A stretch of 64,000 nucleotides of DNA from Rhodocollybia butyracea (lineage: Eukaryota; Basidiomycota; Agaricomycetes; Agaricales; Omphalotaceae): positions 107,238 to 171,237 of the forward strand of contig JADNRY010000132.1 of assembly GCA_015501585.1 (NCBI GenBank). Reading direction: 5' to 3'. A program made the translations under genes and the position numbers. Below the pieces are notes generated by a model. That model made no database searches. It was not told the origin of the DNA and worked only from the letters and a program-made list of their open reading frames with translations. This document shows, one piece after another, positions 1 to 64,000 of this stretch; the stretch's first letter is position 1, and the number at the start of each line of letters is the position of its first letter.

Positions 1-388
1 ATCTGTATGCCACATGTTATGTGTTGGCCTAAAGGACTCTTTAGGTCTCCGTTCTTGGGCATCTGGTGGTTCATATAGTCCCATCGTTTGATGGAACAAG
101 TGAGTGGTAGGCTTTATGCCTCCCCAACGACTTGTTTGTTTGTTATCAGGTGGTATATCCGCCTGTAATACTGCCGGCGTTACTGCTGGCGGTTGTGCTA
201 TGGGCATTGCAATGCTTGTAATGTTACCAGGAGCTGGTAACAGTCTGGATTTAGTCGTTCCAGCTGGTCTGGACCAACATTCTACTGTGGTAGCTATACG
301 GTTTAGTGCTTGTGCACCTTGCCCATAGAACTGTGATAGTTCTTGCATGGCCTCCTTGAGGTCGTTGTTGACTTGTAGTAGTCACTGT
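1..388 (-). CDS. Partial exon of unknown protein running off the left edge
   Basis: The minus strand is open from about 388 down to base 1 with no stop. It encodes a stretch that starts with coiled-coil-like residues (VNNDLKEAMQELSQFYGQG), continues as a Pro/Ala-rich segment (PIAQPPAVTPAVLQADIPP) and becomes charged and aromatic toward the edge (RWGGIKPTTHLFHQTMG). A stop lies just upstream in the same frame near 381-390, and AG acceptor candidates lie beside it, so this is probably an internal exon. I do not recognise the family. Its position beside transposon DNA means it could itself be part of a mobile element. Confidence 0.35.
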
Positions 389-818
389 AGTTGTCGTCAC
401 AGAGTCTGGAATGGAAGTAAGCAAAATTTTGATAGCAGAGGGTAAATGGCCTATGGCCATGGCAACTGCAAATAACTTGGATATTGGTGTGAGATGTTAC
501 TAATGGATAAGCGAAACAGTGAGGCATTGCAAAGACCAGGGCTTACTTTCATCCCAATCAATACAAGTGCATACTCTTTGAGGCATAAGATCTTGGATAC
601 AAATGAAGATTAATTTTGAGTAGGCGCTTGTGATGTATGTTGGAAATGCCGGATTTATTGCAGGGACAACTGGGAAATTATTTCTAGCGGCAGGGGTTGT
701 AGCCAAGCAGGTATCACTGAGGTTAGGTTAAAAGCATTAGGCATCCAGACCTGTGGTTGTTGCCCTGCCTGAAATTTTCTCTAACAAACCGAAAATCTTC
801 CTTGACCTTCCACAAAAA

Positions 819-1106
819 ATGTCTCCTAAGCCTGCTTTCCAAGGTTTCCGTGTGGAATTCCTGATGAAAGAGTTGGAAAGATACCACACTAGCAACCAAG
901 TGGAAGACTGGGAGAGCTTTATTCTCCAAGCTACTCATCAATTGTTGAAGCACGCGCCACCTAGTCTGGACAAGAAAGAGGAGCCCTCAGCTGAGAGTCT
1001 GGCCAAGGTGAATGATGATATACCGGATCGAGAGGAGCCACTTCTGGAGCCTGGTGATGTGGGGTATGAAGACGCAATGAGAAAACATCAGGAGGAGGGT
1101 GCGTGA
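819..1106 (+). CDS. Small hypothetical acidic protein
   Basis: An ATG at 819 opens a 95-codon frame closed at 1104-1106. The N-terminus (MSPKPAFQGFRVEFLMKELE) is followed by an amphipathic helix-like stretch and then a strongly acidic Glu/Asp/Pro tail. The N-terminal pattern loosely resembles uncharacterised proteins common in transposon-rich regions of agaricomycetes, but I cannot name a family. The frame stays open upstream to 753 without another ATG. It may be one exon of a longer decayed gene; no convincing neighbouring exon was found. No function is proposed. Confidence 0.3.
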   Translation: MSPKPAFQGFRVEFLMKELERYHTSNQVEDWESFILQATHQLLKHAPPSLDKKEEPSAESLAKVNDDIPDREEPLLEPGDVGYEDAMRKHQEEGA

Positions 1107-1588
1107 AAGAAGGCACTTGTTGCCATACATGTTGCTTGTGTTTGTTTGGTTGAGCGCGTGACTCAGTTTGCTTCAGAAAATTTGTCGATGGCTTAACTAT
1201 CACGGCAAGACCGCTAAAAATTTGTCCTGAGTGCTGAGGGTATGCTGACCAAAGGTGTGGCCATGAAGGCACAACTACTCAAGGGTATGCTGTTCAAAAG
1301 TGTGAAATATTCAAATAGGTCCCTGTGTTTACAAAGTGTTGGCGCACATATAAGGTCAGCACGCTAATCTGGGCCCAGCACACAAAATCATGACATTGTT
1401 GGCACACAAAAATTGTGGTACTCAAAAAGTCATTACACAGCTCTGGTTAGTCATGAAACTTACCATATTTGGTAAGTTCTAGTCTTGACTTAACCATATG
1501 ATTGCTTGATTTGGCTTAATCTGGCTGTATTGCTTCAAAGTATTAGTAGATTATGAGTGAGCAATGCAGTCACATGAAATAACACAGC
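1107..1588. other. Non-coding stretch before the Ty3 element
   Basis: No supported gene. The DNA is AT-rich with short repeated phrases (GGCACACAAAA-like at about 1376-1411). It contains neither the GCTAGC motif nor LTR sequence, so the 5' LTR expected for the element to the right is absent here. Confidence 0.5.
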
Positions 1589-1700
1589 CACAGGATGAGG
1601 TCAGACCGCTTTGACCAGTTAAAATAAGTAAATCATATCAGACTGATATGATATGATGGACTTGTTTGGGCTGGTCAAAGCAGTCTGACCTCATCCTGTG
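1589..1700. repeat. 112-bp near-perfect palindrome (fold-back)
   Basis: Arms 1589-1618 and 1671-1700 (starting CACAGGATGAGGTCAGAC) are inverted copies with one mismatch in 30. The centre holds a second palindrome (CATATCAGACTGATATG, 1634-1650), and most intervening bases also pair, so nearly the whole 112 bp folds back. It sits exactly where the Ty3 element is truncated, 22 bp before the first gag ATG. No target duplication is evident at its edges. It could be a MITE or fold-back element, or a rearrangement scar. Confidence 0.8.
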
Positions 1701-1722
1701 ACCAGCACCACCAGGTAACGGA

Positions 1723-3125
1723 ATGAGCCTCTTCGGCGGAGTATTCCATCTGACACCGGAGCAGTTGCTACTATTTAATTCTAAGGATCTACCCAAGGTC
1801 TCAAAGACTGCACCTATCTTTGATAAAGATGTACCATCTGGACTACCAGGATGGATCAAAGATATACAATGATTAATGGCAGCGGCTGGAATCAATGATG
1901 AAGCTGTGAAGGTTGCTAAAGCACTTGAATACATGAGCCACGCAACGCGAGAAGCGTACAAGGGTCTTGATTCGGTAGCCGTGAATCCTAATTTAGATCA
2001 GCTAATCAGAGATCTCTGCAACATTTATTTGGAATCAGCAGGCAGCGAGCTAGGTTCTCGCCAGGAGTTAGAACAAATTGTGAAAAGAAACACTCCTATT
2101 GATATTGGCAATCTCCAGAAGATCTTGGTGTATAACCGAGACTTTAAGGTACAAGCCGACAAATTAATGAAGCCGCCTGCGATTTTATCAAACATCGAAG
2201 CAGTCAGAGTGTATATTATACCTATGACATGCCGACTAGTCGATGCAATTTATGCTAGATTGAGGATTGATGTCACTCCAGCAGAGCTAGCTGTGAGGTG
2301 ACGAGAAGATCCATATGATTTGTCTAAGTTAATGGAAGCAGCTGGAAGTCTAGAGCTTGGAAGCCTTGAAACGTTTTACGGCAAAGGCAACAATCCTGAC
2401 GGACCTTTAGAGGTACCGTACTCAGCGGAAACATATAGTAGAGGGTCAATGGCATTCCCATTCGCTCCTCAGATATATCCACCAGCAGCACCTACCGTTA
2501 CACAAGTAAAAAAATGGAAACTAAAGATGAACAGTTCAATCAGATCATGGCTACTATGGCTGCGATCAAAGATACTATTACAATCAACAAGAAAGAGTTG
2601 GATTCAGTTCTGGATTTGCATCATAAGACTATCTCTAGTCTGATGCAAACTCTGAAGAATCCTCCAGAGTCAGCTAGTGCTGCTCCTAGAGTAAGCTATG
2701 CTGGTACTCATAGCCAATGCAATAATAAGGTACCTGACTGGGGTCAAGGTTGTTTCATGTGCGGGTCACTAGAACATCGTATGTCTGACTGTCAATTCTT
2801 CAATTCCTATAAGGATAAAGGATGGTTAGTTCCAGACACAACTCCGGGATCTAAGAAATATACCTTGAGAGACGGTTCGCCGTTACCTAGGACTAGTCCT
2901 GACGAATCACGACCCGAAAGGATCGCTCGTATTGCTAAGCAGAAAGGATGGGATAAAGGAGGGACAAATGCCTTCTTCGTTGAAGAAGAAGATATACTCG
3001 ATACCGCTCCTGAACAAAGTCCACATTACTCGATGTTCTTGTCATTCGCAAAGATCTTAGAGGAGCATGAAGCTAACCTCAGACAGAGAGGTCAGAAGAA
3101 TGGCTTGTCGGAGTCGGGAAACTAG
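1723..3125 (+). pseudogene. gag: gag (nucleocapsid) of the Ty3 element, disrupted
   Basis: The first ATG is at 1723 in a frame that runs on past in-frame TGA codons at 1870 and 2299. The frame then shifts by -1 at an A7 run (2508-2514), after which a 203-codon stretch carries a classical CCHC zinc knuckle (CFMCGSLEHRMSDC, about 2751-2792), the RNA-binding hallmark of Ty3 Gag. Both TGA codons are explained by one C-to-T change in a CpG. The frame closes at 3123, where another -1 shift leads into the next segment. The product would coat and package the element RNA. As read, no full-length Gag can be made unless the A7 site is a genuine slippery site. Confidence 0.8.
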
Positions 3126-3136
3126 TTGCTTCGGGA

Positions 3137-5247
3137 ATGACGGGTAGAATCACTAGAGCTAGTCCTCTAGGCATGCAGGCAGATTCGAAAATACCCTCTT
3201 CATCGAAGGAACCGGTTCAAAAGGTAGGGCCTCCGGCGAGAGGCACTCCAAGGCAACAGTCTGGGGTGATCACCCTACCAAAGGAAAGTCCTGCTACAAA
3301 AACAAAGTTTAAACAGGTTGAAGTTGTGTTACCTATTAGAAAGAATGGGCTAGCTAAGTCAACGGAACAGTCAACGAAGGAAGAGAGACCACCGGAACCC
3401 CGTGAGGCACCGAAGGCCGCATCTGTAACTTCTGGAGATGACTTGGACGAGAAGTTACTACGAGAAATCGCAGAACTTCAAGGGAATACTCCCGAGATCC
3501 AACCTAAACCTAAGCAAAGACCATTTGATTCATACAATGTAGAACCGATGCCTATAAATTTACCACTACCAGAGGAAACTGTGAAGGCTAGCACTGTAAA
3601 GGACCCTTTTGCATCGGAATCTGGACCTAAATATCAAATTCAAAATGGCTTTAGTCGATCTGGGATTGATGAGAACGTGGCGAAGAAGCTATTCAATGCT
3701 GAGGTTACCCTCACATCAGAAGAACTTCTAGCACTAGGTCTGAATCTCCAGAAAATCTTGGCTAGAAAAGCTAGAAACGTTTGAGTTGCGCCAACCAAGA
3801 GGAAAGCGGCTTACATTAGTACGCTACTCGAAGATGGTACTGAAATACCCGAAGGACCTGTGGATACTCAGCTAGCTAGCTATATTCTTTTGGATGACAT
3901 TAGTCTCCAGGATAAAGAAGTATTCGAGATACTAGAAGAGGACCAAGGCAAAATTCGAGCCGGTTCCGTAGGAAGATCTAGCAGTCTCAAGTGCATCAAA
4001 ACTAGGGTCAATAATCATGAAGAGATGACTGAAGCAATCCTCAACAGTGGCTGTCAAATTGTTGCGATTGATCAACAAGTAGCCGTCGACTTGGATATTG
4101 TTTGGGATCCCTCCGTGACGATCAGGTTACAAGATGTACACGGCAGACTAGAAGAAACTGCTGGGCTAGCCCGCAATGTTCCATTCCTAATTGGGGATAT
4201 TACTATTTACTTACAACTCCATGTACAAAAAGCCGCACCGTTTGAGATACTAATTGGTAGACCTTTCGATGTGTTGACTGAATCAGTCATTAAGAATCAC
4301 TCGAATGGAAACCAGGAGGTCACTATAATGGATCCTAATACAGGACACCAGTGTACTATGGGGACATATGTAAGATCCAATCGTAGAAGACTCCGATTCG
4401 ATGGTGCCAATTCTAATCCAAGACTGGTACCAGAAGTTCCTGCTCACGTCAAGGAAGAGGCTGAGGGAAATTTTTCAGCCTTGACGATCTGACTAGCAAA
4501 CAGGGAGAGGTAGAATTGGCTATGAGTTTTCATTTTGACGAGAATGATGAAGTTGTTTGTGATGGGTATACTACCGCGAAGTCAGGGATATTTTCGGAAC
4601 AAGAATTAAGTGAAGCGTATATTATGGCCTCTCGTGAATCTATAATGAAGGACTATCCCAAAGACGGAAGGACTATTGATGCCTATCTATCGCGTTCTGT
4701 AATTGATGAAAATAAACATGTGTTTAGTTCTTGGCGAGAAGGTCTGGATCAATCTGAAGATGAGGGACCGGAAAAAGTCTCAATAGATGACTTACCACCT
4801 TTACCAGAGGGAGCTAGCGCATTTGCAGGCTTCAAACACAAGCCTGGGACCAACAAACGACATACTAAATTGAGGTTTAAGGTTGATAAAGAGAACATAC
4901 CCCTATCTGAACCGAAAGGGGCAAGTAATCAGTCGGCTAGCGAACTAAATCAACGGCAGAAACGCAAAGTAAAATTTAATAAATACCTTAGGACAGCTGA
5001 AGACAAGGACAAGTCAAGGCCGTTAAAACCTAGGAGACAGACAACTGTTAAGAATCCTAAGGAAAACGAGCTTTATGACGTATTCCGGGTCTACGGTGCC
5101 AGAAAATATAAACCAGTCGGTGTAAAAGTACGACCTGTCAAAGCTGATTTGCCTGAAGACTTTAGGATTAAAAGGAATATCATTGGTGATCCGCTAGCCG
5201 GTATGCCAGAATTACCCTTTCATCCCCCAGAGTTTACACCGGGCTAG
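3137..5247 (+). pseudogene. Pol N-terminal linker and retropepsin-like protease, disrupted
   Basis: The segment opens with a Lys/Glu/Pro-rich linker (to 3784) and continues in the same frame past a TGA at 3782. A region of about 210 residues (3860-4492) has the retropepsin layout: NSGCQIVAID where an active-site D[ST]G is expected, and an ILIGRPF motif typical of the second half of such proteases. The N in place of the catalytic Asp is either decay or a family variant. A -1 shift at a T5 run near 4465 leads into another basic linker (4516-5247) that ends in a TAG at 5245. It should process Gag-Pol; it is probably inactive here. Confidence 0.65.
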
Positions 5248-6768
5248 CGCTATACACAGGAATGGAAAGAAATCATTGATGCCAATCATGCCGAGGATTT
5301 CTTATGGGACAAGGAACGAAAGCTCTTACACCATCTTATGAAGATACAGGAGGATGGATTCGCTTGGACAGCTGCTGAAGCAGGCACGTTTAAAGAAGAA
5401 TTCTTCCCTGTGGTTAAAATACCTGTAATAGAACATGAGCTGTGGGTAGAGCGAAATATTCCAATTCCACCAGGGATTTTCAAAGATGTTTGTAAAATCA
5501 TCAAGGAAAAGATTGATGCAGGAGTATACGAGCCTAGTAGCTTGTCCTACAGATCTAAGTGGTTTTGTGTAGTAAAGAAAGACGGTAAAAGTCTAAGGCT
5601 AGTCCACAGTTTGGAGCCTCTGAATAAAGTTACGATACAACATTTGGGTATACCTCCAGCTACTGCTGATATAGCAAGGGATTTTTGTAGTAGAGCCTGC
5701 GGAGCAACGTTAGATCTCTATGTCGGATACAATGAGAGACCGCTAGCCGTCTCCTTGCACGACCTTACAACTTTCCAGACACCGTTTGGACCTCACAGAT
5801 TGGTTAAATTACCAATGGGATGGACTAACTCCATTCCAATCTTTCACGACAATGTAACTTACATACTGAAAGATGAAATACCACATGTTACCATACCTTA
5901 TGTTGATGATGTCCCAGTAAAAGGGCCACCAACCAGGTACGAGCTAGCTGATGGAGGGTATGAAACTATACCTGAAAATCCAAAAATCAGACGCTTCGTT
6001 TGGGAACACTTGCAGAACGTAAACAGGGTAGTACAAAGGATGAAATATGCCGGTGGTACCTTCTCTGGAAAGAAAGTGTTTATTTGTTGCTCTGAGACTA
6101 TAGTTGTAGGTCACCGCTGCACATACAAAGGTAGACTGCCCGAGGATAGAATTGCTGATGTAGTTCTCACTTGGCCGGAATGCAAAGACAAAAGTGATGT
6201 GCGAGCCTTCTTAGGAACAGCTGGACAACTTCTTTGTATGTTCATTCAGAACTATGCAAAGAAAGCCATGCCTCTTACAAAGCTGACTAGCAATATGGAT
6301 TGGGAATAGGGTGATGATCAACGGAGAGCTATGGAGGAGATAAAAGAAGGAATTTGTAAAGCTCCTGCCTTAAGAACTCTCAATTACAAGTGGGATGTTG
6401 GGCTAGCCGTAGATACCTCATACAAAGCTGTAGGGTGGTTTATTTATCAAATCGATCAAAATGACCCCGGTAAGAAGTACTACAATTACTTTGGGTCTAC
6501 TACTTTAAATGATAGGGAAGCTAGGTTCTCCCAAGCAAAACGGGAACTCTTTGGACTCAAGCTAGCCCTTCAATCAAGTTATTATTTAATTTATGGTTCA
6601 CGACAAATGACAGTTGAGACAGACGCTAGCTATATAAAAGGAATGTTGGATCATCCCAGCTGCGGTCCTAATGCAACTATCAATTGTTGGATTGAGGAAA
6701 TTCGCAAATTCCACTTCGGAATTTTGCATGTGAAAGGGATTTTACATGGACCGGACGGACTATCTTGA
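5248..6768 (+). pseudogene. pol: Reverse transcriptase and RNase H of the Ty3 element
   Basis: Starting about 5338 the frame encodes an RT palm and fingers: SKWFCVVKKDGK-type fingers, LDLYVGYNE with the first catalytic Asp, a PFGPHRLVKLPMGWTN block and the YVDD active site (about 5899-5910). After an in-frame TAG at 6307 the same frame runs into a Ty3-type RNase H (6331-6768; LAVDTSYKAVGWFIYQ with its first acidic residue, and ETDASYIKG further on). The segment ends at a TGA (6766), just before a -1 frame change into integrase. Catalytic residues are visible, so decay is recent or partial. Confidence 0.85.
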
Positions 6769-8686
6769 AGACCTCCGGCGGATACGAAACCCCAAGACCT
6801 CCTATAGACCCTGACGACTACGACAATTACAACAAAGGAGCTCCCATAGAGCTAGTCATGGGTGAAGGAGCCAAAGAACCATTAGATTTTGAGTCATTTA
6901 AACATGACATTGACCCACAAAGTGGATTCCTCACTGAGCTAGCCGACTCTCCAGAAGACATTCAGGACAAGCTTCAGGTAGAATTAGATTGGGAAAGAGT
7001 ATGGGCAGATAGCCGCGAACAGCACTCACATAGTCACTCAGAAACTCTAAGTTTGTTTCATCAATCTCTGCATATACCAGAGGAATTGAAGGAGTGGAGA
7101 AAGGACAACCCTTATCCGCGAGCTCGCCGATTGAACTACGGAAATACACTGGATGACTTATTACCCCTAATCACTAAGTGGCATTCAAGTAAAAACCCGA
7201 CTAGCATCACAGCGGGGATGACTGCAGTTGAAACTCGGACATTTATACGGCACGCTAAGAAATTCTTTGTGAATGAGAAAGGCAAGCTTTATAGACGAGT
7301 GATGGACAATGAAGGTCAACACTGGCTAGTCATATATCCTGAGCATAGGATGTACATGTTGCATTGCGCACATGACAGTTTAGCTCATAAAGGTACTTTC
7401 GCTACTCGCGAATTTATTGAAAGATGTTTTTGGTGGCCTGAAATTGAGGGTGATGTACAGTGGTATGTAGGATCTTGTGTTCCCTGCCAGAATCGTTAAC
7501 TTAAACTCTTAAGGACTCCACCAGTCTTAACGCATACACCATCATTGTTCCAAAAAGTGCATGTAGATACAATTAACATGTCCCCGGACAGTAACAGGTA
7601 TAAATATATTGTACATGCTAGAGATTCTTTGTCAAGTTGGTCCAAAGCCAGAGCCTTACCGCAAGAAAACGCGCGAGCTCTGGGTGAATGGTTCTTCAAT
7701 GATATTATTTGTTGTTGGGGATGTCTGGAGGAAGTTGTAACAGACAATGCTCCCGTGATGATTGCCATGTTGGATTGGCTAGCCGAGAAGTATGGCATTA
7801 GAGGAATAAGGGTTTCACCCTACAACTCACAAGGCAATGGAAAGATAGAGCGAGCTCACTTCGACATCCGTCAAGCTCTTGTAAAAGCAATGGCGGTGAT
7901 ATTAAGAAGTGGTTCTACTTCCTAAAGCATGTTTTATGGGCAGATCGAGTAACAGCTAGAAGAGGTTTTGGCTGCTTGCCATACTTCTTAGTAACCGGTG
8001 CGGAACCTCTATTACCCTTTGATATTGTTGAGTCGACTTGGCTAGTCAACCCGCCAAGCCAAATTCTAACACACGAAGAGTTACTGGGTTACCGTGCTCA
8101 AGCACTGTCTAAACACCGGACCTTCGTAGCAGCAATGCGCAAGCGAGTCTTGGAAAATAAGCATAGAGAATTAAGGGAATTTGAAAAGAAATATTGGCAT
8201 ACTATTTTTGACTATGATTTCAAACCGGGATCGCTAGTCCAGGTTAGGAACACATCTATTGCAAAGAGTCTTGACCGAAAGATGTATCCTTGGTATAAGG
8301 GACCCATGGTGGTCATCCGTCGTACTAGGGGAGGATCATACATCATCGCAGAGATGGATGGTACAGTACTCAAGAGTAAGGTAGGAGCCTTCAGAGTACT
8401 ACCACACCGCTCGCGGTATGAACCTATCGAATTACCTGAAAATATCCACGACTTAATAGATCTATCAAAAGAACAGTTGGATCATATGGTTAATGAGAAT
8501 GAAGACAATGAGGAAGTCCAGAGAATTAGAAAAGGGGGAGACCCCATCTTTGATCGAATTCCTAATCTCCGCGTCCCTGAATCAGGCAAGGAAGTGGTTT
8601 ATAGCCCTGACAAGCCAGCATCAGATGAGGAGACAAGCGATGAGGAGGAAGAAGAATTGGACAACACTCCTTATGTCCATACTTGA
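6765..8686 (+). pseudogene. Integrase of the Ty3 element, disrupted
   Basis: This segment has the HHCC zinc-binding N-domain (HCAHDSLAHKG ... CVPCQNR, up to 7496), a TAA at 7497, then the DDE core in the same frame: VHVDTINM (first Asp), VVTDNAP (second Asp) and GNGKIERAHFD (Glu). A -1 shift near 7890 at a GG pair moves to the frame of 7976-8686, which holds the C-terminal SH3-like DNA-binding domain (WYKGPMVVIRRTRGGSYIIAEMDG). The tail is very acidic (EETSDEEEEELDN). No chromodomain is obvious. Integrase would insert the cDNA; this copy cannot be read through as it stands. Confidence 0.85.
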
Positions 8687-9035
8687 GCCATGAGAAAAGC
8701 TGACTTCAAGAAAGATGAGGTAGTCACCGCCATGTACGGTCGGCTAGCTCACTGGAAGTAATGATAGGTTAAGCTTAGCAAGTCCCTCGGATGAATCATT
8801 GACGTAGATTTATTTGCACAAGGGCACATACACCTTCAAACCAATAAATAAGTTACAAAAGAGTGACGAGCGGTTGAAGAATGTAATTTTAGAGTATAGG
8901 TGCCGGGGCTCAGAGGCCGCCAGACAAATGAGACATTACTAACTGTAAGGACAGTGGGCTAGCGGACTAGTTTTGACTGAGATAAGGGTCAGGACAGGTA
9001 CCGAGGTCAATGTGTATGCGGACTTACGACGTTGT
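8687..9035. other. Spacer between pol end and antisense gene A
   Basis: About 350 bp with no supported gene. It carries GCTAGC copies at about 8743 and 8958. The + strand pol and the minus-strand gene A converge here. Confidence 0.5.
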
Positions 9036-10871
9036 TTACTCCAAGCCTGCGCGCATGGATGAATAACACATTTGGCAGGTGGATCCTTTAAGACCACAAC
9101 CTACACAACCGGGCTTGCCCGAGATCTGTGGAACTAGTTAGACTGGGCTAGTCATAAACCCCAGACTTAAAAATTGTATTAGATGTGGAGACATACCTTT
9201 TCTTCCTTGTCGACATCCATAGGCAGAGGATCGTCGTAATGAGCAAGAACATTGGCGAGTTCATCGGCGACTTTCTTGCCATTGTTAGCGCAAGTCCAAT
9301 ACAACTGGGTCTTGGCTAGATTACCGCAATACTCGTCTCGGTGGATATTGAGCAGGGTGTTCAACATAGTGTCCGTCATGAACGAAAAGTCAAGCTCGCC
9401 AAATTTTCCGGTCAAAGACTGAAGAAAGATTTGGAACTGGATGCTTTCGCGATTAGCGCGGCTCACTACAGATTGTTGACCAGGCTGAATGACTCTGTTA
9501 GGGCAAAAAATATGTTGAGAAGTACCTGCATCCTCAGGGGTGAAATCAATGGGTTCAGCTTGAACCTTTTGTTGCTTACCAACACTAGCAGGAATGGCAA
9601 TAGGTTCATTGGATAATGGAAGGTTGACCTCGGGATCTGGGACTAGCTTAATAGAAGCCATTCGACTACCTGGAGGCTTGCCTTTGGAAGGAATGTCTTT
9701 GATATCAGGAATAGCGTCGTTGACTTGAGCTATAATGATCTGTTCCTAGAGGAATATTAAGAAAGTGTAGGATTAGGGAGAGCTAGCTGACTCACAAGTG
9801 CTTTGCGCTTAATAGCCTTGGCGGAATTACGAGTCTTCTTGTTCCTCTTACTGCGAGTCTTGCATACAGAGCCTCCTTCATCTTTGCTATCAGGAATGAC
9901 CTCTGCAGACTAGAATGTATACGAGATTAGTTTCATCTCATGAATCTTGTAAATAGAAGAGTATACCGTATCCGCGAGCTAAGTCACTTGCGATTAGTTT
10001 CATCTCACAAATCGCAATAAGACTTACGGGATCGGCCATCTATAAGACATTTGAGATTAGTTTCATCTCACGAATCACAAATGGGAGGTCACTTGCCTCT
10101 TTGTCATCTTCAATGGCGATCGGAGCTGTCTTAGCAGACTTACTGGGTTGGCTAGCCGTCTTGGCAGCTGTACTGGACTTCTTGCTGGGTGCGCTAGCAG
10201 GCGCAGAATCTCCTGAAACATGTTTAAAGATTAGCTTCCTGAGCACAGCTTCCTTTGCAGCATAGTCCGTATTCTCGGGCTGAGTCGCACCATTGTCGAC
10301 CGAAGGAGCTGAGATTGTTCAGCTAGCATACTAAATATTTTACACTGGTTGTCTTACCAGTAGGAGTGTTCACGAGCCTAGCTGCCTCGGCCTCCTGAAC
10401 ACTAGTTAGGAAGTATATGAGGGTGCGTGATTTTGCGCTTGCCTGAAGTTGCCTAAGAGAAGCTATGAAGTGGTGAATACGTATATCGTCCTCGGACCAC
10501 CGTCCACGGATGGTAGCGTGCGCAAGGCAAGCCTTGTTGAGGGCTAGCTGAGCTTCTTTGAGTTGGTCGACGTTTTTGGGGACCTTCAGAATCTGGGACT
10601 TTTTGAGAGGCTTGGTCTGGGAATCCGTTAGTGGTGTGTTTGAAAGCTGGGAGTACAAATAACTTATGAGTTGATCAACATGGCCAGCGGTGGACTCAGC
10701 TAGCTTACTGAGGAACTCGCCAGTGGGGTGCCCGTCGACCTGAGCAAGTCGGAACTGAGCCGTCGCGCTCAGTACTTGTTCAGTGGTGACCTTGAGAGTG
10801 TTGAAGAACGTCTCCATGTAGTTCTTTTCTTTAGGAAGAATAGTGGAAGGATTGCTCTGAGGAGTAGTCAT
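9036..10871 (-). CDS. Antisense gene A: Cys-motif protein of unknown function (7 exons, about 500 aa)
   Basis: The model starts at ATG 10871 (MTTPQSNPS). Exons are 10871-10358, 10308-10097, 10039-10028, 9978-9967, 9909-9796, 9745-9197 and 9125-9036. They sum to 1503 nt, exactly 501 codons including the stop, with no internal stop. All introns are GT-AG except the second (GC-AG). Two exons are only 12 nt (MADP and LADT). The protein has a helical N-terminal half, a Lys/Ser/Ala-rich basic linker (KTRSKRNKKTR) and a C-terminal zinc-like motif CVGCGLKGSTCQMC (CX2CX6CX2C) in the last exon. Introns can persist because the retroelement RNA is the other strand. It may bind nucleic acid; this is inference. 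No characterised family was recognised. Confidence 0.65.
9910..10096 (-). repeat. Three sister introns with a shared hairpin (introner-like)
   Basis: The consecutive introns 10096-10040, 10027-9979 and 9966-9910 (57, 49 and 57 nt) share the core GAGATGAAACTAAT around the branch-point-like CTAAT. In each, different flanking arms pair across the shared loop: TTGCGATT/AATCGCAA; ATTTGTGATT/AATCTCAAAT (9 of 10); TACAAGATT/AATCTCGTA (8 of 9). They are separated by two 12-nt exons with similar sequence (GCCGAT, GCGGAT), as if a small exon-intron unit was multiplied. Confidence 0.75.
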
Positions 10872-11853
10872 GATAGTACGGCCTAAGAAGGTAAAGAACA
10901 GTCCAGTTATGGGACTAGCCTTTATACTTCGCTGGATGAACATCTTTTAACCGGCTAGCCAACTGAGGACAGTTGAGATTTTAGTTAGGGGGAGGGATAA
11001 CCAGTATAGGTGAATACTTAGAGGAATGTTACGATAATTTTGCGAATTTATAGACTTATGATTGGCCACAGAGAAATTACGACGTAGGAACGACGGAATA
11101 ACTCTAAAAACATGACTAGCTGACGAATCCCAAAGAAGGGAAGATTAATACAGCATAAAAGTAGTCGGCTAGCCGTATCAGAATAGCCTAAATTTGTCAA
11201 AATCAAAAATCAGGGCATTTCCCGACTAAGCTAGCCAACTAGCTTGGCTAAGTCTGACCATCGTCGACTCAGCTAGCTCACGCACTTAGTTCAGTCTTGT
11301 GGACTGTAAGCCCCTCTCAGTTTAAAATTTTTAAATCTATCACAACTAATAAAGGCTTACACCTTGACTTAGGATAGTTTAATTTATTAATCATAAACTT
11401 ATTATGCCTAGGACAAGGCTAGCGCTTTGACTTGGGATATATCTTACTATAACTAAGCTTAAAGCTCTCAGAAAACTTAAAGTCACACAAATAAGAATAT
11501 ATACAAGGTGACCTGAAGGTCTTTTGATTGAGCAAAAGTAACTATATACATACGAGTACTTTAAGTTTGCTCTACTTAAAGTACTACTGAAAGTTTGAGA
11601 GTCTCATAAAGAGACGATGAGATACTACCCCCTCGGTTGGGGGAGACAGAATTTTAAAATCTACTCTAGAGGGATCTGTAAACCTAAAGAGAGTAAGAAA
11701 AGCCCGATTGGGCACGCGGCGAGATAAAGAAAACAAAAATTTTAAAGTCCGTAGACTATAACGCAAGATGGGGCCCGCCACCAGTGAAATGGTAGTCTTG
11801 GCAGGGATAACTGCTGCAACCTTTCACTGAGAACCCTCCGCCCCATCCGGTAC
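10872..11853. other. Intergenic region between antisense genes A and B
   Basis: It holds the probable promoter of gene A and the 3' region of gene B. TTTAGTTAGGGGGAG (10980-10994) recurs exactly at 15036-15050 upstream of gene B. A perfect 12-bp hairpin with a 7-nt loop (AGTACTTTAAGT / ACTTAAAGTACT, 11555-11585) lies about 270 nt past the gene B stop. GCTAGC occurs at about 10953, 11168, 11229, 11271 and 11418. No coding sequence is supported. Confidence 0.6.
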
Positions 11854-14598
11854 TCAATCCGCGGCGCCAGGAGCTACGGAGTCAACAACCATCGCTGAGG
11901 ACTCCACGGGAGCTGCTACAGTGCTAGCAGAGGGAGTCTCGGAAGGGGGAACCGGAGTCACCGAGCAAGCCTTGTCAACAACTGATGCATAGGTGATACT
12001 CTCGAGGAACGTCCGGAACTCCTCCTCAGTGTCCCAAGCAATAGGCAACTGCCAACCCAACAAGCTACACAAAAAGGAAAACTCTGGAAGAGTAATCCTT
12101 TTATCAGGCTGAAGAGGCACCATAGACTCGAGGAAGACCAAAGGGTCGGAACACACTTGACCGAGTTCGACGGACTCCACGGCGAAAGCTTCGTTGAGAT
12201 GGTCCAAGGTCTTGAAGGTCTCGTTGAGAATGACCATGGACTGGTCGTAAGCAACATGAAGGCCAGACATGACCCGCAGTTGACATTGGAGGTCTATAAA
12301 ATCATTGTAAATAACTTTAAAAAGAGGTTAAAATAAAAAAAAGACTTACTATCAGGAGCAGTCTTCCCAGCTTCATAGATGCGATTCAAGTGCCTGAGTA
12401 GCTCGGGTAACTCCATAGAGTCGGGACAGGACTGGTGCCCGGTACCACAATGCTTGCAGCGTGCACCGAACTTGAGCTTACCCAACGGAGTCTTCGCGTA
12501 CTCACACAAGTCGGGAATGTCCCGGATATTACAAACCAAACATTCGATCTCTTGAGGACAATCGCCCAGCTTAAGAGATCATTAATATTGAAGGAGACAG
12601 AAGACGAAAGAAGGAGACTTACCGGTTGCATTCCCCGGTTGATACCCATCATATCGGACATTGTGTACACCGTATCACCTTGTTGAAGGAGTATAGTCTG
12701 GCCAAGCTTCTGCATTGAGGGGTCTGGGGCCCAGCTTGGGCCGTCCTTGAACACGACGTTTGCCTCCTAAAATAAACATTAGAATAAGAATAGTAGGAAG
12801 AAACTACAAAAACATACCTGCTTCAAGTTCTTGTGATTCTGCCGCGTAGGAAGGGCATCGCAAATCGAGGGAACACCAGTAAAACCAGGAGCTCGCTCAA
12901 AGCTGATGATAACCTTGCGGTAGTGGTCAGGATCCACGCGCTCCCCGTCGTTGGCCTCATCTATTTGGTTGAAATCAACCAGCTCGCGGAACATACGGTC
13001 CAACAGAGCGTGGTTGGGAACGTCATGCTGAGAAATGAGAACAACCTCGCGGTCGGGATTGACTAACAAACGGGGGTATTGCGAAAGCCCCATATGCTTA
13101 GTCAAGGATCTGCTAGCTTGACCCGAGGACTTAGAAGTACTGGCTGGCTTAGCAGCGACGGTTGGGACTTCAATGGTTAACTCATCCTCCTCAGACTCGG
13201 GAGGAGTGAACTATAGAATTGTAAACTTAATTAGGAAGAAGAACATGATGAGCTAGCCACGTACCAAGTCTTCTGCATCACCGACAGGGACTCTACCTTC
13301 CAACTTAACGGTAATCTTAGGTTTGGGGCGCGGTACTGGGAGCAACAACGAAGACTTGGGCTTCTTGGACGGAGCAGACTTCTTCGAGCTCTTGGCGGCC
13401 TTCTGTGCCCGAGAACGGCGAGTTCGTCGTGAGGGAACGAAAGGACGGTCCTTCATATCCTAAAATATGTATATTAGCTTAAATCCTAAAGAAAAGTGGA
13501 GGAAAAAGGAATGTACCTGCGAACAAAGACATTTACTCGGAGGCTCTTCCTCGAGCTCGTCCTCGTCACTTCCCTCCTCCTTGTCCAGCTCATGTGTGGA
13601 AGGAGCTTTCTCCAGCACAAGCGCGGAAGAAAGCAAGCGCTTTCGAGGAATCACCACCTGCGGGACCACAGAAGGGACTGATGACACTGAGGATTTGACC
13701 TTGCCAGAAGAAGAAGGAACCGCCAATAAGGCGTCCATCTCATCCTGGAATGACGGAACCGCAGGAGTCAGCAGAGCACTTTGCTGATCAACAAACTTGT
13801 CTTCCTCCTGAGCGGCGGCTAAAGCCTCAGCGCGGGCCACGAGCCAGGCCGACTCACGGCAAGCAGTATCGAAAGGAATAGTGAGACAGAAATTAGGCAT
13901 AATACGATGTTGTTTGGCAGCGGTCTGAAGACCCAGTCAGCGAGATGTCTTAAAATTATAAGACAAGAAATATGTACCAAGATTTTGTCTACGTCATCCT
14001 CTGGAAGAAACCAGGGAGGAGTAGCAGCCTTGGGAGAAATGGTGGAAGAAGCGCGTTGACAAAAAGCAACCAGACACTCGACAACCAAGGATCCGGTTTG
14101 TCGACGAATGTATTGTTGGCTAAGGAACCCCTGTGAGTCAAAGCCTCGGAATCAGAAAATGCGTGAAATATATCATAGAAATTTAAAGAAACGCACCAGG
14201 AGGATTTTCAACAAGGATAGGCCCAACCTTATAAGTGACGAGAAATCTTGCGTTTGGAATTTTGAATGGTCATCTTGACCTTTGGCTAAGACGGCGCCCA
14301 AACTCGACTGAACGACGCGAGTGGCAGTCCAGATCATACGCGCGGATACGCCGGGATGAATAGTCAGGGAGGAGTTGAGTGCACCAAAGCGATATATAAA
14401 GAAGAACGAGTCCTCCTGTGAAACACCAGGGTTTTCGAACTTAGCCTTGAGTGGCTCAACGAGCTCGAAAAATGATGGTTTGCTTGACGGAAAGTCGCCG
14501 AGCTCCTTCAGGGACGTCTCCAAGCTGGTAATATGGCTATATTTGTTAAGGAGCGACTTGTCGTAGAGCGAAGGATGAGAAGACCGAGTTGAGTCCAT
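11854..14598 (-). CDS. Antisense gene B: large Cys-rich protein of unknown function (8 exons, 784 aa)
   Basis: Start ATG 14598 (MDSTRSSHP; an in-frame ATG at 14628 is an alternative). Exons are 14598-14197, 14130-13978, 13924-13517, 13459-13265, 13210-12818, 12766-12623, 12569-12350 and 12293-11854, totalling 2355 nt and 785 codons with no internal stop. Six of seven introns are phase 0. The protein has a helical N-terminal domain, a Ser-rich acidic middle, a Lys/Arg-rich patch (RRTRRSRAQKAAKSSKKSA), then a cysteine cluster ECLVCNIRDIPDLC followed by CKHCGTGHQSC (a CX2CX6C half-cluster like fungal Zn2Cys6), and an acidic-hydrophobic C-terminus. Nuclear or nucleic-acid binding is inferred from the basic patch and cysteines. 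It reads cleanly although the gag-pol beside it is broken. Confidence 0.65.
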
Positions 14599-16964
14599 GG
14601 CAGGGGGAAAGAAAGAGAATGAAGGCAAGTTGAAATTTTCAACACACCTTATAAATCACCCTCGAGGCGGTGACCATCGTAAAGCTTGGTTGCGATAGAA
14701 CATTTGTAATTCTATCACATAGGTGAAAAGAGGAATCACAAAGTACAAGTTGAGAAGCTTTAATCACTATAATACGTTATGTTATTTAAATCAAGATCTC
14801 ACGGTTTGATCTGATTCGGGAGTGTAAGCGCTCGGCGGAAATAACCGAGAGCTCACTAAAAGTTAGACGCTGGGAACTACTGAGTGACTTAAGCGCCGAA
14901 TAACGGCAAAGTTGGACTTAGAAAAGTTTCGGATGCCCGCAGTGGGCTAGCTTATTCAAAGTACCAATTGCCACAATAAAAGGGATTGCTAGCCAGTCAA
15001 GCCCAACTAGCCGAATGACCGGGGACGGTCAGATCTTTAGTTAGGGGGAGATAATACGCAATTTTCGCGCCTAGGCGTGTATTTGTACTTTTTGACTAAC
15101 TGTACAACATATACAATGCAATAAGAGAACTATACGGAGCCCAAGTGTGATAGTTGTAGCAGAAGCTTAGTATCTTAACAATAATACTTAGCTAGCCGTT
15201 ACGATACGCCTACAAGCGTAGTCGGAAGCCAAGCTAGCGGGGATACTTGAGGTGCCCAGAAACGTTAACACTAGGCTAGTCGACCTAGTTCTACTCAGGA
15301 GTTACCATGCTCACAAAAGGGACGTCTCAAAGTGGGATAAGAGCTAGCGGACGCACCACCCGGGGATATATTCTAAGAGGGAAGGCAAACCTCGTACTTT
15401 GAATCGGCTAGCTTACCAGAATACTGTAGATCTGACAATCCGCAAGGGAATCAAGATAATCCAAGTTCATGGACCGGAACAAAGCAGGGATACCATCCGA
15501 TGTAGTCGACTAGCAAATTTGACTGAGACTCGGTACCGTGTCGCTAAAGATACGCCGAATATTATAAATCACATGCCAAGACTAGCACAGACCGTAGAGG
15601 AGATATACCGGTACACAGAAGTGCACCACCTCCCAAGAGATTATAGAACGTCAGCCGAAGGTACTCTACGAGGAAATACACTTATAGATACTAGGCTAGC
15701 CGACTCAACTTACATGATATTAGTGTCGTTAGAAAGCTAGCGCACAGGGCTAACTGTTCCGAATGCTTCCCCTTGATGGAGAAGCACTAAGAGCTAGCCG
15801 ACTACATTTTAACATCCTGAGTAAGACAGAGGAAAGCAAGTACGCAAGGTACAAGCACCGCTGCCTGAAAGATGAACCTGCGGACTGCGGGGCGGATTAC
15901 CATCTAGGACCAAAGGACTTTAACCATTTTAATATATACAAGTTACTACCTGATTTGGACATGCGTAGTAGTTTGGACAGTTTTACCATATCCTATATAC
16001 CCTTTATGGCGACGAGTTTCCTTTCCTAGCCAACTCTCTGTCTCTCTCTCTGTTTCTCTCTCATAGTTTGTGTGTTTCGTATCTTTTCGTATTAAACTCA
16101 TTTCTCTCTATATATAAGCTTAGGGTATTTACCTAGAAATACAAGTTACCCGCCACCTCCTACATACGAGATTGGTAGTGTTACTTCAATTTTAGAAGTT
16201 ATTTGCCCCGCGTTATAAGTTAGGGAGTGCAGGCGCCGCCGACTCAGTGACAGCTAGCCACTTTAATAAGGACAAGTGCTTCGACGATATTCATTGTGCC
16301 CACTTTAGTTTTGGTTAGAACTTTAGTGTGTATCCATAACCAGTTTAAATCTAGTTGCTTCCTTAGAGGGGACGGTTTCTAGTAAGGGATTATTTGTCTC
16401 CAGAGTGAGGGTTACTTAGCTAGCTGAAAAGTTAGTGTGGTACGAGTTCCTGGTAATTTGGTATTACCTTCAGTTTAGTAGCCTAGCCCAGTGTTTGGTT
16501 AGGGACTTTACGGCAATTCGCTAGCTGGTGCCAGAGTTTGCCCAGGAGTGTTTCAAAGCTTTGTTGTTTGACGACTAGCCAGAGCCAGAGTTTGCTTGGG
16601 AGTATTCATACTTCGTTTGTTCACATCCCCACTACGCACACACCTTGTTCACCAACCAACTTAGAGAGCTAGCTCTGTCAGCAGAGCTTATTTGATATAG
16701 TCACCACGCTAGCCCTATACTCCGTACTAGAGTTTGTGTTAGCTAGCGCAGTCCGATCTTATTGTTATCCCGGAGGAATCTCTGACAACTCAACCTCGCA
16801 CCTAAATTTGATAGTCTGTCTTAGTGCGGTATTGTTCAGTAGCTGTTACAGTTGTTTTGTAACACATTTCAAAGACCAGTACATACTAGACCAATTATCG
16901 GCGAAGGAAGGGGAAAGTCCGGCCACAGTCCTTCCGCAACGGGGAGTGAGAACAATAGCAGAAC
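14599..16964. other. 3' untranslated internal region of the Ty3 element
   Basis: This 2.4 kb region runs from the gene B start to the 3' LTR. It is the densest zone of GCTAGC (about 15 copies). It holds TTTAGTTAGGGGGAG (15036-15050), a small hairpin GATAGAA/TTCTATC (about 14693-14717), a CT-rich microsatellite (about 16036-16063) and a purine-rich tract (GGGGAGTGAGAA, 16941-16952) that may be the polypurine primer for the LTR starting 12 nt later. Two short + frames are listed separately. Confidence 0.5.
15399..16029 (+). other. Two weak adjacent open frames, doubtful
   Basis: Frames of 113 and 88 codons (15399-15740 and 15763-16029) lie in different phases separated by 22 bp. The upstream frame lacks a strong ATG context, composition is unremarkable and no domain is recognisable. 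Both contain the repeated GCTAGC motif, whose reading (LA, AS) inflates protein-like appearance. They could be remnants of one frame joined by an indel, but chance is about as likely. Confidence 0.15.
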
Positions 16965-17157
16965 TGTTATGACCCGGATCTAAATCCTATACACCCAATC
17001 TTTTTTCTTCTGTAACCAACTATGAACACTATCATTAATACTTCTACTTAACATTTTACATTCATTAGTTATTCAACACCATTTGGGTTAATGCTGCACA
17101 CATTCTTCCAGAACACCAGAATGATCTTTAACAGTCACTGCACAGTCTGCACAGTCA

Positions 17158-17428
17158 TGACATCATTCTAGCTCCACAACTATGATGTCATCTTGCTACT
17201 CCACAATCATGATGTCATTCCATTGCTCCGCAGTTATGATATCACATCACTGCTCCACAGCTATGACATCATTGCATAGCCTCTTTACATCAATGACTCA
17301 ATATCAGTCATTGCACAGCCAGATATCTGAGTCAACTACGGTTCCGCATACATGACTCAATATTAGTCATTGCACAGCATTACATAGTCAGACTGACTCA
17401 TCCGCAGTATTTCCGCAGTTATGACTCA
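17158..17428 (+). promoter_or_regulatory. Array of ten bZIP-like sites in U3
   Basis: Five CRE-like octamers (TGACATCA 17158, TGATGTCA 17183, TGATGTCA 17210, TGATATCA 17237, TGACATCA 17264) are spaced 25-27 bp apart in a tandem repeat with CTCCACA-type flanks. Five AP-1/Gcn4-type heptamers follow (TGACTCA 17294, TGAGTCA 17328, TGACTCA 17353, 17394, 17422). The array ends about 50 bp before the TATA box. The CRE-like copies look like TGACGTCA after CpG deamination. This suggests activation by Gcn4/cross-pathway or stress bZIP factors. Confidence 0.65.
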
Positions 17429-17473
17429 AATCTAGTCATTCCGCAGCATTTCCTAACTAGTACACATTGCACA

Positions 17474-17486
17474 GTATATAAGTAGT
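17474..17486 (+). promoter_or_regulatory. TATA box of the + strand LTR
   Basis: GTATATAAGTAGT lies between the bZIP-like array and the hairpin array. The same 13 bases occur on the minus strand at 18783-18771 in the neighbouring LTR-like sequence. Transcription would start about 30 bp downstream, which places the hairpin array in R/U5 of the RNA. Confidence 0.65.
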
Positions 17487-17582
17487 CTAGATTTACCAAT
17501 GTACGTTAGACGTATTATTTTTCTTAAATCCAAACCCCCACTTGTTTGCTGTTATCACTTGTGTGAATCACCAGACCAACTC

Positions 17583-17984
17583 ATTGTATCTTGTTGAGCT
17601 ATCTCCAAGCTACAATACACATTTATACATCTTGTTGAGCTAACTCCGAGTTGTATCCACTAACATTCACCTGTTGAGCTATCTCCTAGTGAATACTTCT
17701 TTAATTGCCACTTGTTGAGCTATCTCCGAGTTGCAACTTCCTATTACTTGTTGAGCTATCTCCAAGTATTAGACATTACACTCACTATTACTTGTTGAGC
17801 TATCTCCGAGTATTAGACATCACACTCACTACTACTTGTTGAGCTATCTCCAAGTATTAGACACCACACTCACTACTACTTGTCGAGCCAACTCCAAGTA
17901 TTAGTTCTGATTCATATTACTGCTTGTCGAGCCATCTCCGAGGGTAATCTTATTATTATTTGTCGAGCTATCTCCAAATAATAA
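17583..17984 (+). repeat. Ten hairpins with constant cap and varying stems
   Basis: Each unit has a cap TTGAGCTATCTC (variants TCGAGCCAACTC, TCGAGCCATCTC, TTGAGCTAACTC) flanked by arms that differ between units but pair with each other. Unit 1 is ATTGTATCTTG/CAAGCTACAAT (10 of 11). Unit 4 is TTGCCACTTG/CGAGTTGCAA (8 plus one G-T wobble). Unit 10 is TTATTATTTG/CAAATAATAA (10 of 10). Inside the cap GAG and CTC can also pair. Spacing is about 34-48 bp. The array lies in the presumed R/U5 leader. Confidence 0.8.
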
Positions 17985-18015
17985 CTTCTGTGAGTTTTGT
18001 ATTACAAACTAGTTA

Positions 18016-18447
18016 CTAACTGTACTTGAGCCTAGTTGTTTGAGTATATATTTTTTGCCTAGCGGTTTCAACGATAGGAAAGGCTTGCTCTATAATCTCA
18101 TTAATTTCTCTTATCATTTTTACTGCCGAGTTACGTACTGTGAAGGTTTGGATGAGACTATTGATCGAGTCATAACAAGAACCACCTGCACTGGGATATT
18201 CTTTGACTTTGTATTCCCTGACATCAATACTACCTAGCGCTGCCTCAGTAGAGACAGCCGTATTTGGAACAGAATCTGCGGGACCGAAACCACCCAAACC
18301 ACGTTGGCAAGGATTTCCGGCCGTAGAGACGGAATCGTTGTATGGCACAAACGATTGTGCGTTGGCCACAAAGGGATTAGGTGTCTCGGTCGGTAGGATC
18401 TGAGTCTGTGAAATGTTCCTAGTTCTAGGGGGTTTTTGTGGAGGCAT
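18016..18447 (-). pseudogene. Gag-like N-terminal fragment of a second, minus-strand retroelement
   Basis: ATG 18447 opens 143 codons (MPPQKPPRTRNISQTQ...) ending nine bases past the + strand LTR. The basic, Thr/Ser/Pro-rich N-terminus followed by a helical stretch (MIREINEIIEQAFPIVETA) resembles Gag N-termini of fungal Ty3 elements, but there is no knuckle or other diagnostic motif. Upstream lies an LTR-like sequence in the same orientation. The abrupt end at the neighbouring LTR suggests the Ty3 element inserted into this gag. An unrelated host exon is possible. Confidence 0.4.
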
Positions 18448-18504
18448 TTTGTTAGAAACGGCGTTAACAAGTACAAGTTTAAATATACTGTTAAGATCGT
18501 GCAA

Positions 18505-19111
18505 GACCGGCGGTTCCGGAACGGAACCGAGAGAGGAATGGACTTTGACAAAGAAGTCGTTGGACCGGAGCGGAAGCTGGAGGTAGAGTGGGTCGTGCGG
18601 TTTAGCTATTAACTAGACCCTCGTCACGCCATGTAGTCCTGAGAGAAGACTGACAGAGTTACGGCCGAAGAGTAACAAGAAGAGAGAAGGGACTAAGCGG
18701 AACTTAGTCGGAACAGAAGGTCTGGTTTATGCAAGTTGATATTTAAACTGAGGTTACTGTACAAAGTTGTACTACTTATATACTAGGAGTCCGGGACTTC
18801 CGGATCGGTAAAAGACAATAGTCGGAAACGAGTACGGAAGACCGAAGTAAGTCATAGACTCATAAGACAATAATACTCAATAGTTCGGGAAGGGAATAGA
18901 GTCGAAAGATAATAAGAACCAATAGGAATGTAATCCGGATGAGTCCGTAGACGTTCCATCAACGGACGAAGATAAGATATAAGACAAAGATAAGTAAAGA
19001 TAGATAAGATGACGGAAACGTACGGAACGGAATCGGAATGATGCCGGAATGATTGCCATAGGATTCCGGTCGTGATCCGGTCGTAGCCGGAACGGCATGA
19101 TCGTAACAACA
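18505..19111 (-). repeat. LTR-like sequence of a second element (minus orientation)
   Basis: Read on the minus strand, the sequence starts TGTTGTTACGATC at 19111, contains many short CCGGA/TTCCG phrases, a TATA box GTATATAAGTAGT (18783-18771) and a hairpin GACTAAG/CTTAGTC (18691-18709), and leads into the gag-like frame at 18447. The layout LTR-TATA-R/U5-gag is what an element start would look like. The downstream end of the LTR and a primer-binding site could not be fixed. Confidence 0.45.
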
Positions 19112-19812
19112 ACCTATTGAGCTCTAGTAACATCTATAGATGAATGCTTTCTGGATCACACTACTGCAGCTCAAACCAGACTTCCCAGTTTGATTAGAGT
19201 CTCTCAAGGTATAACTTCAGATTTACATCCCATAGCTAACCTCTTCATACTAGTAAGCATTTTACCACCTTGATATTGAGGAACACACCTAGTTCCTCAT
19301 ATTTACAGGATATATTTCTCATTTTTGTGCAATTGTCAGTTCTTTGGTAAATATGATAGCATAATGATGCCATAAAAATGCTATATAATCTCAACAGATG
19401 CTCCTATAGTGTATCCCTTCCCTCAAATTCTTTTGGAATTTTTATCAATTTTTCTGACATTTTTTCCAATTTCTTTGATTTGGAAAGGCATTTACAGAAG
19501 CTTTCCCACGCGCATGTGAAAAAACATGATCATATCACAATCTTCATAGATTGCCCACTTTGCGCTACTTTGCGGGACAATTCAACGCGAGTACCCCTGG
19601 ACTTACTCAGTATTAAAAAAGGCCTAAAAATTAATGGCACAAGAAGTTCGGCACCTTCTTGTATTACTATCTAATCTTGATATCCCATATATGGTTTGTG
19701 AGAATGCTTATGTAGTGAGTTAGTCCCCTCGGTTTTTTGCCTTTTTGACCCTTGCTTCCGGATTCAATAAGTAACATACATAGATGAGCCACAGCTTCCG
19801 CGAGCAAAATGT
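19112..19812. other. Intergenic, nothing supported
   Basis: AT-rich sequence between the retroelement debris and the 3' end of the DUF6534-like gene. A 98-codon open frame at 19378-19674 has no recognisable features and is probably chance. Confidence 0.5.
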
Positions 19813-21901
19813 CTATATTTCAGTATTAAAACTAGAATTGGACATCGTCTTTACAACCTTCACTCCGCCAAACTGATACTGAGAGTCGCCAAGTTCATGT
19901 GTCAGATTGTCTGGAGTTGAATGCGACTCGGCAGTACGGCCAGTGGATGGAGAAATCACAGAAACTTCGAGCTCCGTGTCAGTAGTGGGTCCTGATTTAC
20001 TTTGTGCCGTATTTCGAGCAAAGCTGGGCATGGAGACTGTATACGTCACTTCTCCATGAGCTATCTTTCTGAGGTGGTTCCGCGCATTGAGAGTGGCAAG
20101 GAAACTGTTAATGTAAACTGCATGGAGAAGATACCAAGGACGTGAGATGGATGCTTCTAGGACTCGTACGTTGGAGACAGCTTACGATGTACAGTGACCT
20201 CTTCAATGACCAGGGCCCAAATGCTTTGTGGTTTAGCATAAAGCACGGTTGTTTGTGAAATGACGACCAGGCTAGAAAGGGCTGTCACAATCAAGACCCT
20301 CACTTTTTCCAAGTAACCTCACGTAGTCAGAATGAATCTCTCCATAGCATATATGACCAATGCTTTGATGAGCTTCATAGTTCTGTGTTACTAGCTCAAG
20401 CCTCGAGTCTTCTGGATAGAAAATGAGAACGACTTACTGTTTCGCTCCGGAACGAGAATCGTAGAGAACGTATGACAGCGTTACTGCGGTTAGTGTGTCT
20501 GAGACGACTCTAAGAATGCACATTGGCGCCAGAGTCCAATCCACCAAAACAGAGAGCTTCGTAAGTTGCCAAAGCTCGATGCTTAGATAGATAGTGATTT
20601 AGTGGTTCTCGAACACAACGTTGAGTATAACAGTCAATCACTTACGCTTTTATAACGAAAACTGGTTGACAGAGACATCAACGGCTACACCACAAGGAAT
20701 AGGTAACACGCACGAAGGCCAAAGACTGTTCAGACATAGTGAGTACTAACCCCTCGATCACGGTTAGTAAGGGGACCGCTCACCAAGCTGTCCCACAATT
20801 AGGATGGCCTGGTAACACTATTACTTGACAAAGAAAATGGAGTTTGAATAATGAGGCCACATACGTAGGTAAGAGCCAGCATAATTTTCAACCAGCCATT
20901 GGTCACTAGGAACTTCAGTGTTTAGTTCTAACCTGCAGTGATCAATGCGGTACTACTTACAGTGCCACAACATCTTTGCAAAGAACCTGAGACGATTCAG
21001 GATCGGATACGGATATTCAGCACATTGCAATGCTTACGATTGTACAATGAAGCAGATAACAATCTGTAGGAGGAGGAAACATGAATACGGAAGTGCAAAG
21101 GTGTTCACATAGGCAGACTTACCCCAACAGCAACAGATGTCTGGGTATGCAGTAGGTAAGGATCAGGAAGTCATTCATGCCACGAACTTGAAGTCCAGAC
21201 GCACATAGATTGACCTAGATTGGTTACATGAGAGATACCATAAATTGACATATGTGCAGACACTGACCATACTCCATTGATTAACGCCAGTGGATCAATA
21301 TAGCAGAGGATCTGGATAAGGGGGTTTCAGAATGATATCACGTATGGTCTGACAACTCACGAACCAGGTAATGGTACATAGTATGGCACACTGGGGTGAA
21401 GGGTGTCAGGATATGATATATACAAACAGTAAGTTTCTTTGAAAGCGTACCAAGAGCAGTGTGAAGCGTTGCTACGGTCCTAAATGTAGGGAGAAGAATT
21501 GAATTTCTGCTCATTGTTCAATGTCTCAAAACAAAGACGTGCCAGACACCGAAAACCTAGAAACGCTGAGCAAGAGAAGTAAATTCGATTCACTGAGGCA
21601 GCGTACCAATGATTTCATGGCGATATGGTCCTGTTGGTATCTCAGGAAATACATGTATGTCTAGTGTTTCTCGTCAGAAAGCAAAGAGGATCAATTGTGT
21701 TAGATCGCTTACCTGAAGCAAAGACACGCCATAGAGAAGTACGGTGAAGATGCCGCAGAGCAGCGATCCTCCTGGATCGAGGCATAAATAAGCGGACCTG
21801 CTACATTAGAGAAGGATGCGAAACAAACCGTAAATATCGGAGTACATTGCCTGTGTCAGAGGTGTAGGACGATCAGGGAGGAGCGGCGGAATTGCGGACA
21901 T
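19813..21901 (-). CDS. DUF6534-like seven-transmembrane protein
   Basis: Start ATG 21901 (MSAIPPLLPDRPTPL). Many small exons follow. Recognisable pieces in order are LDPGGSLLCGIFTVLLYGVSLLQ (first membrane helix), TYMYFLRYQQDHIAMKSL, LIKALVIYAMERFILTT, then SFLATLNARNHLRK near 20090-20120 and a hydrophilic C-terminal tail ending at 19813. The helix followed by a Tyr-rich loop, the IKALVIYAMERFILT segment and the NSFLATLNAR motif match the agaricomycete DUF6534/7TM family, which has no known biochemical role. Middle exons were not all resolved and the total should be near 330 aa. The family is widely expanded in mushroom genomes. Confidence 0.7.
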
Positions 21902-22485
21902 TTCTGGTGGTGCGGCTGTCGTGTGCTTGACCCTGAGTTGCCTTCAATAAAGGAGAATCGAGAGCTGGCACATAAGAGATAGTCTCGCACTTCATATATC
22001 TCATGATGCTCACCAAGAATAGACAGACCAAGGAGTGCACGATTCGATCTCTTGTCCAACCATGATCATGATCATGATCATCATTGAGTGTCAAACGAAG
22101 CTGAAATCGTCCAAACCTATTCGGATGAAATACACGCTGGCTTGACTGCTCAGTCGAAAGTTGACTGGGTCATACCATTCTGAAGAGTCCTTTCATGCGT
22201 CCGTATACGCAGCTGGAGCCTGCGATTACACGACGGCTCTGTACAACCGGGACAAGACGAAAGGGCATCAGATATGTCCGAAATATCGAGGTGGAGTCCA
22301 TTGACACGGGAAAGGGTAAAATTTAGGCTTGACCAAATTCGTACTTAAACGCACACGGTTCCTGACCTCTAACAACATTTATGGATTACAGCCAATGTCT
22401 CATCTTTTCTCATGTGAGTCCAAACCTCAGCAACATCACAATTATGAAACTGCTGATTTTGGACGTGGGCACACGCAGACTTTGT
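21902..22485. other. Intergenic with ATGATC microsatellite
   Basis: The region lies between the 5' end of the DUF6534-like gene and the 3' end of a P450. It contains a short (ATGATC)n run at about 22061-22080. No gene is supported. Confidence 0.5.
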
Positions 22486-24475
22486 TCAGTAGAACACTCG
22501 TTCTTTGACAAAAACAGCGCAGAGAGGTTCTTCCTTGTACACTGGAAGGAAGAAGTCGTCGAAATGAAGTGGGAGACTAAGAACAGAAATTAAATGATAT
22601 GATGCGCCCATGGAAATGATATTAAACTTACTCTGGATCCTGATCAGTCGAGGCTATAGTAAGCTCCAGCTTTCTGAACAAATATCCAAATATGATAAAG
22701 AGTTCGCAGTAAGCGAGGCTATAGAGGGTAAATGAATGAATAGAGCTTTCTGATGGCCGTGAATCAAAATTTCAGTTGCTCACTGTATTCCAACACAGCT
22801 GCGTGGTCCTCGACTAAAACTGACCAGGAACCTTTCCGAGTTGACTTCCAGCTGGGGTTTGTTTTGATCTGGCATATCCACACCTGAAGTCGATCGCAAC
22901 CATCTTGCGGGGTTGAACTGTTTGGGATTGGGAAATAGATCGGCGTTCAGGTGAATGAATGTTGAGGACATAGCGACAGTGGTCTACCGCTTTCAGTAAA
23001 GTGAGAAACATTCAAGTTGAAAAGGGAACATACTCCAGAGGGGATGGATTCACCCAAAATGACAGCGTTTTCTGAACGGACCACTCTTCCTGCTGGAGTG
23101 ACGACTCCATGCGACAGCCGCAGACTTTCCTTAATGACTGCCGTCTATGAGATTTGACCCGGATTACAGTAGCTCCACGCAAAGAGAACAAAACAACCGC
23201 ACCAGAAAGGGCAGCTTTTCAAGAGTTTCATAAGATATCTCTCCATCACTACCATCAGGCCATGCATCATCCAGCTCCCTGATTAACTGATCGAGAACAA
23301 TTCTATGGGTCAATAGATACCTGATCCCAACCAGTACTGCATTTGCCACCGTATCTGTGCCTGCAAACCGCATATTGATGCCTTCGCCAAGCAGCCGTCT
23401 TCGCTGAAGCAGGTTCTGCAATTGGTCCACTGTTTCCTGGGAGAGTCCTGGCCTGAGGATTTGCTCGTGGATTCTATCTATGAGAAATCGATAGAGTGGG
23501 ACACCGGTGGAAGGTTTGTCAGATAAATCATTATGTTCGCTCTGTAGAGCAGCGTCAAGCTCCTGCTCGACAAGCTTGAATTGAGCTGCCAGCACAGGAG
23601 CGACCGGGCTCATGCGCGACATGAGGCGCGTAAAAGCTCCAAGTATAGGTGTGTTGGTGTTTGGCAGGTATTTGGTGATCCAGAGATTCAACACCGAAGG
23701 TTTACTGTGGTGCACGAAAGGATGATCAAAAGCCGGGGTTTCGAGCACGTTGAAACACTCTTTGAATATAAGCGCGGTTAGGACATCTAAAGTCGTCGAC
23801 GGAAGAGCATGATCCAGATTAGCGGGTACGCCATATTCACGGGTATAGGTCTTGAGGTAAGATATGAGCTTGAGGATCTAAACATGCAAAGGTGATAGAT
23901 AGATGCTTTGAGCAACTCATAGATTGACCGGTTGCACACCTTCTCTCGGACGATGGCTTCACGGGAAATAACAGCACGTTTGGTGAGGTATGGAGCTATA
24001 ATGTTCCGGATGACTGCGGCAACTTGTGGGTCTGGAGTGGTAAAGACCGAAGACGCAGCGTGGCCAAAGATACCGTAAAGGACAGAATCTTTATGGAATC
24101 GAGAGCCAGGGGCATAGATTTCGCCGTATGCACGAGGATCGTTGAAATGAAGCTATATATTCTCGTTCATGAGACGATGAATGTGACATAGAGCTACTGA
24201 CTTCGTTCGGTCCAACTCTAACAATAGGACCTGCAATTGCAGTATTGAGCGCGTTTCCCAGGTCACGGATACGATAGCGCACCGTACTCAGCGTGTAGGT
24301 CGTCGAGATGTCTCAACCACGCTCCCTTCTTGACCAAGTCGTAATACCCTCGGTACCAGGTCGTCCACCTGGCCAGTAATGGGCCAGGAAACCGATTCAG
24401 CGGATGCCAAAACGAGTCTCCGATGGCGCGAAGGGCTAAAGCAACAAGAGCTGTAGAAATAAAGACTGTGAGCAT
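22486..24475 (-). CDS. Cytochrome P450 monooxygenase
   Basis: Start ATG 24475 gives an N-terminal membrane anchor (MLTVFISTALVALALRAIGD) and a proline-rich hinge (HPLNRFPGPLLARW). A large exon around 23748-23164 carries the I-helix oxygen-binding motif AGTDT. The K-helix EXXR appears as ESLR (about 23130), and the heme-thiolate loop is FSRGPRSCVG (about 22810). After two short introns the C-terminus reads HLAYCELFIIFGYLFRKLEL and ends at 22486. All key motifs are present and the gene looks intact. It is an ER-bound haem monooxygenase needing a P450 reductase; the substrate is unknown. The N-terminal and C-terminal style resembles fungal CYP families of secondary metabolism. Exons near 24000 were only roughly followed. 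Confidence 0.85.
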
Positions 24476-24837
24476 GGAAGCTTGGCCGTAGATGGACACA
24501 TCACGTCTATTTAAACCAGCGTACCCACATCTGTTGGATCCGCGCACGAGACCATGTGACGTTTATCCTGATCAGTAAAGAATACTTAGCAGAACATTGG
24601 AACATGTAAGCAGGTTGTATACGTTGTAAGAACACCTCATCTCATCTGGTAGTCGTAGACAGGCAAGGACTCATAGATGAATGCAACATGAACAGGCAAA
24701 AGAGGCACTGACAGTAAACAAAAAGAAAAGAAGTAGACCCGAAGCCTAAATCAGAAACCCAAAACCAACACGACAACAGGAGAATCAATGTGTCATGATC
24801 AACGGTGTCAAAGGTGGAGATCTGGAGTGAGAATGCA

Positions 24838-25406
24838 GACAACTGAGGGCCCCGGAAACTCCACCCAACCTTTGTCCGGAATAGCGTATTTTAGGTCGAA
24901 ATTTTTGCGAAATTCCTGTCCTATTATAGCGTATTCTAGGTCAAATGGTTGGCTTCCCTGTCCTTATATAGCGTACTTTAGGACCGGCTACCAGCGTGGA
25001 GCCGAAATTTTTGAAGTACTTAGGTGATTGCAACGGAGGTGTACGAAAAATCTACCTTTCCATTGTCCATCTATTGTCCATTGTAAGCTCTTCAAGCAAG
25101 ATGAGCTGAGCGCTGTCCAGCTCGTAGCAGAAGCTGGGACGTGTCATCAAAAAGATACTTAAGTAGTTTTTGGTATATGAAGCCTGTAGGAGCGCCTAGA
25201 ATTTTTTTTTGGAATTTTTGGAATTGTTAGCGTTTTTTTTTATTCACGTGACCATCCCTGTCCGAAATAGCGTACTTTAGAACGAGTATTCTCTTCTCAA
25301 AAGACTAGCTAGCTAGGCTAAGCGTACTTGAGCTCAAAAGTATAGCGTACTTGAGGGTACTTGGGCGGACAAAGGTTGATAGGAGTTTCCGGGGCCCTGA
25401 CAACTG
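24838..25406. mobile_element. hAT-like MITE (553 bp) with 8-bp target duplication
   Basis: Terminal inverted repeats AGGGCCCCGGAAACTCC (24846-24862) and its complement (25382-25398) extend to about 33 bp with a few mismatches (inner block AACCTTTGTCCG). They are flanked by GACAACTG on both sides (24838-24845, 25399-25406). An 8-bp duplication and AGGG-type ends fit the hAT superfamily. Subterminal phrases ATAGCGTAYTYTAGG recur on the left (about 24882, 24926, 24967) and variants ATAGCGTACTT on the right (about 25268, 25343). No transposase is encoded, so it is non-autonomous. Confidence 0.85.
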
Positions 25407-25942
25407 GGATAATGATGAGACGAGGGCAAAGCAAGCACAAAAATAAGCAGAACGAAAGACAACAATCCTGTGAACAGAACAAGGGAAGCAGAGAGCGGGA
25501 CACACGGAGGACAATCGTAAAGGCATATAGACCTGGAATCAGCTTCCTTCGGAGAGAGATATGCAGGGGTAGTATTGCCGCCATTTCTCTATGCGCCTTA
25601 ATTCCCTGTCCCTGTTAGTCATTTCGAAAAAGTAGATTTCGGAACGGGCGTTGGCGGAAATGATGTGTTCGTTGTTGGGATTACCGAAGCGGACGAGGTA
25701 CTATGACGAGATGCGAGGGGATAAGCAGCAGGCGACAAGGCAAACGAAGAAATTCTGATCGTGGTCAGTCTCATCGTTTTGGGATTCTTCTTCGACATAA
25801 TAAGATGATAGGTTACCGGTTAGGCCGGTTTGTGTAAAACACTGTCCCAAGAAGAGCCCCGATCTTATAGATCGAGTCGGCCCCACGTCAAAAATGGGGC
25901 CGATTGTGTCTGACCGAGATATTTCTTAATTAGATTAAAAAG
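25407..25942. other. Intergenic, nothing supported
   Basis: A short 85-codon open frame overlaps the MITE end and lacks recognisable features. GC content rises toward the repeat pair on the right. Confidence 0.4.
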
Positions 25943-26185
25943 CTCGCCGCAGGCGGCACCACGCAGTGGGCCCAGCGGCGAGCGTCGGGTCCAGGGCGGA
26001 GCCCTGGTTGTCGCGGCCAACGCCGCCAAACATTCAATTAAGAAGTAAGTACCTACATTTGGTTACTTACAGCCACAACGTGCCAGAAAAAAGGCCCGCC
26101 GCAGGCGTAAAGCACCACGCAGTGGGCCCAGCGGCGAGCGTCGGGTCCAGGGCAGAGCCCTGGTTGTCGCGGCCAACGCCGCCAA
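25943..26185. repeat. Direct pair of GC-rich hairpin repeats (about 88 bp each)
   Basis: Copies at about 25943-26030 and 26095-26185 share long identical stretches, for example CACCACGCAGTGGGCCCAGC and GTCGCGGCCAACGCCGCCAA, with a few differences between copies. Each contains a CCAGGGC...GCCCTGG hairpin. They differ sharply in base composition from the surrounding AT-rich DNA. The 64 bp between them includes a GTAAGTA/TTACTTAC inverted pair. This is probably a dispersed structured repeat; its origin was not recognised. Confidence 0.7.
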
Positions 26186-26353
26186 CACCACCACATGACG
26201 ATCATGTGGCCGTTCCTGCCCGGAGCCTTGGAGGGGCTGATCTCCTATTCTTGGGGCTGATCGGCCCACCAGCCCCGGGGCCGACTGGGGCTCTTCCTGG
26301 TTCTGACTTGTTCTCGCCGGTTTAGGTGGCTATCGTGTAATGCCTGGAACGCC

Positions 26354-26377
26354 GCTTAAACCATATATGGTTTAAGC
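26354..26377. repeat. Perfect 24-bp palindrome
   Basis: The half-site GCTTAAACCATA is followed directly by its complement. A related TTAAACCATAAAA phrase lies about 30 bp downstream. Confidence 0.8.
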
Positions 26378-26598
26378 CCTTAAACTATATTTGGGCATAT
26401 GAGTCATTTTAAACCATAAAAGGACGATTACATACTAGCACTGACACCGACTTCCGAGATTCCGAATAAACGCTTCTAGCCCGGACCGGGCGCTTATGCG
26501 TGATCAATCGATAACTCTTTCGCATCACTTCTCACTTTCTTACTTTTTTACTTCATTATTGCCGTTTCCTTGAGACGATCAACGCGCGCAAGTGTATT

Positions 26599-26995
26599 AT
26601 GTCATCAGGCAGACCCGTCGGCACTCACGATAAGCCCGGACATCTTGCCGGTGGTCAAAGAGATGGTGCGGGACGGCCTGCAAGCGGGGCAGGTAGTAGT
26701 ATGAGCAGTAATAAAAGATGTAAGTTGTTGATACTTTACAGTATCATGCTCTATGCTAATAACAATGCTGCTTTCAGTGAACCTGAGGGATAACATGCTA
26801 CAGGGAGAGGCACTTCTAGGTGCTGCCTTTGGTGGATCTAGGATTGCGCCTATCTTTGGTTTGATCATTCAAGTTTAACTTGTTGCCTACCTCTGAATCC
26901 AAGGTTCATGCTTTCTAGACAAGCAGATGCAGAAGCAGAAGGAAAAGCCTGCCGCCTTTGAGGCAGTAAATCAAACATCTTCAAGTAAGTCCATT
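26599..26995 (+). pseudogene. N-terminal remnant of an agaricomycete transposon-type protein
   Basis: ATG 26599 encodes a Gly/Arg/Pro-rich start (MSSGRPVGTHDKPGHLAGG, then GAGRP) ending at a GT donor after KR (about 26719). A second possible exon near 26921-26984 reads KQMQKQKEKPAAFEAVNQ. The GRPxGTxxKPGHxAGGxRxGAGR pattern is common at the start of large transposon-associated proteins in mushroom genomes, which I recall as a class only. Nothing that looks like the catalytic part follows, so this is a truncated relic. Confidence 0.45.
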
Positions 26996-28301
26996 GACCT
27001 GATTTTTCTGTGCTCATTTAAAACTCTTCGACTTAATGTGCTGTTTGCATAGATGATTAGACGGTGAGTACACAGGGATAAAACTATTGAGAAACCACAA
27101 CTCACGCGGAAACCCATCAGAGAAACCCCTTGACTATGCAGGAACCCATGATTGTTGCGGCCAGACCCCGGATTAGTAATACCGGGCATACAGGCTCAGA
27201 ATGGTACAACCTGGTTCAACTTCCGAGTCTGTCTAAGGCTAATTGTCGAGAAGTGACCAGATCTTTTCAGAGATTTGCAGCGATTCATGGACTCGCCTGA
27301 ACTGCATTTTCCAAGATCTTCTGACTCGTAAGGTCAAAAGTGGAATGTTGTCATTGACCTCAATGTCGATACTAGTATAGCCTTAACTTAAGTATAGCTG
27401 AAAGTGTCAAAGAAGCTTGACTTCAAGTTTCGAATTCAACTTGTAAGTTGTCAGCGGACTCCTCGACTCACAGAATGACACCTGCAGTGCAGCTTCTCTC
27501 TATCTTACTGGACGCTGATTTTTTAGCTCTATTTTGTGTATGTAGTTGGTATGTAGTATAAGCAAGAGTATAAGTACTTATGTACTGCGAAGTTCTTGGA
27601 TACATTCTATGTACTACGAAGTTTTCTCTCAGCTCTCTGCTTTTGCCAAGTTTAATTCTCTGTAAAGCCTCCAAGTCTTCGTGTTATCAGTAAGTAAGTC
27701 TTAATATATCCTGGACCTTCTAGTAGGCTGCGAGTAACTCTCGCGTCCAAGCTCGCGTCGAAGGTTGCGGGACTAGCGCTAGACAAGCGCTAGAATAACA
27801 CGGCCGGCCAGCGGCCGGCTACCAGAAACCCTATCAGTGACTTTTCGAGAGGGTTTCCGGAGCAACCCTGGGCTGCTGCAAAAATTGGGGTTTCTCAATA
27901 GTTTTATCCAGTACACAGCATGTGCACGTCTAACAACCGGTTTCACTGGTCTTCGAGTCGGAGTATTGACAGGAAACATCTTCTGCGTTCCGAGCCGTTT
28001 GTTGTGAGGAACAGACACTTAGTCAGCCGAGCGCCACCCCGATTCTCACGGCTAGTTTCCTGCTTCACCTTTCTGCTCGATGTATGTAGGAGGAAAAAAA
28101 AGGCACCTGTACGCGTCAAGACGCGTCTTGAACGTGTTATCTGTCGTGGAAATGTTCAATATTCAATACTTGTTGATTCCAACCGCGCGCAAGCCTGAAC
28201 GTGAACCAATCGTCATCGTGACGGTATAAAAGGTCCCTTGTCTCAGGTACCTGCTTCTTCACCTCTAACTTCGCCTTTCACCACCAAAGATCAACAACAA
28301 C
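26996..28301. other. Intergenic with small GC-rich palindromes
   Basis: No gene is supported. About 27770-27822 holds nested palindromic pieces (TAGCGCTA, CAAGCGCT, GGCCGGCC). The aldo-keto reductase promoter lies to the right; a TATAAA-like element at about 28225 is a candidate TATA box. Confidence 0.45.
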
Positions 28302-29825
28302 ATGTCTGCATTCAAACCAGCCCCTCCTCCTCCCACAAAGCTAGGCGAGTTTATTTTCCTCAGCAGATTCGAGTAAATATTGACAAGTCTACGTATACTC
28401 AGGCCTTTACAGAGTATTGAGTCCTCGTGCAGGCATTCGCGTCTCTCCAATCTGCCTTGGCGCGATGAGCATCGGTGACCGATGGAACTCGGTCAGACCA
28501 TTTTATCGTTGCTCAACCAATAGCTGATCCAGCAACTTCTGTACAGTTCATGGGCTCTATGGACAAGAAAGCCAGTTTCGAGCTGATGGACGCGTACTTT
28601 GACATGGGAGGAAACTTCATCGATACAGCCAACAACTAGTGTGTTTGAGAGCCGTTTATCGACCGCGAACAAAACTTCTGACCTGTGGATTCCAGTCAAG
28701 ACGAGTCTTCCGAAGAATTCATCGGCGATTGGATGCAAGAACGGGGCAATCGTGATCAAATGGTTATCGCGACCAAGGTATATATATTATATGCGTATAT
28801 GCGTGCACTACCCTTTCCGCTAACGAATCTCGCAGTACACGACTTGCTACAAAATCGGCGACTCTAGCATCAAGCAAAGAGTCAACTACACCGGCAACAA
28901 CGCCAAATCCCTCCATATCAGTGTCGAAGCCAGCTTGAAAAAGCTGCGCACGAGCTATATTGATATCTTGTACGTGCATTGGTGGGACTGGGATACCTCT
29001 GTCGAGGAGGTCATGGATAGCTTGCACAACATCGTTGCATCTGGCAAGGTCATCTACCTGGGGGTATCTGATACTCCAGCTTGGGTCGTCGCACAAGCTA
29101 ATCAATATGCCAAAGACCATGGAAAGACGCCTTTCGTGATTTATCAAGTGCGTATACTTTTGCCTTTCCTCTCGTCTTTCTCATCACATTTTCTAGGGAA
29201 AATGGAACATCATGGACCGTTCGTTCGAGCGCGACATAATACCTATGGCACGCTCTCTTGGTCTCGCCCTTGCTCCCTGGAGTGTCCTCGCAGGGGGTAA
29301 ACTTCGTACAGACGCAGAAGAGCAACGCCGTAAGGAAAGTGGAGAGAAAGGACGCACAATGCTCGGTGACTGGGAACGGACTGAGGACGAAGCCCAAATG
29401 TCTCGTGCCCTTGAGAAGGTCGCGAAAGATATCGGAACGAAGAGCATTTCTGCAGGTCAGTCGCTATTCCTTTCTCTTTCCGCGACCGCGCTTAGACTGG
29501 ATACCAACTAGTCGCCATTGCATACGTGATGCAGAAAACACCCTACGTGTTCCCGATTATTGGTGGACGCAAGATCGAAAACCTCAAAGATAATCTCGAG
29601 GCGTTGGATATTACGCTGAGTGAGGAGCAGATTGAGGAACTCGAGAGCGTGGTGCCGTTTGATATTGGGTTCCCTGTCAACTTCATTGTAAGTCGAGCCA
29701 GGAGCCACCCATTCGTTTTAATCTGAACATGTTATTAGGGTGATGGTACGGAGCCCAACTTCTTGTTCAAAGGGGCCGCCAACATGGCGAAGATCCCTCG
29801 CACCCAAGCGCTTCGTCCTCAGTGA
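28302..29825 (+). CDS. Aryl-alcohol dehydrogenase-type aldo-keto reductase
   Basis: ATG 28302 starts a 14-residue first exon ([14 protein letters not shown]) that ends at a GC donor (GCGAGT). The rest spans about seven exons to TGA 29823-29825. The reductase tetrad is visible: Asp and Tyr in FIDTANNY, Lys in MVIATK, and His in LYVHWWDWD. Further family marks are [20 protein letters not shown] at the N-terminus, a [10 protein letters not shown] segment and the cofactor-binding [15 protein letters not shown]. Cytosolic NADP(H)-dependent reduction of aromatic aldehydes is the known family role, relevant to lignin aromatics. The gene looks intact and converges on adenosine kinase. Confidence 0.88.
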
Positions 29826-30099
29826 GATTGAACGTTAAACGTTAAACACTGATATGTAACTGCCAGAAAAACTGTGTTCAAATAGTGTAACTTTTAATTC
29901 ATTGGGTACAAGTTTGATCAAGTTCAATAAGATTGACTAGTATTGCTGTACAATGTGAGATATGTGTTGTGTTATGAGTATGTATATATGCTCAATCACT
30001 GTTGAAAGTGATTGTTGTGTGTATAGCTACAGGTTGAATGTTTGCGAGAGTAAGAATACAAGAACCATTGTGAAAGCAATATCTATCGATTTGACGCAT

Positions 30100-31403
30100 C
30101 TACAAAATGTTGACCTTGGGCCACTTGAATTGTGGACCAACCTATCGTTCATCATGAGTAAGTCATTGAAACTTCATCGAGGAAACATTATTCACCTGCT
30201 GCACACACATCGCACCCATCTTGTGCCCAGCCTCAACGCACTCCTCCAAGCTCCTGCCTGTTACATACGCACCAATGAATCCACCAGCAAACGCATCTCC
30301 AGCTCCGTTCGTGTCCACGATATCTTCATACTTCAAAGCATTGACCGAGAATACCTTCGGGGCATCTGGCGCATCAGAGCTGACCAGAACAGTCGCCTCT
30401 GCACCATGAGTCAGGATGACCACACGAGGACGAGATGCGTTGGACTTGGGTTGACTAGCGATAGCCTTTGCTACGGCAGGGAGATCAGTGGGCGTAGCGT
30501 GTCCGTTGGCGGTCGCCCAGGCTTCGGCTTCGGCTTCGTTCGCGATGACTATATCGGTGAAGGGCATGATTTGTTGCAGTTGGGCACCGAAGAATTGAGG
30601 GATGAAGGGCGCAGACAGGTTGAGCACGAAAACCTATATAATTGATGAGATATCTAGATATCAGTGGTGAATCCGGTACCACCCACCTTAGCGTCCTTGG
30701 AAGCTTTCTGGCTGAGCACGAGGGCAGATTCAACACCGTGGGTGAGGAAGAACCCTTCCATATAATAAGCCTTGGCGCTCTCGAGGACCTTGGAAATCTC
30801 AGGCGACGCAAGATGAGCCTTGTCGAATTTCTCAGCAGCGCGGAGAGTCGTGACAAGGGATCTGCAAGCACGATTGGACTCAGAAAACGACCAGAATGAA
30901 CTGAGCAAAATAACTGACCGTTCGTGTCCGGTGATAACGACAGCACAAGCGCCTGTCTTTTCGCCCTTCTTCACATAGTACATGTCCGTCAAGCCCTCAC
31001 GCTTGTTCGCAGCTTTGAGTTGCTCAGCCAAATCATCATCACCAACACATCCCGTGTAAACGACAGAGTTGGGAGGCAGAACGTACTAGATCATCGTAAC
31101 TATATAGCTGAACACGAGGGAAAACAAACAAACATATACATACAGCAGCACCACGAGCAGCGTTCTGAGAGGCTCCTCCAGCAACGTAGGTGACTTTGTA
31201 GTCTTTTACGATTTCCTCGTATCTTCAAAATTCTTAGCACAACAAGAGTAGAAGGGTAAAAATACATACATCGACGCATGCTTATCCTCTGCAAGGATGG
31301 CATCGTTGGCCTTGAGCTCGTATTTTTGGAGGAGCTTTTCGCCATTTGTGGCCTGCATATCAAGCAGGGGGTTCCCAATGCAGAAAACAGAGTACGACGA
31401 CAT
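30100..31403 (-). CDS. ADO1: Adenosine kinase
   Basis: Start ATG 31403 (MSSYSVFCIGNPLLDMQA). Introns follow after DKHASM, after the GGASQNAARGAA exon, after a short exon near 30900 and elsewhere. The PfkB family signature DTNGAGDAFAGGFIGAYV (about 30260-30330) includes the catalytic Asp. GNPLLD and GGASQNAAR form the substrate-binding N-terminal part. The last exon (VGPQFKWPKVNIL) ends at 30100. The enzyme phosphorylates adenosine to AMP with ATP in the cytosol, salvaging purine and relieving SAH hydrolase in the methylation cycle. All expected blocks are present and the gene is intact. The neighbour to the left is convergent and the one to the right is co-oriented with a 490 bp gap. Confidence 0.93.
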
Positions 31404-31893
31404 TTTTCGAGATCAAAAGATGAAGGTTAGGAGCAATCAGCAATCGATGCTTGGGCGCTAAAGCACTTAATGAGCGCTGGAACTCGGTGCTGCACGTGCT
31501 GTGCTCTGATAACAAGTAGTATTCCGGGTATTCGTACTAGTCTCGCACGCCAGCAGCCAGAATTCTCGAGAGTAAAGAAAATCGTTCGCTCATGGGACGC
31601 ATTTACTTACAAAGAGAAAAACAACCCAAACCCAAGATGAAAGATGTATCTAAATTATATGTATGGAACAAGGTATAGAAAGCAGCGCGATAGATAGGTA
31701 TGTAATGTACTGGTGAAAAAGAGTGTGTACTTGAAACAAATGCAATGATAGAGAAAAGATGATGATAAATGGCATAGTAGATAAAATTAAGTCGTAACTG
31801 GATGAACTTGCATTAGAAGAGCTAAACGATCGACGAAAGACTCTTGAGGGCACACTGGGACGGTCTAAAGCAGTCTTACTGCCTCTTATAAGA
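31404..31893. other. Intergenic between adenosine kinase and CorA-type gene
   Basis: AT-rich, containing the adenosine kinase promoter and the 3' end of the co-oriented transporter gene. No gene is seen. Confidence 0.5.
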
Positions 31894-34399
31894 CTACGGA
31901 GTGCAGATGTCAGTAAACAGCAATGAGCAGATTTTGAAACTCGCCTTCACAGCCTTGGAAGATATCATCTTCTTCTGAACATAATGAATCATCCGCTTCA
32001 AATCCGACATTAAGAACATAGGGATGACAACAATCATAACGGGGATGGCGACCTCCCAGAAGCTTTAAATAACAAGTGAGACAACGTGCGTTGACTGGTC
32101 GAACGTGAAGTAAACGTACAAGAGATCGGTATGAGTACCAACGGACCACATTGCCGTAAAGTTCATACCCTGGCAGAAAAAGAATCAGTACACATACACT
32201 CAACAAGAGGACCAGACATACAAAGTATCCAGTCAACAATGTCAGTGGAAGGAAGACGATGGTAGCGAGGGTGAGTCGCCGCCTGTACAAAGTTTAGCAA
32301 ATTATCATCGAAGACGTGACGCAGATTGAGACTTACATGACTTCGTTCATCTCATACGATGTCATCTACAACGATCATCAGCACATCGGATGAGTAGGGT
32401 AGCTTAGTGAAACACAAACATTGAACGTATAGTTGATCAAGTTTTCCGTGATACCAGCAAACATCTCGACGCTGGTCAGGATGTACTCCATGTGGTCAAA
32501 GACATCAGCCTGCAGACGCGAGGCAAACGTCAATACAACCATTGAGGGTGAAATTCATATTGCACTACTTGCCAGATAGATCTTCGACTTGTGAGTCATG
32601 AACCCAACAACTTTGACATCCTTGTTCGCCGCTACGCTTTGATCCACTAGGGCAGCGCAACGGTCAAGGTCGTATCGCCTGAGACCATACACGACAGTCT
32701 TGATTGGCTCGAGGGTACGCTTGTGTAGGATGAGATCTCCGGAAAGGATGTGCACTGGAAATTAACATCATAATTCGGCATTGGTCTTTGATGGCAAAAG
32801 ATATAGACTTACGATTGCGGACAGTTGAAACCTCAGGTCTGAGCAAAACCTGTTTCTCGAATATCTTGATCTTGAGATGGTACTCATCAATGACTTCTAA
32901 AGCTTTGTCGACGACTATGCAGAGGGTGATCAGATTATCAGATCGAAAAGCGATAAGAGCAAAACCCACTTAAATCAAGGAGACTCTGCACCAGCAACGA
33001 AGGATCCGCGGAAGTACGCAACATTGTGTCTCTTGATTGTAGACGACGAGTGATAGGTTGTGTGAGCACGAGGCTTGGGTTTGGATGCATCGAGATAACC
33101 GTTCCTGTGTGCATGAGTTAGATAGTTGCGGGGCAACAAACAGCACGCGCTCTTACCATCCCGAAACAGGAAGATGTGCATTGGTGAAACATCAACAATG
33201 ACCCGTTCGCCTTTCTTCAGCGCCGCAATGGTGACTTCTTCTTCCCGTCGTTGCTGGTGTTTTTCCAGCTATCGACGAGTCAGATGGATTTACATCGAGT
33301 ACAAGGTTCACGTACATTTTGGTTCAAAGAAAACATTGAAGGCGCCTTCTTCAACATTCCTTCTTCCAGATCCTTATCATTTTGCTTGCCGCCTCGACGC
33401 CGCATGGTTGACTTGGCTGAATTCGGGAAGCTGCCAAACAGTGTCTTGTCATCCTTTTCCGTCATTTCATATCCCTCTCCCTCTTCGAAAGGTAAGGGCG
33501 AACTCGATCGTGGCGCATCGGTCAGAGTTGAACCAAATGCAGCAGATTCGGTTTTTGGTGCTGCATCAGGATCTCCGAGCTCATGACAAAGAATACGAAG
33601 GAAAAGATGTTTGTTGTAATAGTCTGCCTTGGAACGCGTCTGACTTCTTGTGTGGAAGACGTCTTCGAGGGCCAATGGATGGATATCTGAAACATAATCA
33701 ATAAATAGAAACTTGTAACTTGAATAAGGACGCACCATATTTCAAGGAAACAGCCTTGATGACATCCCAACTCAAACCGCCGATATCTGAAGGGGATCTA
33801 AATGAGTGAAATGAGGTAAGAATAATCGCGAACTCACTGATCCATCTGACTTTTGCCCAATTTGGACGAGCACTAGCGTTATCATCAGCCAGCAAATTAA
33901 CGAGTTCCCTGTTCGTCATGCGTCCGAAATTCATACTGGTAGAGTTATAATCTACGAGCTCGATAACACAGTCCTGCCTGATTCCTCCGAATTGAATATC
34001 TGCTGTCGCTCTCCGAGGGTCAACACCGGGCTCGGCGCCAACGTTGTTGTTCAGTAACATGGTGGTGCTTCTATGCATTGCCATGACTTTGCGCACTGTC
34101 GACCTGAAGCGCTCTCGAGGAGCCAGTGTTGGCCGCACAGGCATCGAAAACGAGGCACTCGGTTGAGTCGGAACTGGTGCATTTTTGTGTAAAGAACTGG
34201 AGGATTTGGACGCAGAAAGCGCAGAAGTCTCTGTAGATTTCTTTGGCGCGGAACTAAATGATGGCTCTTCCATTAACAGCTGGTTTCGAGGGATAGAATA
34301 AGTTGGCGCAGTCGGTGAAGTTGGTGAAGCTGGCTGCTGGTCGAAATCAGGGGTTAGAGAACGACCGTCGGAATCGCTGAAACTGTTTTCGCGAGGCAT
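31894..34399 (-). CDS. CorA/Alr1/Mnr2-type magnesium transporter
   Basis: Start ATG 34399 (MPRENSFSDSDGRSL). A long Ser/Pro/Thr-rich cytosolic N-terminus comes first. The CorA funnel domain follows: DIHPLALEDVFH (about 33670), an acidic insert with basic RRRGGKQ, and HILSGDLILHKRTLEPIKTV. Near the C-terminus the first membrane helix (LATIVFLPLTLLTGYF) is followed by the diagnostic GMNF (about 32157-32168) and a second helix (VAIPVMIVVIPMFLM). The ending is basic (HYVQKKMISSKAVKA), with the stop at 31894. Two C-terminal helices with GMN between them define CorA Mg2+ channels, and the long N-terminus matches fungal Alr/Mnr2 proteins of plasma or vacuolar membrane. About ten introns; the gene appears intact. 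Confidence 0.88.
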
Positions 34400-35956
34400 A
34401 GCTGGCGGCCAAGAAAAAAGACTGGTCAGGTCAGCCAAGGCCTGCCGAGATGGATAGAAGAAAGAAAGAATGTGTCGCCTGTCAAAATTATGGTTACAAC
34501 CTCGAGGTGTTCATTCACAGCCACCAATTCTATCACTCAACTATTAGTATCACTGCATCAACATCTTCCGAACCCAAGTAACCTCAACCTTGACAATATT
34601 GAGCGCTGAGCAAGGAAAAGCGCCAAGAATCAAGATTCAAGTTTATCAGTAAACGCCGGAAACCTGTGCTGTCCCTTTCTCTGCTAAGATTAGTAGTAGT
34701 AAGATCTTAAGTAAGGGTTCTCCGACTAGGTCTATTTTCTACATCACCTCGCACTGCCGTTGAAAAGGCTGCGCTCAAGCTTCCGCCGTAATCCAGACCC
34801 CGCCAAGGATTTCTCAAGCCTGATCTTCGTCTTCGTAATTGGACCTTTGATTCAAAATATCTGTACTGTCAAGTGCTCATAAGTCGTCCCTCAATGCCGA
34901 AGGCAGCGTTCAGGGTCCACTTCTTCAATACCCTCCTTCTGCTCCTTGTAGATCGGAACTACAACTCTTAACACAATCTCTGGGGGTGTACTGAGGTTGG
35001 AGAATTGAAACTCATTTGGAGGAACACTTCCAATTAATGCAATTATGACTGCCTCGCCTGAAAGTAAAGTGGGTTCTTAGGCTTTAGGATTAAGCGATTC
35101 TACGAGGATATCAGGCATCGGGTTGGCCTATACTCGTGGAACTCATCGCTCGACGACAGGTTTGAAGGATGACGACCCTAATCAAACAGACAGCCTGAGA
35201 CTGTAAAGGGATGCATAGTCACAGACATTTTGCAGAGGATAATGAACATCCGGAACCTATGGGTGCAGAAGATCAGAAGTTGTGGCTTCCATGTCACTTA
35301 CGCGAATTAGCGGTGGTTGACGGTCCAAGATAAACTCACACTTTCGGACGATGGAGCAGAGGTGGAAATCTCAAAGTTGCAAGGGCGTCCGACCGGTCAG
35401 GCTTCAAGGTTAGGAGAGAAAGGAGAAGAAGTAATCTCAATTTTATGGTGGTATCCCAGCTCATATTCTAGCAATCTCGTTACACGATTATATTCGCGAT
35501 GGTATTGGTTAGTTGATGCATGGAACTTTGGCGGGGGAACCGGAGGCCAGGGGAGGCCCCACAAAGAGCCTGAGGTGAATTTAAATTACTTAATGACCGA
35601 GACGTTATATCCGTCGGCGGTAAGCTTGGACTCTCCGAATAGGCAAGGGCAGACCTGGGCAGGCAAGGGCCAACTAGCCGTTTGAAGTTTTCCTTTCCAA
35701 ATTCCTTCCAAGTTTCCATGCCATGTGACAACGCTATTCAATCAGTCTGGTTGGTGGGCCACTGGTGGACCCCAATGCTTTGACAGTAAGGTGATCTTTA
35801 TCTCCTCTCACGACACCTCACGACACTTAAGAATATACTTTTCATGCACTAGCGTCGAACTAGTGAGAACACGGCGTTCTTCTTTTTTAGAATAATCAGC
35901 AAGGTAGATCCTTCTATAAATAGGAAACAAGCAGAATCCTCCTTCGTTAATCTGTT
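34400..35956. other. Intergenic between Mg transporter and P450
   Basis: 1.55 kb with divergent promoters. A 122-codon frame at 35317-35685 has no recognisable domain, and an overlapping opposite frame exists; neither is convincing. A TATA-like TATAAATAGG lies about 40 bp before the P450 ATG (about 35914). Confidence 0.45.
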
Positions 35957-38170
35957 ATGGCTCCTGCCTCGCCTTCGCTTCTGAGTCTCTTCGGAGTCGC
36001 AGCTCTTGCTACAGCTCTCCTTTATCTCCTTCCACGTCGTCAGTCCAAGTCTACGTTGGCCTTCCCACCTGGTCCTAAATCCCCCACCATGCCGACCCTT
36101 GACATCTGGCTCAAGTATCAAGAGTGGGGGAGAGAATACGGTCAGTTACAGGCTGTACTATACAGTGTCCTCGCCGGTTCACTAATCCTCGGAATTGTGT
36201 TTTCTCAGGAGACCTTGTCTACATTCGTGAAAGGAATATGCTTATCACCAATAAAGCTCAGGTTGCCATAGATCTACTGGAAAAGCGTGCTCGTATCTAC
36301 TCGGATCGAGAGGGGTCTTGGACAGTGCACCTGTGAGTCTCAATACTTAGTGTCCGCTGCATCTTGCTCAACGTCTGCCCTCTTCAAGGTGCGGAGCAGA
36401 GCGTTCACTTCCAACACAGGTTAGTGACTTCATACCCGCACTCTCCCCTCGGTACTAATCATGTTTATTCTGCGAAATCCTTCACACCAATCATATACGC
36501 TCATTTTCATCGGGGCAGCCATATTCCAACAAGTGGCGGAGCAACAGGAAGCTTTATAATTCGGTCTTTCGTCAATCTACCCGCGATCGCTTCCATCCTG
36601 GCCAATATAAGAAAACCCAGGAGTTTTTGCATAGCCTGCTAACTACACCAGAGAAATTTATGCAACACACTATGGCGTGCGTCTTGCTGGCCTGTCTAAC
36701 AGCATTACCGCTAAATCGTTTTTCTCATTAGACTCTCTCAAAGCCTCATGTACGCTTCGCTATACGGCCTCGATATCAGTTATGAAGATCCACTCGCGCG
36801 GAGGGCTGCAGAAACTGTCGATATATTCGGACAAATATTCTTAAATGGCTTCCCTACCCTTGAACGGTTTCCATGGCTGCGCTTTATGCCCTCTTTCTTC
36901 CCTGGTTGTGGGTTTCAACAAAGTGCACATGAATTCCGAGAAAATCTCAGTGACTTGGATACCATCCCGTTCGATAGAGCAATGAACAACTTGGTATGTA
37001 AAAATTGATTTTCAAAGGTGATAAGGCTTTCTCATCCTTTCAGAAAACGGGCAATGGCAGTTCTGTTATTGCCGAATTAGCACAAAAAAGCGAGGGAAAT
37101 CCTGGAGAGATTGAGATGATCAAGGGGATGGGAACTATTAGCTTTATATGTAAGGCTTATGCGCTACTTTCTGTGATATGCACTAACTCAGAAGACATGT
37201 TTTTGCTCAGCTGCCTCCGATACGGTAAGGTTTCTGCTCGTGACAGAACTTGAAGCTTACTAGTCCATATCGGGTATAACAGACGATGTCTGTTATCAGT
37301 TCCTTCCTTCTAGCCATAACTCTACATCCCGATGTTCAGGCTAAAGGACGAGCAGAAATCGATCGTGTCGTTGGAAGAGATCGGCTCCCTACCTTTGAGG
37401 ACCGGCAGTCGCTTCCTTACATCGAGTCTATTTACCGCGAAACAATGCGCATGAATCCGTCTGTGCCTCTTGGTATGAGATTTCCGATTAAAGCAACTAG
37501 TTGTTTCTTAGAATTTGGCAGGGGTCAGTCACGTTTCAACTGAAGACGATGTTTACAGGGGTTATTATATTCCTAAAGGCTTGATCCTCTTCTCTGATAC
37601 CGCTTGATGTCAATCTTATGATGTTCGTTTTAGGCTGCGTGGTTGTTCCCAATATTTGGTAAGTCGCACACCCTCCTTCCACCAAGATTGTGAGCTGAAT
37701 CATCTCAAGGGCCATGGGTCGAGACCCCGATGTGTACTCGGAGCCCGATAGATTCATACCCGAACGTTTTATGGACTCTCCAGCAGGGCCGTTCGCGAAC
37801 ATTAATGACATTCATGCCTTTGGATTTGGACGAAGGTTTGTTGTTTACTGTCCAATATTCTCCAACCATGGCTTATACCACCCAGAGTCTGCGTAGGCCG
37901 TTATATGGCTGATAACACTGTCTGGCTAACCATCGCTTCTGTCCTGGCCACACTTGATCTACGCAAGGACAAGGACAAGGCAGGCAATGAAATTGACATC
38001 CCCGGAGAGTTCACTAGGACGTTTTTCCGGTACGTGTTTCTCTGTAGGTTTGTTTCACGGAAATCCTTAATGGATACCATTTTAGTCACCCCACGCCATA
38101 CCAGTCCTCCATTACGCCTCGCGACCAACAGGCGCGGGAGCTGATACTTGCGACGGCCGAGTTGAAATAA
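35957..38170 (+). CDS. Cytochrome P450 monooxygenase with a 14-nt exon
   Basis: ATG 35957 gives a membrane anchor (LLSLFGVAALATALLYLLP) and hinge FPPGPKSPTMP. The C-helix motif is KWRSNRK (about 36530). The I-helix motif AASDT is encoded by the 14-nt exon 37211-37224, flanked by a GT-AG intron on each side. The K-helix is ETMR (about 37440), the PERF segment is IPERFMD (about 37756), and the heme loop is FGFGRRVCVG, split by an intron whose acceptor is the CAG near 37885. The C-terminus ends at TAA 38168-38170. Every expected motif is recovered, so the gene looks functional despite its fragmented look. It resembles the large fungal family related to CYP620/CYP5144-type enzymes (from memory); substrate unknown. 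Confidence 0.85.
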
Positions 38171-39510
38171 TGTTTTCTTTAGGTTTTTTATTTCTGTATT
38201 TGTAAATTGAAAGATGCATCATCCCAATGAAGCCTGAGGAACAATTAGCAGCTAGTCTTACTGCAAAGAGACGTTGTATGATAACAATATCTTATCATTG
38301 TCAATGTTAACTTTTTTGCCGAATCAAAGTTCGGGAATCTTAGCGGACAGCTCATCACATGATCCTGGACATTCGAGTCCTCTGTTATTGAGTCTTACAG
38401 GTTACCACCATGTAACCACTTTAGAATCCATGCTACCAGATGCTACCTCTTCATACGCGCTATATCGCGCGATCTAGAAGCACTGTCCCAATCAGCGAGT
38501 CCCGCGGCCAAACGCTAACTATCACTTCCCACTCATGTCCTTTTATTTTGCCTGCGGGTTGGGACACTATTATCATCATAGTGATGATGAGACATGCCTT
38601 TGAGTCCTGGCAGATAGTAGATACTAGATCCTTGCCACTGACAACGGACGTTGAGAGCAATTTAATCATGTGCGTCTTCAATGTATCTTTTAGTTGTAAA
38701 GCCACTGCTGACTGTTGCATTCGGTGTTGAAGAAATCAGTAGGCGTCTCGAGTAAACCCTTTTGAGATCGGTCCTTTCATTGTAAAGTATCCGTTCTTCA
38801 TGAAGCTATAATAATGATCACACGCTAGCGTCTTCATAGTACCAACTCATCGTGCTCTTTGTGAATCGGAATTGCACTTGAGGGTGTACTTGAGGCTGTG
38901 TCATTCAAATGGTGATTCTGGAGCTGGAAGATGGTGGCTCGCGTGCGCTTGTTGTATCACTCCTGTAGGGAAGGGTGCTTGATGTCACTAGACTGGGCTC
39001 TACGGATCACGATAAAGGACGTAGTGCTCTGACTGAGGGATTCCTTCGTCATACACCCATGGGATCCATTGCTGAACGGCAAAAGTATAACGGAGGCTGA
39101 GGATCGATCGAAATTGACGATAGAAGGTAACGCCAGTCCAAGGAGTATAGAGCCTGTTGAAAGAAATGAATCCACTCATCAATATCATCTGCCATACCAA
39201 CAAATGTTCAAGAATCCTTGTCTTGTGTGTGCATCTTGATTCAAACTCCGCGCGCTGAACTATTCCTGAATAGTGGTGGACTCTGAACACCATTATTTGA
39301 CAAAACATAACGCAAGAGACTCACACGACGTATTATTGTTTTCAGCACCGCAATGATGAACATGCTGTGAGTACTTATGACTACGGTGGCGGGGGAAATG
39401 GCGGCAAACCTACTGTTCTGTAAAAGGAAATCTTTCGAGTACTTAACGGGAAGGCTACCGTGGCGTAAAATATCGGCTTTTTATTTTCTTTCTCCTTCGT
39501 TGACCTCTCA
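38171..39510. other. Intergenic, possible gene debris
   Basis: No gene is supported. On the minus strand near 39160-38960 a hydrophobic open stretch (STGSILLGLALPSIVNF) preceded by an AG could be a remnant exon, but no partner exon was found. Confidence 0.35.
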
Positions 39511-42090
39511 ATGGCATCCAGTGATCCAACAAAAATCCTCGATGCTCAACTCCTTTCAACAACTCGCTCGGACACACCTCCTTCTACTTCCGACGTAGAG
39601 ACCTCTGACGTTGGGGTGTGGCGTGTCTTGACAGAACGAAGAAAATATGGGAATATTATCCCAGCTCTTGTTGATTGTCTTTCTGCTTTGCGCCCGTTCA
39701 ATCGCTTCTTTTTGGACATCTACAAGATCGACTCTCAGCTAGTTCAATTATTCTACTTTTATAAGCTTCTCGCTGTGGCGGAGAACAGCTTGCTTTTGTA
39801 CTGTACAACACAGTTCTTTAACGTGGTACGTTTAATCCAGGATCCATGTTTGTAGTACTTACTGTGTACCTTATTTTTCCGGAAGATAACAACTCGAACA
39901 AGTCCTATGGCGCTAATAAGTGTTTTAGTTTTTCGAATAATTGTGATGTCCCTAGCAACCTTGATTCGCACAAAAAGGTGCGTAGCTATCACGACGACTT
40001 TATCTCTTATCAAGCTCTGATGATTGCAATATTCCAGGAATCAGCTAAGTACAAAGCTTGAAGGTTGCATTCGTGATTATTTTGATTTAGCTTTGTTTAA
40101 ATGTATATCCGTGTATCCATCTGCTTAGTTCAGCGCTCAATATCTTTCTTTCATTTAGCGCGACTAGAAGATGGTGTTCTATCCAGTGGTACGCCGTTCT
40201 CTACGTTCAGTCATTGCTAGGTTATTCTCACAAACTTGCCAGCCCATAGACTTGAATCAACAGAGATTTGGCAAGCTTTTAGCGGAATGTCCGACACAGC
40301 ATTTGAGCTATGTCAAATGATAACACAGATATTGTACATGGCCACCTTGTCGCACACGAGAGGCCCAGTTCTGCTGATTATTTGCACACTACGGCCGATA
40401 GTCTCACTCCTTTACATGGAAAGGGATTATTGGAGTCGCCGTAAGCAGTAGTAGCCGAGCTTTCTACTCGATATTTTATAAGCTTACTCTCTTTTCAGCG
40501 ATACTTGCATATATCGATAATAATGATTACTTCAGAAAAACGGCCCTAGATAGGTTAACGGGACCAGGCTTTATTGACGAAATCATCACCAGCAATTCCG
40601 CGGCCTACTTTATAAGACGTACGTGAATTCCGCGCATATATGCTTGCCCACCGATGATATTCCATTGTTTAGAATACGAAGAATGTATCAAGAAGCTGAA
40701 AGGAATTCCCCTCCGTCGTTTCTACGAATCACAAGGGATGAACCAGACAAGTTGGGCAGTGATAACAGAAACCTTGAGCGAGCTGCCAATGGTGCGTGAA
40801 TTGCAAGATGTCGCTGATGGACACACACTTACCTTGTTTGGTATGGTGGAAGCTTTACGCTGTCTTCAGTGTCGTCAGAAATAGAGCAGTGACTCCAACT
40901 ATCTCTTCTGTAGCCATTGTTGAACGATCAGGATACTATTTAAGCAACACATTTGACAGCCTCATACATCATCTTCAAGACCTCAAACGACATCTGAACA
41001 TTATCCACCGTTGGTACGAGCCTACGATGAAGACATCTCCCAAGGCACTCATTCCCTATCACGGCTCGGCGATACACGATAAAGGAATGCAAATCGAATT
41101 TTTGTACGTATTCTTTTTTTTAAAGAAATCGTAAAATACGCTCACCTTGCTCAACTTGCTAGGAATGTAAATTTTTCTTGGGATAAAAGCGAAAACCTCA
41201 CGCTAAAGGATCTCTCATTTACAATTAAACCTGGTCAACTCGTCGTCGTCGTCGGACCCAATGGATGTGGAAAATCAACCGCGATGAAACTTATTGAAAG
41301 ATTCTATGAATTCTCCTTTGAACCTAGTAAAGGACAAGTATTAATTAACGGGATATCCGCGCAAGAACTGGAATCGGCGTCGGTACGCGACAGGATAGTA
41401 TGTATCAGTCAAAATCACACATTGGTGCCTGCATGTATCAAAGAGAACGTAGGCATGGGATACGGAGACCATTTCTTCGAACAAGCAGTCAATGAAGCTG
41501 GTGTACAACCATGCATTGACAAGCACGGCCTAGATAATATTATCCTACACGACAGGCAACCCACTGCTTGGAACCTTGATAAGGTCAACAACGAGGAAGC
41601 TAGAGGTTATCTTAACCGGCGGTATGCGGAGCTTTTGAATCCTATCCACCTCTCCGGTGGTGAAGAACAGCGAATCGCAGCGTGCGTCTTTCACTCACTT
41701 TTGTTGCCTAATTCAATGAGTGCATTAGTGCTCGTATGTTTATGAGCCTTCTGAACAAACCGGATGTCAAGCTGGCAATTTTCGACGAACCAACTTCTGC
41801 GCTGGACCCTGCAGCAGAGCGTGCCACTCTGGAGAACATAATAAAGCATCGTAAGGGCAAGACAATGATCTTTGTAACTCATCGCCTTGGGTACATCACA
41901 CAGGCTGCAGACGTTATCATGTACGTGAGCAAAATCTATTCCCTTTTTCCTTCTGATTTTTCGTGCAAGGTGCATGGAAGATGGAAGAATAAGAGAGTGC
42001 GGAAGTCATGTGGAGTTGATGAAATTAGGTGGCGAATATTCCATCTTATACAACGCTCAGGCAAAGGGTTTTCTGACGCATTATATTTAA
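39511..42090 (+). CDS. ABC transporter-like protein (half-size)
   Basis: ATG 39511 (MASSDPTKILDAQ). The N-terminal half has several hydrophobic segments over short exons (AFELCQMITQILYMATLSHT; GPVLLIICTLRPIVSLLY). The ATP-binding cassette is clear: Walker A VGPNGCGKST (about 41255-41284), Q-loop region CISQNHT, signature LSGGEEQ (about 41655), Walker B KLAIFDEPTSALD (about 41771) and H-loop FVTHR (about 41873). The last exon follows a GTACGT donor and ends at TAA 42088-42090. The family is a basidiomycete group of half transporters annotated only as P-loop proteins. The join near 40791-40880 does not keep frame in any splice I could find, so that part may be mis-modelled or damaged. The substrate is unknown. 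Confidence 0.7.
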
Positions 42091-42171
42091 ATCTGTTCAG
42101 TATAGTAGTGATACCCTTCCATGGGTTTGTAGTTTTATAATTTGCATCTAGTACTTAATGAGCCTCTTTGA

Positions 42172-42219
42172 ACTCTGAGGACGCTGCACTCTGAGGACGC
42201 TGCACTCTGAGGACGCTGC
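42172..42219. repeat. Three tandem copies of a 16-bp unit
   Basis: ACTCTGAGGACGCTGC is repeated exactly three times immediately 3' of the ABC transporter gene. Confidence 0.9.
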
Positions 42220-42523
42220 AACGATATATAGCGGCCTAGGATCATTGCACTGGTACGAAATCTGCCGCAGCAAGCAACCTTTTCCATGCAGAGTCTCTGC
42301 ATTTTGTTCTTGCTCTCCACTGTAGCATACATAGGGAACGATGCTCCGGGCGTTCATGCAGCAGAATTCATCCCCAATTCTACACAGCGTGCTACTTGAT
42401 ACAACTAGGATATTTTGAGCACACAGTGTTCGAAAGTACCTACAGTTAGATCAACTGACGGTAACGTATTATGTAAAGTCCAGAATACATAGTAGGCAAG
42501 CATTGAATAAATATACATGATCA

Positions 42524-45185
42524 TCATGGGTGGGTAAATGGTGGTGGAAGATCCAATGAGGGAGTCCTGCTCGCGTAAACGGGTAGTGTAAACTGGGTAT
42601 CTCGGGAAGTTTGTCGATGAGATTCGGGAGGAACCACAGAGGAATCAGAACGAGTTACAAGGGTCGAGCGGGGGGAGCTAACTGAGTTCATAAATGACAT
42701 GTTCCCGCTGCCTAACATCCAGCTTGGCACCTGTATCCTGGAAAAATCCGATGCCTCGTCATATTCTTCATCGTGCGATCGCCCTCGAATCGGTGTCTGG
42801 GCGTCCCATTGTGTCGCAGCAAGACTCATTAGCGAAGAACGAACTACGCCAACAGCCCCTTGAGCATCTTGAGCATAGAAATCCGCCCCCTCGTAATCCA
42901 TTTCGTCGTAGTCCTCCGAATCCGAATGCGCCTCGGTACCACTAGGACGTAGTAGATGTCTTTGAGAAGGAGATGCGGAACGTGTTTGGCGTTTTCGCGT
43001 CCGGGAAAAATGGGAAGCATACGACATTCGGGATGATCGTCGGACTGCAGAGATTATAGAGCTAAATTTAGGCGATGAGACTAGCGAGGGTGTTTGTGAA
43101 GGTGGGAATGTCCCCCGAGTACTAGCAGTACTTTCGGTAGGAGTCTTAGCGTTGTTGTGCACTGCTAACGTAGGATGCCACTCAGGAAGAACCTATAGTA
43201 GATAATCGCATCAATACGAGTGAAGTGCACCCGTAAATAAACGCTTACTTTGAGCAGCGGCTTGTCGTCGAGAATACTAGCGGTATCGTCCTCTGAACCA
43301 TCTTCAGCTATCAAGGTTGACGCAGTCATGAGCGTGTCAGAACGTAGAGGCTCCCTCGCGTCTATTTCTCTTTCCGATGGGTCTGGAAGAGGTAGTGGTG
43401 AAGGGCGATGCTCCAGCCTCCCGGTACGATCGTCCCCATCTGCATCATCAGCTCCATGGCTCACACTCTCTAGGGAATCATGATTTTTCGTTCTAGACTT
43501 CCCAAATTCTGCATATGGCTTGTATAATCCACTGCCCCCGCTTCCTTCAGTGCGATTTCGTTTGTGCGTAGAAGTTTCGGTTTTCAAGATTGGTCCACCA
43601 GTAGTGAGGAGATAAGGCTCGATCGATTGGTTCTTCAGTTTCTTCGAAGAAGGGAGAAGGAATGATATTGCGCGCGCGGAAGGAGGGGGATTCGGTGAGG
43701 CAGCTTCCAAGTCCTTACTACGAGGCCTAGGAGAATCGGGGTCAAATTGAGATTGAACCTTATAACCCTTGTGTAAGAGAGCCCATAGATTCTTGTTACG
43801 TCTGTTGAGGAGCTATCGAAGCTTCAGACAGCGTTCAGCGGAAGACTGGGGAAACACTCACCAGCAACAAAGCCACAAGCGAAAGGAAGACAACTGATCC
43901 CAATGATATAGCTGCAATTGCACCGGTGCCAAGACTGGTCTTCTGAGGCGAAATTGAAGCTGAAGTTACGGCGGCTTTCCATACTTTTGCTTGGTGCATC
44001 CCAAATGTAACCTGCGCCTCTGAATCGGCTTGCCTTACACTAACTCCGCCACTTGGAAACTGCCTGACCACGACAGTCGGAGTAGTACCGTTGGCCCAGT
44101 TAGTGAAGACAACTGTGTGGTTTCCCGAGCCCAAGTTGTCTGCGTGATACAACATCTGAGATTTGGCTGCAATTCTGCGAGCGGAGAAGTTGCGGGGAGC
44201 TGAACCGTCCTACGGATACAGAATATTGCGAGGTAAAGTTGGGGCCAACCGGGCCATATAGCGATATCGCTTCTCCTAGTAATATAGTACATGAGGAGGA
44301 CTCATTCAACGAGATGTACAGACGGGTTTACCCTGCCAATTAGTTGTCAGTATAGATTCAACCTGTAGTGCAATTGTAACATACTTCAAATGTAAAATTT
44401 ACCGAGGCGCCGTAAACAGAGGTAGATCTTTGAACAAGGCGATTAGTGCATGGAAATGTCTATCGCGCTGGTACCTACCTCCCAATATTACTGTCAGTAT
44501 TTTTATGCCAGGCACCCGTTGGACCCCATGTAAATTCAGCCTGATCGTCGTTCAAATTCGAGGATAGGTGGATTCGAGCTGGATGAGCTGGAGTCCTTGG
44601 TTACAACGTTTGAGGTACTTGAACTCCAACTAATCTACAGATGCATGTTCGTATCAGTAGCAGTCGACAACGCTTGTCAGCAAGCACGCCACGGGCCGGC
44701 ATGTGCTAGACGCATAACCACAGCTCAGTGACTGAAATGACTACTCACAGAATCGATGTCCATTCCAGTGAGATTGGTCCCTACTTTTGTGATAACCAGA
44801 GTATGCCACCCTTGTGTCATCTCCATGTGATACAAACGGCTTGGTGCTTCAATGTTCGGCGAATTTGCATTGCAAAGAGTAGTGTTCTCGCCATCAAGAG
44901 TAACAGTAAAGTTTCCATAGTCGTTTCGTTTTCCTCCGATTACAGAAACGCTACTTCCGTTGAACTGGAACGTCGCGGAAGCGTTTGGATTCCATGTACC
45001 CGTGAATGTTCCCTCGTGATATCTGAGTTACACAGAGTAAATACAGAATCCAGAGCGGTGAGCTGAACACGAACGTACTCGACTCCTGTTTGATTAATTG
45101 CTCCACGTCCAAAACCAATCCATCCTCCAGAAGGCTCATAGCTGATCAGTGGGCTTGAATCGTCGACTGTCGTATTTAACAACAT
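42524..45185 (-). CDS. Single-pass membrane protein with galactose-binding-like ectodomain
   Basis: Start ATG 45185 (MLLNTTVDDSSPLISYEPSG). The ectodomain has two related beta-rich halves: a GTWNPNASATFQFNGSSVSV segment (about 45000-44930) and a later copy with TEF-like VYGASVNFTF (about 44430-44380). Both are rich in N-glycosylation sequons. A transmembrane helix (GAIAAISLGSVVFLSLVALLL) near 43870 is followed by a long Ser/Pro-rich, partly acidic cytoplasmic tail to 42524. No signal peptide was found at the N-terminus, which is usual for this agaricomycete family. The role is probably at the cell surface and is not known. It converges on the ABC transporter. Confidence 0.7.
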
Positions 45186-48294
<3,109 letters not shown>

Positions 48295-50490
48295 CAGAGA
48301 TAGATGGTGGAAAGTAGGGAACCAGAAAATGACTCCAGAGGAGGTTTAAATTCATGTGTCGAATTCCCACGTTCGTCCAGTCAGGATTTCGTACTGGAAT
48401 AAGAAAAGAGCTCAAATTTCTCATCGCCCAGCCCCCGGGGTTAAAAGTTAAGTACTAAAGGCTCAGAAAACTGACTGGTGAGGATCTAGAACGGAAATAC
48501 ACCGTAAGCTTAACTCCACCCCCGGCTCCAAAAAAAAGTCCACTATTTACTCAACAAGTTCAAAGTATACGCTACTCTTCATCGACATCTCACCTCCTAT
48601 CATCAAGTCAGCATTCTTTGTGTAAGAAAAGGAATGATTTATTCAAGTAACTGCACGATCAATCGAACGGGAGGGGCTGGGATAAACTGGAAAGGAGATC
48701 GAAAGCAACGGAAACGAAGGACCTTGATAGGTGGGCTCTTTACTCGGTGATGATAGTGATACTCAGTGTTCTTCTCCAAAAGTCCGAATCGTTATCGATT
48801 ATCCTTATCAGTAGGACCATCGTAAAAGGCAGGGTTAGATTGGTGATAGTCCATCTTCCGAAGAGCAACTTCAGAGTGCAGCACTCAGTCACTGTTCAGT
48901 CCCAAAGTCTTCAAGTTGTAATCACTGGGGGTAATTGAACTGATACTACATGGAATGAAACACACCTTCCATGGCTTCTGTTATCGTTGCTCAAATCAAA
49001 GTGATCACAAATGAGCTCGAATGAGATATCAGGGCTGCTCAAGCTCAATTTTCATTTCACGCGCTCACATCATCGAGGCGTTGATTTGTTGCAATCGTCG
49101 GTTATTTAAGAAAATACTCGGTAATTTTTTGTACGTTGGATTATTATTAAGTTGTCGCTGCAGAACCGGGGCAGTGCTATAGGTACAGCGCGGTAAGAGC
49201 AGCAAGTTCCACAAACAAAATCCAAGATTCAGCGTACCGCGCGGTCCACTACAGCGACAGTCCCTTATAAATGTTATCAGTTGCTGAATTTTCTTTTACA
49301 CAACTGCGGGAGTTTGACACCACTTCCCGTGACCATAATAATCCGCGTAGGTAAGGCTTAAGCCTTGTTCTTACGATACAGCCTTGTATCCATTGTTACA
49401 GCCAGTATACTTAAATCCAGTGAGGAGCAACAAATCAGGAAGCAAACGTGCCTAAATCCCCTTAAATGACTTGAGCTCGGACCCTTCATTGAGAAGAAGG
49501 TTCCTGAATGCCGTCGAGAGGAGAAAAAAGAAGGTCGATGGGTGCCGGGTGGAAAGTTCATGGTAAGAAATACAAGGTCGACGTCCATATGTACATTCCG
49601 ACATTGCTATCACTGTACCAAGAGATAGGCGTACGTGAATAATATTAAGACGAGGCTGAAATGGCCTCTGTACTTTCGGGCCGATTGCCACATTCGTTGA
49701 ATCAATTCGAGCTCTCCTGTGAGCTTCCGTCTTTAAACTCGATAATCTTCGTAAACGTTACGCCCGGATGTTAAGGTTAAAGCTGAAGTCGTGCGGCTCT
49801 GATTTATAAGCGGAGGAAGGGGTTGTTAATATAGGAAGGATTACCGTCCATGAGTAAGAGACATCACGGACGAAAGCGTTGAGGAGCGCCGAAAATTTCT
49901 TCGATGCTGGATATAGAGGTTAAGCAGTTCTTCAGGACAAGATAGTAATTTGAGATCAGGAGTGTTTTAGGCACAAACGATCCACAGATGAGCAAAGAGG
50001 TTGAAAGATATCTCCTGGGACCGAGAACCAGCGCAATGGAAAAACCTGACCGTGAAGGATGGAAGAAAGAAAGAAAGAAACCGGGCGGGCGGCCTAAAAA
50101 GAAACAGCTGGTACACGAATGGGAGTGGCCAAATCCAGTTCTTATCGCGCAGCATCGTCCCACCTACTTGTCATCCAAGAGCTCTCTAAAGGACCCTGGT
50201 CACTGACGTTGCTCGGTAAACTGTACAATTGCATGATTGTCTTTAGGATCGCCGATTGAAGTGCGTAGATACAAGAAAAGTATCGCAATATGTAGTAGCT
50301 TTCACATCTCATATTTTGGGCCATTCTTTTTGAGAAACGTGAACGAAGACGAAGGACAACTTGCAGTTGCAGACATTAGCAATTGGTACTGTCCAAAATG
50401 ACGCTACGAAGAGAGAGAGAGAGAGTAGAGCTTGGTCATTCACCATTCATTAGATACGTTAAACACCAAGCGTATGGTCCTACAGTATTC
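48295..50490. other. 2.2 kb intergenic region
   Basis: This holds the enolase promoter and the 3' end of NOG2. Only short chance frames are seen. An inverted pair TGTCGCTG/CAGCGACA lies at about 49154 and 49245 around a GC-richer core, and a (GA)n run lies at about 50411-50427. Confidence 0.45.
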
Positions 50491-52832
50491 TCATTTCCGT
50501 CTCGGTCTTTTACCGGTAGGTAAAGTCTTCATGTGTGCAGCTTTGCTACGGTTCTTGTTTTTGACATTGGCGTTCGAATAGAAGTTGGTAGCCTTGCGCT
50601 GTGTTTGTAAGAGGTTGAGATAAGACAAATGAAAGTGCAAAAATGAACGAACAGACCTTGTTGGTGCTCATACGAGGTTCTTTGCTCGGCGCTTGTTCTT
50701 GTTCTTCTGCATCACCTTCGTCTTCATTCTCGTTGGCGTCGTCCGCGGTAACTGAGATTGGGTTAAGTGCAATGTGCAAATGAATTGAGTAGGGCATACC
50801 ATGCTCATCGTCATTGTGCTTGATCCCCTCAAACACGTCATTCCATGTTAACTCTTTATCCTCTTTATCCTCATTTCTATCAGCACCTTCCTCTTCCGCT
50901 TCATCGTCTGAACCATCAGGATTCTCATCATCCACGCTCTCTCCCGCGAATTCCATTTCAAGAGGTTGGATATCCTCCGCCAAGAACGTATTTTTCTGCA
51001 TGATGGATCCCAAATTTTGCCGGACTCCAGGAACACTTCCCACTTCTTCCTCTTCCGCAACCGCCTTACCCTTGGGGTCATTCGCTTTCGCCTTGACCCT
51101 CTTCGCTTTCTCCTCTGCCTTATTCAAGGCATGCGGACGTTCGGGCGGAGGCACAAAAAACGGTATTCGTCCCCTCACCCAATCACTGAGAATAATTTTG
51201 GCGACCGAATCCATGTCTGGTTCTCCATGTTTCAACAAACGACCTTTCATCCGAGCGAGTGTATCGAGTAAGACTTCGGGCTCCCAAGATTGTGTTGGGT
51301 CGTCTGGGTTGGGAAGGGGGATGCCGTACGTACGTGAGATGTAGAGTGGTTTGACGCGGGTCATGAGGGTGGGAATGTGGTCGGAGGGTGTAGAAAGCGC
51401 TTCAACGCGGACGACGCCTTTGAGGACCGTAGAAGTTTGGGTATCATGTGCTGAGGTTGGAACAATTCCAGGGCAGTCGATAAGGTATATCCGACGGGTG
51501 AGGGTGATGTATTGCCAGACCTGGTTGGGTATTAGACTTGAGGATTGAAGAAGAATTTTTACGAACCTTAGTTTCTCCTGGTACTGGAGCAACGCGGCAA
51601 ACTTTACCACTTTTGAGGGTGTTGATTACGCTGCTTTTCCCGACGTTAGGGTACCCAACGAAACCAACGGAAATTTGTTTCTTGTCCGAGTGTAGTTGTG
51701 AAAACTGTCGGAGTAGCTGGATGAGAGAACCTTTTCCAAAGGAATGATTTGGCGACGCGTGGAATGCGATGGTGGGGTATCGCGGGGTGAGATGTTGAAT
51801 GTAACGGGCCTAGCACGACAATTAGTTGCGAGATTGGATCAAGCGAGGAGATATACTCACAGTGACCCAGTTGGGCACCAGATCGCACTTGTTGATAACA
51901 AGCACTACCTGCTTGTGCGCCTTTTCTTTTTTAATATATTCTAGTACAGATTCACAGAGAGTACCCATTGGATCTCTGGCGTCTAGGATGTGCAGAATGA
52001 CATCGGATGAGTCTATAACCTTGTACAGTTCACCATAGATACGTCGGGACGTTCCTTTGGCGTAGATGGGTTCGTTGTAGTCGGCATGTGTTTGAGGCTC
52101 GATGATAGAAGACGCGAGAGGCTCTAGAATGATTTCAGTAGTGAGATAAAGGAGTAGAATGTATATCCACACCTATAGCATGCCCAGCTGCTGTTGCTGC
52201 TACCTCTGCTTCCTCTGCGGCTGCTGCACCAAATTTGCTCAGTTCTTCGAAGTCACCAGCATCGATTCTCGGTCGCTTCCGTTGAGCTTTAGGTCCAAAT
52301 GTATCAGAGAATGGTTCTGTTTCTACAATATGGGAACGCTAAAATTTTTTTAGAAACACACGATGTCAAAGAGATTGTAGTAACCTTTTGAGTATGAGGA
52401 TTAGCGGCATCGTCTAGCAAAGCCATAGGGAGCTTGTTCCGGCGTAACAGCACCGAATAAGGATCATCTTTCTTTGTTTCCAGACTTGTACGGAAATGAT
52501 CCAGAGCTTTCTGAGAGATGACTCTCGTATTGCCTGGTTATTTCGTTCAGATTGGAACCATTTCTATATTATTTGTACGCACCAAACCATCTTCGGTCAG
52601 GCTGTACTCTTCCAGGCTTTGTCTCGTCTTCGCCTTTTTGGAACGCAGCAGCCTGGATAATCTTTCCATCCTTGTCCCGGATAGGTTTGCCTCCATTGAG
52701 CATTTTGAGCCGAGATGCTTGCTTTGCATTGCGGTAGAAGTTTTCTCCTTTGACTCTTTTGAGAGAAATGGTGGAAGAAGACGTCGATGAACGTGTTTTG
52801 GAAGAATCTCCAGATTTTTTTGAAGGAGCCAT
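50491..52832 (-). CDS. NOG2: Nucleolar GTPase NOG2/NUG2 (ribosome biogenesis)
   Basis: Start ATG 52832 ([16 protein letters not shown]). The N-terminus matches the NGP1NT domain ([20 protein letters not shown]). The circularly permuted GTPase follows with G4 NKCDLVP (about 51885) before G1 GYPNVGKSS (about 51650) and G3 DCPG (about 51475), as in YlqF/NOG proteins. The C-terminus is Glu/Asp-rich, then a basic tail ([15 protein letters not shown]) ends at 50491. In yeast Nog2 drives a late nuclear step of 60S subunit maturation before export. An in-frame ATG at 52847 was not found (TTG there), so 52832 is preferred. The gene is divergent from KOG1 with a 118 bp gap. Confidence 0.93.
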
Positions 52833-52950
52833 GGTACGGCAAGACAAGCCTGAGCGCTAAGATAATAATATGAATCATGATTGGCGTCTATCATCCGCAC
52901 GTGGCTTAGGAACCCTAGGAACCCACAATCTTTCCGTTTGCCTTCATGGG
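52833..52950. promoter_or_regulatory. Compact bidirectional promoter NOG2/KOG1
   Basis: Only 118 bp separate the two start codons. No TATA box is evident, and short pyrimidine-rich patches lie near the KOG1 start. The intergenic length implies shared promoter elements and overlapping or very short 5' UTRs. Confidence 0.6.
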
Positions 52951-55900
52951 ATGTACGAACAGCATCTGATTCCAAGAAACGGTCCAAGATTCGCCACAGG
53001 TATCTACAACACTCTCTTAGTACAACTAATTCTGAACTTCTAAATCTACAGGCGCTGGTCCATGGCATAGAGACGGTTCTCCAGATTCTGACACAGAACG
53101 GGATTTTAGCTCTCGCTCTAGAACTCGTTCAGTTGGTCGTGAACAGTCACATAGTCCAGCTACAGAAGGTGATACTCACCGTGGCCCTGCGTCTATCCAT
53201 AGCTCTTTGGATTCAGCTCCAATTTCTTATTGGTCTGCCAAACGACATTCTTCCTGCGGAAACCCTTCTCCTGCACCCCCATGGTCTGTGAAACCAACTT
53301 CGTGGCGACATATCTCTCCTTTGCCCAACAAACTGAAAACTGCCAATGCTGCATTAGTTCTCTGTTTGAATATCGAAGTTGATCCTCCAGATGTCGTCAA
53401 AACATCTCCCTGCGCTGTATACGAATGTTGGGTTGATCCACGCTCGATGCCTTCGTACAAGGCTCTCGAGAGCATCGGTGCAAATTTGAAACATCAATTC
53501 GAGAACCTTAGTCTGAAAATCCAGTACAAACCAATATTGGATCCGTCTTTTGAAGACTTGCGCAAAGCTTGTCAGCAATTACGGAAGCAGGCCAGGGACG
53601 ACGCCGTTCTTTTCCACTACAACGGTCATGGTGTTCCAAGGCCCACGTTGAGCGGAGAGTTGTGGTGTTTTAACCGGACTTACACGCAGTACATTCCCGT
53701 TTCTTTGCAAGAGATACAGAACTGGTTAGGTTCCCCAGGAGTGTACATTTGGGACTGTTCCGCTGCTGGACATCTCTTGCACAACTTCAACGAGTTTGCC
53801 AAGCGGCGGGATGAAGATATCAGACGTAAACATGGTGGACAGTTTCCCGAGGGAATGCTTCCGTTTACGCAAAGCCTTCAGCTTGCCGCTTGTCAGGCCC
53901 ACGAAACTCTTCCTACGTGCCCCGACCTCCCTGCCGATGTCTTTACCTCTTGTCTGACCTCTCCCATCGATATTGCTATCCGACACCATATGATCCTCAA
54001 TGACATGCCCCTAGATGGTGCCGCCCATATGCCTGGAGACCTAAAGGACCGTCGTACGCCTCTTGGGGAACTTAACTGGATCTTTACCGCCATCACAGAC
54101 ACAATCGCATGGACTACCTTCACTCCCGAGATGTTCGCTCGGTTATACCGTAGCGACTTGCTCATCGCTTCATTATTCCGAAACTTTCTTCTTGCGGAAC
54201 GGTTAATGAAGGGCTACAACTGTACTCCGCATACTTCTCCTCCTCTTCCCGCCACAAATACCCATCCGTTATGGGCGACATGGGACCTCGCTCTGGATGC
54301 TTGTATCAAGCAGCTTCCCGAGATGCTTGCCTCGAATGAACTTCAGCAACAACAACAGCAGAACCCAGATCTACCCAAAACCCCGCCATATACATATGTA
54401 CCAAGTCGTTTCTTCTCGGATCAGTTGACAGCATTTGAGGTCTGGATTTCGCGAGGAGGTTCTGCCCTTACTCGACGAGGACCTCTGTCCCTACCTTCAG
54501 GTACCGCATACGAGACTGCTTTATCGTCAGCTCAAAGCTCTCCTCTCTCCTCTAATCTTACATCCTGGTCTTCTACCCCTCATCTTGTGCCCCGAAAACC
54601 TCCTACCCAACTCCCAATCGTCCTACAAGTCCTTCTTTCTCAGCCGCATCGTCTAAAAGCTCTCATCCTACTTTCACAATTTGTCGATCTAGGACCTTGG
54701 GCTGTCGATCTTGTTTTGACGATTGGAATATTTCCGTACATCTCCAAGCTATTACAAGCCCCAGGGCTTGATTTAAGACCTGTGCTCATATTCATCTGGG
54801 CCCGTATTCTAGCCGTAGATCCCAGCGTGCAGGTCGATCTTTACAATAACGCGCAAGGGTACAAATATTTCTCCAAGATCCTCACTTCCAGCGATGAGCA
54901 ACACGCTTTGCCCAATACCTCTGAACACTTTGCGATGTGCACGTTTATCCTTGCATCCCTTGCTCGCGACTTCCCTAAAGGCCAACAGGCATGTTGGGAA
55001 GAAGGCGTTTTTGATGCCTGCTTTAATCTACTTGACGAAGCGGATTTTCTACTAAGGCAATGGAGTTGTCTCTGTATAGCCCAGATGTGGTGCGGATTCG
55101 ATCAAGGGAAGATGCTTGGCGTAAGCAAAGGTACTCAGGAAAAGCTTCTCACTTTGATGTCGGATGATTCTGCTGAAGTGCGGTGCGCTGCTCTGTACGC
55201 TCTTGGTACATTCATGGGTGCAACTGGGTCGAAGCAGGAGACTGAAGGGGCCAGAGAAGGCGGAGGGTCTGGGGGCATGTATGACCGAGACGAAAGGACG
55301 CATTTCCGGATGGAAGTCGCTGTGGTCACCGGTGCTACACTTGTCGTGAGGGAAGATGCAAGTCCCATGTGCAGGAAGGAGCTGGTTGTTCTCGTCAGTT
55401 GTCTCGTGAAAGAGTGGCGGGGATATTTTGTGGTATGCGCTTGGATTTACTGGGAGGAAGAACGAAAGCGTCGACATGCGGCGATATATCCCTATGTGTC
55501 GACCAACAAGGACGAGGTCTCTGAACAAGCTGTCCGAGAGTGGTTGGATGGCATACAGGACGATAGTTTACGCGAAGAGTCCCGCGTTTTGCTTTCATCA
55601 TTCTATACCATTTTCGTAGTTCTACTGGATCTTTCCGTGGATCCTTACAACGAGGTCGCGACGCATGCCCAGACGGTGGTGGACTACATCATGGCCTTGT
55701 TGTTGGAGTCACCCTTCACCAAACTCGACGAAACTAGTCTGGGGAGCCCACCACCAGTTCCTTCGAATTACACCAACCCCGAAGCCCGCCATGATCGCGA
55801 TACACGATCTCGCATGAGCCCTGCGTCCCTCCGATCCTCACCATTGATGTTCCATCCTACAGTTGTACCTCCTCCCTCCCCAAGGAACGGTTCTATCCGA

Positions 55901-58157
55901 AATGATGTCCCCATACGCCCCAGTTTGTCACGCGCAGACACTATGACGAATACCCTTTCGAACACTGTATCAAATACAGTGAAACGTACCTCGTCGTTTG
56001 CCTATGCGTTAAAGAACCTCGCTGGTGGAATTACCTTTCCACCTACAGAAGATGCGCAGACTGCATCTCCTACATCATCTGTACACAGCTACCACCCGAA
56101 CGGAATCCAGCTTCACTCTAATGATCCATCCGAACTAGCGGAGGCATCCCGGCCTCCCTCACCTACTTTCAACGTCGCCCAATATTCTTCGCCATACTCA
56201 CGTCCAGGTACTCCGAGTGATGGGTATTCGCCTCACCCCTCGCGTTCGCGTTCACCCTCATTACAACATGAACACGGCCCACAGCCGAATGATTTCCGCC
56301 CTTGCGATGTAATGGAAGCCTTGATGGAGGAGGATATGGAGCGCCTACGCGCACGGAAGAGGTACAAGCGAGGTATGAACGGATATTCGCACCCGTATCG
56401 TGACGGTCACTATGGTACCGTTCCGAGTCCAAGCAACAGCACCTTCTCCGTGGATTCGTCGAATAGTAGCGTCATCCTGGGTCTGGGAACGGGGATAGGC
56501 ATTCGCGATGTGTTGCCTTTGAAAAGTACTTTCTTTGATTGGTGCTCGGAGTATTTTACTGAACCTCAGATGAGGGTGAGTTTGTTCCATTTTTTTCTTT
56601 TCTCAGAGTTCCGACACGTCTTGTAGCAAGCGGAGGCGGACGAACCTGGTAGTGTTCAATACAACTATCAGATTTGGAGACAACAGCGTAACGAGAAGGT
56701 TGACACTGAGACGAGATCGCAGGCTGAAGTTGCTTGTACGTTTACTCATTTTCTGATGGATGCCGAGCGTTATATTGACCTCTTACTGCAGCGGATCGAC
56801 GGTGGGACAGGGCAGTAGCACATTTCCAAGGACCGGCGTATCCACTCAACCTAGCTTTCCACTCGTATGATCAACATCTGGTGGCCTCGAACGATACCGA
56901 CATCGTCACGTTAGTCCTCACTATTGCCGTTACAAACTGGTCGATTAAAGTTTTACTAATGTAGTGTCTGGGACTGGACTCGCAAGAAACGCTTACGCTC
57001 ATTCCGCAATGGCAATCCAAAAGGAACTAGTATAACGTCCCTTCATATCATTAACCAGAACGTCGGTGGGATCATTACCACAGGTTCAGGTGAGTCACCT
57101 TCCAGGATAACCAAGCTCGGTTTACAAATGTTTGTCCAGCCGATGGTGTTGTTCGTCTGTACCGAAATTACGATCCTTCCCTTGATCCTGGTCCAGTGCA
57201 AATGGTCAGTTCCTTCCGAGGTCTGAACGAAATCGTGCCAATGCGCCATGGCTCCGGAGTTATCATGGACTGGAAGCAGTCTACAGGGATCCTGTTGGTG
57301 GGAGGGGACTCAAAGTCAATCAAGACATGGGACGCACAGACTGAGATACAAGGATTAGTGGGTTTCGGTCTTTCATTCGATATTTGAGCTGACGGATGGA
57401 AACTAGGATCTCGATACTGCGTCTGAAGCACCTGTGACTTCGATTGCCTCGGATCCTGGCATGACACAGATATTTATCGCTGGATTCGGTGACGGATGGC
57501 TGAAAGTATTTGATCGTCGCCTTGAAGAAGACGAAGCTATCGTTCAAACATACCGGGGGCATGGGTCTTGGGTTCAGAATGTGAAGCCTCATCCGACCGC
57601 GACATATCAGTTTTTGTCTGCGAGGTGAGTTTTCTAGTGGCTCTTTGTGGCCGAAGCTTGAACCTTGTGCAGCGTCGAGGGTGAAGTTAAATTATGGGAC
57701 TTGCGTGGACGAACCGACCAGGCTGTTACGACATGGAACCTTATGCAAGACGTTGGACTTTCTGCGTTTGACGTTCATAACACTGCTGAGGTGTTTGCGG
57801 GGTAAGCTACAACCCAATACTGTTGTATGATGCCCAATTCATTTTTTTCGCAGTTCTTCGGCTATAACAAATTCTCGATATATCTCACAACGTCTATGTT
57901 TCCGGTCGCTGGCAGCTGGACATGACCTGCCTTTGTCACAAGATAACATATCTTCCGGACTTATTGGTATACCAACCAAGATAAACCCATCTCCATACAT
58001 TCCGCGTGCGACGTCCTTTGTTTTCCATCCTACGGAGATGTTGTGTGGTGTCGGAGAGGGCGATGGTACAAGTGAGTGTTTCCTTCTTGCTTGTTCTGAA
58101 CTGGACGTTGATTACTTTATACAACTAGTTCGCATTATTGGCTGTAATCTTGCTTGA
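52951..58157 (+). CDS. KOG1: Raptor/KOG1, scaffold subunit of TORC1
   Basis: ATG 52951 (MYEQHLIPRNGPRFATG) begins a 49-nt exon. After an intron (53000-53051) a single exon of about 3.5 kb runs to 56575. It starts with the Raptor N-terminal conserved, caspase-like domain (LVLCLNIEVDPPDV; FHYNGHGVPRPTLSGELW; VYIWDCSAAGHLL) and continues as HEAT repeats (LRQWSCLCIAQMW; ALYALGTFMG). A disordered Ser/Pro-rich linker follows. Later exons give WD40 blades (LNLAFHSYDQHLVASNDTD; IKTWDAQTEIQG; GEVKLWDLRG), ending IRIIGCNLA at 58157. Raptor recruits TOR substrates in nutrient-sensing TORC1 at the vacuole. The length of about 1,600 aa matches fungal Kog1. No lesions were seen across the long exon. Confidence 0.94.
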
Positions 58158-58488
58158 GAGTAGAGCACACTATGGAATATTAATCGTCTATGTTATATAT
58201 AAGAACTTTGTATGCACATTAGTTAAATAACTGTAATATTTTCTCCTCATTCTAATTTACTCTGCTTAATCTACGAAACGGAGCTTGCGGACCGAATGTG
58301 CGCGAGTCGAGCGAGTGTAACGCCCAAGACGCTTTTTAACCACCAATCAGTCTTATCTGTACTCCATCCACGCCTCTGTACTTTCTTATTTCTCTTCTTC
58401 CAAGATGGGGAGACTAAATACGGAAGAAGAAGTAAGCCGTTTGGTGACAAATTATTCGCAATTTATCGATTCTTTCATTCGCAGCTAG
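58158..58488. other. Intergenic between KOG1 and zinc-finger gene
   Basis: About 330 bp. An alternative upstream ATG at 58405 opens only a short frame that does not join the zinc-finger frame. Confidence 0.4.
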
Positions 58489-59882
58489 ATGACAAGAAGG
58501 AAACGACAACAGCCAAGAGGAAATCGGCGGCCAAGAAGAGTATTAGTACTTGCAGTCTGGCCATGCCAAATCGATGGGTGCACGAAGCAGTTTGCGCGAG
58601 AAGCTGATTTGAAGCGGCACCAGAGGACGACGAAGTTACATTCCATGGCAGGATAGTGAGTACTTCCACGGTTTCTTCTGCGGAACTTCTTTTTCATGCA
58701 AGTTTACAGTTCTTGTCCTCAATGCGAAGCAACTTTTACTAGGGTAAGCCTGGCAATATCCAATTCCACACCGCTCAATCCGTGACATTCAAACAGACAG
58801 ACGCTCTGAAACGGCACCAGAAGTCAAGGTGTGCTTTATTTTCACGATCTTCGAGCTTTATCTCAAACATTGTCAATTAGGCATAACGGAGCTGGATTTG
58901 ACGAACTCGAAGATTTTGCTCAGTCTTCGCAAGACAGTGGCGCCACAATAGCTTCTTCATCTAAACAGATGCTGGTCATCCCTGAAATAGTACAGGGAAG
59001 ACCTAGCGCATCTGGACCCGCCACTGGCGTTTCCAGCTATTATCGGCCTGACGATTCCCCTCGTGCGTATCTCGCTTCATTTCGGACCCATTGGTCTTAT
59101 TATAACTTTGCCGTAGCTCATGTCGCATCTACACGCACTGTAGCAGGCTCAAATGGAAATCAAACTGCGTACATGTACACTTCCTCGTTCTCCTCTGCAG
59201 GAGCCTCCACTTCTCTCCACCAAGGTGCCACTTCTCCATTATCTTCCTCCGCTCACCCCGAGGATGATCTACACTCTTCACCGTCCACATCCAGCTCCCA
59301 TTCGCACCAAAATTGACACCGAAGAACTACATTCTCCCTCTTCACACTTATCTCCCGCCCAACCCACGCAGATACCTGCACCGATACCCCCATTACCACC
59401 TCCTGTGCAACTCGAACGTCTACTTCTGGAAGCGGAAGCTGCTCGGACTGCAGAATTGAGTTCGTCAGAGGATCACTGCTCACAGGAAAGTTTTCCCGTC
59501 GTCAACGTAATAAAGCGGCAGTGGAGCTTGTCCCTGCAGGCGGAACTACAAGCGACGGAGATCATAGTCAGGACTCGGCCTCTTCGTCAATCGCAAATGA
59601 CGAATCTCCCGCTTCCGTAGACAACCTTCACGATCACGAATATGGGTTGCACATGACGCGTCCTGAGCCCATGGAATCCATCCTGACTGAAAATGGAGAG
59701 CCAATGCTGAACCCTGGTAAAACATGCACAGTTGTCATATTTTCCAGCATACTAATCGTCTATCTCATGTAGCGGAGCTTTTGACCCAGGTCGGTTGGGG
59801 TGCTGTCTTCGACGGTCCTGACTCAGTGTCAGACGATGCGAGGTCTACATCCTCGCATGAATCTTCCCCAGATCCCTCGTAG
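58489..59882 (+). CDS. C2H2 zinc-finger transcription-factor-like protein
   Basis: ATG 58489 opens a basic N-terminus (MTRRKRQQPRGNRRPRRV). Two C2H2 fingers follow: CQIDGCTKQFAREADLKRHQ...H (C-X4-C-X12-H-X6-H) and, after a short intron, CPQCEATFTR with TDALKRHQKSRH (C-X2-C-X12-H-X4-H). The rest is Ser/Pro-rich and probably disordered, with an HWSYYNF patch. The final exon ends EVF-like AVFDGPDSVSDDARS at TAG 59880-59882. Between about 59150 and 59520 the best protein-like reading switches frame twice and one frame has TGA at 59314. I could not decide between introns and damage. DNA binding as a regulator is inferred from the fingers. Confidence 0.65.
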
Positions 59883-60724
59883 ATTTGATACTGTCCCTGC
59901 TGATACTTTGCCTTCGTTCACTTTTCGTTTTTCATCCATCATTTGAATCCAAATCGTACTATACACCTTCAATTTGCATCTGGCACTATTCATCACCCAA
60001 ATCCAACTCATTCTGCATGCTCGTCGAGTTCATTCAGACACCTTGCTGCTATATATGATATTATCTTTATGTTTCCCTCGCCTTCGTTCTTCCCTCACTC
60101 TCATCATGTTCTGTTCACCACATTTTTCGATTTCGATCTCGATTCGGTCCTCTGCCAAGAGTTACTATAATTGTAAGTGACCTCTTCGAATACGCCTTTG
60201 GTCTTTCGCTGACTTGATTACTTGGTTTTCTACGTTTCAGCCGCCGAATAATTCACCATCTAATCCTAATCGATTCCTCGAACTCCTACTTTGTATTTTA
60301 GCCTCGAAACCTCGAATTCAAGATACTTCTCAAAGACTATGACAAAGACGACAAGAAGCAAAAGCTGTTGCCTTGCCAATTCATGTATCATATTGCATAG
60401 GATCTAAATAACACACCCTCCCCAATCAGCTGTAGTTTGTTCGTACTATCGGTGTTGAGGAGAGTTCACTTCAAGGAATAGGAATTTTTCAAATCTGATT
60501 TTACCAATGTTTTTCTTGGGCCGAAAGCTTCTACCACGAATCTCTGAGGTAGCTTTATCATGAGATGCTTTCATCAGGCGGAGACCGAGCAGCCCCTGTC
60601 ACTTGCTGTCCCGAAGAAGTTATACCGACTACCGAGAAGCTTTAGCCGAATCCTAATTTTCCGACTACCGAAAAATAAGAAAGTATAAGAAGGAGACTTA
60701 CAACCTCCTTCTTCCATAGTCAAC
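59883..60724. other. Intergenic, nothing supported
   Basis: 840 bp of 3' flank and promoter. Only short frames without features are present. Confidence 0.5.
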
Positions 60725-62079
60725 ATGTCCTCCACACAACGATCAGTTCTAGTAAGCCTGCTCAAGCTTCGCAGAGGTTCTGATTATAACTTATGAACTT
60801 GACAGGTAACCGGAGCCTCAGGATACTGGGTCTTATATCACGTACCATTATTGGAACAAGGCTTCAAAGTCAAAGGGTAAGTGCCGCGCATACAGCATCA
60901 TCCCATCTAACCGAATTCTAATTAGTTTTGCCGCGGAGAGAAGGTTCCGCTTTTGAAAAAAGCTTTCTCCAAGTATCCTGGGTTCGAAGTAATAGAAATC
61001 ACGGACATTTTCACCGGTGACTTTGGGCACTTTATGAAGGGTAGGTTGTAGTTCAATCTTGAGGTTCGGACTACCACTCATAATTCTGCAACAGGTTTGG
61101 ATGCGGTAATTCACTGCGCCGCACCAATGATAGCTGGTAAAGCTGATCCTGATGCAGCGTTGAAAGTAATCAATGTCTATATCTATACTTCCATGCCGCT
61201 AACGTCTCGTTATAGGGTGCAATCGATGGTTCTTTGCATGTTTTACAGCAAGCTAGCGATGCGGGAGTACACAAAGTCGTAGTGACCGGGTCTGCAGCAT
61301 CCTTTCCAATGAATGGACCCTTCTCGCCAAACGGTATGTTTCAGTCACAATCGCGAGAAGAACCCATGTGCTAACATATTGAAATGCAAGATTGGAGCGA
61401 CATTACTTTGGATATGGCCAAACAATCCGACAACCCTGGAGTGATTTATTTGGCGCAGAAGAATTCTCGGAATTGGCGGTCGTGGATTTGCTGACAAACA
61501 TCCTGAGATGGACGTTACTATCAGTAAGTATGCTGCAGCGCCCATACGACTGAAGTTCTAATCACGATGCAATAGTCTGCCCCTCGTATATCTTTGGGCC
61601 TGTGGCACCTGGCTTCGCCGAACTGACTCCAACGGTCAACTTTCGGGCTTTCAGCTCCGCATTCTTCCTGTATTCTCTGGTCAACGGGTCCAACCGATCT
61701 ACCCATTTGCCGGAAGCTATTGTGACATACGCGACGTAACTCGAGACACATTCTCGCTCTCGATGCTCCTCCCTCCTCCGTTGTTGGGTGTAAGCGCTTT
61801 GCGATTAGGCATCCAGAACAAAGCGACTTTCGTGAAGCTATCCACATCTTGATGAAGGAACGACCCCAAGTGAAGGATCGTCTACCGGAGTTGTCATCTG
61901 CTCCGGAATGGCCTGAGAATAACGGCCACATAGTCGACTACGAGAGCATCGAAAAAGTACTGCTGCTTAAAAAAGACTCTTTCAAATCATGGCGAGAAAC
62001 AGTGTTGGATGGTTTGGACAGTGTGTTAGCTGTGGAGAACTCTTGGAAGGCGAAAGGACGGAAGTTGTTGCGCCAGTAG
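60725..62079 (+). pseudogene. NAD-dependent epimerase/dehydratase (dihydroflavonol-reductase-like), decayed
   Basis: ATG 60725 (MSSTQRSVL) joins an exon with the Rossmann glycine motif as VTGASGYWVLYHVPLLEQGF. Then come LDAVIHCAAPMIAGKADPDA, GSLHVLQQASDAGVHKVVVTGSAASFP, an ICPSYIFGP block and a C-terminal helix ending at 62079. The family is extended short-chain dehydrogenases acting on aldehydes or sugars with NAD(P)H. Consecutive homologous blocks lie in different frames: near 60925, 61445, 61485, about 61660 and 61745. Each is explained by loss of one base, and no splice sites rescue them. I therefore call it a pseudogene; assembly errors are the alternative. Confidence 0.6.
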
Positions 62080-62490
62080 GAATGCCCCATTAAATTTCTC
62101 ACATATTGTAGTTTTGAACAGAGTAAAGCGCTTTTGTCTTTTGTGCCCATCGTTCCTCTGTTTCAGATAAGTAAAGTCTTGGGCCTACAGCGAAGTGTAG
62201 GGTTTCAGTATGTCTCTTATCGTGGTCAATGCCTAGGATTCTGTTCATCTGTTTCGTGCCAGGAATTCATCGACATCTTTCATATCAATCGTCCATGATG
62301 ATAAATCGCATGTGATGACAAAATATCTCTACAGTTGAAGTATCGCATCCCGTTTTCATGCCATACAGGAAGGTGAGAAGCCCTGTCACAACTGAATCCC
62401 GCCGTCAAATTGGGTTTCGCTATGGAGTTCATAATTTTATAATATGGTTCCGTTCTCGTATGCAGGTGGTTGTAATACTGACTCATTCCG
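62080..62490. other. Short convergent intergenic region
   Basis: 410 bp between the epimerase pseudogene and the 3' end of the minus-strand membrane protein. Nothing is supported. Confidence 0.5.
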
Positions 62491-63988
62491 TCATAAAGTT
62501 TTCCATCTTGCTTCGATCTGCTGAATCCGAGACTGTAGTGGATCCCTAGCAGTACCAGTATTTAAATCGTTAGATTCGTCGACAGGTTGCACCGTAACCT
62601 GCGATTGTCGAAGTTCGCGCATGCTTTGAACCAGCTCCTCCGTTCTCTGTTGTACTTCTGCTCGCTTTGTGCTAGTAAGTTGTCTGGTACTATCTGTAGC
62701 TTGGGGCGTAGGGAATCATTCCTGTATTAGAAATTATCATCGAAGCTTCGAGACAGCTTTTGTGGAATACATACTATGGATTGAGTTGGTTCCGGCCAGC
62801 TTTTGTTCAGTGCGCCCTTTTCTCTTCCACAGCCACCAGAGTCCAAGCCCAAGCCCAAGCAGCAAGGCGAGTGTTCCAATCGCACCACCCAGTATTTCTC
62901 CGAGTTTCTTTTTGCTTGTGTTGCTTGAAGAGATCATGGTGTTATTAGGTTTTCCGGCGCCGGACTCGGATCCAGTGGGTTTGGGAGATGGAGTACTAGT
63001 AGAGCTTGGAGGTGCAACATTCGTAGAGCTGAGGAGTCCAGTACTAGTAGATCTGAGAGATGCGGTACTAGTAGACCTGGAGGGTGCAGTACTAGCAGAA
63101 CTGCCAAGGGCCCGGGGGGTTTCTTCTGGAAGATCTAGAGAATACACTGTTTAATCAGCCGGTTTTAGAGATCGAGAAACAGAGCCCACCTCCCTGAGCT
63201 TGCGCGAGCGTGATATTAAATGTAGCTTTAGGGTCAGCCTGGTGGACTTCAGCTCAGATGAATGGATGTATATGCACATCAAGACGTACGGAATACTCTT
63301 GGAATGCCCACAGTGGAATAGCAGTATCAGGCGGGACAGCATTTGGGTAACTATAAATTTCGTATATTTCATCAAGGCAATTGAAGGACATTTCTTGAAT
63401 GCACTTACTCAGTAACGAATACTATAGCGCAAATAGAATGCCACTCCGGCCATCTAAGCAGGAGGTAGTACTTGATACTGTAGCAACATCGTTATCAAGT
63501 GAGTCGAATATTGCTCACGTTGAATACCCCGTCCCTTGACAGCTTGCACATGCACTCAGAGCGCTATAAAATACACTTGAACAAGTGCAGTTATTTAGTG
63601 GACCGAGTGCATTGTTGTATTTTTGTGGAGTGAGTATATCTGGGATATAGTATGCTTTGAGAAGCATTAAGTAAATCACCGCGACCAGAAAACCAAGGAT
63701 TAAAGACATACTTCCATTGGAGCAAGATCCCAAGTACCCTGCGACTTGACAAGGACTTTGCCCTAATGAGTTGAAAGACTATGTAATAAAATAAGGGAAA
63801 GGGGTCATCGCGTAAATGCTGATACTCACCCACTGAAATGATGATATGGTGCAATTTGGGGCATTCACGGTTGGGCCGACATGGGTACGAATCGACTGGG
63901 GTGGGATGGTAATAAAAGAGTGTTTCAAGAGGGGCTTTACGTTGAACGTACAGCTGTGTACTTCCTGTGTGATGATGATAATCTCGGT
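62491..63988 (-). CDS. Ser/Thr-rich single-pass membrane protein, 5' end outside window
   Basis: The first visible exon follows an AG at about 63988 and reads CTFNVKPLLKHSFITIPPQS ... TISSFQW. Later exons have GQSPCQVAGYLGSCSNG, CTCSSVFYSALSACASCQG, TWPEWHSICAIVFVTE and YPNAVPPDTAIPLWAF, a cysteine-patterned secreted domain common in agaricomycetes. A Ser/Thr/Pro stalk with about 42-bp DNA repeats (62990-63110) precedes a transmembrane helix (LGGAIGTLALLLGLGLGLWWLW). After an intron with donor GTATGT a coiled-coil tail (KRAEVQQRTEELVQSMRELR) ends at 62491. One join near 63230 is uncertain by one base. Probably a cell-surface sensor or anchor; function unknown. Confidence 0.65.
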
Positions 63989-64000
63989 CTATAGATGTAG

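What the first reader, a model, noticed from the sequence alone, without database searches (positions are those of the whole stretch)
2286..16746. GCTAGC hexamer saturates the whole internal region of the giant Ty3 element
Reading by eye I count about 48 exact GCTAGC copies between 2286 and 16746 (for example 3349, 3587, 3871, 4156, 4813, 5741, 6401, 7779, 8743, 10151, 11168, 13251, 15191, 16741). Chance predicts about 3.5. Roughly 20 more sites differ by one end base (GCTAGT/GACTAGC). In the remaining window (before 1.7 kb and after 17 kb) I found only four, and the LTR has none. Copies lie in gag-pol codons (often CTA-GCC, Leu-Ala), in antisense exons and introns and in non-coding DNA, so codon choice alone does not explain them. 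Gene B exons are comparatively poor in it. The dispersal of a short palindromic word through one element recalls plant VANDAL transposons, whose VANC proteins bind motifs spread over their own copies to block silencing. Here the antisense Cys-motif proteins would be the candidate readers. A host methylation or repair signal is another option.
Basis: partly seen in the sequence, partly recalled or inferred. Interest (0 to 1): 0.88.

Follow-up and report, generated by a model that had tools for sequence, protein, structure and literature searches.

The report
Retrotransposon studded with family-specific DNA marks
A mushroom retrotransposon is sprinkled along nearly its whole length with one short mirror-image DNA word, and a sister element in the same genome carries a different word instead, which suggests that each element marks its own DNA for a protein of its own to recognise.

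Summary
The 48 GCTAGC copies are real (dinucleotide shuffles: mean 3.65, maximum 9 of 300). The host is very probably the mushroom Rhodocollybia butyracea. GCTAGC is the core of a longer palindrome, A-T--GCTAGC--A-T. One statement was wrong: the real 3' LTR is 15052-16898 and is the densest part (13 sites); the LTR from 16965 belongs to another family. Sister family F2 (polymerase DNA 72-74% identical) nearly lacks GCTAGC but is filled with a degenerate palindrome around TTCYCKMGRGAA; its only three distinct GCTAGC sit exactly at window sites, as relics. Family F3 has GCTAGC with other flanks. In F1 and F2 sites are over-represented 40-43 bp apart, spacers unrelated; F3 shows no such pair. All carry a fast-diverging antisense gene B with six invariant cysteines. 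Best reading: an element-encoded protein recognises arrays of family-specific sites, working like plant VANC/VANDAL, possibly against silencing. Binding and silencing are untested; families F4 and F5 show no motif.

The parts
1701..16898 (+). Ty3-type LTR retrotransposon, family F1, 5' LTR and start missing (truncated at about 1701)
   Evidence: Pfam RNase H-like PF17919/PF17917 and Integrase_H2C2 PF17921 above cut-off; RVT_1, rve and aspartyl protease below cut-off. 98% sister copy on C555. Related family F2 has both LTRs.
1873..8686 (+). gag-pol region, interrupted by in-frame stops in this copy; 17 GCTAGC between 1701 and 8686 (2.4 per kb)
   Evidence: ORFs; domains; densities and phases
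9179..10871 (-). antisense gene A (exons only partly modelled, start set by eye); 6 GCTAGC in 9179-10946
   Evidence: ORFs; F2 homologue 44% identical in one exon, the other exon without a significant match
10947..11853 (.). gene A-gene B intergenic region, 5 GCTAGC (5.5 per kb)
11854..14598 (-). antisense gene B, 8 predicted exons, 784 aa, open in this copy; candidate reader of the sites; only 3 GCTAGC, 2 of them in exons
   Evidence: exon model; homologous, fast-diverging gene in F2-F5; the exon 7-8 junction matches the database protein P0121 of F3
12351..12569 (-). gene B exon with six invariant Cys and one His (CX2C-X8-C-X15-CX2CX3HX2C), candidate zinc/DNA-binding module
   Evidence: alignment A2 of 7 sequences from five families; no Pfam or PDB family
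15039..15051 (+). polypurine tract AGTTAGGGGGAGA directly before the 3' LTR
   Evidence: sequence; same arrangement in F2
15052..16898 (+). the element's own 3' LTR, 13 GCTAGC (7.0 per kb); relatives with these ends, mostly 82-87% identical, across the genome
15191..15280 (.). three sites in a row, each 42 bp apart (15191 GCTAGC, 15233 GCTAGC, 15275 GCTAGT), spacers unrelated
10151..10198 (.). site pair 42 bp apart
11230..11277 (.). site pair 42 bp apart in the gene A-gene B intergenic region
14946..14993 (.). site pair 42 bp apart; the site 14988 survives in F2 as a relic
6938..6943 (.). GCTAGC site present at the same position in F1, F2 and F3
7778..7783 (.). GCTAGC site shared by F1 and F3; F2 has GCTCGAGAA (its own motif type) at the same place
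2286..16747 (.). all 48 GCTAGC: 2286 3349 3587 3871 3875 4165 4813 4936 5193 5243 5742 5943 6402 6561 6625 6938 7778 8743 8958 9782 10151 10193 10322 10543 10699 10954 11168 11230 11272 11418 11923 13112 13252 14946 14988 15191 15233 15343 15407 15695 15736 15793 16253 16419 16520 16668 16708 16742

Best explanation
The GCTAGC words are binding sites, spread along the element, for a dimeric DNA-binding protein that the element encodes itself, most likely the antisense gene B product with its six-cysteine module followed by a predicted long helix. My estimates: about 0.75 that the words are sites for a sequence-specific protein that helps the element, about 0.6 that this protein is self-encoded, about 0.35 that the purpose is anti-silencing.
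For: 48 sites against 3.65 in shuffles. Symmetric flanks A(-5) T(-3) R(-1) beyond the hexamer. An unsupervised search over palindromes finds GCTAGC separately in both halves of F1 and in F3, and the F2 palindrome separately in both F2 pieces (see evidence against for its background). A motif trained on one F2 piece finds 30 hits against 5.9 in shuffles in the other, and 29 against 5.0 the other way; the F1 motif trained outside gag-pol finds 18 against 1.6 inside it (threshold 9). All 3 distinct GCTAGC left in the F2 copy on C537 coincide with F1 sites 6938, 14988 and 15233. At 7778 and 5193, F2 has its own motif type where F1 has GCTAGC. Pairs at 40-42 bp: 6 against 0.45 in F1 (0 of 5000 random sets); 40-43 bp in F2: 9 against 2.2 (0 of 3000 jittered sets), spacers unrelated. 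Site phases in gag-pol ORFs are 11/5/0 of 16, the absent one being the phase that would put TAG in frame. Gene B is 24-36% identical between F1 and F2 against 80-85% for RT, RNase H and the integrase core, yet 2 nonsynonymous against 7 synonymous changes separate two F1 copies, p=0.0009. F1 and F3, which share the core, also share the closer gene B (exon 8: 42%, against 32-33% to F2).
Against: No binding, expression or methylation data. The Cys module matches no known DNA-binding family and both structure models are weak. F4 (L033) has gene B close to F3 (53.5%) but neither motif; F5 (L035) has none either. In the blind palindrome search four of 16 background stretches score 9.2-10.2 bits, so F3 (9.5) and one F2 piece (9.7) do not stand out by that score alone, and the F1-like stretch L031 gave another word first. 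The F2 word is degenerate: the full pattern TTCYCKMGRGAA has only 3 exact matches in the 16.1 kb of F2. F3 shows no pair 40-43 bp apart. The 42-bp spacing was noticed after the fact in F1; in F2 it is not significant at the strictest threshold (1 against 0.38), and of the six control counts on window stretches one reached p=0.027. Site cores are not better conserved than their surroundings between the two F1 copies: 1 of 126 core bases changed against 0.86% elsewhere; in F2 the cores of 12 aligned of 17 gag-pol sites are 44 of 72 identical. The C555 copy's gene B carries 13 small insertions or deletions in exons as assembled, at a contig end: it is broken or badly sequenced. Other parts of pol diverge fast too (gag 59-62%, one stretch 49%, integrase zinc-binding part 63%). 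Only F1 and F2 have long stretches in hand; F3 rests on 12 exact sites.
Confidence: 0.55

Rival explanations
1. The sites are for an element-encoded transcription factor that only regulates the element's own promoters (LTR and the gene A/gene B promoter region), with no anti-silencing role.
For: Density is highest in the LTR (7.0 per kb) and the gene A-gene B gap (5.5 per kb). A Cys module followed by a predicted long helix would suit an ordinary dimeric regulator.
Against: 17 sites lie in gag-pol and 6 in gene A, far from obvious promoters; promoter control does not need sites along 15 kb.
Confidence: 0.22
2. The sites serve another whole-element process such as nuclear partition, centromere-like clustering, copy-number control or cDNA handling by an element-encoded protein.
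For: Phased palindromes also suit spreading or partition proteins.
Against: Nothing specific points to any of these; the motif change between sister families fits an arms race or a self/non-self need better.
Confidence: 0.12
3. A host DNA-binding protein or a host methylation or repair signal recognises GCTAGC and the element has gathered sites for it.
For: Hosts do have sequence-specific factors that act on transposons (general knowledge).
Against: The sister family F2 in the same genome nearly lacks GCTAGC and uses another palindrome; F3 uses other flanks. One host signal would not switch with the family.
Confidence: 0.09
4. The enrichment is a by-product of mutation bias, codon choice or tandem duplication.
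For: 11 of 16 sites in the gag-pol ORFs encode x-Leu-Ala.
Against: Sites are at least as dense in intergenic DNA and LTR, and 5 of the 16 encode Ala-Ser. Spacers of phased pairs are unrelated. Flank symmetry and relic positions in F2 are not products of mutation bias.
Confidence: 0.02

Closest known systems
VANC proteins of VANDAL transposons, Arabidopsis (PMC5735166, passages read; PMC10398659, abstract read)
   Same: A short motif over-represented in one transposon family and rare in sister families; sister families use different motifs (YAGTATTAY; AGTTGTCC/AGTTGTAC); the element carries an accessory gene with highly variable regions.
   Different: VANDALs are DNA transposons; their motif is not palindromic, lies mainly in non-coding DNA and is arrayed in one orientation by tandem repeats. 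Here the element is an LTR retrotransposon, the motif is palindromic, lies in coding DNA too, and is phased without tandem repeats. VANC binding and methylation loss are shown in that paper; here nothing of the kind is.
Antisense TRP28 genes of plant Retand Ty3 elements (PMC11963269, abstract and passages read)
   Different: TRP28 (PF04195) was not found here. The passages read report tandem repeats, and no dispersed family-specific palindrome.
TET/JBP dioxygenase-bearing DNA transposons of fungi (PMC12730594, passages read)
   Same: Proposed escape of fungal transposons from methylation by an element-encoded protein, also in Agaricomycetes.
   Different: Enzymatic, and DNA transposons only; [quoted passage not shown] No TET/JBP domain appeared among the pieces scanned here.
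Zn2Cys6 fungal transcription factors (recalled, not from a call)
   Same: Six conserved cysteines ending in CX2CX6C, a following helix suited to dimerisation, palindromic sites.
   Different: Spacing differs (X8-18 and about X15) and Pfam finds no Zn_clus match.

Membership tests
Ty3-type LTR retrotransposon | RT, RNase H and integrase in that order with protease and zinc-knuckle gag | tested here: met
   PF17919, PF17917, PF17921 above cut-off; RVT_1, rve, aspartyl protease and zf-CCHC below cut-off but in order; 68% identical Lentinula edodes relative of F2 pol
Ty3-type LTR retrotransposon | Pair of LTRs with polypurine tract | tested here: met
   Met in F2 (99.8-100% identical LTRs; tract); in the window copy only the 3' LTR remains
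VANC/VANDAL anti-silencing system | Carried by a Mutator-like DNA transposon | tested here: not met
   Element is a Ty3 retrotransposon
VANC/VANDAL anti-silencing system | Family-specific short motif dense in own copies, different in sister families | tested here: met
   for F1 and F2, for F3; not seen in F4 and F5
VANC/VANDAL anti-silencing system | Motifs in non-coding DNA, in same-orientation tandem repeats | tested here: not met
   Sites also in coding DNA, palindromic, spacers unrelated
VANC/VANDAL anti-silencing system | Accessory protein homologous to VANC | tested here: inconclusive
   Gene B has no significant Pfam match; no direct comparison with a VANC sequence was run
VANC/VANDAL anti-silencing system | Protein binds the motif and removes silent marks | not testable with these tools
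   needs binding and methylation experiments
Zn2Cys6 transcription factors | CX2CX6CX5-12CX2CX6-8C cluster (recalled) matching Pfam Zn_clus | tested here: not met
   Six Cys conserved but with spacing CX2C-X8 to 18-C-X about 15-CX2CX6C; no Pfam or PDB match
Plant Retand elements | Antisense ORF with TRP28 domain PF04195 | tested here: not met
   no such Pfam match in the gene A and gene B pieces scanned

The most novel reading that the evidence does not exclude
This is a self-recognition and anti-silencing system of an LTR retrotransposon, and of a fungus: a new family of six-cysteine proteins encoded antisense to pol, each reading its own palindrome placed along the whole element on one face of the helix (about 42 bp phasing), with the protein and its sites having switched specificity together between sister families.
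Probability: 0.33. Interest if true: 0.92.

Novelty: new variant of a known kind. Interest (0 to 1): 0.8.

Why it matters
If true, sequence-specific self-marking arose independently in a retrotransposon of fungi, so it is a general strategy and not a peculiarity of plant DNA transposons. Because the sister families live in one genome and relic sites of the old specificity can still be seen, the change of a protein-DNA code across dozens of sites could be followed and tested directly. The protein family matched nothing in the libraries of named families and structures searched; the protein database gave no full-length relative and five exon-8 relatives, the one with a name being a hypothetical protein.

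Tried and rejected
Host methylation or repair signal: rejected because the sister family F2 nearly lacks the word. Tandem duplication as the source of the 42-bp spacing: rejected, spacers are unrelated. Codon choice alone: rejected. The repeat at 16965-18178 as the element's LTR: rejected. AGGTCATGACCT as a third family's motif in L032 and L033: rejected, it belongs to tandem arrays of a nested element. F4 and F5: no motif found. The plant VANC21 word is not notable in this genome (1556/1487 against 1359/1329 for the reversed control). Relatives of F2 pol in viral contigs and genome contigs: none. Full-length gene B in the protein database: none at E<=0.001 among 7,995 candidates; exon 8 profile: 5 hits. 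Structure models: weak; 20 structural matches at E<=10, none at E<=0.001. Rows left out of counts: the k-mer background used 15 of the 25 loci then held (L019 and L020, with F1-type LTR fragments, left out, as were the short L001-L008), the background ten each of the 17 stretches (in 104 their first 8 kb), and the nested element was cut out of L032 and L033. Paper searches: (8). Of the items listed I opened PMC5735166 and PMC10398659, PMC12730594 and PMC11963269; the rest were seen as listings only.
Full report
WHAT WAS CHECKED. The count is right: 48 GCTAGC between 2286 and 16746, 52 in the whole window. Dinucleotide shuffles of the element give a mean of 3.65 and a maximum of 9 in 300. The genome holds 14,590 copies in 95.6 Mb, so the element is about twenty times denser than average. 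Of 116 CTAG in the region 48 have the GC context, against 4 of 126 in the rest of the window.

WHERE IT IS. The window lies in a 95.6 Mb genome of 1,381 contigs. A database protein of Rhodocollybia butyracea, listed with a 222,235-base contig, agrees residue for residue, read by eye, with two exons read from the stretch L032 of contig C1238; the stretch L038 of that contig gives its length as 222,235 bases. The host is therefore very probably this mushroom (Agaricales, Omphalotaceae).

ANATOMY. The element (family F1) has the Ty3 order of domains, two antisense genes A and B, and a 3' LTR at 15052-16898. That LTR is defined by a repeat whose relatives mostly share these ends at 82-87% identity (995 candidate places, 40 scored) and by homology to the LTR pair of a related element, F2, on contig C537. 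It is the densest part in sites, 13 in 1.85 kb. The sequence at 16965-18178 is an LTR of another, very young family (365 candidate places; the 40 scored are 98-100% identical). The 17 stretches fetched beside nine or ten of its copies show no F1 internal region; two of them, L019 and L020, hold fragments of the F1-type LTR, and L019 has 7 GCTAGC. Site density per kb: gag-pol 2.4, gene A 3.4, A-B gap 5.5, gene B 1.1, LTR 7.0.

THE WORD IS LONGER THAN SIX BASES. The 48 sites share symmetric flanks: A at -5, T at -3, purine at -1, and their complements on the other side. An expectation-maximisation search not told to look for palindromes returns the same symmetric motif. This is what a dimeric DNA-binding protein leaves behind. 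In the gag-pol ORFs 11 of 16 sites read x-Leu-Ala and 5 read Ala-Ser, none in the phase that would put TAG in frame (chance 0.0015). The 17th, at 5243, supplies the TAG that closes one ORF of this copy.

THE SISTER FAMILY USES ANOTHER WORD. F2 has RT, RNase H and integrase-core proteins 80-85% identical to F1 and polymerase DNA 72-74% identical. It has 4 GCTAGC in 19.5 kb but 48 CGAGGA/TCCTCG against 11.5 in shuffles, maximum 21 of 300. The motif search gives a degenerate 12-bp palindrome, TTCYCKMGRGAA; few sites match it in full, 3 in the 16.1 kb. As a weight matrix trained on one piece it finds 30 hits against 5.9 in shuffles of the other piece, and 29 against 5.0 the other way. At threshold 9 the matrix fitted to all of F2 scores 77 hits in 16.1 kb of F2 against 18 in 45.8 kb of the window outside the element. 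The exact pattern occurs 556 times in the genome against 73 for its reversed control. Two other F2 copies (L034, L037) show the motif. A blind search over palindromes finds GCTAGC separately in both halves of F1 (11.3 and 12.9 bits) and in F3 (9.5), and the F2 word separately in both F2 pieces (11.0 and 9.7). Of 16 background stretches (10 loci, 6 window stretches) twelve score 7.2-8.6 and four 9.2-10.2 with other words, one of them with an AGCTAGCT-like centre; so by this score alone F3 and one F2 piece do not stand out, and L031, which has 9 GCTAGC in 8.5 kb, gave another word first.

RELICS. The four GCTAGC in the F2 copy are three places (one in both LTRs): exactly F1's 6938, 14988 and 15233. 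F3 shares 6938 and 7778 with F1. At 7778 F2 has GCTCGAGAA, at 5193 CCTCTCGAGGGAA. The simplest reading is that GCTAGC is ancestral and F2 replaced it. By polymerase DNA over about 1.1 kb the three families are nearly equidistant (74.1, 72.5, 75.5%).

F3 (C1238) has 11 GCTAGC in 5.75 kb (shuffles 1.24, maximum 5 in 1000), plus one in L038, none in a nested element of 4.2 kb. Its -1 base differs from F1 (T in 10 of 24 against 7 of 96, p=0.00014). F4 (C520) and F5 (C1072) have gene B relatives but no clear word. This is a real gap: F4's gene B is close to F3's (53.5%).

SPACING. In F1 exact sites stand 40-42 bp apart 6 times against 0.45 expected (0 of 5000 random, and 0 of 5000 jittered sets). 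With the motif model it is 8 against 1.46 at 40-43 bp. Noticed first in F1 and then tested in F2, 40-43 bp gives 9 pairs against 2.2 (0 of 3000; at other thresholds 9 vs 2.7, 7 vs 1.5, 6 vs 1.2, 5 vs 0.9, and 1 vs 0.38 at the strictest, which is not significant). F2 also shows 30-33 bp (8 vs 2.1). Spacers are unrelated (3-9 of 26 identical for the F2 pairs listed, 8-14 of 34 in F1). Among six control counts on window stretches one reached p=0.027 and five did not. F3 has no pair at 40-43 bp. Four helical turns are 42 bp, so such neighbours face the same side.

THE LIKELY READER. Gene B (8 predicted exons, 784 aa, open) has a module with six invariant Cys and one His in seven sequences of five families, followed in F3 by a predicted long helix (pLDDT about 83-92 over most of it but 58.6 overall). 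No Pfam or PDB family matches. Exon 8 has 61 matches in the genome at E<=0.1, four of them weaker than 0.05. Between F1 and F2 the gene is 24-36% identical; gag (59-62%), protease (60%), a 49% stretch and the integrase zinc-binding part (63%) are intermediate. Between the two F1 copies 2 replacing and 7 silent changes were counted (p=0.0009), which suggests constraint until recently. But the C555 copy shows 13 small insertions or deletions in gene B exons, near a contig end, so it is broken or badly sequenced there. Gene A diverges as well and is not excluded.

MECHANISM. Shown at sequence level: palindromic, family-specific sites, switched between F1 and F2, phased in both, and a fast-diverging antisense protein. 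Inferred: the protein binds the sites and coats its own element. Guessed: the aim is to lift silencing, as VANC does for VANDALs (PMC5735166, passages read; PMC10398659, abstract). Differences from VANC are listed under Closest known systems. Nothing here tests binding or silencing.

RESULTS AGAINST. Site cores are not better conserved than the rest between the two F1 copies (1 of 126 against 0.86%), and only 44 of 72 core bases match in F2 over 12 aligned of 17 gag-pol sites, which fits turnover but gives no sign of long conservation of single sites. Only two families have long stretches. F4 and F5 are negative. F3 lacks the spacing.

NOVELTY. The listings and the four papers opened showed no such system in a retrotransposon or a fungus; the library lacks most subscription papers, and most listed papers were not opened. 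The principle is known from plants, so I rate it a new variant of a known kind.

Noticed in passing
window 16965-18178: LTR of a different, very young LTR family (365 candidate places, the 40 scored at 98-100%), with 44-bp tandem repeats, close behind the F1 LTR.
   Followed up: partly
window 1589-1700: Inverted repeat with 52-bp arms, 87% complementary (hairpin, MITE-like), exactly at the truncated left end of the element.
   Followed up: no
window 15052-16898 and L028 1481-3320: LTRs appear to begin TAAT/TATT and end ATTA/AATA instead of the usual TG...CA.
   Followed up: partly
L032 about 3050-7300; also L009, L024, L033: Nested element with inverted arrays of about 21-bp units holding AGGTCATGACCT, another dense palindrome of an unrelated repeat.
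   Followed up: partly
L033, L036: F4: gene B close to F3 but an LTR 90-95% identical to that of F2 nearby, possible recombination between families or nesting.
   Followed up: partly
window 5245-5247: One in-frame stop of the gag-pol region lies inside a GCTAGC site of this copy.
   Followed up: partly
P0008: A protein 70% identical to F2 pol is filed under a Thermoplasmataceae archaeon assembly, probably fungal contamination.
   Followed up: no
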